Positions 1 to 64,000 of a stretch of 64,000 bases of DNA are shown here, in pieces (the stretch's first letter is position 1; each line of letters begins with the position of its first letter). The stretch covers positions 6,474,001 through 6,538,000 of the forward strand of contig NZ_LT607754.1 of NCBI RefSeq assembly GCF_900090285.1, written 5' to 3'. The position numbers and the translations under genes were made by a program. The stretch comes from Micromonospora inositola (GTDB taxonomy: Bacteria; Actinomycetota; Actinomycetes; Mycobacteriales; Micromonosporaceae). The notes beneath the pieces are model-generated. The model was not told where the DNA came from. It searched no databases and saw only the letters and a program-made list of their open reading frames with translations.

Positions 1-137
1 TCGGCCTGGTGCGGAAGCTCCAAGCTCTCCTTCTGAGAGTCAGGCGACCGGTCAAACGAAACGACTACCTTGCCGTGCTCGTCGACGAGCACGAAGACGC
101 TCGCATGCGGCCACCGCGGCTTCTTTGCCTCGGTCAT
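1..137 (-). CDS. hypothetical protein, N-terminal part (runs off window)
   Basis: On the minus strand an ATG at 137 opens a frame that stays open to the left edge of the window, giving about 45 residues beginning MTEAKKPRWPHASVF. The peptide is charged and mixed, with a VFVLVDEHGKVVVSFD stretch that looks like the first beta strands of a small globular protein. No family was recognised. The rest of the gene lies outside the window, and no strong ribosome binding site is visible. Confidence 0.5.
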   Translation of the reverse strand, partial: MTEAKKPRWPHASVFVLVDEHGKVVVSFDRSPDSQKESLELPHQA

Positions 138-525
138 GCGCCGACCCTAGACCGAACCCATCGCTGTTGGTAGACGCCGTCGACGAACCGCTGGAACCCG
201 GGCAGACGGCACACGGTTTAGGAAAGGTGTAGCGCCCGCTGGGCGGACTATCACTCCACCAGGGCATCCGCCCGCCAGGCCGCCAGCACGGCGCTTGATC
301 ATTCCGCGCATGTTCCGGATCTTGACAAGCCACCTATCCACCGGAACGCGCATAGCACGTCGGTCAGCTGGCCGTTGCCTGGTTGGGAGAGCACGACGCT
401 GGGCGCCTCAGCAGCCCTCGCCGGCGGTCAGGCCCTTCAGCCATCGGGTGGTGCGTCTTATCCGTGGGCGGCGCGGCGACGTGGTACGACTGCTTCAGTG
501 ACAAGCCGACGAAGCGGGCGGGCCG
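138..525. other. intergenic region, no gene seen
   Basis: This stretch separates the leftward partial gene from the rightward LtrA gene. The open frames here have arginine- and proline-rich shadow composition and no recognisable domain. It presumably holds the divergent promoters, but no clear element can be assigned. Confidence 0.4.
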
Positions 526-1740
526 GTGACGACGAACAGAGTGGCCAACCTGCTGCGCAAGGGTGAGAGTCCGCAGCGGCCGATCTTCTTGGAACTGTTC
601 TTCGATCTGGTGTACGTCTTCGCGCTCACCCGGGTCGTGAACGAGTTGGTGCTGGACTACACCAGGGGCCGCGTCGCCGAGACGTTGACCACTTCCCTTT
701 CGGAAAACGGCGAGACTCTGCTGCTGTTCCTGGCCATCTGGTGGATCTGGACCCAGACGGCGTGGATGACCAGCAGATTCGACCCGTTTCAGCCGGCGAT
801 CCAGTTCGTTGTCCTCGCGACGATGTTCGGGAGCCTGTTACTGGCGGTCGCGATATCCGGGGCTCTCAGTGAGACCGGCCTGCTCTTCGCGAGCACGTAC
901 GCCGCGATCCAGGTGGGCCGCACCCTCTTCTTCGTACTCACCATGCGGGGCCACGATCTGCGCCGCGTCAACATGCTGGCGCTCGTCTGGTTCGGCGCGT
1001 CAGCCGTACCGTGGCTCGCCGGAGCTTTCGCACCAGAGCTGACGCGCAATTTGCTGTGGCTGCTGGCCTTGGCGATCGACTACCTGGGCGGCACACTCGG
1101 CTGGCCGGTACCGCGGCTGGGGCGCTCGCAGGTGTCCCCGTGGGCCGTCGCGGGCGAGTACCTGGCCGAACGCTACTGGCTGCTCATCATCGTCGCGCTT
1201 GGTGAGACGATCCTGACCGCCGGAACGGCTTTTCTACACGGTCCGATCGTGGCTGAACGAACATTGGCCCTTGTACTGTTGTTCGTCACCACGGTGTTGC
1301 TGTGGCGGATCTACTTCTACCGAGCCGGCCAGATCTTGGGCGAGGCCATCGCGGCATCCGCCGATCCTGGCCGGCTCGGTCGGTCGGCCGAGCTCTCCCA
1401 CCTGCTCATGGCGCTCGGCATCGTCGCCACCTCAGCCGGTTCCGAACTCGTCCTCATAGATCCATCCGGACACGCCAAACCGGCCTGGGTCGCCGCCATG
1501 CTCGGCGGGCCCGCGCTCTACCTCGCCGGGCGCTCAGTATTCGAGCACGTGGCCTTCGCCCGCGTGTCCCGGCCACGGCCGATCGGGATCCTCGTCCTCG
1601 CGGCCATAGCGCCGGTGATGGTCGGCCTGCCGCCACTCGGGGTCGCCGCAGCAGCTGCCGCCGTCCTGCTCGGCGTCGCCGTCTCGGACGCGATCCGAGC
1701 CCACGGAGGCCCACTGGAGCAGGCCTCGCCGCCCCGCTGA
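526..1740 (+). CDS. low temperature requirement protein A (LtrA) family membrane protein
   Basis: A 404-residue polytopic membrane protein starting at GTG 526. Residues 23-33 read ELFFDLVYVFA, the signature of the LtrA family, and the rest is a series of hydrophobic helices with short loops, as usual for this family of about 380-400 aa. LtrA was named from a Listeria cold-growth mutant, but its transport or catalytic role is not established. It stands alone in front of mobile-element debris. A second full paralogue lies at 30122-31702 and a C-terminal relic at about 62700, so LtrA sequences are duplicated within this window. Assignment to the family is firm; the function is not. Confidence 0.9.
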   Translation: MTTNRVANLLRKGESPQRPIFLELFFDLVYVFALTRVVNELVLDYTRGRVAETLTTSLSENGETLLLFLAIWWIWTQTAWMTSRFDPFQPAIQFVVLATMFGSLLLAVAISGALSETGLLFASTYAAIQVGRTLFFVLTMRGHDLRRVNMLALVWFGASAVPWLAGAFAPELTRNLLWLLALAIDYLGGTLGWPVPRLGRSQVSPWAVAGEYLAERYWLLIIVALGETILTAGTAFLHGPIVAERTLALVLLFVTTVLLWRIYFYRAGQILGEAIAASADPGRLGRSAELSHLLMALGIVATSAGSELVLIDPSGHAKPAWVAAMLGGPALYLAGRSVFEHVAFARVSRPRPIGILVLAAIAPVMVGLPPLGVAAAAAAVLLGVAVSDAIRAHGGPLEQASPPR

Positions 1741-1855
1741 CGCGTGCCCGTTGCCCCACCTCTGCTGCACTAACGGCCGCGACAGGATCCGTCCGGTTGA
1801 CCGGCGGTGCTGTTCCGTCGGCCGCTGCTGCGAGCGCTATCCGAGTACCCGTTAG

Positions 1856-1987
1856 ATCCAGCTCGTGCACGCGGTGCTCCGGAACGCCCTGCAAGATGCC
1901 ATGCGAGAAGAGCCGGTGTCGCGCAACGTCGCCAAGCTGGTTTCGCGTCCCCTCGCCTCAGGCGTCACTCGCTGGCAAGCAGAGTAG
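1856..1987 (+). pseudogene. tyrosine integrase fragment
   Basis: The frame 1856-1987 encodes IQLVHAVLRNALQDAMREEP followed by VSRNVAKLV. This is the helical core-binding segment found in actinophage/ICE tyrosine integrases, where the usual text is close to HAVLRxALxxAxREExVxRNVAKLV. Neither the N-terminal arm domain nor the catalytic R/H/R/Y domain is present, and a TAG stops it at 1987. It is a relic of a lost integrative element. Confidence 0.6.
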
Positions 1988-1994
1988 ACGCCAC

Positions 1995-2133
1995 GTGCGA
2001 CACGCCCTCCCGCCTATCGGAACTCGGCAACCGCCTCGTCGGCATCCTCTACGGCTGCCTCAAAACAGGCACCACCTACGACGAGGCCACCGCCTGCGAC
2101 AGGGCTGAGCACCCAGCGGCTGGACGAGCTTGA
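1995..2133 (+). pseudogene. IS110-family transposase C-terminal remnant
   Basis: The translated end includes LGNRLVGILYGCLKTGTTYD followed by EATAC. This is close to the conserved C-terminus of actinobacterial IS110 transposases (LANRLxGILHGCLKTRxxYDE). Only about 40 residues survive, with no RuvC-like DEDD N-terminal domain, so it is a dead remnant lying directly after the integrase scrap. Confidence 0.6.
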
Positions 2134-2552
2134 TCGGGCAAGCCTTGCTCACTCGGACGCCGCCGCGGTGTCGATACCTCTGCCCGGTTGATGGGTGGTC
2201 CTCCGATCGCCCGGGTGTCACGTAGGACAATTCAAGCAACACTCATGACCGTGACATATGCACCCCACGCCCAGCCAGCCGCGGTGACCGCCAACGGCCA
2301 CACCGGGCAGGTTCACTTCGACGGCACCTACATCACCATCACCCGCAAGGGCTTCCTCGCCCGCGCCTCAGTGGGCAAGGGCGAGAAGCGGATACCACTC
2401 GGCTCGGTCAGCAGTGTGCAGTGGAAACCTGCAGGCGGCCTGGTCAACGGATTCATTCAGTTCGAGATCCCCGGGCAGGGCGGGTCTCGGTCGGCGTTCG
2501 GTAAGCAGACAACCGATGCGGCTCGAGACGAGAACTCCGTGGTCTTCACTAA

Positions 2553-3592
2553 GAGCCTGGTAAATAAGGGTTTGGGTCGGCTGGATGGCCGGGCAAGAGA
2601 TCGATGATTCCGCCGGGCCGGCGTGGCGGCGTGACATGGGGAAGGGCCTTCGGTACGAGCAAAGGCGACTAAACCAGCACGACCGAAGGCCCAACCCTGT
2701 CTGTATACCTTGTCGCCGGTGTCGCCGCATCTACCGCCCCGGCCAGCCTCGCCGATCACCTGCCGACCGCCCGGCCACGGCACTACCCGTCCGACACCAC
2801 GGATGCCGAATGGGCCGTCCTGGCCCCGCACGTGCCGGCCGGGACCGGACGCGGCCGGCCGATCATCTACCCCCGCCGGGACGTGGTGGACGCGATCCGT
2901 TACCTCGACCGGACCGGCTGCCAGTGGGATGCGCTGCCCGCCGATTTCCCCCACCACAAGCTGGTCTACCACTACTTCACGGCCTGGACCCGCGACGGAA
3001 CGTTGAACCGGATGCACAACAGCCTGCGGGAACAGGTCCGCGAACAGGTCGAGGGCCGCAACCGGCAGCCGACCGCCGCGCTGGTCGACTCCCAGTCGGT
3101 ACGGGGCGCGGAGACCGTCGGCCGGGGCGGGCGTGGCTATGACGCGGGGAAGAAGGTCAACGGCCGCAAACGCCACATCGCCGTGGACACCTGCGGACTG
3201 CTGCTGGCGGTCCTGGTCACCGGCGCGCAGGTGCAGGACCGCGACGCCGCCCGACCCCTGCTACGGGCGCTACGTGCCTGCTTCCCCACCATCAGCGTGA
3301 CCTGGGCCGACAGCGGCTACGCCGGCCGGCTCGTCGACTGGGCCACCGCCCACCTCACCCTGACCGTACGCATCGTCGCGAAACTCGCCGGGCAGACCAC
3401 GTTCGTCCTCCTGCACCGCAGGTGGGCGGTCGAGCGCACGTTCTCCTGGATCAACCGGTGCCGACGCACCGTCCGCGACTACGAACGGCTACCCGACCAC
3501 CACGCCGCGATGGTCCAATGGGCCATGATCATCGTCATGACCCGCCGCCTCGCCCGCCACCAACCCACCTGAAACCATTATTTACCAGGCTC
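2553..3592 (+). mobile_element. IS5-family (IS427-like) insertion sequence, complete
   Basis: About 1040 bp bounded by inverted repeats GAGCCTGGTAAATAA (left, from 2553) and its complement ending at 3592; about 20 of 21 terminal bases match. A TAA target duplication flanks it at 2550-2552 and 3593-3595, which fits the short TNA-type duplications of the IS427 group. One transposase gene fills the element. Intact ends and duplication indicate a fairly recent insertion. Confidence 0.88.
2697..3572 (+). CDS. IS5-family transposase
   Basis: DDE transposase of the IS427 group. The frame opens after a stop at 2670. The conserved N-terminal DUF4096-type domain begins with YPSDTTDAEWAVLAP, upstream of the first GTG at 2832, so the true start must be upstream. 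A CTG at 2697 is the only near-start codon, or initiation uses a frameshift as in some IS427 elements. The DDE core shows ALVDSQSVRGAETV (first D), VTWADSGYAG (second D) and ERTFSWINRCRR (E with the following R). About 290 residues if started near 2697. Confidence 0.85.
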   Translation: MSVYLVAGVAASTAPASLADHLPTARPRHYPSDTTDAEWAVLAPHVPAGTGRGRPIIYPRRDVVDAIRYLDRTGCQWDALPADFPHHKLVYHYFTAWTRDGTLNRMHNSLREQVREQVEGRNRQPTAALVDSQSVRGAETVGRGGRGYDAGKKVNGRKRHIAVDTCGLLLAVLVTGAQVQDRDAARPLLRALRACFPTISVTWADSGYAGRLVDWATAHLTLTVRIVAKLAGQTTFVLLHRRWAVERTFSWINRCRRTVRDYERLPDHHAAMVQWAMIIVMTRRLARHQPT

Positions 3593-3930
3593 TAAGAAGC
3601 AGATGCCCGAGTTCGAGCGGCTGCGCGCTGTGATCGAGCAGGCAATCGCTGCCCGCCACAACGCGCCGTCACAAACGGCCGCACCAGTGTCGGTCGCCGA
3701 CGAGTTGGCAAAACTCGCCGCGCTACGGGATCAGGGACTGCTGTCTCCCCAGGAGTTCGAGCAGCAGAAGGCCCGGCTGCTCGGCTGAAGGTGATGTTGT
3801 AGCCCGGACACGAAGCGGACTGCGACCCAACGGACCCGGATTTCCAACGGCGCCACGCCCGCGAGGTCCGGGTCCCGTCTTTCGGATCTCGGAGGGGTGA
3901 ACGTGGCTCTCTGGCTGACCTCTTCATCCC

Positions 3931-4075
3931 GAACGCGGGTACGGGACGTCGTCGGATCACATCCGGTGTCGTCCTACGCCTCGGAGCATGCGGCGTCTGC
4001 TGCCTTGCGTCGTCTCCTGCCGTCCGCTGGTGGTCGTCTCGCTGCCTATTCGCTGCTTCCTTGCGCCGCTCCGCG
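3931..4075 (+). repeat. dispersed repeat family R2, copy c
   Basis: An approximately 145-bp stretch resembling those at 39464-39605 and 41731-41880. Shared blocks include GAACGCGGGTACG-like starts, CCGTCTTGCG/GTCGTCC segments and a run encoding (S)LLSCVVxYRP in one frame. This copy is the most diverged. No gene fits the region. Confidence 0.5.
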
Positions 4076-4096
4076 CCGAAAATTTAGCCTGCACGG

Positions 4097-4423
4097 ATGC
4101 TGACCGAGCCGCGCGGCACGATGCATGGGTGGATCTGGCGCGCGAATCTGCTGCCGTTCGTCGAGACGATCGCTGACCTTGTGCGGTGCCGGCTCGACGA
4201 GAGCGGGCTCACCGCGGGAGTCGAGGACTCCGACGCCAACAACGACCTCTGGTTCACGCTCGTCCTAGACGGGCAGCCGCGCGTCGAGATGCACTTCGCG
4301 GGCACGGACGACCAGGTGTTGGTCGACCTGGAGTTGGACGGCACCGACGAGTCGTTCGAGATCAGGGCCGCTCTATTGCTCGGCATCTGTAGCAGCTACC
4401 GCCTGGCTCCGGAGGCCAGCTGA
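4097..4423 (+). CDS. hypothetical protein
   Basis: A 108-residue acidic protein, with possible start at ATG 4097 or ATG 4121. It contains LWFTLVLDGQPRVEMHFAG and VLVDLELDGTDESFEIRAA, an alternating beta pattern with a terminal helix. Codon third positions are G/C-rich as expected for a real gene. No domain was recognised. It stands between copies of two non-coding repeats, so it may be cargo of a decayed element. Confidence 0.55.
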   Translation: MLTEPRGTMHGWIWRANLLPFVETIADLVRCRLDESGLTAGVEDSDANNDLWFTLVLDGQPRVEMHFAGTDDQVLVDLELDGTDESFEIRAALLLGICSSYRLAPEAS

Positions 4424-4426
4424 CTC

Positions 4427-4580
4427 GACCTGCGCATTACGAGTCGGCTCCAAGGCGCTGGTCCGCCGCCTGGTCCTCCTGCTCAACATGGTGTCCAGGT
4501 CCGCGATCGTTCGCTATTGCTCGCCGGTTTGGCTGCTTGCTTGGCTGCTCGGCAAGTCCGGATGCCGCTGCGCCGTCATT
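4427..4580 (+). repeat. dispersed repeat family R1, copy a
   Basis: About 150 bp collinear, without obvious gaps, with 45827-45980. Strongest blocks are CGCATTACGAGTCGG at the left end and TTGCTCGCCGGTTTGGCTGC and CTTGGCTGCTCGGCA to the right. On the minus strand the left end reads CTCGTAATGCGCAGGTC, which resembles the anticodon arm of a tRNA-Thr(CGT). This suggests a decayed attachment site. Confidence 0.6.
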
Positions 4581-4608
4581 GACACCTGGCACCTCATCCG
4601 ATGGAGGT

Positions 4609-5271
4609 TCACCGCTCGTGCGCGGGCCGGGGCGCGCCCGCCGGACGCTGGCTCAGCAAGTGCCGCAAAACATCGGGGCTCGCCGCTAGAACGGCCACCT
4701 GATCACACCCGACGCCGGGGCGGGTACCGCGGATTGAGATTGCCTCTACCTCGGTGCCCGAGTCGATCAGCCTCGCCAGCGTCCGGGCCTTTTGCTTGTT
4801 GACATACGCGGCCATGTACTGCCCTGTGGCGTCGTACACCGCCACCGCGTTTGGGTCGTAGGGGTTTTCCGGCTCGCGGACGAGCCTTACGGGGTCGCCG
4901 GGGTGGAAGTTGCCCGCCCGGCACTCGGCCTGGTGGTGAGCTTCACCGCGTAGCTGGGAAATGTAGATGCCAGCGCGAGGCAGTCGGCGATCCGTCGGTC
5001 CGACGAGTAGGCCGGTATCGTCCTCGCAGAGCCGCAGGACGTACTCGCCGCCCATGTCCCGGTAGGGGATCAGACGCAGCGTCGGCAGGCCGTCCGCACC
5101 GACGAACCGATCACGGCTGCCGTCCTGCGGCGCATACCACCGATCCGGTAGGCCCTCGCCCTCTCCCGTCTGACTCGATATGGCTTGGACTGGCGTCGTC
5201 CGCTGCGTGGCTTCCCCGCTCGCCTCGTCCAGCCGGCTTGTCCTCCGGAGCAGCCTGTCCATGAAACCCAT
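4609..5271 (-). CDS. HIRAN-domain protein
   Basis: About 220 residues. ATG 5271 (MGFMDRLLRR) is preferred, with GTG 5277 also possible. The C-terminal half (roughly residues 105-185) is a HIRAN domain, with VRLVREPENPYDPNAVAVYD followed by YMAAYVNKQKARTLARLI. HIRAN domains bind DNA ends or stalled-fork structures and are often fused to helicases or nucleases. Here it is alone behind an N-terminal region of no known fold. Stand-alone actinobacterial versions are uncharacterised. It ends against repeat R1a, with no operon partners on its strand. Confidence 0.8.
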   Translation of the reverse strand: MGFMDRLLRRTSRLDEASGEATQRTTPVQAISSQTGEGEGLPDRWYAPQDGSRDRFVGADGLPTLRLIPYRDMGGEYVLRLCEDDTGLLVGPTDRRLPRAGIYISQLRGEAHHQAECRAGNFHPGDPVRLVREPENPYDPNAVAVYDATGQYMAAYVNKQKARTLARLIDSGTEVEAISIRGTRPGVGCDQVAVLAASPDVLRHLLSQRPAGAPRPAHER

Positions 5272-5505
5272 CGGCACACATTGTCAGCCGAGGCGCCGGT
5301 CCTCTACCCCGAGTCCCCGGCCGCGTCGGATACCCGACGGTCGCGTCATCGTCCCCCGCAAGCCGCGCCGGATGGCGTGGGCGCCCCGGACGACGCCGAG
5401 GACGCCGCCTGACCGGCAGTGCATCCCACGCACCACGTCCAGCAAAGCGGCGGGTTCGGCTGCCAGGACACAGCATGGTTGGCGAGCCGGCCCTAAGGTT
5501 GTTTC

Positions 5506-5736
5506 ATGACCCACCCTCGCCTCCGGAGACTGTCGGCGGTCGTCGGCTGGCTGCTCTACCTCACGGCGGGCGTCGGGCTGTGGTTCAGATGGGACTTGGG
5601 AGTCTGGTTGCTCACGGGCGCAGGTCTGCTCGCCATTCAGTGGTCGCGTGGCTTCCGCCGACCGGAATGGGCGCGCGTCCAGAAAGATCCAGAGCCCGCC
5701 GAAAAGGTGCTGCGGTGGTATCCGAAGTGGTGGTAG
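5506..5736 (+). CDS. small two-helix membrane protein
   Basis: A 76-residue protein with ATG start. Residues 9-27 and 31-47 are hydrophobic (VVGWLLYLTAGVGLWF and LGVWLLTGAGLLAIQW), followed by a basic then aromatic tail ending RWYPKWW. The topology suggests a two-pass inner membrane protein. No family was recognised. The gap to the next rightward gene is about 250 bp. Confidence 0.6.
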   Translation: MTHPRLRRLSAVVGWLLYLTAGVGLWFRWDLGVWLLTGAGLLAIQWSRGFRRPEWARVQKDPEPAEKVLRWYPKWW

Positions 5737-5985
5737 GCGGTCAGGATGGATCGGATCCCGCATATCCCAAGGGTCGGGTGGGTGCTGGTGGCCAACGAAC
5801 ACGACGCGGCGGTCGTCGGCGTCAGGAACTCCTTGACCCCCAGGCAACCAACGCTGCCCGATGACCTGGAGCGCCGTCAGCGTTGACCTGCTGCGATCGT
5901 CCTTGGCTGTGGAGATGCGCGACACGCTCTGGGATTCCGGCGGGCCGCGACCGGAGTATGGCGTGCGGCCCACTGCGTCTGGGCG

Positions 5986-6294
5986 GTGAAGTGTGCGGAG
6001 CTGCAGGCCGACGAGCTGGGCGCTCTCGCGTCGGAGCTCGACGCAAAGGTGGTCACCAAGGAGCAAGCTCTTGTGGTGGTGGGCGAGACCAGGCAGGCCC
6101 TCATGCGTCTCTACGAAGTCCTCGAGGACCTGAACAAGCATTCGTTCGAGGACCGGACTCCGCCTGCCTCTGGCGGGTTTCGGCGGCGGCTCAAGGACGA
6201 GGTGTTCAGGTTGGCCAGCGAGACTTTTGGCCTTCAGCAGGCAATCCGGCGTCTGTTCGAGCCGGCTGACCACACGGCCGACGCGCTGCTATGA
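5986..6294 (+). CDS. hypothetical alpha-helical protein
   Basis: A 102-residue protein starting at GTG 5986. The composition is charged and helical, with ELDAKVVTKEQALVVVGE, ALMRLYEVLEDLNKHSFED and RLASETFGLQQAIRRLF, so a helical bundle is likely. No signal peptide or membrane segment is seen, and no family was recognised. The long minus-strand frame over the same DNA is proline/arginine-rich and is judged an antisense shadow. Confidence 0.5.
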   Translation: MKCAELQADELGALASELDAKVVTKEQALVVVGETRQALMRLYEVLEDLNKHSFEDRTPPASGGFRRRLKDEVFRLASETFGLQQAIRRLFEPADHTADALL

Positions 6295-6493
6295 CCTCAG
6301 CTAAAGAAGCATCTGCGGCAAGGGGTCCGTGCAGGCTCAGGTGCCGGTGCTGAGGATTCGAGCGCGAAACACCCCCACGCCGGACGGCAGGCCGCTGCGA
6401 CCGAGCGCGATGATGGGGCACCGGTCGATGGTGGACGGCCAGACCGGCCCGGCTCACCCGATTGCCCCGCCCGCCTCCGCCGGCGCACCGCGT

Positions 6494-7399
6494 TCAGCGG
6501 ACTGGCAGCGCCTTCGTGCCACCGCCCTTGATCGAGTGGGTCACCTTCGGACCCCCCGACCAGTAGAAGCAGCGGATCCCCCGGTCACCGCGCGCCCACG
6601 CCTCCGCGGCCGGCACCAGGTACGAGGTGCCCGTCCGGTAGCGCAGCACGCCGTCGACCGGGACCTTCGCGTACCGGGCCACGAGGGCCCGGCACTTCGC
6701 GTGCACGCCGTCCTCGTCACGGCTCGCGTCCGCGTACGAGGTGTCGGGCGCCGTCCACGAGCCGACGTACTCGAACGTGTGCGGCCGGGCGCAGGCGGTC
6801 TGCTCGAAGGCGCCGTACCGGTCCTCGTTCAGGCACCCGAAGGCCAGCGGTGACGGGCCCTTCAGTGCGTCCCGCAGGCTGCCGGTGTGCTGCACGGGGT
6901 GGTCGTCCGGATGCCGTTGCGCGGAGCCGCCGTCGGCCGTGTCCAGCTCAAAGATGTCGCACCGGAACCAGCGACTGCCACCCTGCCATCCGCCCGGGGA
7001 CGGGGGCGCGACCTGCACCGTCAGGCGAGCGCCCCGCCAGTCGCCACCGACGAACGCGGTCGCCTTCGCGTCGCATTCGGCGAACGCTGGTCGCAGCACC
7101 GCCGAGCCCACCGGCGGCGGGGTTTCCCGTTCGGCTACCGCGCCGGTGAAGGTGCCCAGGTAAAAGGTCTCCAGCAGGTGCTGCCGCGTGCAGTCGACCG
7201 GCTGGTAGCTGGTCAGGTAACTCGACGGTTCGGGAATCACGTGGCAGTCGCCCACCTTCGGGGTGAACTGCACGGCCGCCGCGGCGGGCCGCCAGTCGTC
7301 GGTCAGGTCGCCGTCCAGCCCGGCCGGTGCCCCGCACCCCGCCATCGCCGTCACCCCGGCCAGGGCGGCCACCGCCACCCGTACCCGCCACCGTCGCAT
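6494..7399 (-). CDS. septum-formation family lipoprotein
   Basis: About 301 residues from ATG 7399 (MRRWRVRV). The first 30 residues are a lipoprotein signal with lipobox AMAGC, so the mature protein is probably anchored outside the membrane. Two copies of the septum-formation type domain can be seen. The first has VGDCHVIPEP, PVDCTRQHLLETFYLG and AFAECDAKATAFVG; the second has FGCLNEDRYGAFEQTACARP, HTFEYVGSW and HAKCRALVARY. Cysteines pair in the C...C...C pattern of the family, which is widespread in actinobacteria; its link to septation is mostly by name. It is a single gene with no operon partners. Confidence 0.8.
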   Translation of the reverse strand: MRRWRVRVAVAALAGVTAMAGCGAPAGLDGDLTDDWRPAAAAVQFTPKVGDCHVIPEPSSYLTSYQPVDCTRQHLLETFYLGTFTGAVAERETPPPVGSAVLRPAFAECDAKATAFVGGDWRGARLTVQVAPPSPGGWQGGSRWFRCDIFELDTADGGSAQRHPDDHPVQHTGSLRDALKGPSPLAFGCLNEDRYGAFEQTACARPHTFEYVGSWTAPDTSYADASRDEDGVHAKCRALVARYAKVPVDGVLRYRTGTSYLVPAAEAWARGDRGIRCFYWSGGPKVTHSIKGGGTKALPVR

Positions 7400-7822
7400 G
7401 TCACCCTCCCCGTCGTGCCGGCGCAGCATATGCCACCCGGAGGCATCGCCAGGGTCCCCGTCCGTCGTGCGACATCCGGCGGAGGCCAGGCGCTGAGAGG
7501 GCGCGGGCGGCCCGTGACGACCCCGACGGCCAACGGCTCAGGGGCGGTCCCGGTCTTTCGTCACACCGCATGCTGACCACTCCCGCCCCGCGCAAGACGC
7601 TGCAGCCACTTACCTGGCTGCTCCCCACGTGCTTCCCGATCCCCGGCGGGGCGGCCGTAGCGTCCCCGGCACCTAACGCTCTACTTCGCCGCATTTTCCA
7701 AGGTGCAGCACGAGCGTCTTGTCCCTCAGCGTGACCGATGGCCAAGACGGCGGCCATGGGCCGGCGGCATGAGTGCACGCCGGCTCGCCGAGGACAAGCC
7801 ATCGAGACGGCAAGCGGCGTTG
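7400..7822. other. intergenic region, no gene seen
   Basis: Between two leftward genes. Frames on both strands have shadow composition (proline, arginine, serine runs) and no motif was recognised. It should contain the promoter of the septum-formation lipoprotein gene. Confidence 0.35.
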
Positions 7823-8275
7823 TCACAGCGCGATGGGTTGATAGCTCAAGGCGGCGTCGACGATGTCCTCCGGGGACGCATCGACCAGCTCCGGTGGTGG
7901 AAAGAAGATCAGACTGCTGACTCGTGGGTGCAGGACGTGGCTGTGCAGCAGGCGAACGTAGTAGTCGGTGCCGTCGTCGGCGCGCTGTATCCGGCGGACG
8001 ATCTCGAACAGCTCGTCGCGGGTGACGTTCTCGACCTTCGGCGAAGCGGATCGGGCGGCCTCGATCGCAAAGTCCTCGACGTTACGAGACTTCCAGTAGA
8101 TGCGGAAGTCGTAGGCGGTGTAGGCGTGGCCGGTGCCGGCGTTGAACGCGGCGATTGCCGAGTCGGCCGACTCGCCGCGCTCCAGCAGCTTCGCGATGGT
8201 CGCTATGGCGGTAGATAGGTCGGCGATGCGTTGCTCCGGGGCCACCGGCGGGCAGAGTTCGGGACGCAGCTCCAT
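7823..8275 (-). CDS. hypothetical protein
   Basis: A 150-residue protein from ATG 8275 (MELRPELCPPVAPEQRI). The open frame extends upstream to 8461, but that extension lies in repeat R3 and reads as repeat sequence, so the internal ATG is preferred. Features are a helical N-terminal half (TIAKLLERGESADSAIAAFN) and a C-terminal half with YYVRLLHSHVLHP and FFPPPELVDASPEDIVDAAL. No family name can be given. Confidence 0.6.
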   Translation of the reverse strand: MELRPELCPPVAPEQRIADLSTAIATIAKLLERGESADSAIAAFNAGTGHAYTAYDFRIYWKSRNVEDFAIEAARSASPKVENVTRDELFEIVRRIQRADDGTDYYVRLLHSHVLHPRVSSLIFFPPPELVDASPEDIVDAALSYQPIAL

Positions 8276-8387
8276 CCAGACAATGTCTGTGGACCGACCG
8301 GCATAATCTCCTCGGCGCACCGACCGCCCATCAGCAGTGAGCGGAGGTCGTCGCCCGCCTGACACTCGGAAGCCAGCATGGCATACG

Positions 8388-8994
8388 CCTTCGGATCCGC
8401 CGAAGAGGTCACCGAGCAGGAAGCCCTGCTCAGAGGTTTGCCGGTGGGATTCGGGTCTCAACTCGCGGGATCCATACCGACGCCATCACGACGGCGCCCA
8501 GAGCCGTACGTCGATGCGGTATGGCCCTCGTGATCGGCGTTGGCAGGCCCCAGGCCGACAGCCGGCACCAGCCAGGCGGGGAGCAGCGAAACCTGACCAC
8601 TTCGGTCTTCTCTGGGAGGTCACGCCGCACCGCTCGACCGCATCACCGCAGGTCAAAGCCGTCGTCCCTGTCCGGTGTCGGTGAGCCCTTCGGGCGCGGT
8701 GACCACTTCGCCAACCTGCACCCAATCTACTCCCACTTGCAAGGCCAGGCCATCCAGCGGCTCCTTACCGCCCTGACCTGCGCATACTCCCCTGCCAGGC
8801 GACATAGATTGCTGTCGACTGCTGCGCAAAACCGCTGAGCACTCCGGTGTGAACCGGGACGCTGCAATGCGTCTGACCTGGAAAAGCGTAAAGCCGCAGG
8901 TGGACGCGGACGCCGTTGAGTGCAGTTGAGCGCCGTTGAACGCAGTTCAGCGCCGTTCAGCGCATCCCGCTGCTCCCAATCCGCTCCCCGATCA
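8388..8994 (+). repeat. long dispersed repeat R3, copy a (about 600 bp)
   Basis: Collinear with 28768-29372. Conserved blocks include CCGCCGAAGAGGTCACCGAG, the central CTTCGGTCTTCTCTGGGAGG, CTCCTTACCGC, a CATACTCCCCT-type block and CTCCGGTGTGAA. The right end holds five 10-bp units at 8914-8963 of the form NGTTSANYGC (cgttgagtgc, agttgagcgc, cgttgaacgc, agttcagcgc, cgttcagcgc). No plausible gene covers it. Confidence 0.75.
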
Positions 8995-9007
8995 CGGGCT
9001 CAACCTG

Positions 9008-9780
9008 TCAGTCCCTTGGAAGCGTGGAGGGTTGTTTAAGTTCGGTGACGAACTTCTTCCCGCGTCCCCGGGTCCTGGCCCGGGGCCCTCGCAGCGCACG
9101 GCCGGTGCGCAGACAGGCCGTCAGCTCACGGCGTAGCGCTCCGCGGCCCTGCATGTATAGGGCCTGGTAGATGCCCTCGTGCGAGATCCGCATCGTCTCG
9201 TCCTCGGGGAAGTCGACCGGGAGCCGGTTGGCGATCTGCTCCGGACTCCATGACGTCGCCCAGCGCCGGTCCTGACGACGCCCATGACGACGCCCGATCC
9301 AGCGGACCTGCGGTCCTTCAACCCCGCTGCCGTCCGGAGCGCGGACCGTGCCAGCCAGCCGCTCCTGCACATACTGCCGCAGCCGGTCATTCGCGGCGAG
9401 CTTGCTCACCTTCGGCCGACGCGCTTGGCGGTCGGCGTGCCACTGCGCGACCGAGGCCCGGTAGTCCAACCGGCCGCAACGAGTGGCCGCGTTACGCCGC
9501 AGCTCCCGCGAAATCGTCGCCGGGGACCGCCCCAGATGGCGGGCGATCTCCCGCACTCCGCGCTCCTGGGCGCGCAGCACGGCGGTCTCCTCACGCTCGG
9601 CGAACGACAGGTAGCGGCCAGACGGCGGGTCCAGGCTGATCGACGGCATGCCGTCACCCTCACGGAACCACCGCGGCCCCAACGGCATCGACACATCACA
9701 CGCGACAGCGGCGTCCTCGCTCGACAGCCCTCGGCGATCAGCCGCCAGAACCGTTGCCGTTCCTCACGCCGATTGACCGG
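9008..9780 (-). pseudogene. IS30-family transposase, truncated
   Basis: Encodes the N-terminal HTH region of an IS30 transposase: SGRYLSFAEREETAVLRAQE, REIARHLGRSPATISRELRR and the WSPEQIANRLPVDFPEDE block. It runs out shortly after GRALRGPRARTRGRGKKFV, where the catalytic DDE domain should begin, and reads into the terminal repeat. The extreme N-terminus (a peptide resembling RFWRLIAEG) is in another frame around 9735-9775, so there is also an upstream frameshift. Compare the intact 466-aa gene at 47962-49362. Confidence 0.8.
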
Positions 9781-9870
9781 GGGCCGCCCAGGTGACGAAG
9801 CGGCGGCCGACCAGCCAGAATCGCCTCACGCGCCCTTCCTTGCGCCACAACATCCTCCCGCACGATCGAG

Positions 9871-10191
9871 GTGTTGCGACGACCGGTTGAATTCGCCGAA
9901 TACACCGCCGCCGAATACACCAAGGCGTGCCGGCGGTTGGGCATCCTGCAGTCGATGGGTCGCGTCGGCTGCGCCCTGGACAACGCCGCCGCCGAGGCGT
10001 TCAACTCCACCATCAAGGTCGAGTACATCCACCGGCAGCGGTTCCACACCCGCGCCGAGGCCCGACTCAAGATCGTCACCTGGATCGTCGGCTTCTACAA
10101 CACCCGCAGACGTCACAGCGCCTGCGACGGCATGTCACCCATCGACTACGAACACTTCGTCGCCGAAGCCCGCCGGGCCCAGGCAGCTTAA
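9871..10191 (+). pseudogene. IS3-family orfB, C-terminal fragment
   Basis: 106 codons covering the last third of an IS3 integrase-core transposase: YTAAEYTKACRRLGILQSMG, CALDNAAAEAFNSTIKVEY (with the final catalytic Glu) and FYNTRRRHSACDGMSPIDYE. The preceding HSDRGSQ-type segment is replaced by the GTGTTGCGACGACCGGTTGA sequence that borders IS30 here. It cannot be active alone. Confidence 0.8.
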
Positions 10192-10222
10192 ACAACCCTC
10201 CACGGTTCCAGGAGATTGACAG

Positions 10223-10626
10223 AGCGTATTGGCACCTGCCCGCCCTGAGAGCGGGCATTCCGCCAAGGGTGACGGCAGGGCGGCCCCAGAAGGCATTGGT
10301 AGTACCGACAATCGGGCCGGCTACGCCGTCGGTGCCGATAGGCTCCGTTTCACTGGCGTGATCTTGAAAAGCGTGCTCAGCCGCGTCTACCCCGTCTGGT
10401 CGGAGGCCCCGCCGCGCCACCCGTAGCGGCCATGCCGCCGCTGGGGCGCGTGCTTGTCCGGCGTGTACCATGCCAGAACCGCACTGCCCGGCACTTCGCC
10501 GTCGGCCAGAACACCTCATAGCGGCTCTACGAACTTGGTGGGGGACGAGTTTCGCGGCCGCCAGCTTCGGACGCGGTGTGAGGATGTCCGTGCCATGCGG
10601 TGATCGTTCGTGGTGTGGCTTTCGGA
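10223..10626. other. intergenic region, no gene seen
   Basis: About 400 bp between the decayed composite and the broken VOC gene. Frames on both strands are shadow-like. No repeat, hairpin or known motif stands out. Confidence 0.3.
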
Positions 10627-10911
10627 TCAGTTAACGCAGAACTCGTTGCCCTCCGGGTCCTGCATGACGAGCCAGAAGCCCTCCTCATTGTCAACCCGCC
10701 GGTAGATGGACCCACCAGCAGCCATCAGCCGGTTCCCGACCGCCTCGATCCGTGCCCGGCGCTCGGCGTCCGGTGGCGGGCCGCCGGCCTTCACGTCGAG
10801 GTGGACTCGGTTCTTTGTGATCTTCGATTCGACTTCATACTGGAAGAATCGGACATCTTTCCCGAAGTGCATAGGGCAACCTCGACAAACCAAGAACCGA
10901 ACCAGCTTCAA
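10627..10911 (-). pseudogene. VOC/glyoxalase-like protein, C-terminal part only
   Basis: The visible 94 codons contain KNRVHLDVKAGGPPPDAERR and FWLVMQDPEGNEFCVN, the standard C-terminal half of a glyoxalase-like (VOC) protein. The N-terminal beta-alpha-beta unit, with the usual first metal ligand, is absent. Instead the frame begins where the HAD gene ends (4-bp overlap). It appears to be a 5'-truncated relic joined to its neighbour. Confidence 0.65.
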
Positions 10912-11576
10912 ATTCCGGCCAACGTCAGCACGTGATCGAATCCGCGAAGCTGGGCTGGCGAACTCACCATCGGCAGTACCAGGGCCGGTACCCCGGCGGT
11001 CACGGAACCGCCGTCGCCGCTGGGATGGTCACCGACCATCAGCGTTCGATCTGGCTGTGCCGCCAGGGCGTCGAGTGCGGTGCGCCAGATCCGTACATCG
11101 GGTTTGACGAAGCCGACCTCGTAGGAAAGTATGAATGCATCGATGTAGCGGTCAAGCCCGTGCCTCGCAAAGCATTTGCGAATGTCCCAGCCGACGTTAC
11201 TGACCACGCCAAGGCGAATATCGCGGGCGCTCAGGGCGGCGAGAGTGGATGACGTGTCCGCGTACGGCTCGAGTGCTTCGGCGTGCGTTTCGTGCAGGGC
11301 TCGCGCAAACGGCAGGTCCACCCCACGGATTTGCTGCAGGACAGCCAGAATCGCCCGGTCCCACACCTGTGGGTCCAAGTCCCGGGCGATGTGAGCAGGG
11401 TCCGTAGCCGTTGTCCGCAACAACTCAGCGAAATCCGCGGCGATGCGCTGCGCCTCACCGACGGCCACCTCCCGGCCGACTAAGGCCGCCGCGCTGCCGA
11501 CCCAGCGGTTGGGGTCTCTGGCGAACAGGGTCCAAGCGAAGTCGAACAGGACGGTTGTCACGGGTTTCGAAGGCAC
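10908..11576 (-). CDS. HAD-superfamily hydrolase
   Basis: A 222-residue protein starting GTG 11576. HAD motifs are in order: motif I near residue 12 (LFDFAWTLF), motif II VVSNVGWD, motif III Lys in FVKPDVRIW, and motif IV MVGDHPSGDGG. An alpha-helical cap lies between motifs I and II. The second acidic residue of motif I (DxD) is replaced by Ala (DFAWT). This is common in non-phosphatase or altered-chemistry members and makes a classical phosphatase less certain. The substrate is unknown. It sits between two broken VOC genes on the same strand. Confidence 0.85.
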   Translation of the reverse strand: MPSKPVTTVLFDFAWTLFARDPNRWVGSAAALVGREVAVGEAQRIAADFAELLRTTATDPAHIARDLDPQVWDRAILAVLQQIRGVDLPFARALHETHAEALEPYADTSSTLAALSARDIRLGVVSNVGWDIRKCFARHGLDRYIDAFILSYEVGFVKPDVRIWRTALDALAAQPDRTLMVGDHPSGDGGSVTAGVPALVLPMVSSPAQLRGFDHVLTLAGI

Positions 11577-11590
11577 CAGGTCACCCTAGA

Positions 11591-12057
11591 TCAGCGGGAC
11601 GATTGACGTGGGCCATGATGCTTCTGACTGCGCTCGACGCAGAACAGGTTGCCCTCCGGGTCGGCCCTGGTCACCCAACCGGGGCCGTTGGGGCTTGCGA
11701 TGATCCTCGTACTCGGGTCGCGCCCGAGCCCTTCAGCCGCACGACCTCCTCATCGCGTGTCCCGTCGGTCGGCATGACATCGATATGCATTCGGCGACCG
11801 GTTCTTGGTTCAGCGGCTTTCCCCTCCGGAACTCGGAGGAAGAAGATGTCTGGTCGGTGGCCCTGCTTGTCAACCAGGGTCCGGCCGGCGTTGCGCTGCT
11901 CCTGGGGGACCTCGTTCGCATCCGCCCACTGCTCCCATGCGGCGAAGCCGTCCGGAGGGCCGTGCGGGAAGTCGTAGCCAGGTAGCGCCACCATCCAGAA
12001 ACGAGCCAGCCGGTCCGGATCGGCGCAGTCGAACACGATGTGTATGCCGGGAATCAT
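11591..12057 (-). pseudogene. VOC/glyoxalase-like protein with frameshift
   Basis: From ATG 12057 (MIPGIHIVFDCADPDRLARF) the frame encodes a normal VOC protein with FFLRVPEGKAAEPRTGRRMH. It then leaves the expected reading after GSGATRV near 11710. The missing end, NGPGWVTRADPEGNLFCVER, continues in another frame to a stop at 11591. A single indel therefore breaks an otherwise full-length gene of about 155 codons. A sequencing error cannot be excluded, but another VOC gene next door is also broken. Confidence 0.75.
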
Positions 12058-12198
12058 GCCTGCGACCGTAATCCAGACCGCGGGCAGCCGCAGTCCTCGC
12101 GGACGGCCATCGCTCATCCGTTGACTCAAGGCTATTCGGGTCGATAGGGGTTCGATCGTCCGTTGTGGTCGTCCGGAGCGGACTGTCCTGTTGAGATA

Positions 12199-12261
12199 CC
12201 CGTGACTCTCCATGACCATCTTGTTGTCGAAGCAAGCTGGTCACAACAGAAGAGCCACGGG
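12199..12261 (+). promoter_or_regulatory. leader hairpin of the ISL3 transposase gene
   Basis: CCCGTGACTCT (12199-12209) pairs with AGAGCCACGGG (12251-12261) with one mismatch, ending one base before the ATG at 12263. In RNA this would fold the transposase leader up to the start codon and could dampen its translation. Regulation is an inference from structure only. Confidence 0.45.
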
Positions 12262-12262
12262 C

Positions 12263-13576
12263 ATGAACGAGGATACGTCCCGGTTGCTGGGCCTGGCAGG
12301 TCTGGCGGTCACCAGGGTTGAGGATGGGCCGGATGGGCCGGTGGTGTATCTGGTCACCGCCGACGATCAGGCCCGCCGGTGTCCGCACTGCGGTACCCGC
12401 GCACGTCGGTCGAAAGGCTGGCGGGTGACCCGGCCACGAGACCTCGCGGTGGGCGGACGCCACCCGCGGCTGGTGTGGCGCAAGCACCGGTGGCGCTGCG
12501 ACGAATCGGGCTGTCCACGCAAGTCGTTCACCGAGACGGTCGCGCAGGTTCCGGCGCGTAAGCGGCTCACGTTGCGCTTGCGGACCTCGGCCGGTGCGGC
12601 AATCGCTGACGGCGGTCGCACGATCGTGCAGTCCGCGCGGGACCACCATGTGTCCTGGCCGGTGGCAGCGGCGGCGTTCGCCACCCACGCCGCAGCGGTG
12701 CTGCCCGCCCAGCCCGACCCGGTGCAGGTACTGGGCATCGACGAGATCCGCCGGGGCCGTCCGAAATGGGTGTGGGACGAGACCACCGGGACGTGGCAGA
12801 CGACCGTCGACCGGTGGCACGTCGGATTTGTGGATCTGTCCGGCGGGCAGGGCCTGCTCGGTCAGGTCGAAGGCCGCAACGCTGCGGTCGTCTGCGACTG
12901 GCTGGCCGAGCGCACCCAGGCGTGGCGCGACGCGGTACGCTTCGTGGCCATCGACATGTGCACCATCTTCAAGTCGGCGGTGCGTCAAGCCCTGCCGGGC
13001 GCTGTCCTGGTCGCCGACCACTTCCACATCGTGCAGTTGGCCAATCAGACCGTCACCGAGATCCGCCGGCGGGTCACCGTACAGGTCCGCGGCCGGCGAG
13101 GGCGCAAGGGCAACCGGGAATGGGAACTACGGAACCGGTTGACCCGCAACGCATCCCGAATGCACGGCGACCACGTCGCCGACCTGGAAGGAGAACTCAA
13201 GGACCTGCCCCCACGCATCGGCACGCCGATCCTGGCCGCCTGGAACGCCAAGGAGGACCTGCTCGATCTACTCGCCCTGGCCCGCACCCACCCCAACCGC
13301 GAAGACATCGCCGATCTGCTATTCCGGTTCTACCACCGATGCGCCCAATCCGGCCTGCCCGAGCTGGAACGACTCGCCACCACGGTCGAAACCTGGTGGC
13401 CAGAAATCCTGGCATTCATCCACACCGGCATCACCAACGCCGGCTCCGAAGGCACCAACCGGGTCATCAAAACCGTCGCCCGCGACGCCTACGGCTTCCG
13501 CAACCCCGCCAACCAGCGATTACGCACCCGCTGCGCCACCACTCGCCGAGCCAGGGGGCACCTCAGCCCCCGCTAA
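12263..13576 (+). CDS. ISL3-family transposase
   Basis: About 437 residues from ATG 12263 (MNEDTSRLLGLAGLAV). The N-terminal zinc-ribbon is clear (RRCPHCGTRA, then RCDESGCPRKSFTE), followed by the helix-turn-helix segment. The DDE domain shows VLGIDEIRRGRPKW, VAIDMCTIFKSAV, VADHFHIVQLANQ and the Glu in NAGSEGTNRVIKTVARDAYG. The length fits intact ISL3 transposases. The extreme C-terminus (RRARGHLSPR) departs slightly from the usual basic tail. Terminal inverted repeats could not be placed with confidence. Confidence 0.88.
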   Translation: MNEDTSRLLGLAGLAVTRVEDGPDGPVVYLVTADDQARRCPHCGTRARRSKGWRVTRPRDLAVGGRHPRLVWRKHRWRCDESGCPRKSFTETVAQVPARKRLTLRLRTSAGAAIADGGRTIVQSARDHHVSWPVAAAAFATHAAAVLPAQPDPVQVLGIDEIRRGRPKWVWDETTGTWQTTVDRWHVGFVDLSGGQGLLGQVEGRNAAVVCDWLAERTQAWRDAVRFVAIDMCTIFKSAVRQALPGAVLVADHFHIVQLANQTVTEIRRRVTVQVRGRRGRKGNREWELRNRLTRNASRMHGDHVADLEGELKDLPPRIGTPILAAWNAKEDLLDLLALARTHPNREDIADLLFRFYHRCAQSGLPELERLATTVETWWPEILAFIHTGITNAGSEGTNRVIKTVARDAYGFRNPANQRLRTRCATTRRARGHLSPR

Positions 13577-13859
13577 CTTCGTAGAGCCCTCATAGCGCGC
13601 TCCGCGGTGCGAGCGACCGGCTCCCCTCATCCACGATCAGGCGCGCCGGGCGAGGACGTGCGCGAAGAGTCAAGGCGGCGTCAGCGTGTGACACAAAGGC
13701 CTCCAGGTTGGCGGAGCGGTTCTCGGCAGCTCCACTCCATACCCGGAGGCCTTCGTCATCACGCAGATTCAGACCGTGTCGTCACGCGACTCAACCAACC
13801 TCCCTGGGCAGTACATCTAGCGAGCATGGGCACCGGGTTTTGAATGCACGCTCAAGAGC

Positions 13860-14306
13860 TTAGCCATCGGAACTTTTCATCGACCGACGCCACGACTCCT
13901 TCTGGGCTGGGTCGAGCTCGAGTGGTGGGAAGCCGGCAAGGTACCTGTGGGCCAGAGCAACGACCTCTTCCAGTGGCGCATCCGGCAGACGGTCAAAGTC
14001 GTCGACGGAAACATCGAGGGTGAAGTTGCATTTGGACTTATCGTCGAGGATGGCCATGACCAGACATCGGTAAACGGACCGTCCCTCTGAGCCGAAGACC
14101 GTTAGCACCAAGGTCTTTATCTGATTTCGCTGCTTCTGGAGCCATTCAGGGCGACCATTGGCGCTCCATTTCGGATTGGCGGTGGCCAGAGCTGTAAGCC
14201 GCTCCAATTCCTGCACTGAGAGGAGCTTTATATCGCCACGGGAGCGAAAACCGTAAACCTCGATCTTTGGCCATCTAAAACGGCTAGACCTTCTTGTTAT
14301 CTTCAT
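13860..14306 (-). CDS. candidate immunity protein of the RHS toxin
   Basis: A 148-residue protein from ATG 14306 (MKITRRSSRFRWPKIEVYGF). The start is 2 bp beyond the TAG stop of the RHS gene, so the two are translationally coupled. Features are a basic N-terminus, a helical QELERLTALATANPKWSANG, a segment LVMAILDDKSKCNFTLDVSV and an acidic C-terminal half. No family was recognised. Small unrelated genes directly after RHS/CDI toxin genes usually encode the cognate immunity protein. That is the reason for the call; the sequence alone does not show it. Confidence 0.6.
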   Translation of the reverse strand: MKITRRSSRFRWPKIEVYGFRSRGDIKLLSVQELERLTALATANPKWSANGRPEWLQKQRNQIKTLVLTVFGSEGRSVYRCLVMAILDDKSKCNFTLDVSVDDFDRLPDAPLEEVVALAHRYLAGFPPLELDPAQKESWRRSMKSSDG

Positions 14307-14308
14307 CA

Positions 14309-17300
14309 CTACCCCACGTGGTGAATAAATATTCGAGTATCCCACTGAATTTCCCTGTTGTTCGGGTTCCCCGCGCGCTCGATCAACTGCATGGCCCTGT
14401 GGTTACCTTGTCCTATCACACCTGGCCGACCCGCCCACGTCGCGATGTACTGTCCGTCCCGCGGGCTGAAGACAGAGGCCATAAGGTCCGCGTCCGAACG
14501 GCCTCCCGCACTGGCTGCCTTGTAGGAGATGGATCCATTTCCTGGCGTCATATCAAGGAGGTCTCGAACGGTCGCGTTAGGTTCCGGAGATCTACCTCCG
14601 AGCTGACGGTGCAGAGCACGGTTGCCGCGCCATGGCTCCATCGGGCGCCCCATCAACCGACGTCCGAGATATGTATCGTTAGCCCCATTTCGGAGAGCTC
14701 CGATGCCACCGCCGGTACCCGCGAGGCTGGAGCGCATTCCCGCCATCGCCATCTGGCCAGCAGCCTTCAGCCCCATCCCCGATGTGATCGCTACTCCGGC
14801 GCCGAAGGCTGCAGCGCCGAGAAGGGCACCACCTGCACCGAGTGCTGCTCCGAACAGTCCACCCACCAGGGCCTCGCCGGTCAGTTGCCACCCGCTTTCC
14901 TCGTCGGCGTCGAGCAGATTGGTGGTGAGGGAGCCGACTGCTCCGCCGAGGAACCCGCCGATTGCCGCACATCCGACGGCACCAACGCCGAAGCTGGCAG
15001 CCGTACAGGCTCCACCCACGATGACACCGACGGCGATTCCGGCGACCGCGCCGACCGCTCCGGCGTGGCGGCACCAGAAGCTGGCCTGGCATTCGCGCTG
15101 CTTGTGCTCGGCCTCCTGGCGCTGGTGGGCCTGCTGAGCGGCGACGATGTCCTCGGGCGACGGTGGCCGGGTGGAGGAGTTGTATTCGGGAGTGCCGTAG
15201 GCGTTCTCCATGTTCTGCTGGGAGTGTTTCGACGGCGGCGGGCCGTCCCACTGCGCGTCGAAGGGGTTGCGGCCGGTGGGGTCGCTCAGCGTGATGGGTG
15301 AGTTGTTGGCGTACGAGTAGGCGTTCCACTGCTGGGGGTCGGACAGGTCCATGACCGGGTCCACGGAGATGAACCGTCCGAGCACCTGGTCGTACTGCCG
15401 GGCACCGATGTTGACGAGGTTGGTGGGGTCGACGTCGCCGCCGACGAAGCCCTTGCCGTTGACCCAGGCGGTGTTCGAGTCCCGGGACCCTCCATAGGGG
15501 GTTTGCCGGCGGATGGTCATGTTCTGGGTGCCGGCGTTGATGGCGATCTGTTGGGTGCCCTGGTGGTCGTCGTACAGCCAGGTCAGGTCGGTGGCCGCCG
15601 AGCCCGCCTTGCGGCTGGCGCAGGTGACGCCCGCGAAGTTGTAGTAGCGGGTGCCGGTGTTGACCGTGCCTTCCCGGCGGATCTCCTGCCCGGGCAGGTA
15701 GAGGGTGGTGCCGCTGACGTCGCGGCGGATGAGCCGGACACCGTCGGCGTCGTAGATGTTGGTCTCGATGGCGTTCCCGGCGTTGCTGACGGTGGCGAGT
15801 TCACCTTCGGCGTCCCAGGTCAGCGTCTGGCTGCCCGTCTTTGCGGTGCCGCAGTCGTTCGCGGTGGTGCCCGACGGTCGGCAGGTGGTGTTGCCGGTCG
15901 CGTCGTACTCGTACTTGGCGACCACCGTCGGCTGCCCGGGGGCGTCAGTGCTCATCTGGGTGACGGCGTGCGGCCGCACGACATTCTGGCCGCCGTCCGG
16001 CACGAGGTAGTTGCGGGTGGTTTCTCCGCTGCTGGTGTGGCTGGTTTCGATACGCCGGGTACCGGTGTCGTCGACGGTCCAGTCCTGCCAGTAGGGTGCC
16101 GGCCCGCCCAGGTTTTCGAGGATGGGATCGGTGTCGCAGGAAACCCCGGTCTTCGGGGTCCACGCGGTCTTCAGGCGCCCCAGGGCGTCGTCGCGGAAAC
16201 ACTGGACGTCCGCCTGACCGACCTCGGGGGTGTCGGCGATCGACTTGATGCTGCCGGCCGCCTTGTAGTCGTAGTTCCGGTCCGCGACCGTGCCGTCGAC
16301 CGTCGAGCGCTCGACGGTGACCCGGTCGACCCGGCGGGTCGCCTCGTCCCGGTAGACGATGTCCTGGGCGAAGTTGCTGCTGCCAGGAACCTGGTAGATC
16401 GAGCTCTTGCGCTCGCCGTAGGCGGTGTAGGTGGCGGTCGCGATGGTGCCCGCGGAGCCGGTCAGGCTGGTGTCCAACCGGACCGGCATACCGGTCGTGG
16501 CGTCGTAGTCAGTGGTCAGTTGCTCGGTGACCAGGCCGCCGCCGGCCGGGTACGAGATCGACGTCGGCGCTCCAGTGAACTGGGAGTACTCGTAGGCGTA
16601 GATGTAGGTGGCGTTGAGGCCGGTCTCGACCGGCGGGATCACGTAGTTGACGCCCCTGGGTTGGTAGCGCTCGTTGAAGTTGCGGACCTGCCACTTGTAG
16701 GCGCTCGCCGTGCCGGCCGAGTCGTACTCGTAGCGGATGGACTGGGTCAGCTGGCCCTTGAACCCGCCCTGCCCGCTGTAGAGGGTGTCGTACTTCCACT
16801 CGGCACGCAGGCGGCCGGTTGCCGAGTCGTCGCGGAGCTGGGTCTTGCGACCGAGCTGGTCGTAGACGTACCACAGCGTCTCACCGCGGGCGTCGACGGT
16901 CTTCTGCAACGCGTCGTCGTCGTAGAAGGTGCTGGTCGTGGTGCCCTTGTCCGGGTCGGTGGTCCGCCAGAGGCGGCCCTTGACGTCGTACTCGTTGACC
17001 CACTCGTTGCCGGCCGAGTCGGTGGTCTTCGTCGGCTGGCCCTTGCGGTTGAAGGCGTAGGTGGTCTCCAGGTAGGCGCCGTTGACGCCGGAGGTCGTGG
17101 TGTGCTGCCGCAGCGCGACGGTGCGGCCCTCGATGTCGGTGACCGTGGTGGTGGGCGTGCCGCCGTCCGGCGGGGTGACCTTGGTCAGGTCGCCTTCGTA
17201 GCTGGTGACCGTACGCGACTTCTCGACCAGGTTCGTGATGTTGTCACCGGCGAGGAGGATGCCGTTCGTGGGCCGGGACGCCTGGTCGAAGACGACCTTG

Positions 17301-20300
17301 GACACGGCGGGCAGGGACCACTCCGGTTCCCACCACAGCGCGCCGGACGGCGCCCCCAGCTCGGCGTGGACGCCGTAGCTGGCCGCGGCGCGCCCGTACT
17401 CGTCGTAGATGGTGTCGGTGACCACCCGATCGCCGCTGCCTCCTGCGGACAGCGACTGGGTCTGCCGCGGACGCAGCAGCCCGTCGAGAATCTGGTACGA
17501 GGTGAGGTAGTTGCCGTCCGGGTTCAAGCTCTGCGTCGTGACGTACGGGTAGTTGTCCCGGTTCGGGGCGAACGTGTAGGCGTACTGGGCCGACGGTTGG
17601 GTCGGGTTGGCTGCTCTGGTCCAGCCCTGCGTCCACACCTTCACGACGCGGCCGAGCGCGTCGTAGTCCACCTCTGAGGTGATCTTGCCGTTGGGGTCGG
17701 TGGCCTTCGTGGCCGAGCCCCAGTAGGGGTTCGACTCCACCACGGACTGCCAGCTCAGCTGGTTGGTGCTGGTCACCTTGGTGACCGGTCCACCCACAGC
17801 CGGGGTGTACGCGGTGGTGGTGACGTTGCCCTTGATGTCGGTCGAGGTTTGTTGCCGGCCGGCGTAGTCGTAGGTGGCCTGGGAGGTCGTCTGCCACACC
17901 GTGCCGGTGCCGGCGATCCAGTCCTTGAGCTGCTCGGTCTTGGTGGTGGAGCCGAACTTCGGTGTGGCGTCGACGCTCGTCGCGTCGTCGTAGTAGGTCC
18001 GGGCGTCGGAGATGACGTCATCGGCGCTGGTTGGGCTCGTGCCGCAGGCCAGGGCGGTGGTCGTTGTCTGCTTGACCAACTGCGTGAGGTTCTTGCCGAG
18101 GTTACGGTTGTAGGTGTAGGTGACGCACTTCTCGTCACCGGTCTTCGAGATGTCACCGTCGTCCTGCGACCAGTTCAAGGTGCCGTAGGTGTTGTCGAAA
18201 CTCGTCGTTCCTCGCGAGGTACGCCAGCCTCGGGAGCCGTCCACCCCCAGTGCGGTGGCCCCGTAGGTCGTCTGGGTGTTGACGAACCGCGCCTCCACGA
18301 GATCGCCGTTGATCGTGCGGCTCGCGGTCGCACTCGATCGCCACGGCACGTTCACCGTCTTCGACACCGGCTTGGTGTCGACACCGTTGTAGACGACCTG
18401 CTCCCGGACCTGGCCGGCGAACTGGTCCTCGTCGTACACGGTCTCCGAACCCAGCGATGCGGGCACGGTCACGTTGCGGGTACCGCCCGTCGGGCTGAGC
18501 TTGTCACCGTGCATACCGCGCATGAAGGTCGTGACGGCCAGGGTCTGCGGATTCCCGTCGTCGCCGACCCGGGTCTTGACTTGGGCGTAGCCGCGCCACT
18601 GTCCCCACGTCTTGCGGTCGGGCCTGGTCAGACCGTCATCGTCGTCGAAGTGCCACGCCGGGGAGCCGACGTACTCGTACCACGTGTGCTTGGTCGGCGA
18701 CTGGTGCCCGCCCTGGAGCTGCACGTCGTCCTCGGCCACGTGCTCGACCCGGTATTTGTGCCACCACTCGGTGATTAGCGCCTGGCCGGTCGGGTCGGCC
18801 GGATCCGGCACCTTCACCGGGTAGCAGCGCCTCGTGTTGGTGTGCGGGGCCAGAGTGTCGACGATGGCCGCGGTGCACTCGGGCCGCGAGTAGTCGACCT
18901 TGATCTGGGCGCCGGTCTCGGTGACGATGCTGGAGATCCGCAGCCAGTTGTCGGTGGTGCCGTGCTCGGTGTAGACCCGGTTAGGCAGGGACTCCGCCCC
19001 GAACGTCACCGGCGGCAGGTTGATGGTGCCGTCGACCAGGCCCGCGTGGTCGATCCGGTCCAGCCACAGACCCTCGTGTGTGGAGTCCGCCGTGGCCGAG
19101 AACGTGTGCGACAACGTCCACGACTCCACGTCCTGCCAGGCAGGCGTCGGCTTGGTCGTGTCCCACACCCTCGTGGTGACCTTCTTCAGCCGCTTGGCGG
19201 TCCAGAACGTGGGCGAGTACTGCTGGGGGCAGGAGGTCGCCGACGCTTTGCACTCCTGATCCCAGGGAGTGTCTTTCCAGTTGGCGGTCACCGGCGCGGC
19301 TTCGGTGCCGCAGTTGGAGAAGCAGCGGAAGTCCGTGTCGAACACGACCTGCGCGTACGGGGTGGTGTTGCGCTCGGTGACGCCGTGCGTTGCGAGCGTC
19401 CGGTCGTAGGTGCCGTAGTCGATACGGGTCAGGTATCCGGCCCGGTCGTAGGTCACGTCGTCGGAGTCGGTGGCGTTACGGGCGTACTTGTTGGTTTCCT
19501 TGCCGTACCAGAACGACATCGTGTTGCCGCGCACGTCCACGACGTAGTCGAGGTTCCACCGCCACGCCTGCACACAGTCCGACCCGGTGAAGGTGCTCTG
19601 GTGGCACGGCTCGCCCGTGTGGTTGCCGAACACCGGCATCGTCAGGGTGGAGTTCGTGCCGGTCGTCTCGCCCGGCAGGTTGTGCAGGCCGAAGAAGTAC
19701 TGGGTGCCGTCGGTGGTGGTCACCTTCCAGTACTCGCCGACATCGCCGTAGTTCGGGTCACCCGCGTCGCCGTTGGTCGCACCCGTCAGCTTCTCGATCT
19801 TCGACCCGTCCTCGGCGCGGGAGTGCCAACCCTTCCCCGCCTGGAAGACCAGTTCACCGCCCTGCCCGTTGAGGCTCATGGTCGCGTTGTCCGAGCGCCA
19901 ACACTGGTCCCCGCTGCTCGCGGTGTTGTTCGCCCCGTTCTTCAGATCGTCCGCGCAGGGCACGTACCGCCGCTCGATGTAGCCGGACGAGTAGTCGAAG
20001 CCCTCACCGATCCACGACGGCTGGTTGTTCGTGACCTCCGACCGACCATCCACTGCGGAGGAGGAGTAGCTCAGGGCGATCGACGGGGCCGGGCCGGTCG
20101 CCGGCGGGATGCGCAGCGGGTAGCTCCACGAGAAGTCACCGGCGCTACCGCCGCTCGACCAGGTGGACGAGGGGGCGAGGCCGGTCGCGCCGAAATCACC
20201 GTCCGATCCGGAAGACCCGGCGGCCAGCATCAGGAGGGATCCGGATCCCGCCGCTGCGGCGGGGGCGGACGTGACGCTCACGTCGGCGGTGGCGACCCCT

Positions 20301-20956
20301 GCGGCGGTGTCGTTGGCGGTGCGCAGCGGCACCGACCGGCAGCTCGGGCTGGCTGGGGTGGTCATCGCGCATTCCGGCACCTGCCACAATCGCAGGCGCG
20401 ACGCCCACGAGCCGCCTGCGGCGTACCGGAAGGAGTCGTAGTCGACCGACACCTTCGCCACGCCGGTCGGTGCGCCCTGCGGGGCGGTCACCTTAAGCAC
20501 CAGGCCGTCGCGCCATGCCTGCGGGAGGCTTGCCCGGTCCACGATCTTCACGTCGAGCTGGGAGAGCCGCTCGCCGGCCTTGCCGGTGCCCCGGTCGACC
20601 CAGACCGGCAGGGAGCCTGCCTGCACGCCCCGGCTCCTGGCCGTACGCGCTCTGGCCGGAGCGAGGTCGACCCGGGCGGCCGCCGCCGCGGGCCACTCGG
20701 GGGCCTGCGTGGGACCGGACTTCACCCGGTTCTGCTGCCATGCCTTACCAGCGGCGACCGGGCCGCCGTCATGGTCCAACTTCTCCGCCGGCGGCTTCGA
20801 CGGCCGGCGGGGCGGCGCCGCCTGCGCCGGCACGTACGGCACCAGCGACAGCACCAACGACGCGACCACCGAACCGACCAGCGTCAACCGCCGACCACCC
20901 GTACCAAGAAGACTCCGACGCACCCGCCGTAGGCCGCGCACAGACCGTGCCGACAT
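14309..20956 (-). CDS. secreted RHS-repeat polymorphic toxin
   Basis: A 2215-residue protein from ATG 20956. Residues 1-47 are a signal peptide (LVGSVVASLVLSLVPYV, then AQA). An SpvB-like N-terminal region follows, with ALSYSSSAVDGRSEVTNNQP. Then comes a long series of RHS/YD repeats (YDALGRVVKVW, YDQLGRKTQLR, YDATGNTTC). The RHS core ends near residue 1893 with RQYDQVLGRFISVDPV and SDPTGRN. The remaining 320 residues hold Gly/Ala-rich hydrophobic segments (about 1945-2060) and a C-terminal tip of roughly 100 residues with GVIGQGNHRAMQLIERAG. In this family the shell encapsulates and releases the C-terminal toxin. The tip's activity was not recognised; a ParB-like fold is only a guess from GNHR. 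The partner is the small gene coupled at its 3' end. Confidence 0.9.
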   Translation of the reverse strand: MSARSVRGLRRVRRSLLGTGGRRLTLVGSVVASLVLSLVPYVPAQAAPPRRPSKPPAEKLDHDGGPVAAGKAWQQNRVKSGPTQAPEWPAAAAARVDLAPARARTARSRGVQAGSLPVWVDRGTGKAGERLSQLDVKIVDRASLPQAWRDGLVLKVTAPQGAPTGVAKVSVDYDSFRYAAGGSWASRLRLWQVPECAMTTPASPSCRSVPLRTANDTAAGVATADVSVTSAPAAAAGSGSLLMLAAGSSGSDGDFGATGLAPSSTWSSGGSAGDFSWSYPLRIPPATGPAPSIALSYSSSAVDGRSEVTNNQPSWIGEGFDYSSGYIERRYVPCADDLKNGANNTASSGDQCWRSDNATMSLNGQGGELVFQAGKGWHSRAEDGSKIEKLTGATNGDAGDPNYGDVGEYWKVTTTDGTQYFFGLHNLPGETTGTNSTLTMPVFGNHTGEPCHQSTFTGSDCVQAWRWNLDYVVDVRGNTMSFWYGKETNKYARNATDSDDVTYDRAGYLTRIDYGTYDRTLATHGVTERNTTPYAQVVFDTDFRCFSNCGTEAAPVTANWKDTPWDQECKASATSCPQQYSPTFWTAKRLKKVTTRVWDTTKPTPAWQDVESWTLSHTFSATADSTHEGLWLDRIDHAGLVDGTINLPPVTFGAESLPNRVYTEHGTTDNWLRISSIVTETGAQIKVDYSRPECTAAIVDTLAPHTNTRRCYPVKVPDPADPTGQALITEWWHKYRVEHVAEDDVQLQGGHQSPTKHTWYEYVGSPAWHFDDDDGLTRPDRKTWGQWRGYAQVKTRVGDDGNPQTLAVTTFMRGMHGDKLSPTGGTRNVTVPASLGSETVYDEDQFAGQVREQVVYNGVDTKPVSKTVNVPWRSSATASRTINGDLVEARFVNTQTTYGATALGVDGSRGWRTSRGTTSFDNTYGTLNWSQDDGDISKTGDEKCVTYTYNRNLGKNLTQLVKQTTTTALACGTSPTSADDVISDARTYYDDATSVDATPKFGSTTKTEQLKDWIAGTGTVWQTTSQATYDYAGRQQTSTDIKGNVTTTAYTPAVGGPVTKVTSTNQLSWQSVVESNPYWGSATKATDPNGKITSEVDYDALGRVVKVWTQGWTRAANPTQPSAQYAYTFAPNRDNYPYVTTQSLNPDGNYLTSYQILDGLLRPRQTQSLSAGGSGDRVVTDTIYDEYGRAAASYGVHAELGAPSGALWWEPEWSLPAVSKVVFDQASRPTNGILLAGDNITNLVEKSRTVTSYEGDLTKVTPPDGGTPTTTVTDIEGRTVALRQHTTTSGVNGAYLETTYAFNRKGQPTKTTDSAGNEWVNEYDVKGRLWRTTDPDKGTTTSTFYDDDALQKTVDARGETLWYVYDQLGRKTQLRDDSATGRLRAEWKYDTLYSGQGGFKGQLTQSIRYEYDSAGTASAYKWQVRNFNERYQPRGVNYVIPPVETGLNATYIYAYEYSQFTGAPTSISYPAGGGLVTEQLTTDYDATTGMPVRLDTSLTGSAGTIATATYTAYGERKSSIYQVPGSSNFAQDIVYRDEATRRVDRVTVERSTVDGTVADRNYDYKAAGSIKSIADTPEVGQADVQCFRDDALGRLKTAWTPKTGVSCDTDPILENLGGPAPYWQDWTVDDTGTRRIETSHTSSGETTRNYLVPDGGQNVVRPHAVTQMSTDAPGQPTVVAKYEYDATGNTTCRPSGTTANDCGTAKTGSQTLTWDAEGELATVSNAGNAIETNIYDADGVRLIRRDVSGTTLYLPGQEIRREGTVNTGTRYYNFAGVTCASRKAGSAATDLTWLYDDHQGTQQIAINAGTQNMTIRRQTPYGGSRDSNTAWVNGKGFVGGDVDPTNLVNIGARQYDQVLGRFISVDPVMDLSDPQQWNAYSYANNSPITLSDPTGRNPFDAQWDGPPPSKHSQQNMENAYGTPEYNSSTRPPSPEDIVAAQQAHQRQEAEHKQRECQASFWCRHAGAVGAVAGIAVGVIVGGACTAASFGVGAVGCAAIGGFLGGAVGSLTTNLLDADEESGWQLTGEALVGGLFGAALGAGGALLGAAAFGAGVAITSGMGLKAAGQMAMAGMRSSLAGTGGGIGALRNGANDTYLGRRLMGRPMEPWRGNRALHRQLGGRSPEPNATVRDLLDMTPGNGSISYKAASAGGRSDADLMASVFSPRDGQYIATWAGRPGVIGQGNHRAMQLIERAGNPNNREIQWDTRIFIHHVG

Positions 20957-21043
20957 GAGCTGTTCCTCTCCGACAACCGCTACAAAGCTTGAACATTCGA
21001 AAGGAGGCGACCGGCCGTTGCCGGACTGAGGCTGCGTTGGGTC

Positions 21044-21081
21044 CTCCTGCTCGGCCCGGCGGGAGCCGGGCCGAGCAGGAG
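21044..21081 (-). terminator. 17-bp hairpin between the LamG-lectin and RHS genes
   Basis: CTCCTGCTCGGCCCGGC (21044-21060) is perfectly complementary to 21065-21081 around a GGGA loop. Read on the minus strand it follows the stop of the LamG-lectin gene (21099). It would act as a terminator or attenuator upstream of the RHS gene. There is no U-tract. Confidence 0.7.
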
Positions 21082-21098
21082 AAAGGCCTACCGCCGGG

Positions 21099-24000
21099 TC
21101 ACCGGCGCCAGAGGACCGTTCCGCCTGGATCGAGCAGAACCAGGTCGCCGTCGTCGCGCAGCACCAGTTGGCTCGCCGCTGTGGCCCAGGTCTTGGTGTC
21201 CCACAGCGGTGTGCTATCGCTGCTGTAGACGACCACGTTTCCGTCCGTCTGGAACCGGGTGTACGCCCCAGGATTGCCCCAGGTCCCGGTGTCCCAGATC
21301 GGGAAGCCCGCCTGGCTGAGCACGAGGTTGCCGTCGTCCTGCATCAGTAGTTGGTAGTTACCGACATCCGACCGCAGATACTGACCAGCAGTGAGGCTCT
21401 CGCCCTCGGCCAGGATGTTCGTGCCAGGGGTGGACGGAACCTGCGAGTTGTACCAGTCGAAGACGGCGGTGTCGGTCATCGCGCCCTGGAACACGGCGAC
21501 GTCGTCGATGCCGCCGACCCACTGGTCCACCATTTGGTCGTGCCACCACGTGCGGCCCACCAGCAGCGGCCCGTTCGACGCCATCGGCGTGAAGGTGAGG
21601 GGTTGAGTGCCTTCCAGGACGCCGTTGACGTAGAGGCGAATCTCCTTGCGGCCGGCGTCGTACACACCGGCCAGGTGTGTCCAGACCCCACTGGCGGCGG
21701 GATTCTCGGACTGCACACTCGCCGTGGACGTCGTCGTCACGTCCTCGTCACTGACAACGAACTGCCACTGGCCGGTATCGGACTTGAACTTCAACCAGGC
21801 GGCACTCTCGTGCACACCCCGCTGGGACAACGCAGTCCGCATCCCGTCCAGGCCCAGCATCACCCACGCCGACATGGTGAACGAATCGTCGGTGCGCACC
21901 ACCGGCGTGTCCTGCCACTCGGTGATCCCGTTGCCGTCGTCGTCGTTGGGGTCCAGCTTGATCGCGCTGCGCCCGTACTCCTGCGTGGCCTCGTTGTAAC
22001 CGTCGTCCGGGAAGTACTGGTAGTCCAACCAGAGACCCTGGCCGCCGCCGTACCCCGCAGCCACCTCGGAGCCCTTGGTCAGCGCCAACCAACGACCCCA
22101 CGCGGTCACCGAGTCCGGCGCCTCGCAGGTGTCCGTGAAGTCAGCGGTGTAGCAGGACACCGCCGCCTCGAAGTCCCAGTCGCCCACCCGCACCGGGGAC
22201 ACGATGCCGGGCTCGTTGAACCCGCTCGATCCGGGCTCGGTGGCGAGCTGGCCGGTGAAGTCGTGCGGCACCAGCACCCGATCGAAGGCCTGTACATCGG
22301 CGATGGAGCCGTTCCACCACTTGTCCTCAGCCCCGCCGACGAAGCCGCGCCCCACCGCGAAGACACCGGTGGCCTGCCACGGCGTGCTCGGCCCGGCCGA
22401 CTCCATGGCGAGTTCACCGTTGACGTAGAGGCGGATCTTCCCGGCCGGCTTGTCGTAGACGCCCGCCAGGTGCATCCACTGGCCGAGTTCCGTCGACGCG
22501 ATGCTCTTGGTCGCGGCCCGCGTGGTGCTGGACTGAGCCGAGCTGTCCTTCATCGAGAACGACCACTTGGCGACAGCCGGCGAGCCGACCATCCGGGTAC
22601 CCAGCAGGAACCCGGCGGCGTCGGTACCGTCCTGGGTCAACGCGACCGTGTCGGCGGTCGGCATCGCCGTCAGCCGCACCCAGGCGGCCACGCTGAACGA
22701 TCCGGTGGTGGACACCAGGCTTGGTGTGGTCGCCGCCGACGAGGTGCCGTTGAAGGTGGCGGTCTGCCCACCGACCATGCGTACGTTGCTGGGCCAGCTG
22801 ACGTTCGTCGCGGTCAGCGGGGAGTTGACCGGGGCGGGTTCACCGTCGGCCAACGCGGCCGCCTGGTTGATGCCCGGGTACGTCTCCAGGCCCCACTTGG
22901 CGATCGGTCCGGAGGGGTGCCGGACGTTGAACTCGACCGACCCGTTGCCCTCGTTCAACGTGCCGTCGATGGCCTTCACATAGAGCACATTGGTGCCGAA
23001 GCTCAGGGCGGTCAGGTCGACCTCGGCGTACTTCGGGCTGGTGCCCTGGGCCGCCACCTCCTTCGTCGCGGCGTCCCAGCCGTACCGGAACTTGGTGACG
23101 TCGGTCGCCGTCGACTCGATCCGGACCCGGCCCGTCATGCCCGGCCCGGCGGGCACGGTGACCATCCGGGCCGTCACCGGCGGCCGGGTGGTGTCGGCGG
23201 CGAACTGGCACCACACCGACCAGGAGCCGGTGATGTTGTACGGGCTCTTGTCGGTGCCCCTCGCACGGAAGGCGTAGGTCTTGCCGCTGACGACCGATAC
23301 CGCGGCGCTGGTCGTCCGGGTGTTCGGACTGATGCCGCTCTTGGCCGGCGGTGGGGTCTTCCGGGTCGGGTACGTGTCGGTGACGGTGCTGATGCCGCCG
23401 CTGGGCACCTCGATCCATTCCCAGGAGGCCGTCAGCGAGTCCGACGGGTCGCCGTCCGGGAACACCGCCGAGAAGGTCGGGCTCAGCGTGCCCACGGTCA
23501 GGATGCCGGAAGTGGGGCAGGCCACCTGGGCCACCTGGAGGCCGTTGGGCGCACCGGGCTTGGTGTCGTAGTCGACGATCAGCTTCGCGTCGCCCGGGTG
23601 GAACTTCTTCCACCGATCCTGGGTCGACTCACCCGACCCGTCCGCGGCACGCGCGGTGAAGCCGACGGTGAACGTGTTCCAGTTACCGGTCGCGGCGGCC
23701 TGAACCTGGCTGGTCACCGTCGTGCCGGAGAAGTTCATGATCATGTCGGGCTGGATGGAGGAGCAGCCCCCGGCCTCGTTCGCATGACCCGACGCGTCAT
23801 CCAGGAACTTGGACAGGCTCATGCTCGACCAGCTGGCCTTCGGCGTCGCGTTGATCGCCGGCGTCAGGTACATGGAGGCGACCGTGCTGCCGCACGACCA
23901 CGAGTGATCCAGGTTCATCTGCACATACGCCGACTCGATGTGCTTACCCTTCAGCGACACACCGTTCGCGGTCGTCGGGAACTCGAAGAACGACCGGTAC

Positions 24001-25073
24001 AGCGCTCCGGTGTCCGGGTTCAGGCCGACCCGCGCCACGGTGTAGTCGGTGTTCGAGGAGCCGTTGTTGGTGGCGTACGCCCACTTCGTCTTGTACACCG
24101 ACCAGGCGGGGTCGACGAAGAGCGGGAACACGGCGTCCGGCGCGTTCAGCAGCTTCGCGTCCGGGCGCAGCACGAGATCGCGGCCGGCGACCTCCACGGC
24201 CACCGCGGCGAGCCGCGCCGCATCACCGGCGGCCGCGGCGGTGGACCGCGAGGCGGCCTCCCCCGCCCGCAGGGCCGCCGACCCGGCGCCTCCCGTGCTC
24301 GTCCGCGAGTCCCACATGACCGCCGACTCCGACGAGGCGAGCACGTTCCTGCCGACCATCGCGCGCAGCCGGCCGTCCGGGCCGGCGCTCACCGCGGCGT
24401 CGCCGCCGAGGCCGAACCGCACCTCGCGCACCGCTGGGTTCGCCGCCGCCTTCGCCGACTTGACCTTCAGCGCATGGGTGAAGCCGGTCGGCGTGGCGCG
24501 CACCACGAGGTCGACGTCGGCGAGCACGTCGGCGTAGGTGGCCGAGTCACCCGAGACGGTGGGGACCGGCAGCGGTCCACCCGGCCACGACATCGTCATC
24601 GTCCTGCCGCTGCGGCGCAGCGTCACCAGCGGACCCGTGCCGCCGCCGGAGAACGTCACGTCGGCCACCGACACCGACGGCCGCCAGGACCCGTCCCCGT
24701 CGCGGGCAAGATCGAGGTCGACGTCCGCCCAGCGGCCGGCCTTGCGGGTGCGCTGCGGGACCACCGACGCCTCGTACCGCAGGCGGCCGTCCGGCTGCGC
24801 GACCACCTGCGCCAGTTCGGTGCGCGTGCCGTCCACCACCACGGGCTCACCGCAGGAGGCGGCCAGCGCCAACGCCCCCGCTTCCGAACCCGCCACACCG
24901 GTACACGCCGGGGCTGCCGCAGCAGGACCCGACCCCGGTACCGCAATCGCGGTGACGGCCACGGAAGCCGCCACCCATCCAGCTAGCCCACGACGCCATC
25001 GACGGCTCACGGCCCACCCAATCGATCTTCCGAGAAGTAGTGGCAGGGACGATAGGGAGTGCGCCGGTTCCAC
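21099..25073 (-). CDS. large secreted protein with two LamG domains and a bulb-type lectin domain
   Basis: 1324 residues if started at GTG 25073; GTG 25010 (VSRRWRRGLAGWVAAS) is an equally good start for the signal peptide that ends near GPAAAA. After a beta-rich N-terminal region come two LamG-like jelly rolls. Each ends with the hallmark HLAGVYD...IRLYVNG pattern (near residues 850 and 1150). The C-terminal 100 residues form a bulb-lectin (mannose-binding) triad with LLMQDDGNLVLS, FQTDGNVVVYS and LVLRDDGDLVLL. The first two fit the QxDxNxVxY consensus; the third has D for N. The gene directly precedes the RHS gene on the same strand with a 142-bp gap. Such LamG proteins often accompany RHS genes in actinobacteria and may act in adhesion or toxin presentation (inference). 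Confidence 0.85.
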   Translation of the reverse strand: MEPAHSLSSLPLLLGRSIGWAVSRRWRRGLAGWVAASVAVTAIAVPGSGPAAAAPACTGVAGSEAGALALAASCGEPVVVDGTRTELAQVVAQPDGRLRYEASVVPQRTRKAGRWADVDLDLARDGDGSWRPSVSVADVTFSGGGTGPLVTLRRSGRTMTMSWPGGPLPVPTVSGDSATYADVLADVDLVVRATPTGFTHALKVKSAKAAANPAVREVRFGLGGDAAVSAGPDGRLRAMVGRNVLASSESAVMWDSRTSTGGAGSAALRAGEAASRSTAAAAGDAARLAAVAVEVAGRDLVLRPDAKLLNAPDAVFPLFVDPAWSVYKTKWAYATNNGSSNTDYTVARVGLNPDTGALYRSFFEFPTTANGVSLKGKHIESAYVQMNLDHSWSCGSTVASMYLTPAINATPKASWSSMSLSKFLDDASGHANEAGGCSSIQPDMIMNFSGTTVTSQVQAAATGNWNTFTVGFTARAADGSGESTQDRWKKFHPGDAKLIVDYDTKPGAPNGLQVAQVACPTSGILTVGTLSPTFSAVFPDGDPSDSLTASWEWIEVPSGGISTVTDTYPTRKTPPPAKSGISPNTRTTSAAVSVVSGKTYAFRARGTDKSPYNITGSWSVWCQFAADTTRPPVTARMVTVPAGPGMTGRVRIESTATDVTKFRYGWDAATKEVAAQGTSPKYAEVDLTALSFGTNVLYVKAIDGTLNEGNGSVEFNVRHPSGPIAKWGLETYPGINQAAALADGEPAPVNSPLTATNVSWPSNVRMVGGQTATFNGTSSAATTPSLVSTTGSFSVAAWVRLTAMPTADTVALTQDGTDAAGFLLGTRMVGSPAVAKWSFSMKDSSAQSSTTRAATKSIASTELGQWMHLAGVYDKPAGKIRLYVNGELAMESAGPSTPWQATGVFAVGRGFVGGAEDKWWNGSIADVQAFDRVLVPHDFTGQLATEPGSSGFNEPGIVSPVRVGDWDFEAAVSCYTADFTDTCEAPDSVTAWGRWLALTKGSEVAAGYGGGQGLWLDYQYFPDDGYNEATQEYGRSAIKLDPNDDDGNGITEWQDTPVVRTDDSFTMSAWVMLGLDGMRTALSQRGVHESAAWLKFKSDTGQWQFVVSDEDVTTTSTASVQSENPAASGVWTHLAGVYDAGRKEIRLYVNGVLEGTQPLTFTPMASNGPLLVGRTWWHDQMVDQWVGGIDDVAVFQGAMTDTAVFDWYNSQVPSTPGTNILAEGESLTAGQYLRSDVGNYQLLMQDDGNLVLSQAGFPIWDTGTWGNPGAYTRFQTDGNVVVYSSDSTPLWDTKTWATAASQLVLRDDGDLVLLDPGGTVLWRR

Positions 25074-25404
25074 CGCTGTCCCTTGCAGACACCTTCACCG
25101 AACGCCAGATCTTGTTACATCGACTAATCGACATGCTTTAAGTCGGTCGACCTGGGCGCATCACGGAAGGTGAAGCACTGAGCAGCAGATGTGACTTGAA
25201 TCACAGACAGCCCGCTTGTGTACCGGAACGCCGAAAGGTGCCGATCCTGCCAATCGCCCGCTTACAGCTGATCAAGCCACACCCGTCCCGAATGCCGCCG
25301 GGATATCCGGCGTCCACCCTGCGCAGGCCCGTCAGTCCGCGCCCCACCACCACCCGGGCCGGGCCATATCATTCAGCTTCCGCTACCGCTCGACGACCAG
25401 AAGG
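25074..25404. other. divergent intergenic region
   Basis: Lies between the leftward LamG-lectin/RHS operon and the rightward GRAM-like gene, so it should hold both promoters. A good ribosome binding site (AGAAGG) is seen at its right edge for the 25405 start. No clear operator or riboswitch is visible. Short frames here look like shadows. Confidence 0.4.
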
Positions 25405-25710
25405 ATGTCGATGACCAGCGACGACAAGGTGGTGCTCCGAGCCATGGCGAACCTCTGGCGCGGAGCGGAGTCCGTGGGTGGCCGACTGACCCTCACCGAT
25501 CGATATCTGTCATTCCGGGCGCACGCGCTGAACCTGCAGACCGCACCTCTCGACATCCCGCTCTCGGACATCGCCGGCACGCGTCGCTACCGCAACATGG
25601 GACTGGTACCGAACGGGCTGGCGGTGACCACCCGGTCGGGCACCGAGTACCGGTTCGTGGTGCGCAAACGCGACCGGTGGATCGACCGGATCGCCGAACT
25701 GACCTCGTAG
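25405..25710 (+). CDS. GRAM/PH-like domain protein
   Basis: A 101-residue protein from ATG 25405, preceded by AGAAGG. The whole chain fits a GRAM/PH-like fold: a first strand with LRAMANLWRGAESVGGRLTL, then DRYLSFRAHALNLQ, DIPLSDIAGTRRYRNMGLVP, NGLAVTTRSGTEYRFVVRKR and a terminal helix. Such domains bind lipids or peptides; bacterial stand-alone versions are uncharacterised. No signal peptide. Confidence 0.75.
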   Translation: MSMTSDDKVVLRAMANLWRGAESVGGRLTLTDRYLSFRAHALNLQTAPLDIPLSDIAGTRRYRNMGLVPNGLAVTTRSGTEYRFVVRKRDRWIDRIAELTS

Positions 25711-25749
25711 TCACCGCCCCGACCGGACTCGTCCCGGGCCGCGGCCGGG

Positions 25750-26112
25750 TCACTTCAACCCGGCTGCCGCGTCCCGCAGGTGGACGAGGAACCGCTGCAC
25801 CGCGGGCGGCCGGCTCCGCCCGGCCACGGTGGCGGCGAAGACCCGCCGGGCCGAGACGTCGTCGCGGTGCAGGCGGAGCAGGGCGAGGTCGGGCGGAGTG
25901 GCCCGGACGGCGAGCGCGGGCACCAAGGCGACCCCCAACCCGGCCGCGACGCAGCCGAGCTTGCCGGTCCACTCGGCCGCCACGATGTCGACGCGCGGCG
26001 TGAACCCCGCCGGCAGGGTGGCCCGCAGCAGGGCCTCCTCACAGAGAGTGACTGAATGCTTGGGTCGTGAGGCGAGAAAGCCGCCGTCGGTCTGCCGGAC
26101 AAGGTCGTCCAC
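25750..26112 (-). pseudogene. LysR-type regulator, C-terminal fragment
   Basis: 120 codons covering the last part of a LysR substrate-binding domain: VDIVAAEWTGKLGCVAAGLG, VALVPALAVRATPPDLALLR, then RVFAATVAGRSRPPAVQRFL. The N-terminal winged helix and first half of the effector domain are absent, and the frame begins abruptly at 26112. A 5'-truncated relic. Confidence 0.75.
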
Positions 26113-26204
26113 TTCCAGACATTGACAGCGGTCGCAGGCGCGATGATCATGTTGGGACGCTGCGACCGTACCGGGGCTCGCGGCCCAATCTCCGGAGGAC
26201 CTTC

Positions 26205-26948
26205 ATGGGTCGCGCTATGTCCACATTCGCCCTGGGTGTCACCGCTCTCACCGCCGCCGTGCTGGTGGACACCGCGCCCGCGTATGCAGCAACCGAGCAG
26301 CTGCGGCTCGACTTCGATGCCACACCAAGCGGGCAGGTCGAGCCCGGGCCGTGGACGTCCGGCTGCTTCGCCGATGTCGCCACCCCCGGCGACTCGGGGT
26401 GCATCGCGGTGAGCGACCCGGGCAGCATCTCCCGGGCGACCCGCCCCAACGGCACCGGCGCCAGCCCGGCGATCGCCTTCCCCGCCTCCGGCAGCGCCGT
26501 AATCCAGGTGCCGGACGCCGCCAACCTCAACCCCGGTACCCAGGACTTCACGGTCAGCGCGCTGGTGAAGATCGCCTCGAGCCAGGTGACCAGTGGGGCC
26601 AACCTGATGCAGAAGGGTTTCTTCGCCGACCCGGCCCAGTGGAAGCTCCAGCTCGACAACGGCACGCCGGGCTGCCGCATCGCCGGCACTGGTGCCAGCG
26701 GAGCAACCTCACTACTGCTCACTGCGGACGCCGCCATCGCCGACCAGGGCTGGACGTTCGTCCAGTGCAAGCGGCGCGGTGACGTGCTGAGCCTGATCGT
26801 CGGCGGCCAGGTGGTGAAGACCGGGGCCGGCGCCACCATGGACATCACCAGCACCGCGAAGGTCAACATTGGTGCCAAGGGCCCCGGCCTGACCAACAAC
26901 GACCAGTTCCGCGGGGAGATGGACAACGCCCTCTTCAGCGTCGGTTGA
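26205..26948 (+). CDS. secreted LamG-like (concanavalin-type) protein
   Basis: About 247 residues from ATG 26205 (MGRAMSTFALGVTALTAAVL), with TCCGGAGGAC as ribosome binding site. The signal peptide is cut near AYAATEQ. The mature part is a jelly-roll of the LamG/concanavalin class, with LRLDFDATPSGQVEPGPW, QDFTVSALVKIASSQV, WTFVQCKRRGDVLSLIVGG and a closing DNALFSVG. Members of this group bind or present glycans, but no catalytic residues can be named. It converges with the beta-helix gene across a hairpin terminator. Confidence 0.8.
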   Translation: MGRAMSTFALGVTALTAAVLVDTAPAYAATEQLRLDFDATPSGQVEPGPWTSGCFADVATPGDSGCIAVSDPGSISRATRPNGTGASPAIAFPASGSAVIQVPDAANLNPGTQDFTVSALVKIASSQVTSGANLMQKGFFADPAQWKLQLDNGTPGCRIAGTGASGATSLLLTADAAIADQGWTFVQCKRRGDVLSLIVGGQVVKTGAGATMDITSTAKVNIGAKGPGLTNNDQFRGEMDNALFSVG

Positions 26949-27139
26949 GGTTTCGTTGTGCTCGGTCGGCGGGCCCAGCGCCCGCCCACCGTTCGGCGTC
27001 AAGAGGACCTTGACGGCGTGCAGCGGCTCCCAAGGGGAAGTGCGCGATGAGGCCGTGGTGGGGATCCGGCGCGTGTATCCAGGGCAGGCCACTCCCGAAC
27101 CCCGAGCGAGCACCGATCACGGCAGGCGACACGAAACGG

Positions 27140-27170
27140 CTTTGGCCTGGTGTAGAACACCAGGCCAAAG
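27140..27170. terminator. bidirectional hairpin terminator
   Basis: CTTTGGCCTGGTGT and ACACCAGGCCAAAG form a perfect 14-bp stem around an AGA loop. It sits between the ends of two converging genes (26948 plus, 27312 minus) and can serve both strands. Confidence 0.85.
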
Positions 27171-27311
27171 ACCCTATGAAGTCATAACCACCCGGTCCGG
27201 TGAGTGCACGAGCAGTCCTTCCAGCCCGGTCGACGGATCCCGTTGAAGACCCATAGTCGGTCAGCCGAAGGGTCAGACCAGGCCGGGAGGACTCTCTCGC
27301 ACATCCTACTG

Positions 27312-28484
27312 TCAGCCGAGGACCGAGACCGACGAGTGTGTGCCGGCCGTGCCGCTGATCAGGCGCTGGAATGGCGCTGCCCGGCCCGCGCCGGTGACCA
27401 GCCGCACCGAGAGGTAGTCGGCGCCGCTGGCCAGGTACAGCGCGCACCGCATCCCGGCTCCGGAGACGAGCCAGGAGGCGCCGCCGCCGCTCCGCTGAAA
27501 GGCGCTGCCCTCTAGGCTCAGCGCGGACGTGGCGACGTAGAAGCCCGCCGAGTTGTCGTCGGTGCCGGTGCTGCCGACCCCGGTGGAGTCGGCGGTGCAA
27601 CCGGAAACCGTGCAGTTCGCGGCGACGATCTCGAATCCGTTGCCCACGGTGTCCTGGGCCTCGCAGCCCACGACCGTGGCGCGGGCGGATTCGAGTCGGA
27701 ACGCTGGCTTCGGCGCCCCCGGGGCGCCGGTGCCGTACGCCTTGCTGCCCCAGACCTTGATGTTGCCGCCGCTGATCAGGTAGCCGCCGCCCGAGCAGCC
27801 CTGCGACGAGCAGCCGCTGACGAAGCCATCGGAGGACTGGAGGTTGTAGGCCCAGCCGCCCGAGTCCTCCACGCGACAGTCGGTCAGCTTGAACTCGCGC
27901 TGCCCGCCGGCATACGTGCCACCGAGGTAGATGCCGTCGCCGGTGGTCCGGGTGACGAAGACCCGGGTCACCCACGGCGCCGGATCCGGCCCGTACGTGG
28001 ACGGCGTGCTGTTCATCTGGAGGTTGATCCCGTTGGCCACCAGGTTCGCCGCGTCGAGGCCGATGTCGGTCACGCACTGGCGGGAGCCGGTGAAGGTGCC
28101 GGACGGAGTGGAGACCAGGGCCGACCCGCTGAAGCCCGAACCGGCGCGCAGCATCGTGACCAGCGGACCGGCACCGATCAGGGCCTGCTTGTCGTACAGC
28201 ATCACCGGCGCCTTGACGGTGTAAGTGCCCGGCGCGACGAAGACGGCTCGCTGGCTGGTGCTGCCCAGCGCAGCGTTGATGGCATCCTGGGCGCCGACGG
28301 TCGGGTCCACCTCATACGTGGCGCCAGAGCCTGCCGGACCGACCCACGGGATCGCGCCGGTGGACGCGAGAGCGGCGGCCTGGGCGGGCGTGATGCCGCC
28401 CAGCGCCGGCGCGGCGACGGCGGCGCCCGCCGTGACCGCCGCAGCCCGGAGCAAATGGCGCCGGTCGGAACGCTTGTCCTGCAT
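27312..28484 (-). CDS. secreted right-handed beta-helix protein with Tat signal
   Basis: About 390 residues from ATG 28484, with the strong ribosome binding site AGGAGG just upstream on the minus strand. The N-terminus MQDKRSDRRHLLRAAAVTAG is a twin-arginine type signal, cut near TPAQAA. Next is a pectate-lyase-like start (VGAQDAINAALGSTSQRAVF, then VAPGTYTVK). A ladder of coils follows: FKLTDCRVEDSGGWAYNLQS, VWGSKAYGTG, ATVVGCEAQDTVGNGFEI and CTVSGCTADSTG. This is a right-handed parallel beta-helix of the polysaccharide-lyase/hydrolase type. Catalytic residues cannot be assigned, so enzyme versus adhesin is open. Confidence 0.8.
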   Translation of the reverse strand: MQDKRSDRRHLLRAAAVTAGAAVAAPALGGITPAQAAALASTGAIPWVGPAGSGATYEVDPTVGAQDAINAALGSTSQRAVFVAPGTYTVKAPVMLYDKQALIGAGPLVTMLRAGSGFSGSALVSTPSGTFTGSRQCVTDIGLDAANLVANGINLQMNSTPSTYGPDPAPWVTRVFVTRTTGDGIYLGGTYAGGQREFKLTDCRVEDSGGWAYNLQSSDGFVSGCSSQGCSGGGYLISGGNIKVWGSKAYGTGAPGAPKPAFRLESARATVVGCEAQDTVGNGFEIVAANCTVSGCTADSTGVGSTGTDDNSAGFYVATSALSLEGSAFQRSGGGASWLVSGAGMRCALYLASGADYLSVRLVTGAGRAAPFQRLISGTAGTHSSVSVLG

Positions 28485-28767
28485 GCTTCCTCCTGAGGGG
28501 CGTCGGCCCTCGGCCCCCTGGAGGGACGAGGCGCCGCGGCAGTGCCCAGCGACGCACGAAGGAAGCGGACGGGCAGACCAGCAGCCCAGCGTGCGCCGGG
28601 CTGCGGGCAGTCTCTCCGTCAGTGACGATCCCCCGTGGCAGCGGCGGGTCCCGCGCTGCATCGCGGGCCATCATTGCATTCGATCGGCGAACCGTCTGCC
28701 CCGCGAGCGGACTCACGGGACCCCTGCCGCGCAGCAACCGCTATCCGCGTCATAAGGGCGTTGACCA

Positions 28768-29372
28768 CTTCGGGTCCGCCGAAGAGGTCACCGAGCAGAA
28801 AGCCCTGATCAACGCAGCACATGTGGGATTGAAGTCTCATTTCGCGGGACGCGTCCCGAAGCTTAGACCGCCGCTCGCAAAGACGGACACCGATCCGACG
28901 GCTTCCCTGATCGGCCGCCCAAGCGGTCGTCCGGGCCGCCGACGCGAGTCGGCTCCGCAGGGACAGCAGTGTGACCACTTCGGTCTTCTCTGGGAGGTCA
29001 CAACCGCCAGGCTGCCCGCATCGTCGCTGGTCAGGGCACCATCGGCCATCGCGTGTGGGTGAACACTTCGGACGCGGTGACCACTTCGGCGAGGTGCTCC
29101 CAATCTGCACCCACCCTGCAAGGTGTCGGCCGGTCGGAACTCCTTACCGCTGTGACCTGCAGATACTCCCCTACCAGCGGACATTGAGGACCGTTGGAGT
29201 CCGCTCGGCGCCGTTGAGCGCTCCGGTGTGAAGCAGGACGCTGCACCGACTCTGACCTGCGGAGACGCAGAACCGCAGGTGGACGCGGGTGCCATTGAGT
29301 GCTGTTCGGTGCCGTTGGATGCAGTTGACTGCCGTTGAGTGCACCCGTCTGCTCCCATCTCGCTCCCCGATC
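28768..29372 (+). repeat. long dispersed repeat R3, copy b (about 600 bp)
   Basis: Collinear with 8388-8994, sharing CCGCCGAAGAGGTCACCGAG, CTTCGGTCTTCTCTGGGAGG, ATACTCCCCTACC, CTCCGGTGTGAAG and the closing CGCTCCCCGATC. Five 10-bp units end it at 29293-29342 (cattgagtgc, tgttcggtgc, cgttggatgc, agttgactgc, cgttgagtgc). There is no credible gene. An IS3 orfA scrap follows 200 bp later. Confidence 0.75.
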
Positions 29373-29578
29373 CTCCTGCCCGGCTGGCGGCCTGGATGGG
29401 ACGTGAAGCTCTGTCGGCGGCCATGAGCGGATGCCGGTTCGGCATGATCGGCGAACGTTGACGCACGGGCGCCTTCGCCGGGAGAAGCTGGATCGGAGTC
29501 GGGGATGGGCTTCTGGGGCACCGTCGTAGTCCACCGTGACGAGCGACTGCTGTGGGAGCTGCTGCCCGACGTAGCCGC

Positions 29579-29779
29579 TTACCGAGGCGGTGACGAAGCC
29601 GATCCCCGCGTGGCCCCCGCGCCCCCGCGCCGCTGGTCGTCAAGGCGGACCCTGCTACGCAAGGTCTCCCGGTTGACACCGAGGTCATCGGCGATCTGCG
29701 CGATCGTCGCGCCCGGTCGCGAGCGGTACAACGCCACCGCGTCGGCCTTGAACTCCGGCGGGTAGTGCTTCATCACCAT
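29579..29779 (-). pseudogene. IS3-family orfA fragment
   Basis: Begins MVMKHYPPEFKADAVALYRS and continues GATIAQIADDLGVNRETLRS, the helix-turn-helix N-terminus of an IS3 orfA. The C-terminal leucine zipper and orfB are absent; the frame ends after 66 codons. A truncated remnant. Confidence 0.75.
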
Positions 29780-30121
29780 CCTGTTCCAGGACTCCTCTCA
29801 ACCCGGACCATCAAGATCCGAGTCTCAGGTGTCCAAGATCAGGGGGCAGGGCCCTCCACCCCGAGGACCGTTGGTGCGACCGGCGGTGAGTCTGGTAGGC
29901 GGCGGATGATGCGGATCAACGTCATCCAGGAGACCGGCACCGCCATCCGTTGCGCGAGCCGGGCACCGGGCCTGCCGCCCAACGCGAGCCATGACCACGC
30001 ACAAAATGTGTGTCAGAGCCGGTTTCACGCGGAGCCGACAACTCATCCAACCCGGAGAACATCAGCTCAAGGTTACGTGAATTGCCGCAAGCGCGGCGCG
30101 GCGAACGATGAAGATGAGGTG
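29780..30121. other. intergenic region before the second LtrA gene
   Basis: About 340 bp with no gene of its own. The LtrA frame is open upstream through this region, but the residues before ATG 30122 have no LtrA character. It contains a shadow-like arginine-rich frame only. Confidence 0.35.
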
Positions 30122-31702
30122 ATGGGGCAGATCTTCCGGTCGCGGCCGGTGGTGACCGAAGAGACACATCGAACGACTTTGTTCGAGATCTTCTTCGATC
30201 TGGTGTTCGTCTTCGCTCTCATCAGGGTCACCGCGTTCATGAGCGCGCGGCCTGCGCCGGTGACCCTGGCACAGGGATTCCTCGTCCTCCTGCTGTTATG
30301 GATCTCCTGGTTGGTCTACTCCTGGCTGGGAAACTATGCCCGAACTGATGTCGGGCCGATGCGTGCCGGTACCACTGTCGCCATGGCGGCCGTCTTCCTC
30401 GCCGCTCTTGTCATCCCCAACGTCTGGGGATCCGGTTCGGGAACGTCGGAACCGCGGCTGATCCTGGTGCTGGCCTACATCGTGGTGAGGGTGATTCATC
30501 TGGCCCTTTACTACTGGGCGGCGGCGGGCGACCGACGGACGCGCAGGACCATTCGCCTCTACGCCCTCTCCACCGCGCTGTCCTGGATTCCACTCGTCCT
30601 CGGTGCCGTATTCGGCGGCGCCGCGCAGATCCTGTTCTGGACAGCAGCGCTCGCCGTCGACTTAGCCGGCGGGGTGGTCGCCTCCATTCTGAGCGGGTGG
30701 CCGGTACGCAGCCCGGGCCACTTCATGGAGCGGCACAGCCTCGTGTTGATCATCGCGCTCGGCGAATCCCTGGTCTCGGTCGGCGCCGGGGTCGGGGCTG
30801 AGATGATCCGTCGACCGATCTTGCTCGCCGCGCTACTCACTCTCGCCGTCACGGTATGCCTGTACCGGCTGTACTCCGAGAACGCGGCGACCGCCGGAGA
30901 GGCGCTGAGGATGGAGTCCGGCCTACGACGCGGCCGGCTGGCCGCCAACGCCTACAGTGTTGCCCATTTCCCGCTGATCGCCGGGACCATCTACCTGGCA
31001 CTGGGGGTCGAGCAGGTGCTCGCCCGCTTGGCACACGATCAGTCCCACGACACCGCCGACTTGCGCCTGGACTGGACCCCGGCCGTCGCACTGTTCGGCG
31101 GGACCGCCCTGTACCTCGCGGGCAGGGCAACGTTTCTAAGCCTCAGCATCCGATCCGTGCCACCGGGACAACTCCTCGCCCCCGGTGCGGTGCTGCTGTT
31201 ACTTCCCGCCGGCCGGTTCCTGCCCGGCCTGGTCGCTCTCGGCCTGCTCACCGCGTTCCTCGTCGTCCTTGTCAGCAACGAGGCGGTGTCCAAACGCAGG
31301 CAAGGTTCCGGTGCCCCCCGCGCGGTCGCCCCGCGCGGACCCCCGGCCCGTCGTGATGACCTTCGCATCGGGGCTTCCCGATATCACCATGATCCTCGCC
31401 CAAGTATTTGGATGCTGGTAAGTCCCATATCGCGACCACGGGTGACAATGACACAGCGAACTCCTGGTGATCACCGACTTAGACATCCATCGATCTATCA
31501 GGAGTTCGCCTCATCCACCGCCATCACACGCCGACGTCACCGGTCCGTGACATCCTCACCGCACCAAGCTCCCGGACGCTCTCCAACATTGCACGGTTGG
31601 TTCCTTACTCGCGGCCTCCGGATGCGAATTTCATGTCCGCGTAGCGATCGCCGACGACCTGATCGGCGATGCGGTCAAGCTGGTCGAGTTCGTCTGGGGT
31701 GA
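30122..31702 (+). CDS. LtrA family membrane protein (second copy), with C-terminal extension
   Basis: Starts at ATG 30122 (MGQIFRSRPVVTEETHRTTL). The family signature LFEIFFDLVFVFALIRV is followed by the usual series of about ten hydrophobic helices, including RHSLVLIIALGESLVSV and GTALYLAGRATFLSLSIR. The normal protein should end near VSNEAVSKRRQ (about residue 395). The frame instead stays open for roughly 120 more codons of arginine/proline-rich sequence and overlaps the 3' end of the opposite aldo/keto reductase gene. The natural stop has probably been lost. The extension is unlikely to be functional. Confidence 0.85.
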   Translation: MGQIFRSRPVVTEETHRTTLFEIFFDLVFVFALIRVTAFMSARPAPVTLAQGFLVLLLLWISWLVYSWLGNYARTDVGPMRAGTTVAMAAVFLAALVIPNVWGSGSGTSEPRLILVLAYIVVRVIHLALYYWAAAGDRRTRRTIRLYALSTALSWIPLVLGAVFGGAAQILFWTAALAVDLAGGVVASILSGWPVRSPGHFMERHSLVLIIALGESLVSVGAGVGAEMIRRPILLAALLTLAVTVCLYRLYSENAATAGEALRMESGLRRGRLAANAYSVAHFPLIAGTIYLALGVEQVLARLAHDQSHDTADLRLDWTPAVALFGGTALYLAGRATFLSLSIRSVPPGQLLAPGAVLLLLPAGRFLPGLVALGLLTAFLVVLVSNEAVSKRRQGSGAPRAVAPRGPPARRDDLRIGASRYHHDPRPSIWMLVSPISRPRVTMTQRTPGDHRLRHPSIYQEFASSTAITRRRHRSVTSSPHQAPGRSPTLHGWFLTRGLRMRISCPRSDRRRPDRRCGQAGRVRLG

Positions 31703-32615
31703 GGTGGATGCGTGTCGCTCCGGTGTTCTCTTCCAGCCGCGTGCGGCTGCGAGTCCCCGGGATGGGAACCACCGGAAGCCCAAACACGTCGGCCTGTGCG
31801 TGGAGCCAGGCGAGCGCGATCTGCGCCAACGTGGCCTGCCGTGATGTCGCGATCGTCCGCAACGGATCGAGGAGTCGACGGTTCGCGTCGTCGTTGTTCC
31901 CGGCGAAGCGGGGCAGGTTGCGGCGCACGTCGTCCGCATCCAGCGTGGTCGCGGCGGCGAGCGCACCGGTGAGGATCCCTCGCCCCAGAGGGGAGTAGGG
32001 CACGAGCGCGACGCCGAGCTCCGCCGCGGCTGGCACCACTCGATTCTCGATGTCGCGGCTGAAGAGGGACCATTCCGACTCCACAGCGGCGATGCGATGC
32101 ACGGACGCTGCCGCTCGGAGCTCATCAGCGGTGACCTCACTTAGCCCGAGGTGTGCGACCTTGCCTGCGGCGACGAGATCCGCCATGACGCCCACCGTGT
32201 CTTCGATCGGGATCTGCTCGTCACGACGGTGCATGTAGTAGAGGTCGACCTGCTCGATGCGCAGGCGGCGCAGGCTGTCATCGATCGCCGCACGGATGTA
32301 GGCGGGGCTGTTGTCGATATGGCCCGCGGGTAGCCGCTCGGAACCCAGACCGAATTTCGTCGCGATCACGACGCGTTCGCGATTCGCGGCAACGAAAGGG
32401 CCGAGGAACTCCTCGTTGGCACCGCCACCATAGGCGTTTGCGGTGTCGAAGAGAGTGATCCCCAACTCAAGTGCGCGGTCCAGGGTGGCGCGGGCCTCGG
32501 CCTCATCGGTTTGCCCGTAATACGACGTTCCGATGCCCATCGCGCCGAATCCCTGTATTCCGACCAGCGGCCCTTCGCCGCCAAGGCGTACTTGCTCGAT
32601 CACTGTGTGTGTCAT
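31605..32615 (-). CDS. aldo/keto reductase
   Basis: A 336-residue protein of the AKR family from ATG 32615, an NADPH-dependent carbonyl reductase barrel. The catalytic tetrad is visible: Asp57 and Tyr62 in LFDTANAYGGG, Lys87 in VIATKFG and His129 in LYYMHRRDEQ. The C-terminal cofactor loop VPIPGTRSRTRLEENTGATR is complete. The length and FGAMGIG N-terminus match the YajO/AKR12-13 type group. The substrate is unknown. It is transcribed away from a divergent XRE regulator 85 bp upstream, which likely controls it. Confidence 0.92.
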   Translation of the reverse strand: MTHTVIEQVRLGGEGPLVGIQGFGAMGIGTSYYGQTDEAEARATLDRALELGITLFDTANAYGGGANEEFLGPFVAANRERVVIATKFGLGSERLPAGHIDNSPAYIRAAIDDSLRRLRIEQVDLYYMHRRDEQIPIEDTVGVMADLVAAGKVAHLGLSEVTADELRAAASVHRIAAVESEWSLFSRDIENRVVPAAAELGVALVPYSPLGRGILTGALAAATTLDADDVRRNLPRFAGNNDDANRRLLDPLRTIATSRQATLAQIALAWLHAQADVFGLPVVPIPGTRSRTRLEENTGATRIHLTPDELDQLDRIADQVVGDRYADMKFASGGRE

Positions 32616-32663
32616 GTTTCCACCCTAAGTTGTGCCTGACCAGCCAACCTGGGTCTGACAGAA

Positions 32664-32678
32664 CCAGGCTCGGCCTGG
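32664..32678 (+). promoter_or_regulatory. palindrome in the AKR/XRE divergent promoter
   Basis: CCAGGC-TCG-GCCTGG, a perfect 6-bp inverted repeat centred between the two divergent starts and 22 bp before the regulator ATG. A likely operator for the adjacent XRE protein, by position only. Confidence 0.4.
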
Positions 32679-32700
32679 CGCCCGACCTATGCTTGAACGC

Positions 32701-33528
32701 ATGGGCAGGTCGGCGATCGGAGAGTTCCTCCGGTCGTGCCGTGCCCGGATATCCCCCGAGGACGTCGGTCTGGTCACTCATGGCCGGCGACGCGTCCCCG
32801 GCTTGCGACGCGAGGAAGTCGCCCTGCTCTCGGGCGTAAGCACCGACTATTACGTCCGGGTCGAACAAGGACGCAGTCAGTATGTGTCTGAATCGGTTCT
32901 CGACGCCGTGGGTCGGGCGCTTCGTCTGAGTGCCGACGAACGGGCGCACTTGTACGACCTCGCTCGGCCGTCCCGAAAAGCGGGCGTGGCGCAGCGTCAC
33001 CCGGTACGAGCCGGCATCCGCTTGCTTCTCGAGAGCATGCCGAACACGCCCGCGATCGTCGTCGACCACCGGATGTTCATCGTGACCGCAAACGCATTAG
33101 GGAAGGCGTTGTTCGAACTGACGGACGAACCCGCCTCACGCGACCGCGCTCGGTATTTCTTCCTTGATCCTCACGCGCGCACCTTCTTCCCCGACTGGCA
33201 TGCCGACGCCGACATCGTCGTCGCACACCTGCGCCTGCTGGCCGGCCGATACCCGAACGATCCTGGCCTGACCTCGCTGATCGGAGAGCTCTGCATCAAG
33301 AGCGCCGAGTTCCGCGCGGCCTGGGCGGACTATGGCGTCCGAGAGAAACTCCACGGCGCCAAGCGAATCCATCACCCCCTCGCCGGAGATCTCGAGCTCT
33401 GGTACGAGCGCCTGGTGATCTCCGGTGAACCCGAATACTCGCTGATCACCTATACCGCCGCGTCTTCCTCGGTTACCGCCGAGCGACTTGGCAGGCTCGC
33501 GAGTTCGAGCGGGGCGGGTCGTATCTGA
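32701..33528 (+). CDS. XRE-family transcriptional regulator (MmyB-type ligand domain)
   Basis: About 275 residues from ATG 32701 (MGRSAIGEFLRSCRARI); ATG 32689 is also possible. The N-terminal helix-turn-helix is clear: RRVPGLRREEVALLSGVSTD, YYVRVEQGR. The C-terminal MmyB-like PAS-type domain has IVVDHRMFIVTANALGKALF, then FFPDWHADADIVVAHLRLLA, SAEFRAAWADYGVREKLHG and HPLAGDLELWYERLVISGEP. Members often regulate a divergently transcribed short-chain dehydrogenase or aldo/keto reductase. That matches the neighbour here. Confidence 0.9.
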   Translation: MGRSAIGEFLRSCRARISPEDVGLVTHGRRRVPGLRREEVALLSGVSTDYYVRVEQGRSQYVSESVLDAVGRALRLSADERAHLYDLARPSRKAGVAQRHPVRAGIRLLLESMPNTPAIVVDHRMFIVTANALGKALFELTDEPASRDRARYFFLDPHARTFFPDWHADADIVVAHLRLLAGRYPNDPGLTSLIGELCIKSAEFRAAWADYGVREKLHGAKRIHHPLAGDLELWYERLVISGEPEYSLITYTAASSSVTAERLGRLASSSGAGRI

Positions 33529-33626
33529 CCTTCCGTTGATCATCCGGCCGGAGATCGTGCCCGCCCGGCCCCGCCCTTACGCGTCGCCGCGACCGATCAG
33601 CGCCGACCACGCCGATCAGGGCGTCG

Positions 33627-34043
33627 GTGGTGCCCGAGCGGGCGGCGGGCCACCGACCCCGCCGCCCGCTTCCGTCGGGTGGACCTCGCTACCCGACGGG
33701 TGCCCCCGTGGTCAACGCATCGATGCCGAGGAAGTCCCCGACGATCTGCCGCACCGGCTCGTGGTGCCGGCGGGTCGCGTGCACGTACCTGTTCGACGGG
33801 GCGTTCAACGGACCCGGCGGGGCGCCGTCGCTGAACCCGCAAGAACAGCAACTCTCCCATCAGATGATCACCTACTGGACCAACTTCGCCGCCACCGGCG
33901 ACCCCAATGGGGCGGGCCTGCCCACCTGGCGTGCGTATGGAGGCAATGGACGGCTACTTTCGTTGGCCGCAGACCCAGGAGGCATTGTCCCGACCGACTT
34001 CAGCCGTGCTCACCGGTGTGGGCTCTGGAACGCGATGCACTGA
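33627..34043 (+). pseudogene. type-B carboxylesterase, C-terminal fragment
   Basis: Recognisable sequence begins near 33780: TYLFDGAFNGPGGAPSLNPQ, LSHQMITYWTNFAATGDPNG, LPTWRAYGG. It closes with FSRAHRCGLWNAMH, the typical end of a para-nitrobenzyl-esterase type protein. The catalytic Ser elbow and most of the roughly 500-residue enzyme are missing. The upstream codons are not esterase-like. Confidence 0.75.
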
Positions 34044-34184
34044 GGCCGTCGACGCTGGCCATTTGTTAACGGGCTGCCTTGGCGACGATGACGACTGCGC
34101 CCGAAAGCAGGAGGGCATTCCCCAAAAGATCCCCAAAACCCCCAGCGGAGCCGCAACGGTGCTGATCGCAAAGGGCAGACTGAT

Positions 34185-34415
34185 CTGTGCAAGACGGTTC
34201 GCCGCGTGATCTGGAATCAGCGCCACCTGCTCCACGCCCTGCACGAGTTCGAACAGTTCTACAATGGGCACCGCCCCCACCAGGGCATTGCGAACGCACA
34301 TCCGCTCCGCTCGCTACCCGCGCCGATCGCCGATCCACACAAGATCCCCCATCTCGACATACGCCGACGTGATCGGCTCGGCGGCATCCTCCACCAGTAC
34401 GAACATGCCGCCTGA
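34185..34415 (+). pseudogene. integrase-core (IS481-like) transposase C-terminal remnant
   Basis: WNQRHLLHALHEFEQFYNGH, RPHQGIANAHPLRSLP and HIRRRDRLGGILHQYEHAA-like text correspond to the C-terminal rve_3 region of IS481/IS3-type integrase-core transposases common in actinobacteria. The catalytic part is lost. Confidence 0.7.
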
Positions 34416-34565
34416 CCTGTGCGTCGATCGTGCCGGCCGGGTGTCCCACTCCCTCGCCCGGCAGCCGTTGCGGGAGTTGACCCGCTCGTCGCTGCGCTGC
34501 CCGTACGCCGCGCCGCAGATCGCGTCCGCCTCGGCGGACATCAACGCCTGCGCGAAGGTCTTGGC
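34410..34565 (-). pseudogene. IS256 (Mutator)-family transposase N-terminal fragment
   Basis: The minus strand encodes AKTFAQALMSAEADAICGAA and YGQRSDERVNSRNGCRAREW. This is the strongly conserved block of IS256 transposases, usually MSAEADALCGAxYGERSxERxNSRNGYRxR. It is broken on both sides and abuts the IS481-like remnant. Confidence 0.75.
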
Positions 34566-34744
34566 CGCCCCGCTCAGGGCGCGATGCCCACGTATTGCGT
34601 CTCGAGGAACTCCTCGATGCCCTCGAGACCCCCCCCGCCCGGACACCGGAGGTTAAAGAACAAGCTAAGGCAACGAGAGGCATCGCCCAGCTCAGCACGC
34701 CGATCCGCCCGGTCTGGGATGATCAACGCCAAGCCAGAGGGGTT

Positions 34745-34769
34745 CAGGGTTCGAGTCCCTGGCGGCCCA
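34745..34769 (+). other. tRNA 3'-end remnant (possible att site)
   Basis: CAGGG-TTCGAGT-CCCTG is a complete T arm, followed by GCGGCCCA, which looks like an acceptor 3' strand plus discriminator. The D arm, anticodon arm and 5' acceptor strand are absent upstream. Integrative elements that use tRNA 3' ends as attB leave such fragments. Confidence 0.55.
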
Positions 34770-34779
34770 CTCCTCCGCA

Positions 34780-34796
34780 GGTCAGCGGCCCTGACC
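34780..34796 (+). terminator. short hairpin after the tRNA remnant
   Basis: GGTCAG-CGGCC-CTGACC, a perfect 6-bp stem. There is no U-tract. It may be a leftover terminator or part of the attachment site. Confidence 0.35.
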
Positions 34797-34923
34797 GGGA
34801 TCGCTGTCGCCGCGATCAGGGCCGGTACGGCAGCGAATCAACCGCCCCGGGTTTGGTAGCGGCCGTCCCGGTCTGGTCGCGCTTGTAGTAGTTGAACGCG
34901 GTGGGCAGTGGCACGATTGCGCA

Positions 34924-35480
34924 ATGGCCAACCTCATCTACTCGGCGATCGCCTCGCTCGACGGCTTCACCGCTGACGGCAACGGCGACTTCGACTGGGC
35001 GGCGCCCGACGAGGAGGTGCACGCCTTCGTCAACGACAAGGAACGGCCGGTCGGCACCTACCTTTACGGGCGCCGGATGTACGAGACGATGGTCTACTGG
35101 GAGACCGCCTTCACCGGCCACGACCAGCCGGCCGTCGTGCGTGACTACGCGCGGATCTGGCAGGCGGCCGACAAGGTCGTCTACTCGTCGACGCTGGACG
35201 CGGTTTCCAGCGCGCGGACCCGGCTCGAGCGGGAGTTCGACCCGGACGCAGTCCGCCGGCTGAAAAAACCGCGGGGCGGGACGTCACCGTCGGGGGTCCG
35301 GGGCTCGCGGCGCACGCGCTCGCGGCCGGCCTGGTGGACGAGTGCCACCTCTTCCTCAATCCCGTCGTGGTGGGCGGTGGGACGCGCGCGTTACCCGCTG
35401 GTCTCCACCTTGAGCTGGAACTGCTGGACGAGCGCCGGTTCGGCAACGGCGCGGTCTACCTGCGATACCGGGTCGGCTAG
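34924..35480 (+). pseudogene. dihydrofolate reductase-like (RibD C-terminal) protein with frameshift
   Basis: The gene begins MANLIYSAIASLDGFTADGN and shows RPVGTYLYGRRMYETMVYWE, normal for the actinobacterial DHFR/RibD-like family. At a run of six A's (about 35264-35270, after RRLK) the reading should shift to the frame encoding TVGGPGLAAHALAAGLVDEC, FLNPVVVGGGTRALP and GNGAVYLRYRVG, ending TAG at 35480. The unshifted frame produces 70 unrelated residues to 35484. It is either a simple frameshift mutation or slippage in the A tract. The full product would be about 185 aa. Confidence 0.8.
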
Positions 35481-35604
35481 ATGAGCACAGCAGCCAAGTA
35501 CAGCAACGGACCACGCCGAACCAGGCCTGAGCGGTCCCAACGGGCCGGATGACGTCGCGCGGAACCTAATCGGATCAAGCCGCCGACAGTTCGGGACGAA
35601 GAGG

Positions 35605-35823
35605 TCAGCGTGCGGGACCGGCGTGCGGGTCGGGTATCAGCTCGCCGCCGACGGACGACATCCCGCGGTACTGGTACACCACCTCGCCGGCCAACTCACC
35701 GACCCGGCCGTAGAGGTGTTCCACGGCGGGTGCCGGGACGTCGCTTGCGCCGACATGCATGCCCGTTTGCGGCACCCTGACGACGTCGGGTAACAGTCCC
35801 TCGGCCGCGGCCTCGACCGCCAT
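35605..35823 (-). CDS. small hypothetical protein (uncertain)
   Basis: A 72-residue frame from ATG 35823: MAVEAAAEGLLPDVVRVPQT, a central HLYGRVGELAGEVVYQYRG and ending DPHAGPAR. The composition is more protein-like than surrounding frames, but no family, signal or partner was recognised and no good ribosome binding site is seen. It could be the end of a decayed gene. Confidence 0.3.
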   Translation of the reverse strand: MAVEAAAEGLLPDVVRVPQTGMHVGASDVPAPAVEHLYGRVGELAGEVVYQYRGMSSVGGELIPDPHAGPAR

Positions 35824-36003
35824 GATCCGTCCGTCGATAGGTCTGACCTAGGCGACCGCACCAGTCAGGCGGATGGTTGGTGCGCCACCGAGCCCGTGCC
35901 CGGGCAGTCACGGGGAAGCAAACGGATGCACGCGAACTGGAGACGGCGCGACCGAAGTTGGGGATTCGGGCCGATCAAGCTGGCGCATGTGGACGACGTC
36001 TGG

Positions 36004-36417
36004 TCACTTGCCGAGATCAGGAGAGTAGTTCTCTTCCCAGTCCCGACGTTCCACGTCGAGGTCGAAGTCACCGGGAGTCTCGACGGTGACATGAGTCATC
36101 GCTGTGCTCGGAGTCGCACCGTGCCAGTGCCACGTCCCAGGTGGGTTGCTGATGACGTCCCCCGCTCGGACCACATGCACGCCTTGCTCGTCGGCGACCA
36201 CGCCGACGCCGTCGGTGACGATCAGGTGCTGACCGTTGCGGTGCAGGTGCGGCACGGTCCTCGCTCCGGCGCCGAAATGCACCGCCAACGATCCCCAGTC
36301 TGGCAGCTCATTCGGGAGCATCTGGACCCGTACGTTGTCCGGCTTGTTGAACAAGCTCCTCAGTTCGTCGGGAACGGGATCCGCCCCGTCCGCTGAGACC
36401 GTCCCGAACTTGTCCAT
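36004..36417 (-). CDS. cupin-domain protein
   Basis: About 137 residues from ATG 36417 (MDKFGTVSADG); GTG 36444 is an alternative start. A single cupin barrel: motif 1 is PHLHRNGQHLIVTDGVG and motif 2 GDVISNPPGTWHWHGATPST. The metal-binding His pair and the third His (WHWHG) are present. Small cupins of this type (carboxymuconolactone-decarboxylase partner/DUF-like) act as isomerases or dioxygenases or only bind metal, so no reaction can be given. It is alone on its strand. Confidence 0.85.
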   Translation of the reverse strand: MDKFGTVSADGADPVPDELRSLFNKPDNVRVQMLPNELPDWGSLAVHFGAGARTVPHLHRNGQHLIVTDGVGVVADEQGVHVVRAGDVISNPPGTWHWHGATPSTAMTHVTVETPGDFDLDVERRDWEENYSPDLGK

Positions 36418-36632
36418 TCCCTCGCCCCTCCGGCGTGCGCTCACAAGATGGATCCCGAGTCAACATGATCATGTGACCGGCGCTGAAAATCCGGTACGGG
36501 TGCGACGGTACTGCTGGTCCGTAATGCTGGTTCGGTTCTTGCCGGATTGTCCCCCGTCGGAGCCGAGAGGCTGGCGCGCCTCGCGCTGCGTCTCCGGCCG
36601 ACCTCGACCGGACGAGGAGAAGAGGAGGGCCT

Positions 36633-37454
36633 GGTGCCGTTGCATTATCTGATCGGGAGACGCGGCACGCCCGGGTCGGGTCCGCGGTCAGATCACCCGG
36701 GCGAGTTCACTGAACGCCGAAACGACTCGGAGCTTGGGCTGACTGTCGAGCCCGAGTTCGTAGTGTCCGCGGCGGACATTCTGCATGAACGCGTGTCCGG
36801 CGATGATCACCTGTGCCGTTGGGTCGGTCCGGAGCCCACGCATCGGTCGTAACCGGTGCTTGAGCTGGCTGTGATCGGCCTCGATCGGATTGTTCGCGTG
36901 CCGCTCGACATGGTGCCAGGCCGAGGGGATCAGGGCGTCGAGCACCGCTGGGTAGACCGGGGCGGCGTCGGTGACCACCTCGCTGGGCGTCACCTTCAGC
37001 ATCCGCAATGCACGCTGGAAGAACCGCCGGGCCGCGGCGGCATCACGGCGGGCCGAGACGAGCACGTCGATGACCTGCCCGTGCTGGTCGACCGCCCGGT
37101 AGACGTACCGCCAAACCCCGTTGACCTTCACGTACGTCTCGTCGACGAACCACCGGTCACCGGGCGAGTGGCGAGCGAACCGGGCCGCGTCGGCCAGCAA
37201 TGGGGTGAACCGTTGCACCCACCGGAACACGGCGACGTGGTCGACCTCGACACCGCGCTCAGCCAGGAGTTCCTCCACGTCCCGGTAGGACAGGTTGTAA
37301 CGCAGGTACCAGCGCACCGCGACGACGATCACCTCTGCGGGAAACCGGAACCCGGTGAACGCCGACTTCGGCGGCGACCAGGGACGACCAGGACTCGACA
37401 GCTGCACCCGTCAAACCTGCCTCGATCCCTGGGCACGGGCAATGCAACAGACCC
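36633..37454 (-). mobile_element. IS6-family insertion sequence
   Basis: About 820 bp around one transposase gene. The right end reads GGGCAATGCAACAGACCC and the left end GGTGCCGTTGCATTATC, an imperfect inverted repeat with 12 of 17 matches around the typical IS6 GTTGCA core. No 8-bp duplication was found, so it has either recombined at its ends or is ageing. Confidence 0.6.
36688..37407 (-). CDS. IS6-family transposase
   Basis: A 239-residue protein with the standard IS6/IS26 layout. The HTH region contains VRWYLRYNLSYRDVEELLAE, then VEVDHVAVFRWVQRF. The DDE triad is in RWFVDETYVKVNGVW, EVVTDAAPVYPAVL and HANNPIEADHSQLKHRLRPM. It appears full length and potentially active. Confidence 0.9.
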   Translation of the reverse strand: MQLSSPGRPWSPPKSAFTGFRFPAEVIVVAVRWYLRYNLSYRDVEELLAERGVEVDHVAVFRWVQRFTPLLADAARFARHSPGDRWFVDETYVKVNGVWRYVYRAVDQHGQVIDVLVSARRDAAAARRFFQRALRMLKVTPSEVVTDAAPVYPAVLDALIPSAWHHVERHANNPIEADHSQLKHRLRPMRGLRTDPTAQVIIAGHAFMQNVRRGHYELGLDSQPKLRVVSAFSELARVI

Positions 37455-37960
37455 GTTCTGGGCAACCCGCAGTCCGCATCCACCTGCGCCCAGCCCGCCT
37501 CGCTTCGGCGCGCCACAAGCACGTGATCGTGCGTCGTTGTCCGTCACGGTTGCTACAGACGCTGCTACACCGGCGCTCACCGGATCTGTCGATGAGGACG
37601 ACCGGCTGGCGGTCATGCTCTCGTTCGCCCTTGCCTGGCTTGGACCTGGTCAGGTGGCTTAGCGGTCGTGCTGGCCGGACGGCGCATCGGCCCCGGTTGC
37701 TGCCACCGCCGCCCAATCCCCGTCGTGGGCAGCGGGACCTCAGCCACACTGCGACCGGCCCGGTCGCAACTATGGCGGCCAATGGCCACATCTCCCTCAA
37801 CCGCTGCAGGTTGACGCTCCCGGCGCCGCAACGCGAGCCCGGCTTTGCGTCAGGCTGACGCTATGGCTTCGAGTGCCCTTCGACCTGCGAAAACAGGACC
37901 GGTTTTCGTCACGCCGGCGATATGCGGATCGGCGCTTCGCATGTTTGAGATGCCACCATC
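37455..37960. other. intergenic region, no gene seen
   Basis: About 500 bp between the IS6 element and the Nudix operon. Only arginine/serine-rich shadow frames are present. It must contain the promoter of the operon starting at 37961, but no convincing hexamers could be assigned. Confidence 0.35.
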
Positions 37961-38188
37961 TTGCGCATGAGAGCAAAGCAGTGGATCGGCCCGAGCGCAG
38001 TCGGCCTGGTCGCGATCGCGATCGTCTTCGGGCTCGCGGTACTGATGGTCCTCAAGCGGTACGACCCCGCAGTGATCACCGCGGTGGTTACCGGGACGAG
38101 CCTCGCAGCGGCCGAACTCGTGCGCCGGCTCCGAGAGTCTACGTCGGCCCCTACTGAGTCGCACCACAAGCGTGAGGTGGGCTCGTGA
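37961..38188 (+). CDS. small membrane protein, first gene of the Nudix operon
   Basis: A 75-residue protein from GTG/ATG-type start 37961 (MRMRAKQWIGPSAVGLVAIA). Two hydrophobic segments (SAVGLVAIAIVFGLAVLMVL and VITAVVTGTSLAAAELV) flank a short basic loop, and the tail is polar. Its stop codon overlaps the GTG of the next gene (GTGA at 38185-38188), so the two are translationally coupled and likely act together, perhaps as membrane anchor and cytosolic effector (inference). Confidence 0.65.
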   Translation: MRMRAKQWIGPSAVGLVAIAIVFGLAVLMVLKRYDPAVITAVVTGTSLAAAELVRRLRESTSAPTESHHKREVGS

Positions 38189-39300
38189 TTCCGCCGTCGG
38201 TGTCGCTCGTGGGTAGCTTCCGGCAGCACTATGCCGAGGTCGTGGCAGCCGCCGAGATCTTCACCGCCGCCGGTGTCACGGTGAAGTCGCCGCCGATTTC
38301 ACGGATTACGAATCCGGGGCGAAACTTCGTCCGCTTCGAGTCCGACCAGCCGTTGTCCTTGGACCACCACATCCAAGCCGCGACCTTCGAGAAGATCTTC
38401 TCCTCGGACTTTGTGTACGTGGTAAATCCCGGCGGATACATTGGCCGCACCACGGCGTATGAGTTAGGGCGAGTCCACGAGCGCGGCATGGCGGTCTACT
38501 TCGCCGAGAGGCCAATGGACCTGCCGATTCAGGTGCCTGCCGGAACGGTACTGAACCCTCGGGATCTGGTAGCTGCTGTCGTCGAAGGTGGCCTGAGGGT
38601 CCAGACCGTTAGACGTCCACGGGTCGCGGCGCTGCCGACTGCGGACCTAGTCATCCTTACGATCCGTGAGCAGCGTCTTAACGTCCTGCTGGTCGTTCGC
38701 GGGAAGGAGCCGTACCGCGGGATGCTGGCGCTCCCTGGTGGCTTTGTCCGGCCGGGGGAATCCTTGGAGGACACGGCAAGGCGGGAACTCGCAGAAGAGT
38801 CTGGGTTAGACAGTTCGAAACTCCCGCTGCAGCAGGTGCACACGTACTCAATGCCCGACCGCGATCCTCGAGGACGGATCGTGACAACGGTCTTCCTCGC
38901 GATCGCCCCGAACCTGCCAGAAGTCACGGGTGGCACGGACGCGTCGCGTGCGGACTGGGTCGAAATCGAGGAGTCACTCGGCACTCGCCTCGCCTTTGAC
39001 CATGAGCAGATCCTGTTGCAGACGCTTGAGCATGCCCGCAGGTTGTTGGAGTACACCACTATCGCAGCAGCCTTCTGTCCGAAGGAGTTCACGATCGGCG
39101 AGCTCCGGCAGGTCTACGAGGCGGTTTGGGGAATCGGACTCAATCCTCAGAACTTCCATCGGAAGGTAAGAGGCACGGAGGGCTTCCTCGTAGACACCGG
39201 CAGGAAACGGACGAAACAGCCTGGCCGACCAGCCGAGTTGTTTCGGCGCGGCCCTGCTCAAATCCTCTATCCGCCAATGCTGCGGCCGAGCCAGGGGTGA
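38185..39300 (+). CDS. nucleoside-deoxyribosyltransferase-like / Nudix / winged-helix fusion
   Basis: A 371-residue protein from GTG 38185. Residues 5-110 resemble nucleoside 2-deoxyribosyltransferases: SVSLVGSFRQ at the start and TAYELGRVHERGMAVYF. The Glu (about residue 93) falls where the NDT nucleophile sits. Residues 150-265 are a Nudix hydrolase; the box at 186-208 keeps the pattern Gx5Ex7REx2EExG. Residues 290-360 match the NrtR-type winged helix: FTIGELRQVYEAVWGIGLNP, QNFHRKVRG. Together this suggests an enzyme or sensor acting on a nucleotide or NAD-derived ligand, with a DNA-binding tail. The 4-bp overlap with the upstream membrane gene is unusual. Whether it degrades, senses or regulates is unknown. 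Confidence 0.8.
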   Translation: MIPPSVSLVGSFRQHYAEVVAAAEIFTAAGVTVKSPPISRITNPGRNFVRFESDQPLSLDHHIQAATFEKIFSSDFVYVVNPGGYIGRTTAYELGRVHERGMAVYFAERPMDLPIQVPAGTVLNPRDLVAAVVEGGLRVQTVRRPRVAALPTADLVILTIREQRLNVLLVVRGKEPYRGMLALPGGFVRPGESLEDTARRELAEESGLDSSKLPLQQVHTYSMPDRDPRGRIVTTVFLAIAPNLPEVTGGTDASRADWVEIEESLGTRLAFDHEQILLQTLEHARRLLEYTTIAAAFCPKEFTIGELRQVYEAVWGIGLNPQNFHRKVRGTEGFLVDTGRKRTKQPGRPAELFRRGPAQILYPPMLRPSQG

Positions 39301-39463
39301 CAGCGACGGTACGCCATGCCGGCGGGGCGGATGATGGCCGGTGAGCCAACCCGTGCTTCTCCGGACAAAACAGTTTGTTGCTGGTTCATCGGCGGCCCCG
39401 ATAAGGCCGAGAGGCGACCGGGCGCTTGAGCAATGGCCGTAATTCTTGCTTCGACTAACCCAG

Positions 39464-39605
39464 ACGCTTCGGTGCGAACGCAGGCACGACGCATCGTTGC
39501 ATGTCATCCGATGCCGTCTTGCGCCGATGAGCAAGGCTTCGTTGCTGTCTTGTGTCGTCTTCTACCGCCCGCCGCCGGCCCTCTCGCTGCTTCCTGGCTG
39601 CCTCT
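39464..39605 (+). repeat. dispersed repeat family R2, copy a
   Basis: About 142 bp matching 41731-41880 (GACGCTTCGGTG, GAACGC-GGCACG, GATGCCGTCTT, AGCAAGGCTTCG, CTACCGCCCG, GTGGCTGCCTCT-like end), and more weakly 3931-4075. It sits 160 bp after the Nudix-fusion gene, in the roughly 590-bp gap before the SLATT gene. No gene fits. Confidence 0.6.
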
Positions 39606-39886
39606 GTCGCATGACAGCGGTCGAGTCCGCGGCAGCTGCCGCTCCAAGCACTCGACGTCGTCCCGACTGGCAAGCCGATGGCCCCTTTGACCCCCAGGAC
39701 GTTGCGTCGGGCGCTGCCGCACGTCAACCCGAATCGACTTCCTTGAACTACGTGCCGGCTGCTGTGCTGGGTTCGGCATCGTGCACGCCGTGTGGTCCCC
39801 ATCTGGTCCCCAACCTCATGGACGGCCACGGCTTGGTTGCGGGCCGGATCTCCGCCCGGGCAACTCGTGTGTCGGCCGGCTAAGGG

Positions 39887-40570
39887 TCAGGGCTTCGGGA
39901 GGTTAGCTGGCCGGTTGTTCGGTGGTCCCGTCTTCGCCGCCGGTTGAGGTCCGATCATCTTTCGGTCTGCCACATCCATCATGTACCGGGCACGGCGCCG
40001 GAAGCGTTCCGGGAGCGGCGGCGCAATGTCCTCGACCTGTTCCCAGATTCGAGATACGTCTTGTAGCGTTGCGGACGAAGCTGGCGGGCCCGCGAGGATC
40101 TCCTCAGTTCTCCGACGTAGCGTCCCGTACTTCACTGCAGCGCACTTGTGCCGCTGAGCCAGCTGGGGATAGTTCCATATCAGCTGGGCAGTACTTAAGC
40201 CGGCCGCAACAAGACTCGCAACGCCAGTGGCGATCCGGATCTCAACACGCGTAGAAGCTGCCAACGACGCAAAGATGGCGGTACCGACGATAGAGCCGAT
40301 AACGGCTGAGGCCACCCCCGTCACGCGGGCCCACTTGTCGAACGCTTCTCCAGCGAGGTTGTGGCCGATATGCAGCGTGCGTATGCCGACGCGCCACCGA
40401 AGAAGAAGTTCTTGGCCATCCTCTGCGCTTCTCGCCTCACGGGGCTCCGCGTCCTGTGGGTTCACAAGGTCACGGTGCCCGGCGAGACGAAAGGTGACAA
40501 GGTCAGATGTCGGACACACCGACGTCAGTGCGACCGCGCTGATGCCGTGTGGCCCCCGAGCGGTCCCCAC
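39887..40570 (-). CDS. SLATT-domain two-TM protein
   Basis: Open from GTG 40570, but the first 50-60 residues are not family-like, so the true start is uncertain. The recognisable core starts at LLLRWRVGIRTLHIGHNLAG and contains two close membrane helices (VTGVASAVIGSIVGTAIFAS and ATGVASLVAAGLSTAQLIW). The conserved cytoplasmic helix QLAQRHKCAAVKYGTLRRRT follows, and then a helical tail with RIWEQVEDIAPPLPERFRRR. This is the SLATT layout (SMODS and SLOG-associating two-TM effector), predicted to form pores in nucleotide-signalling defence systems. No SMODS cyclase is adjacent; the Nudix/NDT fusion is the nearest nucleotide-related gene. Confidence 0.75.
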   Translation of the reverse strand: MGTARGPHGISAVALTSVCPTSDLVTFRLAGHRDLVNPQDAEPREARSAEDGQELLLRWRVGIRTLHIGHNLAGEAFDKWARVTGVASAVIGSIVGTAIFASLAASTRVEIRIATGVASLVAAGLSTAQLIWNYPQLAQRHKCAAVKYGTLRRRTEEILAGPPASSATLQDVSRIWEQVEDIAPPLPERFRRRARYMMDVADRKMIGPQPAAKTGPPNNRPANLPKP

Positions 40571-40592
40571 GCGTCAAGCACGTGCCGCAGGT

Positions 40593-41642
40593 TCATGTGT
40601 CGGTCGAGCTGTAGAGGTGATCGCTTCCGGCCGGTAGGCGATACCGGAATCGCGACGGCTTCAACGACATCTTCGCCGGTGTCCACTTCTCCCAGACCCG
40701 CACGCGCCCGCCTGAGGTCTCGACGGTGCCGTCCGGCAACCGTCGCCAATCGATGAGGTCCACCACTACGAGGTGTGTACTCGCCACGGAAGCATGTTCT
40801 ACTTCGTTGGCCGTGAGCTCGACCGTGTCAGCATCACCTGAGGATCCCTTGACCTCGATGTGAAGCTCACGCCGCCCGGATAGGGCCAGCACGTCGTACG
40901 ACTCCGTGCTGCCCACGTCCTTCACGTCATAGCCGTGGTTGCTGTAGTGCTCTAGCACCCAGTCGACAGCATGCCGTTCAAGCGCCAGCCGGACCACCTC
41001 GTCGCGTAGGTATCCCGCTCCTCGTCGCTTCCGGGCGACGGCCGCGAGGTCGGACGAGCTCGACCGTTGAGTCGGGACCCGCCGCCTTGTCAGAGGGATC
41101 TGCTTCAGTTCGGGGACCGCCGAGATGACTGCAGCCGGCAGCTTTACTAGGTAGCCCTGCGCCGCCCGAACCGGGCGCTTGTCGGAGAAGGCAAAGGGAA
41201 AGTACAGGCTTCCCGCATGTCTTTCCTCCAAGTGCTTTTTGATCTTGCGGAGCTTAGGCTCCGCCTTTCGAAAGGCATCCTGGGTAACTGGGCGTGCCAG
41301 TGGGGTGTAGCCGGTTAGGGCGTAGCGCCACGATGGTTCTGGGCCGGCGAGAGGACGGGTTCGGCCGTAGGTGCCCTGTGAGGCCCAGAGGATCTCGTCG
41401 GCGGTCGGTCCCTCGGCGGCGGTTGAGTAGGCTACGACACCCGGCGTGCCAAGGAGAGACTTGTGCCAGTGGAGGACAATGTCTCCGGGCTGAACAGCGG
41501 TCACCAGGGCGTATGACCAGTATTCGCGTCCAGCATCGTCGACTTGGGGAGCATGGAGGTCGGCACCCAGGTCCGTGCGATCGGTGATCTCCATCCAGTA
41601 ACGCTCGGCTGGTTCGCCATGCCACCACTCATTGATAGCCAC
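40593..41642 (-). CDS. EVE-like plus NO VEIN (DUF3883) domain protein
   Basis: A 349-residue protein from ATG/GTG 41642. Residues 1-120 resemble an EVE/PUA-type domain: NEWWHGEPAERYWMEITDRT, VQPGDIVLHWHKS, GVVAYSTAAEG. Residues 225-300 are a NO VEIN C-terminal (DUF3883) domain of the PD-(D/E)XK-like class. It has Asp250 in STESYDVLAL, the ELHIEVKGSSGDADTVELT strand with Glu263 and Lys265, and NEVEHA. Such domains occur in restriction and anti-phage systems. The EVE part could read modified bases and the DUF3883 part could cut. It ends 23 bp upstream of the SLATT start region, on the same strand. Confidence 0.78.
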   Translation of the reverse strand: MAINEWWHGEPAERYWMEITDRTDLGADLHAPQVDDAGREYWSYALVTAVQPGDIVLHWHKSLLGTPGVVAYSTAAEGPTADEILWASQGTYGRTRPLAGPEPSWRYALTGYTPLARPVTQDAFRKAEPKLRKIKKHLEERHAGSLYFPFAFSDKRPVRAAQGYLVKLPAAVISAVPELKQIPLTRRRVPTQRSSSSDLAAVARKRRGAGYLRDEVVRLALERHAVDWVLEHYSNHGYDVKDVGSTESYDVLALSGRRELHIEVKGSSGDADTVELTANEVEHASVASTHLVVVDLIDWRRLPDGTVETSGGRVRVWEKWTPAKMSLKPSRFRYRLPAGSDHLYSSTDT

Positions 41643-41730
41643 GCCACATGTCTACCGGATCTTCGCAACCGCGTGAGCAGCGCCTGCGCGAGTTCGGAAA
41701 GCGGGGGGTGACGGGGCGCGAAACCCCCCG

Positions 41731-41880
41731 GACGCTTCGGTGTGAACGCGGGCACGGAGCTGCGTTTGATGCCTTCGGATGCCGTCTTAGGCCGCAGAGC
41801 AAGGCTTCGGTGCCGCCCGGTACGGTCTCCTACCGCCCGTTCTTGGCCTTCGCGCTGCCTCGTGGCTGCCTCTCCTGGTC
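41731..41880 (+). repeat. dispersed repeat family R2, copy b
   Basis: About 150 bp similar to 39464-39605, beginning GACGCTTCGGTGTGAACGCG. It fills most of the gap between the exonuclease-BRCT gene and the EVE/NO VEIN gene. It is preceded by an inverted repeat CGGGGGGT...ACCCCCCG (41702-41730). Confidence 0.6.
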
Positions 41881-41887
41881 TGGGTAA

Positions 41888-43111
41888 CTAGAAGACGGCA
41901 GCGGTGAGTCCGGCCAGTAGTTTCTGGTAGGCGGTGGGATGGACGATCGGGATGGCGTACTGGTGGGCCTTCTTTGCCTTGCCTGACATCGTGTCTGGGT
42001 CTGCCGCGACTAGGAGCCGCGTCTTCTTCGTGACGGTGTTGCCCACTTGGAGGCCGGCAGCTCTGGCTTGCTCTTCCCACTCCCACCGCGGAGGCTCCAT
42101 GGCGCCAGTGAAGACGACTGTGTCCCCGGGTTGAAGCCGCCACGTGTCGGGCCGGCGCTGCTGCGGGATGCTTGTAGCTGCGGCGGCCAAAGCTTGGTCG
42201 ACGTCGGATTGTTGGAGGCCGAGCAACCCGGCCACCTCGTCCAGGTCGTGGCGCTCATCGGGCGTCAGGATGCCGTCTTCAAGCGCGATCTCAGCCAGGC
42301 TCGCCAGGTAGGTCCGGTGCAGGTGCTCGACGTCAACGCGGGCGAGCCCGAAGGTCTCCGCTGTGGCAACGAGCGCGTCGGCCTCCGTGGCAGAGATGTG
42401 CCGGTCAAGGAGCGCCTGGTCGAGCAGGTCCAGGTAGGCGTCGCCCTGCGGCTCGTGCAGCCGGGGCAGCCGGTCGACCAGTCGGGCCAGGAAGTGCTGT
42501 TCCCGCTGGCCTGCGGCGCGCCGTTGAACTGCCACCACCGGATGAGCGGCAAACGACGGCCATGTAAGTCCCGCAGCCGCCGTTACTACAGCTGCCCACG
42601 GGGGCGGGCTGCCAGCTGCTGTGAGGTAGTAAGCGAGGAGTTGGGCGGCGGCGCGGGCGTCATGCAGCGCTGAGTGCGCCTGGAACGGCGGCAGCCCAGC
42701 CGCACGACAGCAGTCGTGCAGGCTGCGACCAGCCGAGGGCAGGAAGTGCGAGGCCAGCCGCATCGTGCAGAGACCAGCGGCCTGGTCGATCGGTGCTTGG
42801 ATCCCCGCGCGCTGGTACTCGGCGTGCAGGAACGGCGCGTCGAAGGTCAGGTTGTGGGCGACTAGGACCCGGCCGCGCAGCCTGCCGGCGAGGTGGCCAG
42901 CAACCTGCTCGAAGCGGGGTGCCCGCCGTGCCTCCGCAGCAGAGATGCCGTGGATGGCTTGTGGCCCGAGGTCCCGTTCCGGGTTGACCAGGCTGCACCA
43001 CTCGTCGGTGATCCGACCGTTCTTGTCGACGTGGACAACGGCCACTTCGACGATCTTGTCGTGCCAGCTGGTGCGAAGGCCGGTGGTTTCGAGGTCGATG
43101 ACTGCGTACAC
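41888..43111 (-). CDS. DEDDh exonuclease with TerB-like and BRCT domains
   Basis: A 407-residue protein. Residues 1-165 are a DnaQ-type 3'-5' exonuclease: Asp6/Glu8 in VIDLETTG, AHNLTFDAPFL with Asp91, and His146/Asp151 in FQAHSALHDARAAA. Residues 265-315 form a helical TerB-like segment, SLAEIALEDGILTPDERHDL. Residues 328-400 are a BRCT domain: DTVVFTGAMEPPRWEWEEQA, then VTKKTRLLVAADPDTMSGKA. This domain order suggests a DNA-end processing protein recruited through BRCT. The overall type is seen as DNA polymerase III epsilon-like proteins in actinobacteria. It forms a pair with the upstream gene, 9 bp away. Confidence 0.88.
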   Translation of the reverse strand: MYAVIDLETTGLRTSWHDKIVEVAVVHVDKNGRITDEWCSLVNPERDLGPQAIHGISAAEARRAPRFEQVAGHLAGRLRGRVLVAHNLTFDAPFLHAEYQRAGIQAPIDQAAGLCTMRLASHFLPSAGRSLHDCCRAAGLPPFQAHSALHDARAAAQLLAYYLTAAGSPPPWAAVVTAAAGLTWPSFAAHPVVAVQRRAAGQREQHFLARLVDRLPRLHEPQGDAYLDLLDQALLDRHISATEADALVATAETFGLARVDVEHLHRTYLASLAEIALEDGILTPDERHDLDEVAGLLGLQQSDVDQALAAAATSIPQQRRPDTWRLQPGDTVVFTGAMEPPRWEWEEQARAAGLQVGNTVTKKTRLLVAADPDTMSGKAKKAHQYAIPIVHPTAYQKLLAGLTAAVF

Positions 43112-43120
43112 GTCGCTCCC

Positions 43121-43882
43121 CTACGCCGAGACCAACGAGGTGCTGGCGACGGCCTCGCGCAGTCTCGCCAACCACCGCGGCGGCAGCGGCTGCGGGTCAC
43201 CCAGCGAGCGCAGGTAGACCCGGCGGTAACGCGCCTGCTCGGTGGCCTGCCAAAGCTGGGCGGTACTGGCAATGGCGGCGGTCAGCGCCAGAGCCGTCGC
43301 CGCGACCGGTGAGGCAGCCGTGCAATCAGCCCGTGCGGCCCAGGCGGCGAGGTCCTGCTGGTCTGGCATCTCGGTGGGCCACGCAAGCGGAGCGAGCTTC
43401 GACCTGGTGCTCGCCCTGTGCTGCTCGACCGCCGCGGTGTAGGTGGACCTGTGTTCGCTGATCTCGGCCAGCAGCTCGGGGATGGTGAGGATGTTGCCCT
43501 GGAGGGCGGTGAGCTGATCGGCCGGCACGACCTCGGCGATCCTGGCCAGGACGCCGATAGGGATGTCTCTGTCCCAGTCGACCAGGCATCGGTCCTGCAA
43601 CATCGACATGATGCGGCGCAGCTGCTCGGGGTCCCGTTCGATTTCGTCGAAGCGCACCACCCACGCCCCACCGGCGCGACCGGTCGGGCTGAGGCGCCAC
43701 ACGGCCAAGGCGTCGCCGCCGCCGCTATCCGGACCGACGGCAAGAACCCCGTGGCCGCGCGCGCCGGGCACATAGTCGACCGGTACTGAGAGCTCGTTCT
43801 CGGATGCCTCCACGGCAGAAGCTCCTTGCAGGTCCTCAATAGTTGACAGCGGGATGATCACCGTAGCGGCCGTCGGTGACAT
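43121..43882 (-). CDS. hypothetical partner of the exonuclease (DUF6218-like)
   Basis: About 253 residues from ATG 43882 (MSPTAATVIIPLSTIE). The N-terminal half reads GHGVLAVGPDSGGGDALAVW and WVVRFDEIERDPEQLRRIMS, with VDWDRDIPIGVLARIAEVVP; the C-terminal half is helical. Its stop lies 9 bp before the exonuclease start, giving a two-gene operon. The order recalls actinobacterial pairs annotated as DUF6218 plus exonuclease, but the family name is from memory and the function is unknown. Confidence 0.65.
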   Translation of the reverse strand: MSPTAATVIIPLSTIEDLQGASAVEASENELSVPVDYVPGARGHGVLAVGPDSGGGDALAVWRLSPTGRAGGAWVVRFDEIERDPEQLRRIMSMLQDRCLVDWDRDIPIGVLARIAEVVPADQLTALQGNILTIPELLAEISEHRSTYTAAVEQHRASTRSKLAPLAWPTEMPDQQDLAAWAARADCTAASPVAATALALTAAIASTAQLWQATEQARYRRVYLRSLGDPQPLPPRWLARLREAVASTSLVSA

Positions 43883-44465
43883 CCGGGGTCGGTCAACTGG
43901 ACGGGTTTCTTGCCCAGACCGCACTTCACGTTCGCACTGGCGTCCACTCTCCACTTCCGCTTGCCTCGGAAGCGATCGGGATTGGCCTACGACCGGTGAG
44001 CAGCGCGTTGGCGTTGCCAATCGGCTGCCTCTCAAGGACCGCTTGCCATGCCCCACCCACCGTGCGAGCGCGCCGTGGTCTAGTCACGAGTCAGCTCACG
44101 ACGGACGACCACTCGCTTGTAAGGCGCTTTCGGCAAGAGTCGTAGCGTCCGCTGACGTCCACGGGGTGCGGGGCCGAGGCGAGATCCATCCGCACTCGTC
44201 CAGCCTCGGTCGCCACCGTTGATGTCAACAACTGATATCAGGTCGCGTCCGCTGCCGGCTCCCTGCTCGGGAGGGTGACCCCCGTCGGGGAGATGCCGGC
44301 GCAAGCTGTCGAGGGGCACCAAAGCTTGCCGACAGGCCGATGCCATGGGCGAGGGGGGCCGCCGACCTACGATGACGCGGTGCTGCTCCCCGAGTAGTTG
44401 TCGGATGTTTGGGCGCGAACCTTCCGTCGTACCTGTGGTTCACCATCTACTCCGTGACAGAACCG
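43883..44465. other. divergent intergenic region, no gene seen
   Basis: About 580 bp between the leftward exonuclease operon and the rightward AlbA_2 gene. Open frames have shadow composition. No repeat match with R1-R3 was noticed. It should contain both promoters. Confidence 0.35.
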
Positions 44466-45699
44466 ATGACCACCCTGCCGCTGCCGTTGTACCTCGGCCC
44501 CCAACTGCCACGCTGGCAGCCACGCACTGCCGCCGACGTCCAGGCAGCGATCGACAACGGCACGTTGACCGAGCGACACTGGCTCGACGTCAAGCTCACG
44601 CTCGGCGGTTCCTCACACAACAAGGAGATCGCCTGCGACCTTGCGTCGTACGCCAATGACGGCGGGGCGCTGATCTACGGAGTGAGCGAGGACAAAGCAT
44701 CCCAGACTCTCTCGTTGGCCCCCATCGACCTCGCCGGGCAGGCCGAACGGATCGACGAAATCGCCCGCTCACGCTGCGACCCACCCCTCTACGTGGCGTG
44801 CCACCCCTTGCCGATCGACCCCAACGACCGGAGCCGTGGCCTCCTACTTGTGGAGATTCCGCCCAGCCCTGCATCGCCACACATGGTCGACGGTCGCTAC
44901 TACGGCCGAGGCGACACGACGCGCCGCAAGTTGACTGACCCAGAGGTGGCCCGTCTGCATGCCGTACGGACCATGCGACAGCTCAGCGCCGAACAGCTCA
45001 TCGAGCAGGAGATCGCACGGGACCCCGTGCCACCGCAACTCCGCAAACTTAGCCACATTTATGTAGTAGCGCGACCCCTGGCTACGCCACCGGATTTGCT
45101 TGCCGAAGCAATCGAAAACCGAGCGCTGGGCGATATGGTTCGCGGCCTGAACCACAAACTCGGTACGCCTGCCTCCCCGCACTGGGGTTACCTGGAATCT
45201 GAGGAACCACGTGCCGCCGGCTGGGGATTCCGGTCCTACAGAATGTTCGGCGGGCGGCCGGAATCCTGACGCCGACGTGAAGGAGGAGAACATCGTCGAC
45301 CTGGAGATCGGTGACGATGGGCGGTTGATCTTGTTCTGCGGCCGCGGCTCCGACTTTTCCAGGGGACAAGACCAACAGTTCGTGCTCGATTCGGTAGCGG
45401 CGCTGTTCACTCGGGGAATCGTGGAATTAGCCGGCCAGATTGGGCGAGAGCACGGCTACAGCGGCCGGTGGATGTTCGCCCTGGGTCTCACAAACCTCAC
45501 TGGCAAGATGACCAGCGCTGCCCTCAACAGGTTTGGGGGCGGCTACGTTCCCTACAGCGCCGAGCGCTACCTCGAGTCCACAGAGGTGGTCACCTCGGAA
45601 CTGCTCGCCCAGCCCGGTGCCGTGACCCATCGGCTTGTCCGCCGACTGCTGCGCGGGCTCGGGACGGGCGCACACGGCTACCAGCAACTCCTTCTCTGA
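44466..45699 (+). pseudogene. AlbA_2 (Schlafen-like) DNA-binding domain protein with frameshift
   Basis: Frame 1 starts ATG 44466 (MTTLPLPLYLGPQLPRWQPR) and encodes an AlbA_2 domain: WLDVKLTLGGSSHNKEIACD, LASYANDGGALIYGVSEDK. A linker follows with YYGRGDTTRRKLTDPEVARL, and the frame stops at 45269 after RSYRMFGG. A second frame, overlapping from about 45211 to 45699, continues with IVDLEIGDDGRLILFCGRG and GREHGYSGRWMFALGLTNLT. The two halves together are the size of full AlbA_2 proteins of this type (about 410 aa), so a single indel near 45250-45290 is likely. An alternative is two overlapping genes, the second starting GTG 45280 or so. Confidence 0.7.
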
Positions 45700-45826
45700 A
45701 GCACGCCACCGGATTAAGAGACGCACACCGGGCGATGACTGTCGCCGCGGGGCTGTCGTGACGGCTGAGGCCCCGTCTTACCTGGCGCAACGACTCTCGG
45801 TTGCTGCCGCCGCTGCGGTCGACCAC

Positions 45827-45980
45827 GACCTACGCATTACGAGTCGGTCCCCGGGCGCTGGTCCACCGCCTGATGCTCGTGCTCGACGTGGCGTCGGCGT
45901 CCGCGAACGTCCGCTCTTGCTCGCCGGTTTGGCTGCTTACTTGGCTGCTCGGCAGATCCCCGACTCCTCTGCGATCATCG
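45827..45980 (+). repeat. dispersed repeat family R1, copy b
   Basis: Collinear with 4427-4580. It starts GACCTACGCATTACGAGTCG and runs through TTGCTCGCCGGTTTGGCTGC and CTTGGCTGCTCGGCAG. On the minus strand its left end reads CTCGTAATGCGTAGGTCG, matching the usual tRNA-Thr(CGT) anticodon arm, followed by a GC-rich stretch of about the length of a degenerate tRNA 3' half. Confidence 0.6.
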
Positions 45981-46157
45981 CTGGCACATGGCGCGGGACA
46001 CGTGCCCATCGACCACGGGGAAGCTTAACGTGATCCGGACCGGCCTCTTCGCCGCTACTCGCGCTCGGCTGCGCCGAATCCATGCCATGTGGTCATGACG
46101 AAAGCGAACACGAGACGGAGTGCCGATCGACTGGCCGGCGGCTGACATCAAGGCTGC

Positions 46158-46439
46158 CTACTTCACCAACCGCATCGGCCAACCGGCCAAGATGTTGTAG
46201 ACGAGAACAACCAGGCACATAAGGCCGACCACAGCGAAGGCTACGCCCATCACCCGTTCCAGCAGGATGAAGCGCGCTATACGCTCCTCGTGCGGAACTT
46301 GCCGTAGCCCGCTCGCGGTGGACATCGACCGCCGTACGTGCCACTCCGTCATGCCGCGAAAGTTGGTGGCCAGGCCGACACCTACGAGGCTCATAGCCAG
46401 GCATAGGGCGGCACCCGCCAGGACTCGCCATGTCTCCAT
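46158..46439 (-). CDS. small membrane protein
   Basis: 93 residues from ATG 46439 (METWRVLAGAALCLAMSLVG). Two hydrophobic helices (about residues 5-24 and 62-86: VMGVAFAVVGLMCLVVLVYN) flank a polar loop with WHVRRSMSTASGLRQVPHEE. The arrangement is common for uncharacterised actinobacterial small membrane proteins. No partner is adjacent. Confidence 0.6.
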   Translation of the reverse strand: METWRVLAGAALCLAMSLVGVGLATNFRGMTEWHVRRSMSTASGLRQVPHEERIARFILLERVMGVAFAVVGLMCLVVLVYNILAGWPMRLVK

Positions 46440-46944
46440 CTGACCCCTCCCGGCGTGGCTACCGGATCTTAGTTGGCGGCCCCTGTGTCGCATCCGCGTC
46501 GCCATACCCCGGACGGCTCTCGGCTCGACCCGCGACATCTCGTTTACAAGATCTGTGCGTCGCATCCGCACGCGTCCAGCAACGGCCCCACGCTCGGGGC
46601 TTCGTCCATGCCCAGCGCACGTCTGTGCGCTGCCGTTCGGCACCGTTGCTGTCGGCGTTGCTGTCGACTGCCCTTCCGCCAAGCACGCTTTCCAAGTCTG
46701 CTCGTCCCCGTACGCGCTTGACCGGGGCGGTTCGCTACCAAGGCGAACTCGACCAGTCGTTCGTTTACGGTCGCCCCCGCACGGTCACGAACGAGACGAC
46801 AAGTGAGACGAAGGCGGGAGGGTGGCGTCGCTGCTCGACCTCAGCTCTCATGGGATGTCTGTTACCGCTGCTATCGATCTTTTAGAGGGGCGAGCAGGTG
46901 CGGTCCCGTCGGGGAGACGGGCTGGACCTGTCCGCCGGCTGCGG
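46440..46944. other. intergenic region, no gene seen
   Basis: About 500 bp between two leftward genes. The open frames in both directions are shadow-like; no repeat, hairpin or domain was recognised. It should hold the promoter of the small membrane protein gene. Confidence 0.3.
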
Positions 46945-47487
46945 TCACAACTTCGCGACTGCGTCCTCGAACTTCTTCGCCTGCGACGGCTTCACCTTCC
47001 CGGTCAGCCGCACAAGGACCCGCCCGTCCGCCGGTCGATAGTGGTACTCGGTGCCGAGGATTTGTGCGCCTTTCAGGGCGTCCTGAATGAACGTCGATCG
47101 GGCATCGGCGTCCCCTGCCGTCGCGAACACCTCGACCACCAGGCCGCGGTCGATGCCGTACTTCTCGGCGTCCTTGTCGCCTCCCGGCACGTCCGCTGAT
47201 GCACGGGACGTGTACTGGCCAGGGCGGCCGAGCTTGTCATTGGGATCAGTGTCCTCATCCTGCTCGGCGATGTTCGACAGCGGAAGCCCAGCAGCGGTGA
47301 GGGCCTCGACCACGTCCTTGGCGCCCATCGCCGGCTTCTCGCTGGGGCTCACGGGGGGGGCTGGCGTGGTGGCACTCGCAACCGTCGACGGCCCTGCAGC
47401 GGCTGGAGGCTGGCTGTTGCCACAGCCTGCCAGAGCGAGGGCCAGAGCAGCGACGGCGCTGGTTGTGGCGAGCTGAGAACGATACAA
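46945..47487 (-). CDS. lipoprotein, uncharacterised
   Basis: A 180-residue protein starting at TTG 47487. Signal and lipobox LALAGC occur at residues 17-22, so it is an exported lipoprotein. A Pro/Ala/Thr-rich linker follows. The folded part has AKDVVEALTAAGLPLSNIAE, then DRGLVVEVFATAGDADARST and GTEYHYRPADGRVLVRLTGK, ending in a helix AKKFEDAVAKL. This resembles extracellular sensor-like lipoproteins of actinobacteria. No enzymatic motif is seen. Confidence 0.75.
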   Translation of the reverse strand: MYRSQLATTSAVAALALALAGCGNSQPPAAAGPSTVASATTPAPPVSPSEKPAMGAKDVVEALTAAGLPLSNIAEQDEDTDPNDKLGRPGQYTSRASADVPGGDKDAEKYGIDRGLVVEVFATAGDADARSTFIQDALKGAQILGTEYHYRPADGRVLVRLTGKVKPSQAKKFEDAVAKL

Positions 47488-47660
47488 CAGGACTCCTCGA
47501 CGTGACTTACCACGCAGAGGCCGCGCGGCTTCGCCATGATCGACAATTCGCGTTGGTCGCGCTATCGTCCGCGCGGTCGACCATCTTTGGCCATTTCGGG
47601 ACCCTCTTCGCCCGAGACTTCGTTGAGACTGTCAATCCCCTGGAATCGTGGAGGGTTCCG

Positions 47661-47981
47661 TTATGCGGCCTGGGCCTCCAGGGCGCTGGCCGTTGATCGT
47701 TCGTAGTCGATGGGGGACCGCCAGTCGCAGACGGAGTGCCGGCGGCGCTGGTTGTAGAAGTCGGTGATCCAGGTGGCGATCTTCAGTCGCGCCTCGGTGC
47801 GCGTGCGGAACATGCGGCGGTGTATGTACTCGACCTTGATGGTGGAGAAGGTGGCCTCGGCGACGGCGTTGTCGAAGCACGACCCGACCCGGCCCATCGA
47901 CTGGCGCACCTTCCATCGGGCGCAGGCCCGGGCGAACTCGGCCGAGGTGTACTCGGCGGATTCAACCGGTGGTCGCAACAC
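47661..47981 (-). pseudogene. IS3-family orfB C-terminal fragment (left arm)
   Basis: 106 codons: EYTSAEFARACARWKVRQSM, GSCFDNAVAEATFSTIKVEY, FYNQRRRHSVCDWRSPIDYE. It contains the last catalytic Glu but lacks the first two Asp positions. It differs from the right arm by one residue (Pro versus Arg at position 4), which implies recent duplication or gene conversion between the arms. Confidence 0.8.
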
Positions 47982-49362
47982 CGGGTTGTTGGAGCGATCG
48001 TAGGTGTTCGTCGAGGGCTTCGGCTGGAGTCTTCCAGTCGAGGGTTTTCCGGGGTCGGCTGTTGAGGGCGTGGGCGACGGCGTTGATCTCGTCGGCGCTC
48101 CATCTGGATAGGTCGGTGCCTTTCGGGAAGTACTGCCGCAGCAGCCCGTTGGTGTTCTCGTTGGTGCCGCGTTGCCAGGGGCTGTGGGGGTCGGCGAAGA
48201 ACACCGGGACGCCGGTTTCGACCGTGAAGCGTGCGTGCGCAGACAACTCCTTGCCGCGGTCCCACGTCAGCGACCGGCGCAGCTGCTCGGGCAGTTGGGT
48301 GATCGTCTCGGCGAGGGCTTTGCTCATCGTGATCGCCCCATAGCCGGCGAGAGCAGGACCGTTCTTCGTCCGCGGGATCACACCCCAGCCGGCCTCACGA
48401 GGCAGGTGGACTAGCATCGTGAACCTCGTCGTCCGCTCGACCAGTGTCCCGATCGCGGAGCGCTGCAACCCGATGATCAGATCCCCTTCCCAGTGCCCGG
48501 GGACGGCACGGTCCGCGACTTCAGCGGGCCGTTCACTGATCAGCGTGTCGCTTGTGACGTGCGCCCATGCGCGTTGCTTCGCGCGGGCTCGGGGAACCCG
48601 AAGCGCGCGACCGGTCCGCAAGCAGGTGACGAGTTCGCGCTTGAGGGCACCACGGCTCTGGACATAGAGCGCCTGGTAGATCGCCTCATGGCTGATGCGC
48701 ATGGACTCATCCTCCGAGAACTCGGCCCTGAGCCTGCGGGAGATCTGCTCCGGGCTCCACCCGGTTGTCCATGCCCGATCGGCCCGGTGGGGCTTGTTCC
48801 GGCCCTTCCACTGCGGGCCCTGCGGGCCGGTGACCAGTCGGCCATCCGCTGTCCGGATCGCACCCGCAAGCCTTTGCTGGACGTACTCTCGGAGCCGCTC
48901 ATTGGCCAGCAGCTTCGCGGTCTTCGGCCGGCGGGCTCGACGTTCCGCATGCCACTGCGCGGTCGAAGCCTTGTAGTCCAACCGGTACGTCCTGGTCGAG
49001 GCGTTGCGCCGCAACTCCCGCGAGATCGTCGACGGGTCTCGGCCAAGCTGGCGTGCGATCTCACGAACGCCCATGCCTTGCGCTCGCGACAGAGCGATGT
49101 CCTCTCGTTCGCTGAACGACAGATAGCGGCCTGACACCGTCGGCGGCAACGCAGGATTCACGCCGCCAGCGTGCCGGAACCACCGGAACCCAACCGGCGA
49201 CGACACACCCGCCACCGCGGCCGCGTCCTCGGTCATCACACCGGATCGGATCGCAGCCCAAAACTTGACCCTGTCCTCACGCCACGCCACCGTCGGCCGC
49301 CCCGGCGAAGGAATCTGACCCCGATACTCCCGAACCCGCTTCTGCCCCGGCCCATAAGCCAT
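47962..49362 (-). CDS. IS30-family transposase
   Basis: A full-length 466-residue transposase. The N-terminal HTH includes SGRYLSFSEREDIALSRAQG, REIARQLGRDPSTISRELRR and WSPEQISRRLRAEFSEDESM. The DDE domain shows PGHWEGDLIIGLQ, LTWDRGKELSAHARF and RGTNENTNGLLRQYFPKGTD, with the standard C-terminus LNSRPRKTLDWKTPAEALDE. Its last codons run into the left IS3 arm. All three catalytic positions are present, so it is probably active. Confidence 0.92.
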   Translation of the reverse strand: MAYGPGQKRVREYRGQIPSPGRPTVAWREDRVKFWAAIRSGVMTEDAAAVAGVSSPVGFRWFRHAGGVNPALPPTVSGRYLSFSEREDIALSRAQGMGVREIARQLGRDPSTISRELRRNASTRTYRLDYKASTAQWHAERRARRPKTAKLLANERLREYVQQRLAGAIRTADGRLVTGPQGPQWKGRNKPHRADRAWTTGWSPEQISRRLRAEFSEDESMRISHEAIYQALYVQSRGALKRELVTCLRTGRALRVPRARAKQRAWAHVTSDTLISERPAEVADRAVPGHWEGDLIIGLQRSAIGTLVERTTRFTMLVHLPREAGWGVIPRTKNGPALAGYGAITMSKALAETITQLPEQLRRSLTWDRGKELSAHARFTVETGVPVFFADPHSPWQRGTNENTNGLLRQYFPKGTDLSRWSADEINAVAHALNSRPRKTLDWKTPAEALDEHLRSLQQPGVATTG

Positions 49363-49382
49363 CGCTCCACCTCTCCGACGAG

Positions 49383-49703
49383 GTGTTGCGACGACCGGTT
49401 GAATCCGCCGAGTACACCTCGGCCGAGTTCGCCCGGGCCTGCGCCCGATGGAAGGTGCGCCAGTCGATGGGCCGGGTCGGGTCGTGCTTCGACAACGCCG
49501 TCGCCGAGGCCACCTTCTCCACCATCAAGGTCGAGTACATACACCGCCGCATGTTCCGCACGCGCACCGAGGCGCGACTGAAGATCGCCACCTGGATCAC
49601 CGACTTCTACAACCAGCGCCGCCGGCACTCCGTCTGCGACTGGCGGTCCCCCATCGACTACGAACGATCAACGGCCAGCGCCCTGGAGGCCCAGGCCGCA
49701 TAA
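49383..49703 (+). pseudogene. IS3-family orfB C-terminal fragment (right arm)
   Basis: The inverted copy of the left arm, same 106-codon frame with one substitution. It starts right at the IS30 border (GTGTTGCGACGACCGGTTGA) and ends at the outer terminal repeat. Not functional alone. Confidence 0.8.
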
Positions 49704-49933
49704 CGGAACCCTCCACGATTCCAGGGGATTGACAGAGCCGATGAGGGGTGCCCGAGGCGTAAGGTTCCAGGGCGCTCGGCGTTGCGTCGCCGGTTGGTCG
49801 GCGATGCCTGGTACGGCCGGATTCGGATAGGGATGGGGGCTCCGAGCCATCGTGACGGCTTCAGCCAGGCCCGGTGCCGGCGCGTGGGCGCAAGGGCCGG
49901 TGAGTTTTCACCACGGGAGGGTTCAACACTGTC

Positions 49934-50806
49934 ATGACGAACACCCACACGCTGGAGACCGCCGAGGCCGACATCGTCTACGACGTGCACGGCCCGCTAC
50001 CCACGGCCGACGAACGCCCACCGCTGTTCATGATCGGCCAGCCGATGGACGCCAGCGGCTTCGCCACGTTGGCGTCGTATTTCCCCGACCGCACCGTGGT
50101 CACCTATGACCCACGCGGCCTTGGCCGCAGCAGCCGCAAGGACGGCCGAATCGACCATGACCCCACGGTCCAGGCCACCGACGTCTACGCCGTTATCGAG
50201 GCGCTGGATGTCGGACCGGTCGAGATGTTCGCCAGCAGTGGCGGCGCGGTGACCGCGCTGGCCCTGGTGGCGGCCTATCCCCACGACGTGACCACCCTGG
50301 TGGCCCACGAGCCACCACTCATCCCGGTGCTGCCCGATGCCGAGGCCGCCGAGCGCGCCCGCAGCGGCGTTCGCGACGCCTACGAGGCCAGGGGGTCGAA
50401 CGCCGGTATGGCGGCCTTCATCGCCATGACGTCGTGGCGAGGCGAGTTCACCGCGGACTACTTCGCCCAGCCCGCGCCGGATCCCGGCCAGTTCGGGATG
50501 CCGACCGAGGACGACGGCTCTCGTGATGATCCGCTGCTGTCCGACAGGTCCTGGGCGGTCAGCAGCTACCGGCCCGACCTGGACGCGCTGGCCGCGGCGC
50601 CGACCCGCATCGTGATCGCCGTGGGCGAGGAGTCCGCAGGTATCTTCACCGGACGCAGCTCGGTGGCCACCGCCGAACTGCTCGGCCAGCAGCCGACCGT
50701 GTTCCCCAGCCACCACGGCGGCTTCCTCGGTGGCGAGTTCGGATACCCCGGCCAACCCGAGGCCTTCGCGCGCAAGCTGCGCGAGATCCTCGACGGCGAC
50801 AGCTGA
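49934..50806 (+). CDS. alpha/beta hydrolase
   Basis: A 290-residue protein from ATG 49934. Fold markers are an oxyanion loop region PPLFMIGQPMDASGFATLAS, VVTYDPRGLGRSSRKDG, and a nucleophile elbow VEMFASSGGAVTALALVAAY in which the usual first Gly is Ala (ASSGG). The closing His is in FPSHHGGFLGGEFGYPGQPE. This is a common actinobacterial hydrolase subgroup with unknown substrate. It is a single gene, 200 bp after the composite element. Confidence 0.88.
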   Translation: MTNTHTLETAEADIVYDVHGPLPTADERPPLFMIGQPMDASGFATLASYFPDRTVVTYDPRGLGRSSRKDGRIDHDPTVQATDVYAVIEALDVGPVEMFASSGGAVTALALVAAYPHDVTTLVAHEPPLIPVLPDAEAAERARSGVRDAYEARGSNAGMAAFIAMTSWRGEFTADYFAQPAPDPGQFGMPTEDDGSRDDPLLSDRSWAVSSYRPDLDALAAAPTRIVIAVGEESAGIFTGRSSVATAELLGQQPTVFPSHHGGFLGGEFGYPGQPEAFARKLREILDGDS

Positions 50807-51106
50807 CGCAGTGCACTCCGCCTCGCCGTCGATCTGGGCAACCTTCACCACCTCATCGACGCCACCGGCCGGCAACTCCGCGACGTGGATCGGCGTGCAA
50901 TGCCCGACGGCGTGGACCACTGGCCGCCTGACTCACCCACCAACCGCCAGCTGGGCTGGCAACACCCATCCCGCTTGGATCCCATCGCAATTCGTGGGCT
51001 GTCGGCTTGACGACACCACGCTGGACGCCGGTGCCCGCCAGGCGCACCTTTCTCGGTACACGCTGCGTAAACAAGGGCGTGCTCACTGCGGTCGAGGAGC
51101 ATCGAA
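50807..51106. other. intergenic region, possible coding relic
   Basis: 300 bp between two rightward genes. One plus frame reads LRLAVDLGNLHHLIDATGRQ, which is more protein-like than a shadow, but it has no start and is not recognisable. No regulatory element stands out. Confidence 0.3.
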
Positions 51107-52102
51107 ATGTCCGACATCGAGGTGAAGTCCTACCGCTACCTGCGAACGACGATGGTCGCCTTGCTGCTGGGCCTAGGAGCGTCGGTCGTCTACCACAGCC
51201 TGCAAGCGGGCGCTTTCCTCGCATCCGTTAGTGCCTACTACTACACCCCTGCGCAGGCGATCTTCGTCAGCGCCCTCATCGCCCTCGGAGCCTGCATGAT
51301 CGCTCTGAAAGGGACGAACGAGATCGAAGACGTATTCCTCAACCTCGGCGGCATGTTCGCTGCCGTGGTCGCGATCGTTCCCACGTCACGCGGCGCGGAC
51401 TACAGGACGGCGATTCGTGCCTGCGAGCAGGCGGACAGCCCGACGCTCGAACAGCTGGACTGCCCCACGGTCCGGACGCTGGCCGAGGCCACCAAAGCGA
51501 ACGTCGAGAACAGCACGATCGCTCTGCTGTTTGTGGGCGCGCTGGCTCTCCTCGCCGCCGTACTCTTCTACTCGCTCAAAGACCGGAGGACGCCTGGGGC
51601 AAAGTTCCCCCGCTGGGCATTCGTCGCGACGTTGGTGGTGTACGGCGGCTGGGCCGGTGCTTTCGCGGCGTCCCGGGCATGGTTCATTGACAACGCCCAC
51701 TACATCGCCGCCGTCGGTCTGCTTGCATGCATCATCGTCGTGGCGGTGGCCAACGCACTTCGACGCGACCAGGGGCGGCAGGAGACTCTCAACGCCGTTC
51801 CCGGCGCGCTGGCCCGCTCCACGGATTTCTACGCATGGTTCGCGCGGATCCTGCTAGGGGCTGCCGGCGTAGGCATCTTGCTGTGGCTTGTCGACTGGAT
51901 CAGCCTGTTCCTGCTCGAGATCGTCGTCGCCGCGTTCTTCGCCGTGTTCTGGATGGTGCAGACCATCGAACGGTGGCGCGACGAACCCCGGCCCGGCGGC
52001 GGTGGTCCTGGAGAGCTGTCACCGAGTGAAGCGCAACGGTCCGGCCCAGGCAGCCGACGTCCTGACCACGACCAAACCGACCGGACAGTTGGACGGGCTT
52101 AG
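51107..52102 (+). CDS. multi-pass membrane protein, uncharacterised
   Basis: A 331-residue protein from ATG 51107 (MSDIEVKSYRYLRTTMVALL). It has about seven or eight hydrophobic helices. An extracellular loop holds three cysteines (AIRACEQADSPTLEQLDCPT), and the long polar C-terminal tail is rich in Pro, Gly and Arg. YYYTPAQAIFVSALIALGAC after the first helix resembles DUF998-like and other actinobacterial small-molecule-sensing membrane proteins, but no family can be claimed. The last 50 residues may be unstructured. Confidence 0.75.
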   Translation: MSDIEVKSYRYLRTTMVALLLGLGASVVYHSLQAGAFLASVSAYYYTPAQAIFVSALIALGACMIALKGTNEIEDVFLNLGGMFAAVVAIVPTSRGADYRTAIRACEQADSPTLEQLDCPTVRTLAEATKANVENSTIALLFVGALALLAAVLFYSLKDRRTPGAKFPRWAFVATLVVYGGWAGAFAASRAWFIDNAHYIAAVGLLACIIVVAVANALRRDQGRQETLNAVPGALARSTDFYAWFARILLGAAGVGILLWLVDWISLFLLEIVVAAFFAVFWMVQTIERWRDEPRPGGGGPGELSPSEAQRSGPGSRRPDHDQTDRTVGRA

Positions 52103-52282
52103 CCTCGATGGTTCGCGCCTGACGCCAGTTCCGTCCGCCCGGAAGATTTGATCGCTGTTGATGTATGCGGTTCTGGTTCGGGAATCGTGGGGGTGTAGCG
52201 CCTGTTGTTGGGGCATCCCGGGCAGTTACCGTATGCAGCGGTGGTAGCACAGGTGGTACGTGCCGGTTGCTCGGGTGAGGTG

Positions 52283-53272
52283 ATGGTGGTGCTGCGGATC
52301 GCCACGTTCAACGTGGAGAACCTCGATGAGACGCCGTCGGGGGCGCGTCCGTCGTTGGCGGAGCGGGTGGCGTTGATGAAGCCCCAAGTGGCTCGGCTTC
52401 GCGCCGATATCGCATGTTTTCAGGAGGTTCATGGTCAGGAGCGGCCGGGGCAGCCGCGGGCATTGCTGGCGTTGCGGGAGCTGCTGGGCGGCACGAACCT
52501 CGACGGTGCGGGGATGGTCAGCACGAAGCCGGACGGCGACGCGGTGTACAACGAGCGGAACCTCGTCGTGGTGACCCGGCTGCCGATCGTGGCGCACCGG
52601 CAGTTGCGCAACGAGTTGGTGGCCGAGCCTCGGTATCTGCGGCTGACCGCGATCCCGGCCGATCCCGCTCCGGTCTCGGTCGGTGTCGAACGCCCGATCC
52701 TGCACGTCGAGGTCGACCTGTCTTCGGTCGGTGGTGGGCGGCTGCATGTGATCAATGTGCATCTGAAGTCGAAGATCCCCACGGACATTCCTGGGCAGAA
52801 GATCGACTCTTACACGTGGCGGACCGCGGACGGGTGGGCCGAGGGCGTGTTCATCTCCTCGATGAAGCGGATGAGTCAGGCCTTGGAAGTCCGGCGGCTG
52901 GTTGACCAGATCCTGGATGCCGAAGCCGACGCTCGCATCGTGGTGGCTGGTGACTTCAACGCGACCCCGGAAGATGTTCCAGTGCTGGCCATCCGCGGGC
53001 AGGTGGAAGACACCGGCAATGGCGATCTGGCCGGCCGGATCCTGGTCCCGGTCGAGCAAACCGTTCCTGCCTCGTCCCGCTACACGCTTTACCACCAGGG
53101 GCACGGGCAGATGCTCGACCACATGCTCGTCACCCGCAACCTCCTCGCCTTCTACCGTGGCTCGGAGATCCACAACGAGGTCCTCCACGACGAGTCCGCC
53201 GCGTTCGGCACCGACCGGAAGTACCCCGAGTCCGACCACGCACCGATGGTCGCCACCTTCGACTTCGACTGA
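52283..53272 (+). CDS. endonuclease/exonuclease/phosphatase (EEP) family protein
   Basis: About 329 residues from ATG 52283 (MVVLRIATFNVENLDETPSG). EEP active-site motifs are in order: Asn in ATFNVENL, Glu in DIACFQEVHGQERPG, the NVHLKSKIP strand, Asp/Asn in IVVAGDFNATPEDVP and the final DHAPMVATFDF. No signal peptide is seen, so it is probably cytoplasmic. Members cut DNA, RNA or phosphoester head groups; the exact substrate cannot be told. The upstream in-frame extension to 52205 is not family-like. Confidence 0.88.
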   Translation: MVVLRIATFNVENLDETPSGARPSLAERVALMKPQVARLRADIACFQEVHGQERPGQPRALLALRELLGGTNLDGAGMVSTKPDGDAVYNERNLVVVTRLPIVAHRQLRNELVAEPRYLRLTAIPADPAPVSVGVERPILHVEVDLSSVGGGRLHVINVHLKSKIPTDIPGQKIDSYTWRTADGWAEGVFISSMKRMSQALEVRRLVDQILDAEADARIVVAGDFNATPEDVPVLAIRGQVEDTGNGDLAGRILVPVEQTVPASSRYTLYHQGHGQMLDHMLVTRNLLAFYRGSEIHNEVLHDESAAFGTDRKYPESDHAPMVATFDFD

Positions 53273-53831
53273 CCAGGCTCCGTCTTTCGAGATCGGCGGG
53301 CGCGTGATCGCCCTCGCCAACGTTGACGCGCCGGCAGCATTCAGGGGGTAGACGAGGGCGATGCGAGCAGGGCCGCGAGGATCTTGACCACCCGAGCCAC
53401 AGACGGAAGCGCAAGAGAGACCAGGCCGAGCAGGTTGCGGCCCGGTCGCTCGCGTCGCGTGGATAGCGCATTCACCAGCAGCTATCCCACCGCGGCCTGC
53501 GGCGCCGAGCCAGCGGGTTCCGCCCGCCGACGGCGAGAGCGTGGACCGTCGCGGTGCAAAGGAGCGCGCCGGAATGGTGCGAGGTCGGCTCCAGCACCCG
53601 TCATGCTGTGGCAGGTGAAGACGACGGCCGTGGTGCTCGCCGCCGGGCGGGCCAGGCGGGACGGTCCGAGCAGGTGAGACAGAAGCAGGTGAGACAGAAG
53701 CCCGTCGACTGATACATCTCCGGTGTGCATGACGAGCGCATCGCGGCGGGTGAACTCGGGCGCGGGCTGCGCGACAGGTACGGCAGACGGTGAGCGCGCC
53801 TGATGGGCACGCCCTCGACCGGTCCGACCTG
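53273..53831. other. region downstream of the integrase gene, no gene seen
   Basis: About 560 bp with shadow frames only. It lies at the 3' side of the integrase gene, the usual place for attP in actinobacterial elements. No tRNA-like sequence could be found, but a 15-bp tandem repeat occurs at 53670-53699. Confidence 0.4.
53670..53699 (+). repeat. 15-bp tandem repeat next to the integrase
   Basis: GCAGGTGAGACAGAA occurs twice in direct tandem (53670-53684 and 53685-53699). Paired direct repeats near an integrase gene can be arm-type binding sites for integrase or excisionase; that role is inferred. Confidence 0.55.
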
Positions 53832-54968
53832 TCAGGCGACAGGGCGCAGCCGGCGGACGAACGTGTCGGGGCTGTCGGGTTGGGTCGTTTCCCAACGCCG
53901 CTGTAGTGCCTCGATCAGGTTATTGATCATGGGTTCGGTGACGTGGCTGTAGATGCCTCGCACCCCGGCGAGGCGGTGTCCGAGGCGGCGGGCTTGGGCG
54001 ATCTCGGGGATGCCGTCTTCGATGAGCCAGGTCTTGTGAGTGTGGCGCAGGTCGTGGAAATGCATGCCGGGCAGCACTGGTGGAATGCCGCGTTCCGGGT
54101 CGCCGGAGACGGACGGGGTCCAGGCACGGCGGTTGAAGTTGGAGCGGCGTTGGTGGTGGCCGCGGGCGCCGGGGAAGACGGTGTCGTGGGGGTGTTCGGC
54201 GAGGTGGGTGGCGAGGAGGTTGGTGAGGAAGCGGGGTAGGCGGATGTGGCGGACGGAGTCGTTGGTCTTGGGTGGGCCGAGGTACAGCTTGCCTTCGACT
54301 TCGTGCAGCGCGCCGACGTCGGGGTGGACGTAGATGCTGCCGGTGGTGAGGTCGAGGTTGTCTCGGTGGAGGCCGGCGAGTTCTCCCCATCGCATGCCGG
54401 TGTAGGCGGCGGTGAGGATCATCAGCCCGTCGGAGGCCCGTGGTTGGCGGGCGACGATGGCGGCGACCTGGTCGGCGGTGGCGTGGGGTCGTTCGGCGCG
54501 GATGCCTTTGGGGATACGGATGCCGCGGCAGGGGTTCAACGGGATCCGCCGGTCTTCGACCGCTTCCTGGAGGATCATCGACAGCACCGTGATCACGTCG
54601 GTGACGGATCGCGGTGAGAGGCGCTTGCCGAGAGTGACGGCGAGCGTCTTGATGTGTTGGCGGCGGATGTCGGCCAGGGGCAGCGGGCCAAGGGCGGGCA
54701 GGATGTGCAGCCGCAGGTGGCTGCGGTAGGCCGACCAGGTGGCCGGGGATGCCTGGTGTGTTGACTGCCAGATCGGTACCCAGTCGGCGAGGGGGATGCG
54801 TCCGCCGCGGGGGTCGATGAAGGTGTCGCGGGCGACTTCCACGTCGATCTCTTTGGCGCGGATGACGGCGTCGGCGCGCGCGTCGTGGACGGAGTCGGTG
54901 GTGACGGTGCCGTCGGGCATGCGGAGGCGGACGCGGAATTTGGTGCGGCGTTTCTCCACCCAGGCCAT
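53832..54968 (-). CDS. tyrosine-family site-specific integrase
   Basis: A 378-residue integrase. Residues 1-60 form an AP2-like arm domain (MAWVEKRRTKFRVRLRMPDG), followed by a SAM-like core-binding domain at 61-160. The catalytic domain keeps Arg193 (YTGMRWGELAGLH), Lys234 (GPPKTNDSVRHIRLP), His305/Arg308 (FHDLRHTHKTWLIEDG), His331 (RRLGHRLAG) and Tyr340 (IYSHVTEPM). Type and length match integrases of actinobacterial integrative elements. The excisionase gene lies directly upstream on the same strand. This is the most complete integrase in the window and probably mobilises, or once mobilised, the 54-64 kb region. Confidence 0.93.
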   Translation of the reverse strand: MAWVEKRRTKFRVRLRMPDGTVTTDSVHDARADAVIRAKEIDVEVARDTFIDPRGGRIPLADWVPIWQSTHQASPATWSAYRSHLRLHILPALGPLPLADIRRQHIKTLAVTLGKRLSPRSVTDVITVLSMILQEAVEDRRIPLNPCRGIRIPKGIRAERPHATADQVAAIVARQPRASDGLMILTAAYTGMRWGELAGLHRDNLDLTTGSIYVHPDVGALHEVEGKLYLGPPKTNDSVRHIRLPRFLTNLLATHLAEHPHDTVFPGARGHHQRRSNFNRRAWTPSVSGDPERGIPPVLPGMHFHDLRHTHKTWLIEDGIPEIAQARRLGHRLAGVRGIYSHVTEPMINNLIEALQRRWETTQPDSPDTFVRRLRPVA

Positions 54969-55347
54969 GGCTATTTCTCCGATCGGTTCGTGTGCGCGGT
55001 GCGTCGGTGATGGACGCGTGACTTCCGGCGTGGGGCAAGTCGGTGGTGGTAGGCGGTCGTGGGCGTCGCCGGGTGGGGCGCCGTCCGGTGGCGGGTTCCG
55101 CGGCGGCGGCGATGAGGGCGGCGAGGTCGGCGGCGGAGAAGCGCAGGTGCTTGCCGAGGAAGGTGCAGGGGATCTGGCGGCGGCCGGCGCGGCGGCGCAG
55201 CCAGGATTCCGTGACGCGCAGTCGTGCTGCGGCTTCTGACGGGGTGTAGAGACGCGGGTCTTGGTCGTCGCTGTGACCGGTTACGTGGGCAGGTGGGGGC
55301 GCGGGTGGCGGTAGCCGGCGTCGGGGTCGAGGCGGGGTGGATTGCAT
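53920..55347 (-). CDS. excisionase-like helix-turn-helix protein, frame overlapping integrase
   Basis: From ATG 55347 (MQSTPPRPRRRLPPPAPPPA) residues 25-90 form a MerR/Xis-type HTH: RLYTPSEAAARLRVTESWLR, RRAGRRQIPCTFLGKHLRFS, ADLAALI. This is a typical element excisionase and stands upstream of int. There is no stop codon in the frame before the integrase start (54968). The frame stays open, in a different phase, through almost all of int to 53920. The HTH part is well supported; the last 350 residues are arginine/proline-rich and are most likely an overrun caused by a lost stop. Expected normal length is 80-130 aa. Confidence 0.55.
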   Translation of the reverse strand: MQSTPPRPRRRLPPPAPPPAHVTGHSDDQDPRLYTPSEAAARLRVTESWLRRRAGRRQIPCTFLGKHLRFSAADLAALIAAAAEPATGRRPTRRRPRPPTTTDLPHAGSHASITDAPRTRTDRRNSHGLGGETPHQIPRPPPHARRHRHHRLRPRRARRRRHPRQRDRRGSRPRHLHRPPRRTHPPRRLGTDLAVNTPGIPGHLVGLPQPPAAAHPARPWPAAPGRHPPPTHQDARRHSRQAPLTAIRHRRDHGAVDDPPGSGRRPADPVEPLPRHPYPQRHPRRTTPRHRRPGRRHRRPPTTGLRRADDPHRRLHRHAMGRTRRPPPRQPRPHHRQHLRPPRRRRAARSRRQAVPRPTQDQRLRPPHPPTPLPHQPPRHPPRRTPPRHRLPRRPRPPPTPLQLQPPCLDPVRLRRPGTRHSTSAARHAFPRPAPHSQDLAHRRRHPRDRPSPPPRTPPRRGARHLQPRHRTHDQ

Positions 55348-55455
55348 GCGGCTTCCTCGAGTCGAGGTGGGTGACAGGGCCTGGGCCAGCACGGGTGGCG
55401 CTTCGCGGGCAGCCGTATGGGGCCGTCCGCGAAGAGCCACATGGTGCGGCAGGGG

Positions 55456-56633
55456 TCAGTGATAGCGGCACAACAAGAGGCGGAGGGCGGTCGCTTGGGC
55501 GAGGACGACGCCGTTGCCGAGGACGCGCAGCGCGCCGGTGCGGGGCAGTCGGAGCGTGGGGTCGGTGACCCAGTGCTCGGGTAGGCCCATGAGCCATTCC
55601 ACGAACGGTGGCGCGAGCACGGGTTTGCCGTGCTGCCCGGGTTGGGTGGGTTCGGGGACGGGGATCAGGAGTTCCCAGCGGGCGATCGCGGTGGCGTAGA
55701 TCCCCCATGTGGCCCCGTCGAGTGTGCCGAGGCTGCCGCTGGTGAGCTGGGCGACGGTGGTGCGCAGGTCCGGGCCGCCGTCGCCGTGGCGGCCGGGGCC
55801 GCGCGCGTCGGAGGCCCGGGGCGTCGGAAGGCAACAACCTGGAAGACGCACCGCCGCTGACGGCAGGGTGAGGTCCCCGTGCGAGCCGCGTTGTCCGGCG
55901 CAGCCTTTCTGCCCGTCGGTGGCACGCAGGGTGGGCAGCAGTACCTCTGACAGGGGCGGCCGGAAGCCCGGGCCGGCACGGCGGCCTGAGGTGCCGGTGT
56001 CGCTAGCACGTGGGGTCGGCAGAAGGTTATGCCCGGTGCCGTGAGGTTCGATGACGTCGGGCAGTCCGCGCTGGTGGCCGGGTCCCTTGCCGTCACGGGC
56101 GCAGGGTGTGGGCAGCGTCCGCAGCCTCTCCCCCGCCGCCGTTGGCGAGCAGGAACAGCCGGTCGCGTCGGTGGGCGGCGCCGATGTCGGATGCGCGTAG
56201 GCATAGCCAGCTCGTGTCGTACCCGAGCGCGGCCAGGTCGGCGTGGACGACGTCGAGTCCGCGTCTGCGGAGGGCGGCCACGTTCTCCACGAACACGACC
56301 GGGTCGAAGACAGCGAATGGCCTGGGTGATGTGGGTCCAGAGGCTGGAGTGGGGGCCTGTGATGCCGGCGCGTTTGCCGGCGTTGGAGATGTCCTGACAG
56401 GGGAATCCGGCGGTGAGGACGTCGACGGCCGGAACGCGGGTCCAGTCGACGGTGCGGATGTCGCCGGAGTTGGGCACATCGGGCCAGTGGTAGGCGAGGA
56501 CGGTGCGGGCGTGTCGGTCGACCTCGACGTACCAGGCGAGCCGGCCGCCGAGCACCAATTCAACGGCCATGTCGAGGCCGCCGTATCCCGTGCACAGCGA
56601 TCCGATCCGGGGCCCCGGGCGGTGGTCACTCAC
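55456..56633 (-). pseudogene. DNA (cytosine-5-)-methyltransferase with two frameshifts
   Basis: The start ATG 56633 opens a frame with motif I (SLCTGYGGLDMAVELVLGG) and the catalytic PCQ motif (TAGFPCQDISNAGKRAGITG). Near 56306 it must shift to read VVFVENVAALRRRGLDVVHA (ENV motif) and ASDIGAAHRRDRLFLLANG (motif VIII). Near 56098 it must shift again to a frame with three LPTPRASD-like repeats. That frame continues to the C-terminus PFVEWLMGLPEHWVTDPTLR and VLGNGVVLAQATALRLLL. Taken together it is a complete enzyme of about 390 residues, but the present sequence cannot make it. Either recent decay or sequencing indels in GC-rich runs. Confidence 0.85.
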
Positions 56634-56672
56634 GCCACCCCCCCGTGCACGCCTATGGTGATGGCCTGGCTG

Positions 56673-57671
56673 TCAGTCATCGGCGGCCCCGAGCGGGTCG
56701 GGCTTCTGGGTCTTGGCGAACACGAGGACGTCTTCGTGTGCGATGAGGTGCATCGGGGTGCCCGCGGTGCGGGCCCGGCGGACCTGCTGGAGCTGGAAGA
56801 AGCTGGGCCGGGCGACGAGGTGCCCGTCGCGGACGGCCGCCAGTAGGGCGACGCACCGGTCCACCGGGGTCAGGCCGGCGCGGATCCCCGCGCCGATGAC
56901 CGCTGACGGCAGGTCGACCAGCTGGCCGTGCTTGCGCCAGGGGCGGGCGGTAACCACGACGATCCCGCCGGGGCGCAGCAGAGTGTGGCAGCCGGCCAGG
57001 ATCTGGGCGAACCCGTCGGCGAGTCCGGTGAGGTCCCGGTAGGCGAGGTTGCCGCGGTCGGTGCCGTCGTTGTAGGCGTTGTCGAACTTCGCCACCCCGT
57101 CCGCGCCTGGGCGGACCAGGCCGTGGACGGTCGGCCCGTACGGCGGCGACGTCACCACCAGGGCGACCTGGCCGGCGAGGGCGGCGGGAACGAGGGACAG
57201 GATGCGGGTTGCGTCGCCGCGCATGACCGCGCCCCTGCCGGTCGCTCCTTGGCGTTGGGCGTGGGCGATGTTGGCGTCGGCGATGTCGGACCAACGGGAC
57301 TCGTATTCGACGCCGATGGCGTCGCGGCCGGCGTGGATGGCCTCGACGAGGGTGGTGCCGATGCCGCACATCGGGTCGAGGACCAGGTCCCCGGGGTTGG
57401 TGTAGGCGGCGACGGCGTGGGCGGCGATCGCCGGCAGCATCCGGGCGGGGTGCTTCACCGATTCGGCCACGTACCGGCCTCGGCGCTGCACCGGCCCGGT
57501 GCTCTGGGCGGTCGCCCACACCGACAGGCCCTCTGGCCCGGTCGGGGCCGGGTGGCGTCCGTCGTACTCCCGGTGGCGATCCTCGGTGGCGCGGTGCGTG
57601 CCGCCGGTGCCCTCCGGCCGGGCCGGCTCGTCCGGTGCGTGGGTGGTGGGGTGCTCAGCCACGGCGGTCAC
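56673..57671 (-). CDS. SAM-dependent methyltransferase (DNA N4/N6-type motifs)
   Basis: A 332-residue protein starting GTG 57671, overlapping the upstream gene by 17 bp. The SAM motif is VLDPMCGIGTTLVEAIHAG (99-107 core), and the catalytic motif IV follows as VVTSPPYGPTVHG (174-178). This order I-IV fits gamma-like N6/N4 DNA methyltransferases, although DPMCG also occurs in RNA methyltransferases. The C-terminal part has LVDLPSAVIGAGIRAGLTPV and PSFFQLQQVRRARTAGTPMH. It is the second gene of a two-gene operon in the integrative element; no restriction enzyme is seen nearby. A role in self-protection or element regulation is possible. Confidence 0.82.
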   Translation of the reverse strand: MTAVAEHPTTHAPDEPARPEGTGGTHRATEDRHREYDGRHPAPTGPEGLSVWATAQSTGPVQRRGRYVAESVKHPARMLPAIAAHAVAAYTNPGDLVLDPMCGIGTTLVEAIHAGRDAIGVEYESRWSDIADANIAHAQRQGATGRGAVMRGDATRILSLVPAALAGQVALVVTSPPYGPTVHGLVRPGADGVAKFDNAYNDGTDRGNLAYRDLTGLADGFAQILAGCHTLLRPGGIVVVTARPWRKHGQLVDLPSAVIGAGIRAGLTPVDRCVALLAAVRDGHLVARPSFFQLQQVRRARTAGTPMHLIAHEDVLVFAKTQKPDPLGAADD

Positions 57672-58530
57672 CGCCCTCTCGGTGCCGCCGCCGTTGCGAC
57701 GGGGCGGCCGGTGGGGGGCTGAACACCAGCAGGTCGGCGTGGACGCGGTGGTGCGTGAGCGTCCACTGTTGCCCGGCCGTCTCCTCGGCGAGGGCGAGGA
57801 GTTCTTCGTCGGTGACGTGGTAGACGAAAGCGTCGGTGTCGGTGTCGGCGGTGACCGCGACGATGTGCTGCAGGTAGCCCAGCCCGACGTTCGCCGCTGC
57901 GGCGGCGAGAGGGCTGAAGTCCTCCGGCGTCGCGGTGGTGCCGGCGGGGACCGCGACGATGAGCACGAGGCAACCGCCGGGGCGCAGCAGCCGGGCGCAG
58001 GCGGCCAGCAGACACGCCAGGCGCACCTGGCTCGTGGCCTCGTTCTCGTCGAGGGGCCAGGAGGCGACCAGCAGGCCGGTCGCCTGCGGCGAGCCATCGG
58101 GGTCGGCCGGGTCGGTGAGGTCGTCACCGAACCAGGCGCTCACCTCCGGCACGTCGTCGTTGAACTGCTGCTGCTCGGACGGGTTGGGTTCGGCAGGTTC
58201 GCTGGCCGGGCCGATGAGGAGGTTGGGTCCGTCGGTGAACCAGCAGGGGTGGTGCCGGCGCCGCCCGGCGAGGCAGGCGGTGGTGAGGGCGTGGTCGTCG
58301 GTGCAGTCGACGACAGTGTCGCCGGGCCGGCTGTAGGCGGACACGAGGCGGTAGGCCAAGCGGGCACCGACGGTGCGGCCTGCGTCGGCGGAGGTTCGGG
58401 CGGTGCGCCACACAGTGATCGGCACCGGCGGGTCGCCGGCCACAAGATCGGTCTGGGTCGGGTCGGCGCCGGAGCGGTCCGGGTCGACGGGGCGGGCGGG
58501 GGGCTGGTGCTGCGGCGTGTGCTCGCTCAT
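57655..58530 (-). CDS. methyltransferase-like protein without obvious catalytic motif
   Basis: A 291-residue protein from ATG 58530. It has a Rossmann-like pattern: RLAYRLVSAYSRPGDTVVDC (motif I position, but TDDH instead of FxGxG), GLLVASWPLDE where (D/N/S)PPY would be expected, and LLAACARLLRPGGCLVLIVA. The loss of both hallmark motifs suggests a degenerate or regulatory subunit partnering the next gene, which it overlaps by 17 bp. A phased GTGAG array and conserved 35-bp block lie directly upstream. Confidence 0.7.
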   Translation of the reverse strand: MSEHTPQHQPPARPVDPDRSGADPTQTDLVAGDPPVPITVWRTARTSADAGRTVGARLAYRLVSAYSRPGDTVVDCTDDHALTTACLAGRRRHHPCWFTDGPNLLIGPASEPAEPNPSEQQQFNDDVPEVSAWFGDDLTDPADPDGSPQATGLLVASWPLDENEATSQVRLACLLAACARLLRPGGCLVLIVAVPAGTTATPEDFSPLAAAAANVGLGYLQHIVAVTADTDTDAFVYHVTDEELLALAEETAGQQWTLTHHRVHADLLVFSPPPAAPSQRRRHREGGDRRG

Positions 58531-58567
58531 GTGGTGTCGGCTCCGCGCCGCGCAGGCAGTGCGCTGA

Positions 58568-58639
58568 CACCCTCAAACCCGTGTTTGTGTGCTCTGGCGA
58601 ACGCCCCCCGTTCTCACAACGGCTCACGGTCGCTCACAA
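58568..58639 (-). promoter_or_regulatory. element promoter/operator: GTGAG array plus 35-bp block
   Basis: On the minus strand GTGAG occurs three times exactly 10 bp apart (CTCAC on plus at 58613, 58623, 58633). Ten bases later comes the 35-bp block (58568-58602) GTTCGCCAGAGCACACAAAC continuing to GGGTTTGAGGGTG. The same pair recurs inverted at 63612-63673. It ends 38 bp before the methyltransferase-like gene. A regulator-binding array with promoter is the best explanation. Confidence 0.65.
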
Positions 58640-58677
58640 CCAGCGCGAAATGAGGTACTTAGCCCCGATGTCTCGCC

Positions 58678-58806
58678 TCACGACCTCGTGGTTGCCCCGC
58701 TTCGCAGCGGAACGGTGTCGCCGGTGCGGCACCATTGGGTCAGGGCCCGCCAGCCGAAGGCGAGCAGCAGGCCCGGCAGGTAGAGCAGCAGCGCGAGCCA
58801 GGCCAC
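58678..58806 (-). pseudogene. N-terminal fragment of an isoprenylcysteine-methyltransferase-like membrane protein
   Basis: GTG 58806 opens MAWLALLLYLPGLLLAFGWR followed by ALTQWCRTGDT. This is the typical start of short membrane methyltransferase-like proteins that neighbour cation-efflux genes in actinobacteria. A TGA ends it after 42 residues and nothing further is recognisable. Confidence 0.45.
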
Positions 58807-58809
58807 GGG

Positions 58810-59199
58810 TTACGCCGTCCGGTCGGTGCAGCAGCCATCGGTGCAGCCCGGGCCTTGGCCGGTGGCGGCGTCGACGGCAGGCAGGGGTGCGCAGTCGTCG
58901 CAGTGTTCACCGCGCCAGGCTTCAACGCCTTCCTTGACCGCGACCCCGGCGATGACGAGCGCGGCGATCGGGTCGGCCCACGACCAGCCCCAGACGGCGT
59001 TGAGGACCAGGCCGACGAGCAGCACCGTCGAGAGGTAGGTGCACAGCATGGTCTGGGTCGAGTCGGCGGCCAGCCGGTCGCTGCCGGAGACAGGATCGTC
59101 CGGCGCGGAGGAAACGTCGCGGGCGCCACGCTGGGACCGTGGGAGGCCTGGTCGTGGTCCCTGACCGAACTGATACCCGACGCCTTTCCGCCCTGCCAA
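58810..59199 (-). pseudogene. cation diffusion facilitator transporter, C-terminal fragment
   Basis: Recognisable from SGSDRLAADSTQTMLCTYLS, with TM helices STVLLVGLVLNAVWGWSWAD and PIAALVIAGVAVKEGVEAWR. A Cys-rich tail follows: GEHCDDC, GCTDGCC. These are the last TM helices (with the metal-site Asp pair in ADSTQT/ADP) and tail of a CDF family exporter. The first two-thirds are missing; the frame upstream is not CDF-like. It and the small membrane fragment after it are the remains of a metal-efflux operon. Confidence 0.75.
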
Positions 59200-59212
59200 T
59201 CACACGGCGTTT

Positions 59213-60502
59213 CTAGGTGGCGACGAGCAGCGCCGGGCGGGCATCCCGGGGCAGCCTCCATTTGGCGTTCCGGTCGGTGAAGTCGAAGTTGGACCTGTCG
59301 ATCACCACGTAGCCGTCCGTGGCGTACACGTGAAAGGACCGGTGAGCACCGGCTGGCAGCTGAACTTGGGACTGAGCCTGCCCCGTGCGCTGGTCAAGTC
59401 GTGACAACTCGTCGCGGTCGGTGACGACGTACACGCTGGTCCGGTCCGCAGTGACGTCGCTGACGGTACCGGCGAAGGATCGCTGCCATACGGGGGAGCC
59501 ATCGAGGCCGGACACGGCGCGGACGGTGTCGCGGACCGAGAGGTACTCAAGCGTCAGGTCACCGACGTCGACGGCGATCCAGTCGTGGGGCCACACCCCG
59601 GTTATCGAACCGTCCTGGTGGATGCGCCAGCTTCCGCCGTCGTTGCTGACGTGGAAGCCGTCGCACATGGACTGCGCCACCACACAACCGGAGGGCTCAA
59701 CGAACCATGATCGGTTCGCAGCGGGCGAGCCTGCCGTGGGTTGCCACGTGGTCAGCTCGCGTCCGGATTCGGCGTCGTACAGTTGCACCTGCTTCGGCCG
59801 GTCACACGCCAGGACCACCGCGACCACGGTCGGTCCGGTCCAGTTCACTCCGGAACATCCGGGCAGGTCGACCTGCCACAGCCGCCGCCCGGTCGCGGGT
59901 TCGAACGCGTCGAGGGAATGTTCGCCGGAGCTGACGAGCACGGGGGCATGCTGCCGGGTCTCGGTGGCGAACAGCTCAATCAGGCTGTCACCGTAGACGG
60001 TCGCGACGCCGGTCGGACCGCCGATGTAGCTGTCGCCGCCGATGTCCCGCTCGACCGTGGCACGCCACGCGATCGTGCCGGTTCGCCCGTCCATTCCAGC
60101 CAGCGCTCCGTCGGACCACTTCACCACGACCATCGGCGGGTTCGCTCCGTGTGCCGGAATCGCGACCACTCCGGTGACGTCCGCCGGAAACCGGTGGTAC
60201 GACCAGAACGGCGGATGCCCATCCGCCGCGGTCAACGGTTCGGCCCACACATCGTGCTCGGTGCCGAAGACCCGCAACCGCCGTTCGACTATCAACGGTG
60301 CGGCACGCAGCGCGGCGACCACCCCGGACCGGGGAGAGGCGACCGCGTCCGGATAACGGGCGGTTGCCGCCGTGTGCCATTCGCCCGGCTTGACCATGAA
60401 ATAGGTGCCAACCCCGCACGACGCGACGAGCACCAGCACCATGGCCGGCACCGCCCAGACCCACCATCGGACAGCACGGCCACGCCGTACCTCGCCAGCC
60501 AT
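59213..60502 (-). CDS. membrane-anchored PQQ-type beta-propeller protein
   Basis: About 429 residues from ATG 60502 (MAGEVRRGRAVRWWVWAVPA). One N-terminal membrane helix (VWAVPAMVLVLVASCGVGTY) leads to an external domain. Propeller blades show the tryptophan-docking repeats of PQQ-like beta-propellers: GRTGTIAWRATV, EPATGRRLWQVDL, LDGSPVWQRSFAG and TDRDELSRLDQRTGQAQSQV. Such proteins are scaffolds or sensors with no fixed chemistry. It is not in an operon with the flanking fragments. Confidence 0.8.
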   Translation of the reverse strand: MAGEVRRGRAVRWWVWAVPAMVLVLVASCGVGTYFMVKPGEWHTAATARYPDAVASPRSGVVAALRAAPLIVERRLRVFGTEHDVWAEPLTAADGHPPFWSYHRFPADVTGVVAIPAHGANPPMVVVKWSDGALAGMDGRTGTIAWRATVERDIGGDSYIGGPTGVATVYGDSLIELFATETRQHAPVLVSSGEHSLDAFEPATGRRLWQVDLPGCSGVNWTGPTVVAVVLACDRPKQVQLYDAESGRELTTWQPTAGSPAANRSWFVEPSGCVVAQSMCDGFHVSNDGGSWRIHQDGSITGVWPHDWIAVDVGDLTLEYLSVRDTVRAVSGLDGSPVWQRSFAGTVSDVTADRTSVYVVTDRDELSRLDQRTGQAQSQVQLPAGAHRSFHVYATDGYVVIDRSNFDFTDRNAKWRLPRDARPALLVAT

Positions 60503-61201
60503 GCCCCGCCCCCGTGAACGCACACCTGATACTGCCACTTCCGGCCGGACAGCCATGACCCGTCGCCGCCGCCCTCGCGGCGCGGGATCCACTTGTCGAA
60601 CTGCGCCCGCACTAGCTGGACGTGCTGGGCACGGCCGCTGGCTCCGGCGTCGACCGTTCAGCCGCCAGGCGCCTGATCAATCGATTGACCACCGGTCATC
60701 GTCGCCGGCCGTGGCATGACACCGTCCCCGATGACATCGGGCTGACGCGCCCCGGTGACGGCACTGTCGTCAAAGCGGTCGACGCCGCAATGACATCAAC
60801 GGCGTCCGGTGTGACATTGCGGTCTGCGACCGTGCCACCGACCCGACGCTAGTCGTTGTGAGCGCTCGTGAGCGGCTGTGAGTGTCATCGCCTGCGTTGT
60901 CATCGGCCGTCACGAATCGGGCGGACACCTCGCCCGCTAGGGCGCGGAGAGTCGATGCCATGGCGGGTAGCGGTGTCACAGTACAGCTCAGGGGCTGTAT
61001 CACATACCGCTCTCAACGATCACAGTCGATGTCAGGGAATCGGTTCGGGATCGTGCCATCGATCGGCGCGGCGGTGTCAGAGGCGGCGCAACCTGCGCCG
61101 TGAGGGCCTTGTGAGTCGCTCGTGTCGTAATCGGCGCCTGCCTGGTGCCGTGACACCACGACGGCGCCAATCGACATTCTTCGTTGCTTGGGGAGTGTGA
61201 C
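60503..61201. other. regulatory intergenic region of the integrative element
   Basis: About 700 bp without a believable gene. It contains a phased GTGAG array (60857-60883) and at least six ATGACA/TGTCAT-like words between 60710 and 60905. Further GTGAG words at about 61100 and 61111 lie 90-100 bp before the sigma-like gene. Divergent promoters for the propeller and sigma-like genes must be here. Confidence 0.5.
60857..60883 (+). promoter_or_regulatory. three GTGAG words at exact 10-bp spacing
   Basis: GTGAG at 60858, 60868 and 60878 (TTGTGAGCGC, TCGTGAGCGG, CTGTGAGTGT). The same phased words occur at 58613-58637 (inverted) and 63614-63628. One helical turn per unit points to a protein that binds side by side on one DNA face. 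Confidence 0.6.
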
Positions 61202-62086
61202 ATGACCGCCTCTGACATCGACTGGCCCGCCTCACCGCTGGACGCCGCCGACGCCGCGTTCGCCGCACTGACCTGCGACCCCGCACCGATGACACTCGAC
61301 CCTGACACGTTCGCCCCCGACACCGGCCTGCCCGACGATGCCATGACACTGCCGGCGCTGCGGGACTGGCTCCTCGCGCACCCGCGCGCCTTCACCGCGC
61401 GCGACGAGGTGTGGCGGGAGTTGACCCGCCGCGCCCGCCTCCACGGGCCGGCGTGGGTGATCGCCGCGGTCGGCATGGCGATGCCGGCGCTACGCCGCTA
61501 CGCCAATCACCTGAGCGCTGGCTACGGCGGCGATCCGGACGATATCGGCGCGGAGGTCCTCACCGGCTTCCTGGCCGCGCTGCGCGACCGCGTCGACCTG
61601 GCCCGCGACGCCCCCTACGCGGCGCTGTGCCGGGCGGCGTTCCGGGCCGGCTACGCCCTGCGCCAACAGGCCGGCGAGTACACGTCGGTGGACAACGTCG
61701 ACCACGTCACCGGTCCCCGCACCCCCGCCATGCCCTACGGGCACCCGGACCTGCTCGTCCAACGAGCGGTCGGCCTGGGCATCCTCGACCGGGAGGACGA
61801 ACAGCCCTACATCGACATCCGGCTCGGGCGGCGGGCGATCGAACGGGTCGCCGCCCGCCTCGGCATCACCGTCGACGCGTTGCGCATGCGGCTGGGACGC
61901 ATCGACACCCGCCTCGCCGACGCCCTCGCCAAAGGGCTGCTGACCGGCGTGACCAGCCAGCAGACGGCTGAGGAGCTCGCCCACCAAGCCGTGCACCGCT
62001 CGGCCACCCGCACTGGCCTCGCCGCGGTTAGCGGCCGCATCGCCGATCAGGTGCCGGTGTCCACGACGGCGGGGCTCGCCGCCTGA
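61202..62086 (+). CDS. sigma-factor-like regulatory protein of the integrative element
   Basis: About 294 residues from ATG 61202 (MTASDIDWPASPLDAADAAF). The middle has WVIAAVGMAMPALRRYANHL and DPDDIGAEVLTGFLAALRDR, like sigma region 2 (D-E-hh-x-h layout). The C-terminal part has AIERVAARLGITVDALRMRL followed by GRIDTRLADAL, a region-4-like helix-turn-helix. Proteins of this kind are encoded in actinobacterial integrative elements and likely regulate transfer genes. It is downstream of the GTGAG-rich region. Confidence 0.7.
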   Translation: MTASDIDWPASPLDAADAAFAALTCDPAPMTLDPDTFAPDTGLPDDAMTLPALRDWLLAHPRAFTARDEVWRELTRRARLHGPAWVIAAVGMAMPALRRYANHLSAGYGGDPDDIGAEVLTGFLAALRDRVDLARDAPYAALCRAAFRAGYALRQQAGEYTSVDNVDHVTGPRTPAMPYGHPDLLVQRAVGLGILDREDEQPYIDIRLGRRAIERVAARLGITVDALRMRLGRIDTRLADALAKGLLTGVTSQQTAEELAHQAVHRSATRTGLAAVSGRIADQVPVSTTAGLAA

Positions 62087-62325
62087 GTCACACCCCCGCG
62101 CCGCGTCAATCCGATGCCGCCACACGAGAGACCCCTGAAGGTCCTCGCCGGCCGCATCGACCCGCCGGCGAGGACGCTCGGCTGTGCCGGCACGTTGGGG
62201 GGGCTGTCGGCAGCGTCGATACTGCTGAACGTGAGCGCACGGCCGAGCCACAGGGTTCGAAGGACGCCGACTCACGACATTGGTCGACCGCTAGATCTTC
62301 AGACGCCCCGTTCGGCGTGCGGGGG

Positions 62326-62604
62326 TCAGCTGATTAGTTGGCGGATCACCACGATCGCGATGAACACGACGATGAACGCCAAGTCGATCGAGACCGTGCC
62401 CAACCGCAACGGGGGCAGGAACCGCCGAACTGGAGCAAGGATCGGCTCGGTGACCGCTCGCGCTCCGGCGGACAGCCGCGACCGGATCGACCCGGGCGCC
62501 GAGGGACCGGCGAGCGCCACGCTCCAGTCGAGCACCACGCGGGCAACCAGCAGCAGCTGCATCAGCAGCAAAATCAGGCTCACGATGCCGAGCACAGGAC
62601 CCAT
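62326..62604 (-). CDS. YggT family membrane protein
   Basis: 92 residues from ATG 62604: two hydrophobic helices (VLGIVSLILLLMQLLLVARV and FIVVFIAIVVIRQLI) around the conserved YggT loop SAGARAVTEPILAPVRRFLP followed by LRLGTVSIDLAFI. In actinobacteria YggT normally follows sepF/divIVA in the division cluster; here it is isolated. Complete and probably functional in membrane or osmotic/division-related processes (poorly defined). Confidence 0.85.
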   Translation of the reverse strand: MGPVLGIVSLILLLMQLLLVARVVLDWSVALAGPSAPGSIRSRLSAGARAVTEPILAPVRRFLPPLRLGTVSIDLAFIVVFIAIVVIRQLIS

Positions 62605-62699
62605 GAGATTCCCTCCAGAACCAGTTTGACCCAGCTCAACTGTGCGTCACCTTGTGGTGAATCCGCTGAGCGACAAGCTGTTACTCATGGCTGAACGCG

Positions 62700-62822
62700 C
62701 CGTACAGCGGGGTTGTCCTCTACCTCGCCGGCCGACTGCTGTTCCTGCGGCTTGCCGTCCGATCCGCCCCGCCAGCGCAATTCGCCGCCGTCGGCGTGGC
62801 CCTCCTCCTGCTACCGGCGGAG
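62700..62822 (+). pseudogene. LtrA family, internal C-terminal relic
   Basis: The plus frame reads VLYLAGRLLFLRLAVRSAPP, then QFAAVGVALLLLPA. This aligns with the paralogue text ALYLAGRATFLSLSIRSVPP at about 31105-31170. Only 40 residues remain, fused to the opposite-strand decarboxylase relic. Confidence 0.65.
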
Positions 62823-63156
62823 CAGACGCTGAGCGCCGGGCCCTCCCGCTCGATCCAGCGCAGCACCGCCCGGCAGGCCAGGGCCTTGGCGGCGTACGCC
62901 ACGTTGGCCGCCCCGAACGCCGCCGCGTACTCGCGACAGCGGGCACGCACGTCCTCCGCGTCCAGCACATAGGTCGGCGTGCGACACCGTGCCGAACGTC
63001 AACCAGCCGGCCGAACTCCTCGGCGATGTCCGTCAGCGCAACGCCACCCACGCGGATCCCGCCGGACTCGCATCTGGTGGTCGCCGGCCACAGACGCACG
63101 GGCAGGCGCGGTGGCAGCGACGCCCGTGACGGCGGGATCGCGTCCAGCAGGGTCAT
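62790..63156 (-). pseudogene. diaminopimelate decarboxylase (LysA) N-terminal relic
   Basis: Frame 1 from ATG 63156 reads SLPPRLPVRLWPATTRCESG and GIRVGGVALTDIAEEFG. After a short insertion the next frame reads TPTYVLDAEDVRARCREYAA, VAYAAKALACRAVLRWIERE and LSVCSAG. These are the N-terminus and the PLP-lysine strand (AYAAKA) of diaminopimelate decarboxylase. The rest of the roughly 450-residue enzyme is lost. Upstream residues CRMWLRIAPWRESEVHYP belong to another unrecognised, truncated frame. Confidence 0.7.
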
Positions 63157-63611
63157 GATTCCTCCCCCGCTTGGGTCAGATCCGGCTGCCGCAGCAGCAG
63201 ATGGGTAATGCACCTCCGACTCCCGCCACGGCGCGATGCGCAACCACATCCGGCACCCGACCAACTCGGTGCTACGCCGTGCCTCTGGATCGGAGGTCCT
63301 GAGGGCCACGCCTCACGGTGCCGCACGATCCCGCCCAAGCGCGAGAATCAATACGCAATCGCTACGGCTCTCCCCGTTTTCTTGACGCTCTAGCGACGCC
63401 GGCAGGCGCCAGGGGGCCGGCGCGACCGCCCGGCGCCACCATCGCGGCGGCCGAACACGACAGCGGGCTTGCCATCGAACGGTGGGCAGCTACGCGGACA
63501 AGCCGTGCCGGTGGAGCCGGCTGACCGTCAGAACCAGCCCCCGGAAGGCCGGTGCCACGTCGCGGACCGGGAGACCCGCTCTGACCTGCGGTGGGAGACA
63601 TCCGGGTGGCG
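63157..63611. other. region with no intact gene
   Basis: Short minus-strand peptide GCRMWLRIAPWRESEVHYPS ahead of the LysA relic is probably the tail of a lost gene. The remainder has only shadow frames. Confidence 0.35.
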
Positions 63612-63673
63612 CTGTGAGCCGCTGTGAGCGGGGACCGTGTTCGCCAGAGCACACAAACGCGGGTTTGAGGGTG
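63612..63673 (+). promoter_or_regulatory. element promoter/operator, second copy
   Basis: GTGAG at 63614 and 63624 (10 bp apart), then the 35-bp block at 63639-63673, 34 of 35 bases matching 58568-58602 in inverse orientation. It points towards the gene starting at 63966 and other genes beyond the window. Confidence 0.65.
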
Positions 63674-63965
63674 CGGAAACTCTTCCCGCCCGGCCCGTGC
63701 CGGGCACCCGGGAGGTTCCGCCCGCCGCCGGGCCCGGACATCGTCGGGCCGCCACGAGCTGGACGCCTCGGGTGCCGCGCAGTGCTTGGTGCGCTGACAC
63801 CTCATCGAACACCGCAACCCGCGAGGGAGGACGAGCTCCTCCCGAGGCCGGTGCGGCTCGCGCGCGTCCCGTTCTCCGCGCCCGGCGGCGGTCCCCTTGA
63901 CCGCCCGCTAGCGCCCCGCCGCCCCGCCCCTGGTGACGGCGGCGGGGCCGGAGGTGACCCCACTC

Positions 63966-64000
63966 ATGTCCCGCATCCCGGCACTCCTGCGTTCCCTCAC
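63966..64000 (+). CDS. gene start, N-terminal part (runs off window)
   Basis: ATG 63966 (MSRIPALLRSL) follows a strong ribosome binding site GGAGGTGA at the usual distance. Only 11 codons are in the window, so nothing about its product can be said. Confidence 0.5.
   Translation, partial: MSRIPALLRSL

What the first reader, a model, noticed from the sequence alone, without database searches (positions are those of the whole stretch)
58568..63673. Shared operator of the integrative element: GTGAG words phased at 10 bp with a 35-bp block
GTGAG occurs three times at exact 10-bp steps at 58613-58637 (inverted) and 60858-60882, and twice at 63614-63628. Two of these are followed at the same distance by a 35-bp block with 34 identical bases. 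Such strict phasing is a hallmark of cooperative repressor or activator binding. The sites lie upstream of methyltransferase, sigma-like and off-window genes, defining a regulon for the element.
Basis: seen in the sequence. Interest (0 to 1): 0.7.

Follow-up and report, generated by a model that had tools for sequence, protein, structure and literature searches.

The report
Phased operator code of Micromonospora ICEs
A conjugative element in a soil bacterium carries short words repeated once per DNA turn in front of its integration, transfer and regulator genes; relatives use the same layout with different words, which looks like a private on-switch code for each element family.

Summary
GTGAG repeats at exact 10-bp steps at three places; two are followed, after 10 bp, by a 35-bp block (34/35). 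Five of the genome's 14 GTGAG-N5-GTGAG hits lie in these 5 kb; the block has no other copy in the genome (up to 3 mismatches). In relatives the block repeatedly flanks one gene, here sigL (sigma-like fold): one copy points at methyltransferase-xis-int genes, the other at a type IV secretion operon. I read the block as a core promoter. It holds an inverted copy of the array word, and both change together: 91 of 92 GTG arrays have a GTG-type block, 12 of 13 GTC/GTT arrays a GTC-type block. Actinoplanes, Virgisporangium and Longispora loci keep the layout with other words. SigL is the best candidate to read the word; its recognition helix partly tracks it, short of significance. Small elements without sigL or transfer genes nearby carry the same operators, five of six in two word classes, as if listening to two helpers. 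Binding and sign of regulation are untested.

The parts
58613..58637 (-). array A: three GTGAG words at 10-bp steps
58568..58602 (-). block A: GTTCGCC (-35-like) at 58596-58602, inverted word CACACA at 58586-58591, GTTTGA (-10-like) at 58573-58578
   Evidence: the -35/-10 reading is inference
58531..58567 (-). class A leader (TCAGCGC...GCGC...GACACC) up to the ATG of the next gene; partly self-complementary by eye
   Evidence: conserved start; no folding run on it
57655..58530 (-). first gene behind block A, conserved in many of the ICEs, no Pfam hit
56676..57482 (-). DNA methylase domain (N6_N4_Mtase)
55668..56633 (-). C-5 cytosine DNA methylase domain
55039..55266 (-). excisionase-like HTH segment just upstream of the integrase
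   Evidence: the excisionase label is recalled, no family search run on it
53835..54968 (-). tyrosine integrase (Phage_integrase)
60858..60882 (+). distal sigL array: three GTGAG words at 10-bp steps, no block
61100..61115 (+). proximal sigL pair: two GTGAG words at an 11-bp step, 102 and 91 bp before the ATG; a pair near this place in 25 of 33 loci looked at
61202..62086 (+). sigL: 294-aa protein with a sigma-like predicted fold; best candidate reader of the words; putative recognition helix residues 224-243
63614..63628 (+). array B: two GTGAG words at a 10-bp step
63639..63673 (+). block B: GTTCGCC (-35-like) 63639-63645, inverted word CACACA 63650-63655, GTTTGA (-10-like) 63663-63668
   Evidence: the -35/-10 reading is inference
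63673..63965 (+). structured RNA leader of the transfer operon; core 63765-63847; GGAGG before the ATG at 63966
63966..64000 (+). start of the T4SS pilin gene (runs off the window); then TrbL, a gene in PrgI position (label recalled), VirB4-like ATPase, coupling-protein-like ATPase, Replic_Relax

Best explanation
This is the operator-promoter of the master regulon of a conjugative integrative element. Each site has two to four direct copies of a short word, about one helical turn apart, upstream of a core promoter (GTTCGCC, 16-17 bp, GTTTGA-like box) whose spacer holds one inverted copy of the word. The element's own sigma-fold protein SigL, encoded between the two divergent copies, reads the word through its region-4-like helix-turn-helix, probably as a cooperative row, and recruits RNA polymerase. 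It thereby turns on recombination (methyltransferases, xis, int) and conjugation (T4SS pilin to Replic_Relax) together and tunes its own promoter. Shown by computation: the sites, their phasing, conservation, covariation of array word and block word, gene order, the RNA leader, and a sigma-like predicted fold.
Confidence: 0.5

Rival explanations
1. Same operator, but the bound protein represses: rows of SigL (or another element protein) on the array and on the inverted spacer site block RNA polymerase until a signal relieves it.
For: The inverted word lies between the -35-like and -10-like boxes; words also stand before sigL itself, as in autorepression.
Against: Direct words lie upstream of the -35-like box, a usual place for activators (general knowledge); the protein has a sigma2-like domain.
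Confidence: 0.25
2. Another element protein reads the words: the excisionase, the conserved winged-helix protein downstream of the transfer operon, or Replic_Relax, acting like BldC or RdfS filaments.
For: BldC oligomerises head-to-tail on direct repeats (PMC5859096, passages) and RdfS, a wHTH directionality factor, forms filaments and binds ICE DNA (PMC11963761, abstract and outline).
Against: The xis HTH stretch is nearly the same in the 6 loci where it was found, among them one with GTC arrays (L170; but its blocks are GTG-type, so this test is weak). The winged-helix gene has no match in 5 of the 8 genomes holding sigL elements without T4SS genes nearby, which still have arrays. The Replic_Relax HTH differs between elements with the same word (these copies may not be orthologous).
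Confidence: 0.22
3. The words are iterons or transfer-origin sites (replication, nicking, partition) and only incidentally lie near promoters.
For: The 700 bp before sigL are word-rich, in L145 with 13 GTGAG words, many at 10- or 20-bp steps; the small elements keep about 1.1-1.4 kb of apparently non-coding DNA between these sites.
Against: Constant gap to a conserved promoter-like block, polarity away from sigL, and conserved leaders starting at the end of the block.
Confidence: 0.12
4. The two blocks are a recent duplication or recombination repeat without function.
For: 34 of 35 identical in this element.
Against: In relatives both copies persist with diverged flanks and matching word changes.
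Confidence: 0.01

Closest known systems
BldC of Streptomyces (MerR-like, direct-repeat filaments; PMC5859096, passages read)
   Same: Variable number of direct repeats bound head-to-tail by cooperative multimers at promoters.
   Different: BldC reads AT-rich repeats (AATTxxxxC) and is a small wHTH protein; here words are GTGAG-type, differ between elements, and one inverted copy sits in the promoter.
AcaCD of IncA/C plasmids and SGI1 (PMC4605294, abstract and outline read)
   Same: A helper's master regulator of transfer genes also acts on a small integrative element, at its xis promoter.
   Different: AcaCD is an FlhDC-type activator of Gammaproteobacteria elements, shown by experiment; here a sigma-fold protein in actinobacteria, inferred, with several word classes, two of them in one small element.
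RdfS of ICEMlSymR7A (PMC11963761, abstract and outline read)
   Same: Oligomeric regulator linking excision and conjugation, binding attP and promoter regions of the ICE.
   Different: RdfS sites show no consensus motif; here the motif is strict and phased, and xis is not the favoured reader.
ECF sigma factors (recalled; compared by fold)
   Same: Predicted sigma2-like and sigma4-like parts.
   Different: Not recognised by the family models, extra N- and C-terminal parts, and a presumed role in reading repeated words outside the promoter core.
Actinobacterial ICEs surveyed by Ghinet et al. 2011 (PMC3218068, passages read)
   Same: Integrating conjugative elements of actinobacteria with int, xis and regulators.
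   Different: The passages seen describe FtsK/SpoIIIE-type elements with Pra, KorSA and XRE regulators; this element has T4SS genes and sigL.

Membership tests
ECF/sigma-70 family (SigL) | sigma2 plus sigma4 fold | tested here: inconclusive
ECF/sigma-70 family (SigL) | match to curated sigma models | tested here: not met
   0 Pfam families for the window protein; among 50 members 1 matches Sigma70_r2 and 2 PhyR_sigma2, best E 0.015; no sigma model in NCBIfam for 3 members scanned. Some sources name homologs sigma24-type or sigma-70 family.
ECF/sigma-70 family (SigL) | binds core RNA polymerase and directs initiation | not testable with these tools
   needs biochemistry
BldC-type direct-repeat regulators | direct repeats at about helical spacing | tested here: met
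BldC-type direct-repeat regulators | AT-rich repeat unit | tested here: not met
   words GTGAG, GTCAG, GGACAG
helper-responsive mobilizable elements (SGI1-like) | small element without transfer genes or regulator carries the same operators before its own mobility genes | tested here: met
   L192 (G080): blocks before Replic_Relax and xis-int, no T4SS gene found in the stretch, genome not among the 99 with a sigL match
helper-responsive mobilizable elements (SGI1-like) | helper regulator activates excision in trans | not testable with these tools
   needs genetics
T4SS-type ICE | integrase plus T4SS genes plus coupling protein | tested here: met
T4SS-type ICE | relaxase activity and defined att sites | not tested
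   Replic_Relax found; element ends were not mapped

The most novel reading that the evidence does not exclude
Actinobacterial conjugative elements have evolved a set of mutually insulated switch codes: a sigma-fold master regulator reads an element-specific word, and the same word is written into phased arrays and, inverted, into the promoter spacers of its regulon, so that word, spacer site and recognition helix change together. Tiny elements lacking the regulator and transfer genes carry two different codes and so eavesdrop on two helper lineages.
Probability: 0.33. Interest if true: 0.82.

Novelty: new variant of a known kind. Interest (0 to 1): 0.62.

Why it matters
It gives a testable handle on how T4SS-type conjugative elements of actinobacteria may switch on integration and transfer together; five paper searches on this (listings seen) showed me no study of it. 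The natural word classes form a ready-made set for studying how a DNA-reading helix and its sites co-evolve, and the small elements would be a case of eavesdropping outside the SGI1/IncC pair. The leader RNA of the transfer operon is a further unassigned structured RNA.

Tried and rejected
Xis as reader: disfavoured, not excluded; the HTH stretch is nearly the same in 6 loci, but the only GTC-array locus among them (L170) has GTG-type blocks. On rechecking this I lowered the best explanation from 0.55 to 0.5 and the novel case from 0.35 to 0.33, and raised the other-reader rival to 0.22. The rivals overlap, so the figures do not sum to 1. Winged-helix gene L018:2089-2901: matches in 52 of 160 genomes, none in 5 of the 8 genomes with sigL elements lacking T4SS genes nearby. 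Replic_Relax as reader: HTH does not follow the word. A host-encoded reader: unlikely, since different word classes occur in one genome (G124: L049 and L143; G023: L058 and L156). Known RNA family for the leader: none at gathering score in the window, best E 5.5 in the leader stretch. Plasmid or phage homologs of SigL at E 1e-5: none in those two collections. Words near the sigL homologs at 41-43% (L186-L189): no block or triple array recognised. Among 30 loci, mostly distant, many showed no clear phased word; the 13 followed up were chosen, and two of them (L240, L253) gave no phased pair with the pattern used. Proof of the helix-word link: not reached. A first loose block pattern gave many chance hits and was replaced. 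The 29 first relatives (L048-L076) were found by block patterns and so lean to the GTG class; the 60 later ones were found by sigL. For the leader, 3 of 26 non-redundant candidates, from elements without T4SS genes, were dropped before alignment. My notebook says 54 of 60 loci with blocks; the recount gives 52.
Full report
What was checked. GTGAG-N5-GTGAG occurs 14 times in the 6,707,994-base genome, 5 of them in this 5 kb, and the pattern read backwards 4 times; the block has exactly two copies at up to 3 mismatches. The gap from last word to block is 10 bp in both.

Surroundings. Leftwards from block A lie a conserved gene without Pfam hit, an N6/N4 methylase, a C5 methylase, an excisionase-like HTH (my label) and a tyrosine integrase. 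Rightwards from block B, off the window, lie a T4SS pilin, TrbL, a gene in PrgI position (label recalled), a VirB4-like ATPase, a coupling-protein-like ATPase and Replic_Relax. Between the blocks lies the sigma-like gene, called sigL here, besides other genes. Named relatives are mostly Micromonospora, so the host is probably Micromonospora.

Relatives. The block was found in 25 of 160 genomes of the genus, a variant pattern in 29 of 160, overlapping. sigL matches at E 0.001 occur in 99 of 160 genomes (its list of places is capped). From that list I chose 60 loci outside the first set (56 at 55% identity or more, 4 at 41-43%); 52 of the 60 show a block. Of the eight without, four are the distant ones, L165 is a short contig, L172 has a triple array with a diverged block, L178 and L183 show none. 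Three kinds of element appear. (I) ICEs with methylases, sigL and T4SS genes, int seen where the stretch reaches it. (II) Eight loci with sigL and Replic_Relax genes but no T4SS gene in the stretch (L134-L139, L149, L150; xis-int seen in six of them), and L057 with an interrupted sigL. (III) Six loci with xis-int and/or Replic_Relax and the operators but no sigL in the stretch (L054, L056, L060, L066, L068/L192, L072). The genomes of L066, L068 and L056 (G068, G080, G157) are not among the 99 with a sigL match. Five of these six carry GTG-class and GTC/GTT-class operators; L072 shows GTG only; one L056 site is discordant.

Operator grammar. Selecting 142 sites in 90 loci by the flanks of the block alone, the array word predicts the inverted word in the block: GTG-GTG 91, GTG-GTGAC 1, GTG-GTC 0, GTC/GTT-GTG 1, GTC/GTT-GTC 12; 14 arrays are mixed, 23 sites have no array word and 13 of those look like chance hits. 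Of 129 sites kept, 41 differ by more than 20%; among these 22 (the GTGAC site counted as GTG) and 10 agree, none disagrees and 9 are not classifiable. Related sites are not independent, so the P values are guides only. In Actinoplanes couchii, Virgisporangium aliadipatigenens and Longispora albida, at 42-52% sigL identity, the layout persists with GGACAG or TGTGAGAG words and their inverted forms inside the block; one block there, before the first gene side in A. couchii, has a degenerate inverted word, and one step in A. couchii is 13 bp. In some still more distant homologs other repeats at 10 or 11 bp stand before sigL (TGTGG, CCTGTC, CTGACA, CTCAGA, CCTCTCA), in others none was seen. Summed over loci, identical 6-mers at 10 bp are in excess in both groups (130 against 14.0, 43 against 11.5), at 11 bp 37 and 46 against 13.7 and 12.9; but the distant group also shows an excess at 12 bp (39) and at several longer distances, and the inside-gene control has its own peaks at multiples of three. 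GTTCGCC is well kept; the box 16-17 bp downstream varies (GTTTGA, GTTTGG, GTTTAC, GTTTCT, GATTAG, GATTGA, GTATGT). I read them as promoter elements because both leader types begin at the block's end.

Leader RNA. Twenty-three leaders of the transfer operon (of 26 candidates) fold into a common structure whose first stem begins with the last base of the block. Cells with changes on both sides of a pair: 31 against 8.3 in shuffles (0 of 500 as high) and at most 7 when slid; 10 of the 11 pairs with such changes are in helices 1, 2 and 7, while the core hairpins hardly vary and so say little. A model of the 83-nt core has 65 matches in 50 of 160 genomes at E 1e-5 (I did not check the gene after each), none in 13 sources without T4SS genes, and matches in the Actinoplanes and Virgisporangium loci, weakly in Longispora. 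No Rfam family fits.

Reader of the word. SigL has no curated domain, but its model (pLDDT 80) resembles sigma factors. Of all alignment columns, 236 ranks first and 232 fourth in separating 49 GTG loci from 13 GTC loci, both in the predicted recognition helix; 100 and 156, elsewhere, rank second and third. The tree gives only 5 independent contrasts, 3 in favour, 0 against, 2 neutral. The alternatives tested look less good, the xis test being weak. So SigL as reader is likely, not shown.

Literature. Five searches on the topic listed nothing on the control of T4SS-type ICEs in Micromonosporaceae that I recognised; I judged by listings, and the library lacks most subscription papers. For comparison I saw passages of PMC5859096 (BldC), PMC6540685 (Gram-positive conjugation review) and PMC3218068 (actinobacterial ICEs), and abstract and outline of PMC4605294 (AcaCD-SGI1) and PMC11963761 (RdfS).

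Verdict.

Noticed in passing
window 63673-63965 and L017:11673-11965: About 290-nt structured, covarying RNA leader of the T4SS operon without Rfam match; its core has 65 model matches in 50 of 160 genomes of the genus.
   Followed up: partly
L192:12016-17962 (G080), L190/L191 (G068), L054, L060: Very small integrative elements (Replic_Relax and/or xis-int plus about 1.1-1.4 kb of apparently non-coding DNA) carrying two classes of operator; in G068 the integrase lies about 400 bp from a tRNA-Lys.
   Followed up: partly
window 60650-61200: The stretch between the gene at 59216-60520 and sigL is rich in TGTCA/TGACA words on both strands besides GTGAG; possible transfer or replication origin.
   Followed up: no
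L018:2089-2901: Conserved protein with winged-helix-like ends (by eye) and a long Ala/Pro-rich linker, about 13 kb downstream of sigL in this genome; matches in 52 of 160 genomes.
   Followed up: partly
window 58810-59199 and 59216-60520: Cation-efflux-like fragment and a PQQ-repeat-like protein (labels recalled) between block A and sigL; the first has copies in four of the 29 first relatives, the second in two, so probably cargo.
   Followed up: no
L057 and L186: sigL copies interrupted by stop codons or frame changes.
   Followed up: no
window 47661-49703: Two near-identical 106-aa transposase-like reading frames in inverted orientation around an IS30-like frame (labels recalled), about 4 kb left of the integrase.
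   Followed up: no
window 26708-26722: A sixth GTGAG-N5-GTGAG hit in the window, away from this region.
   Followed up: no
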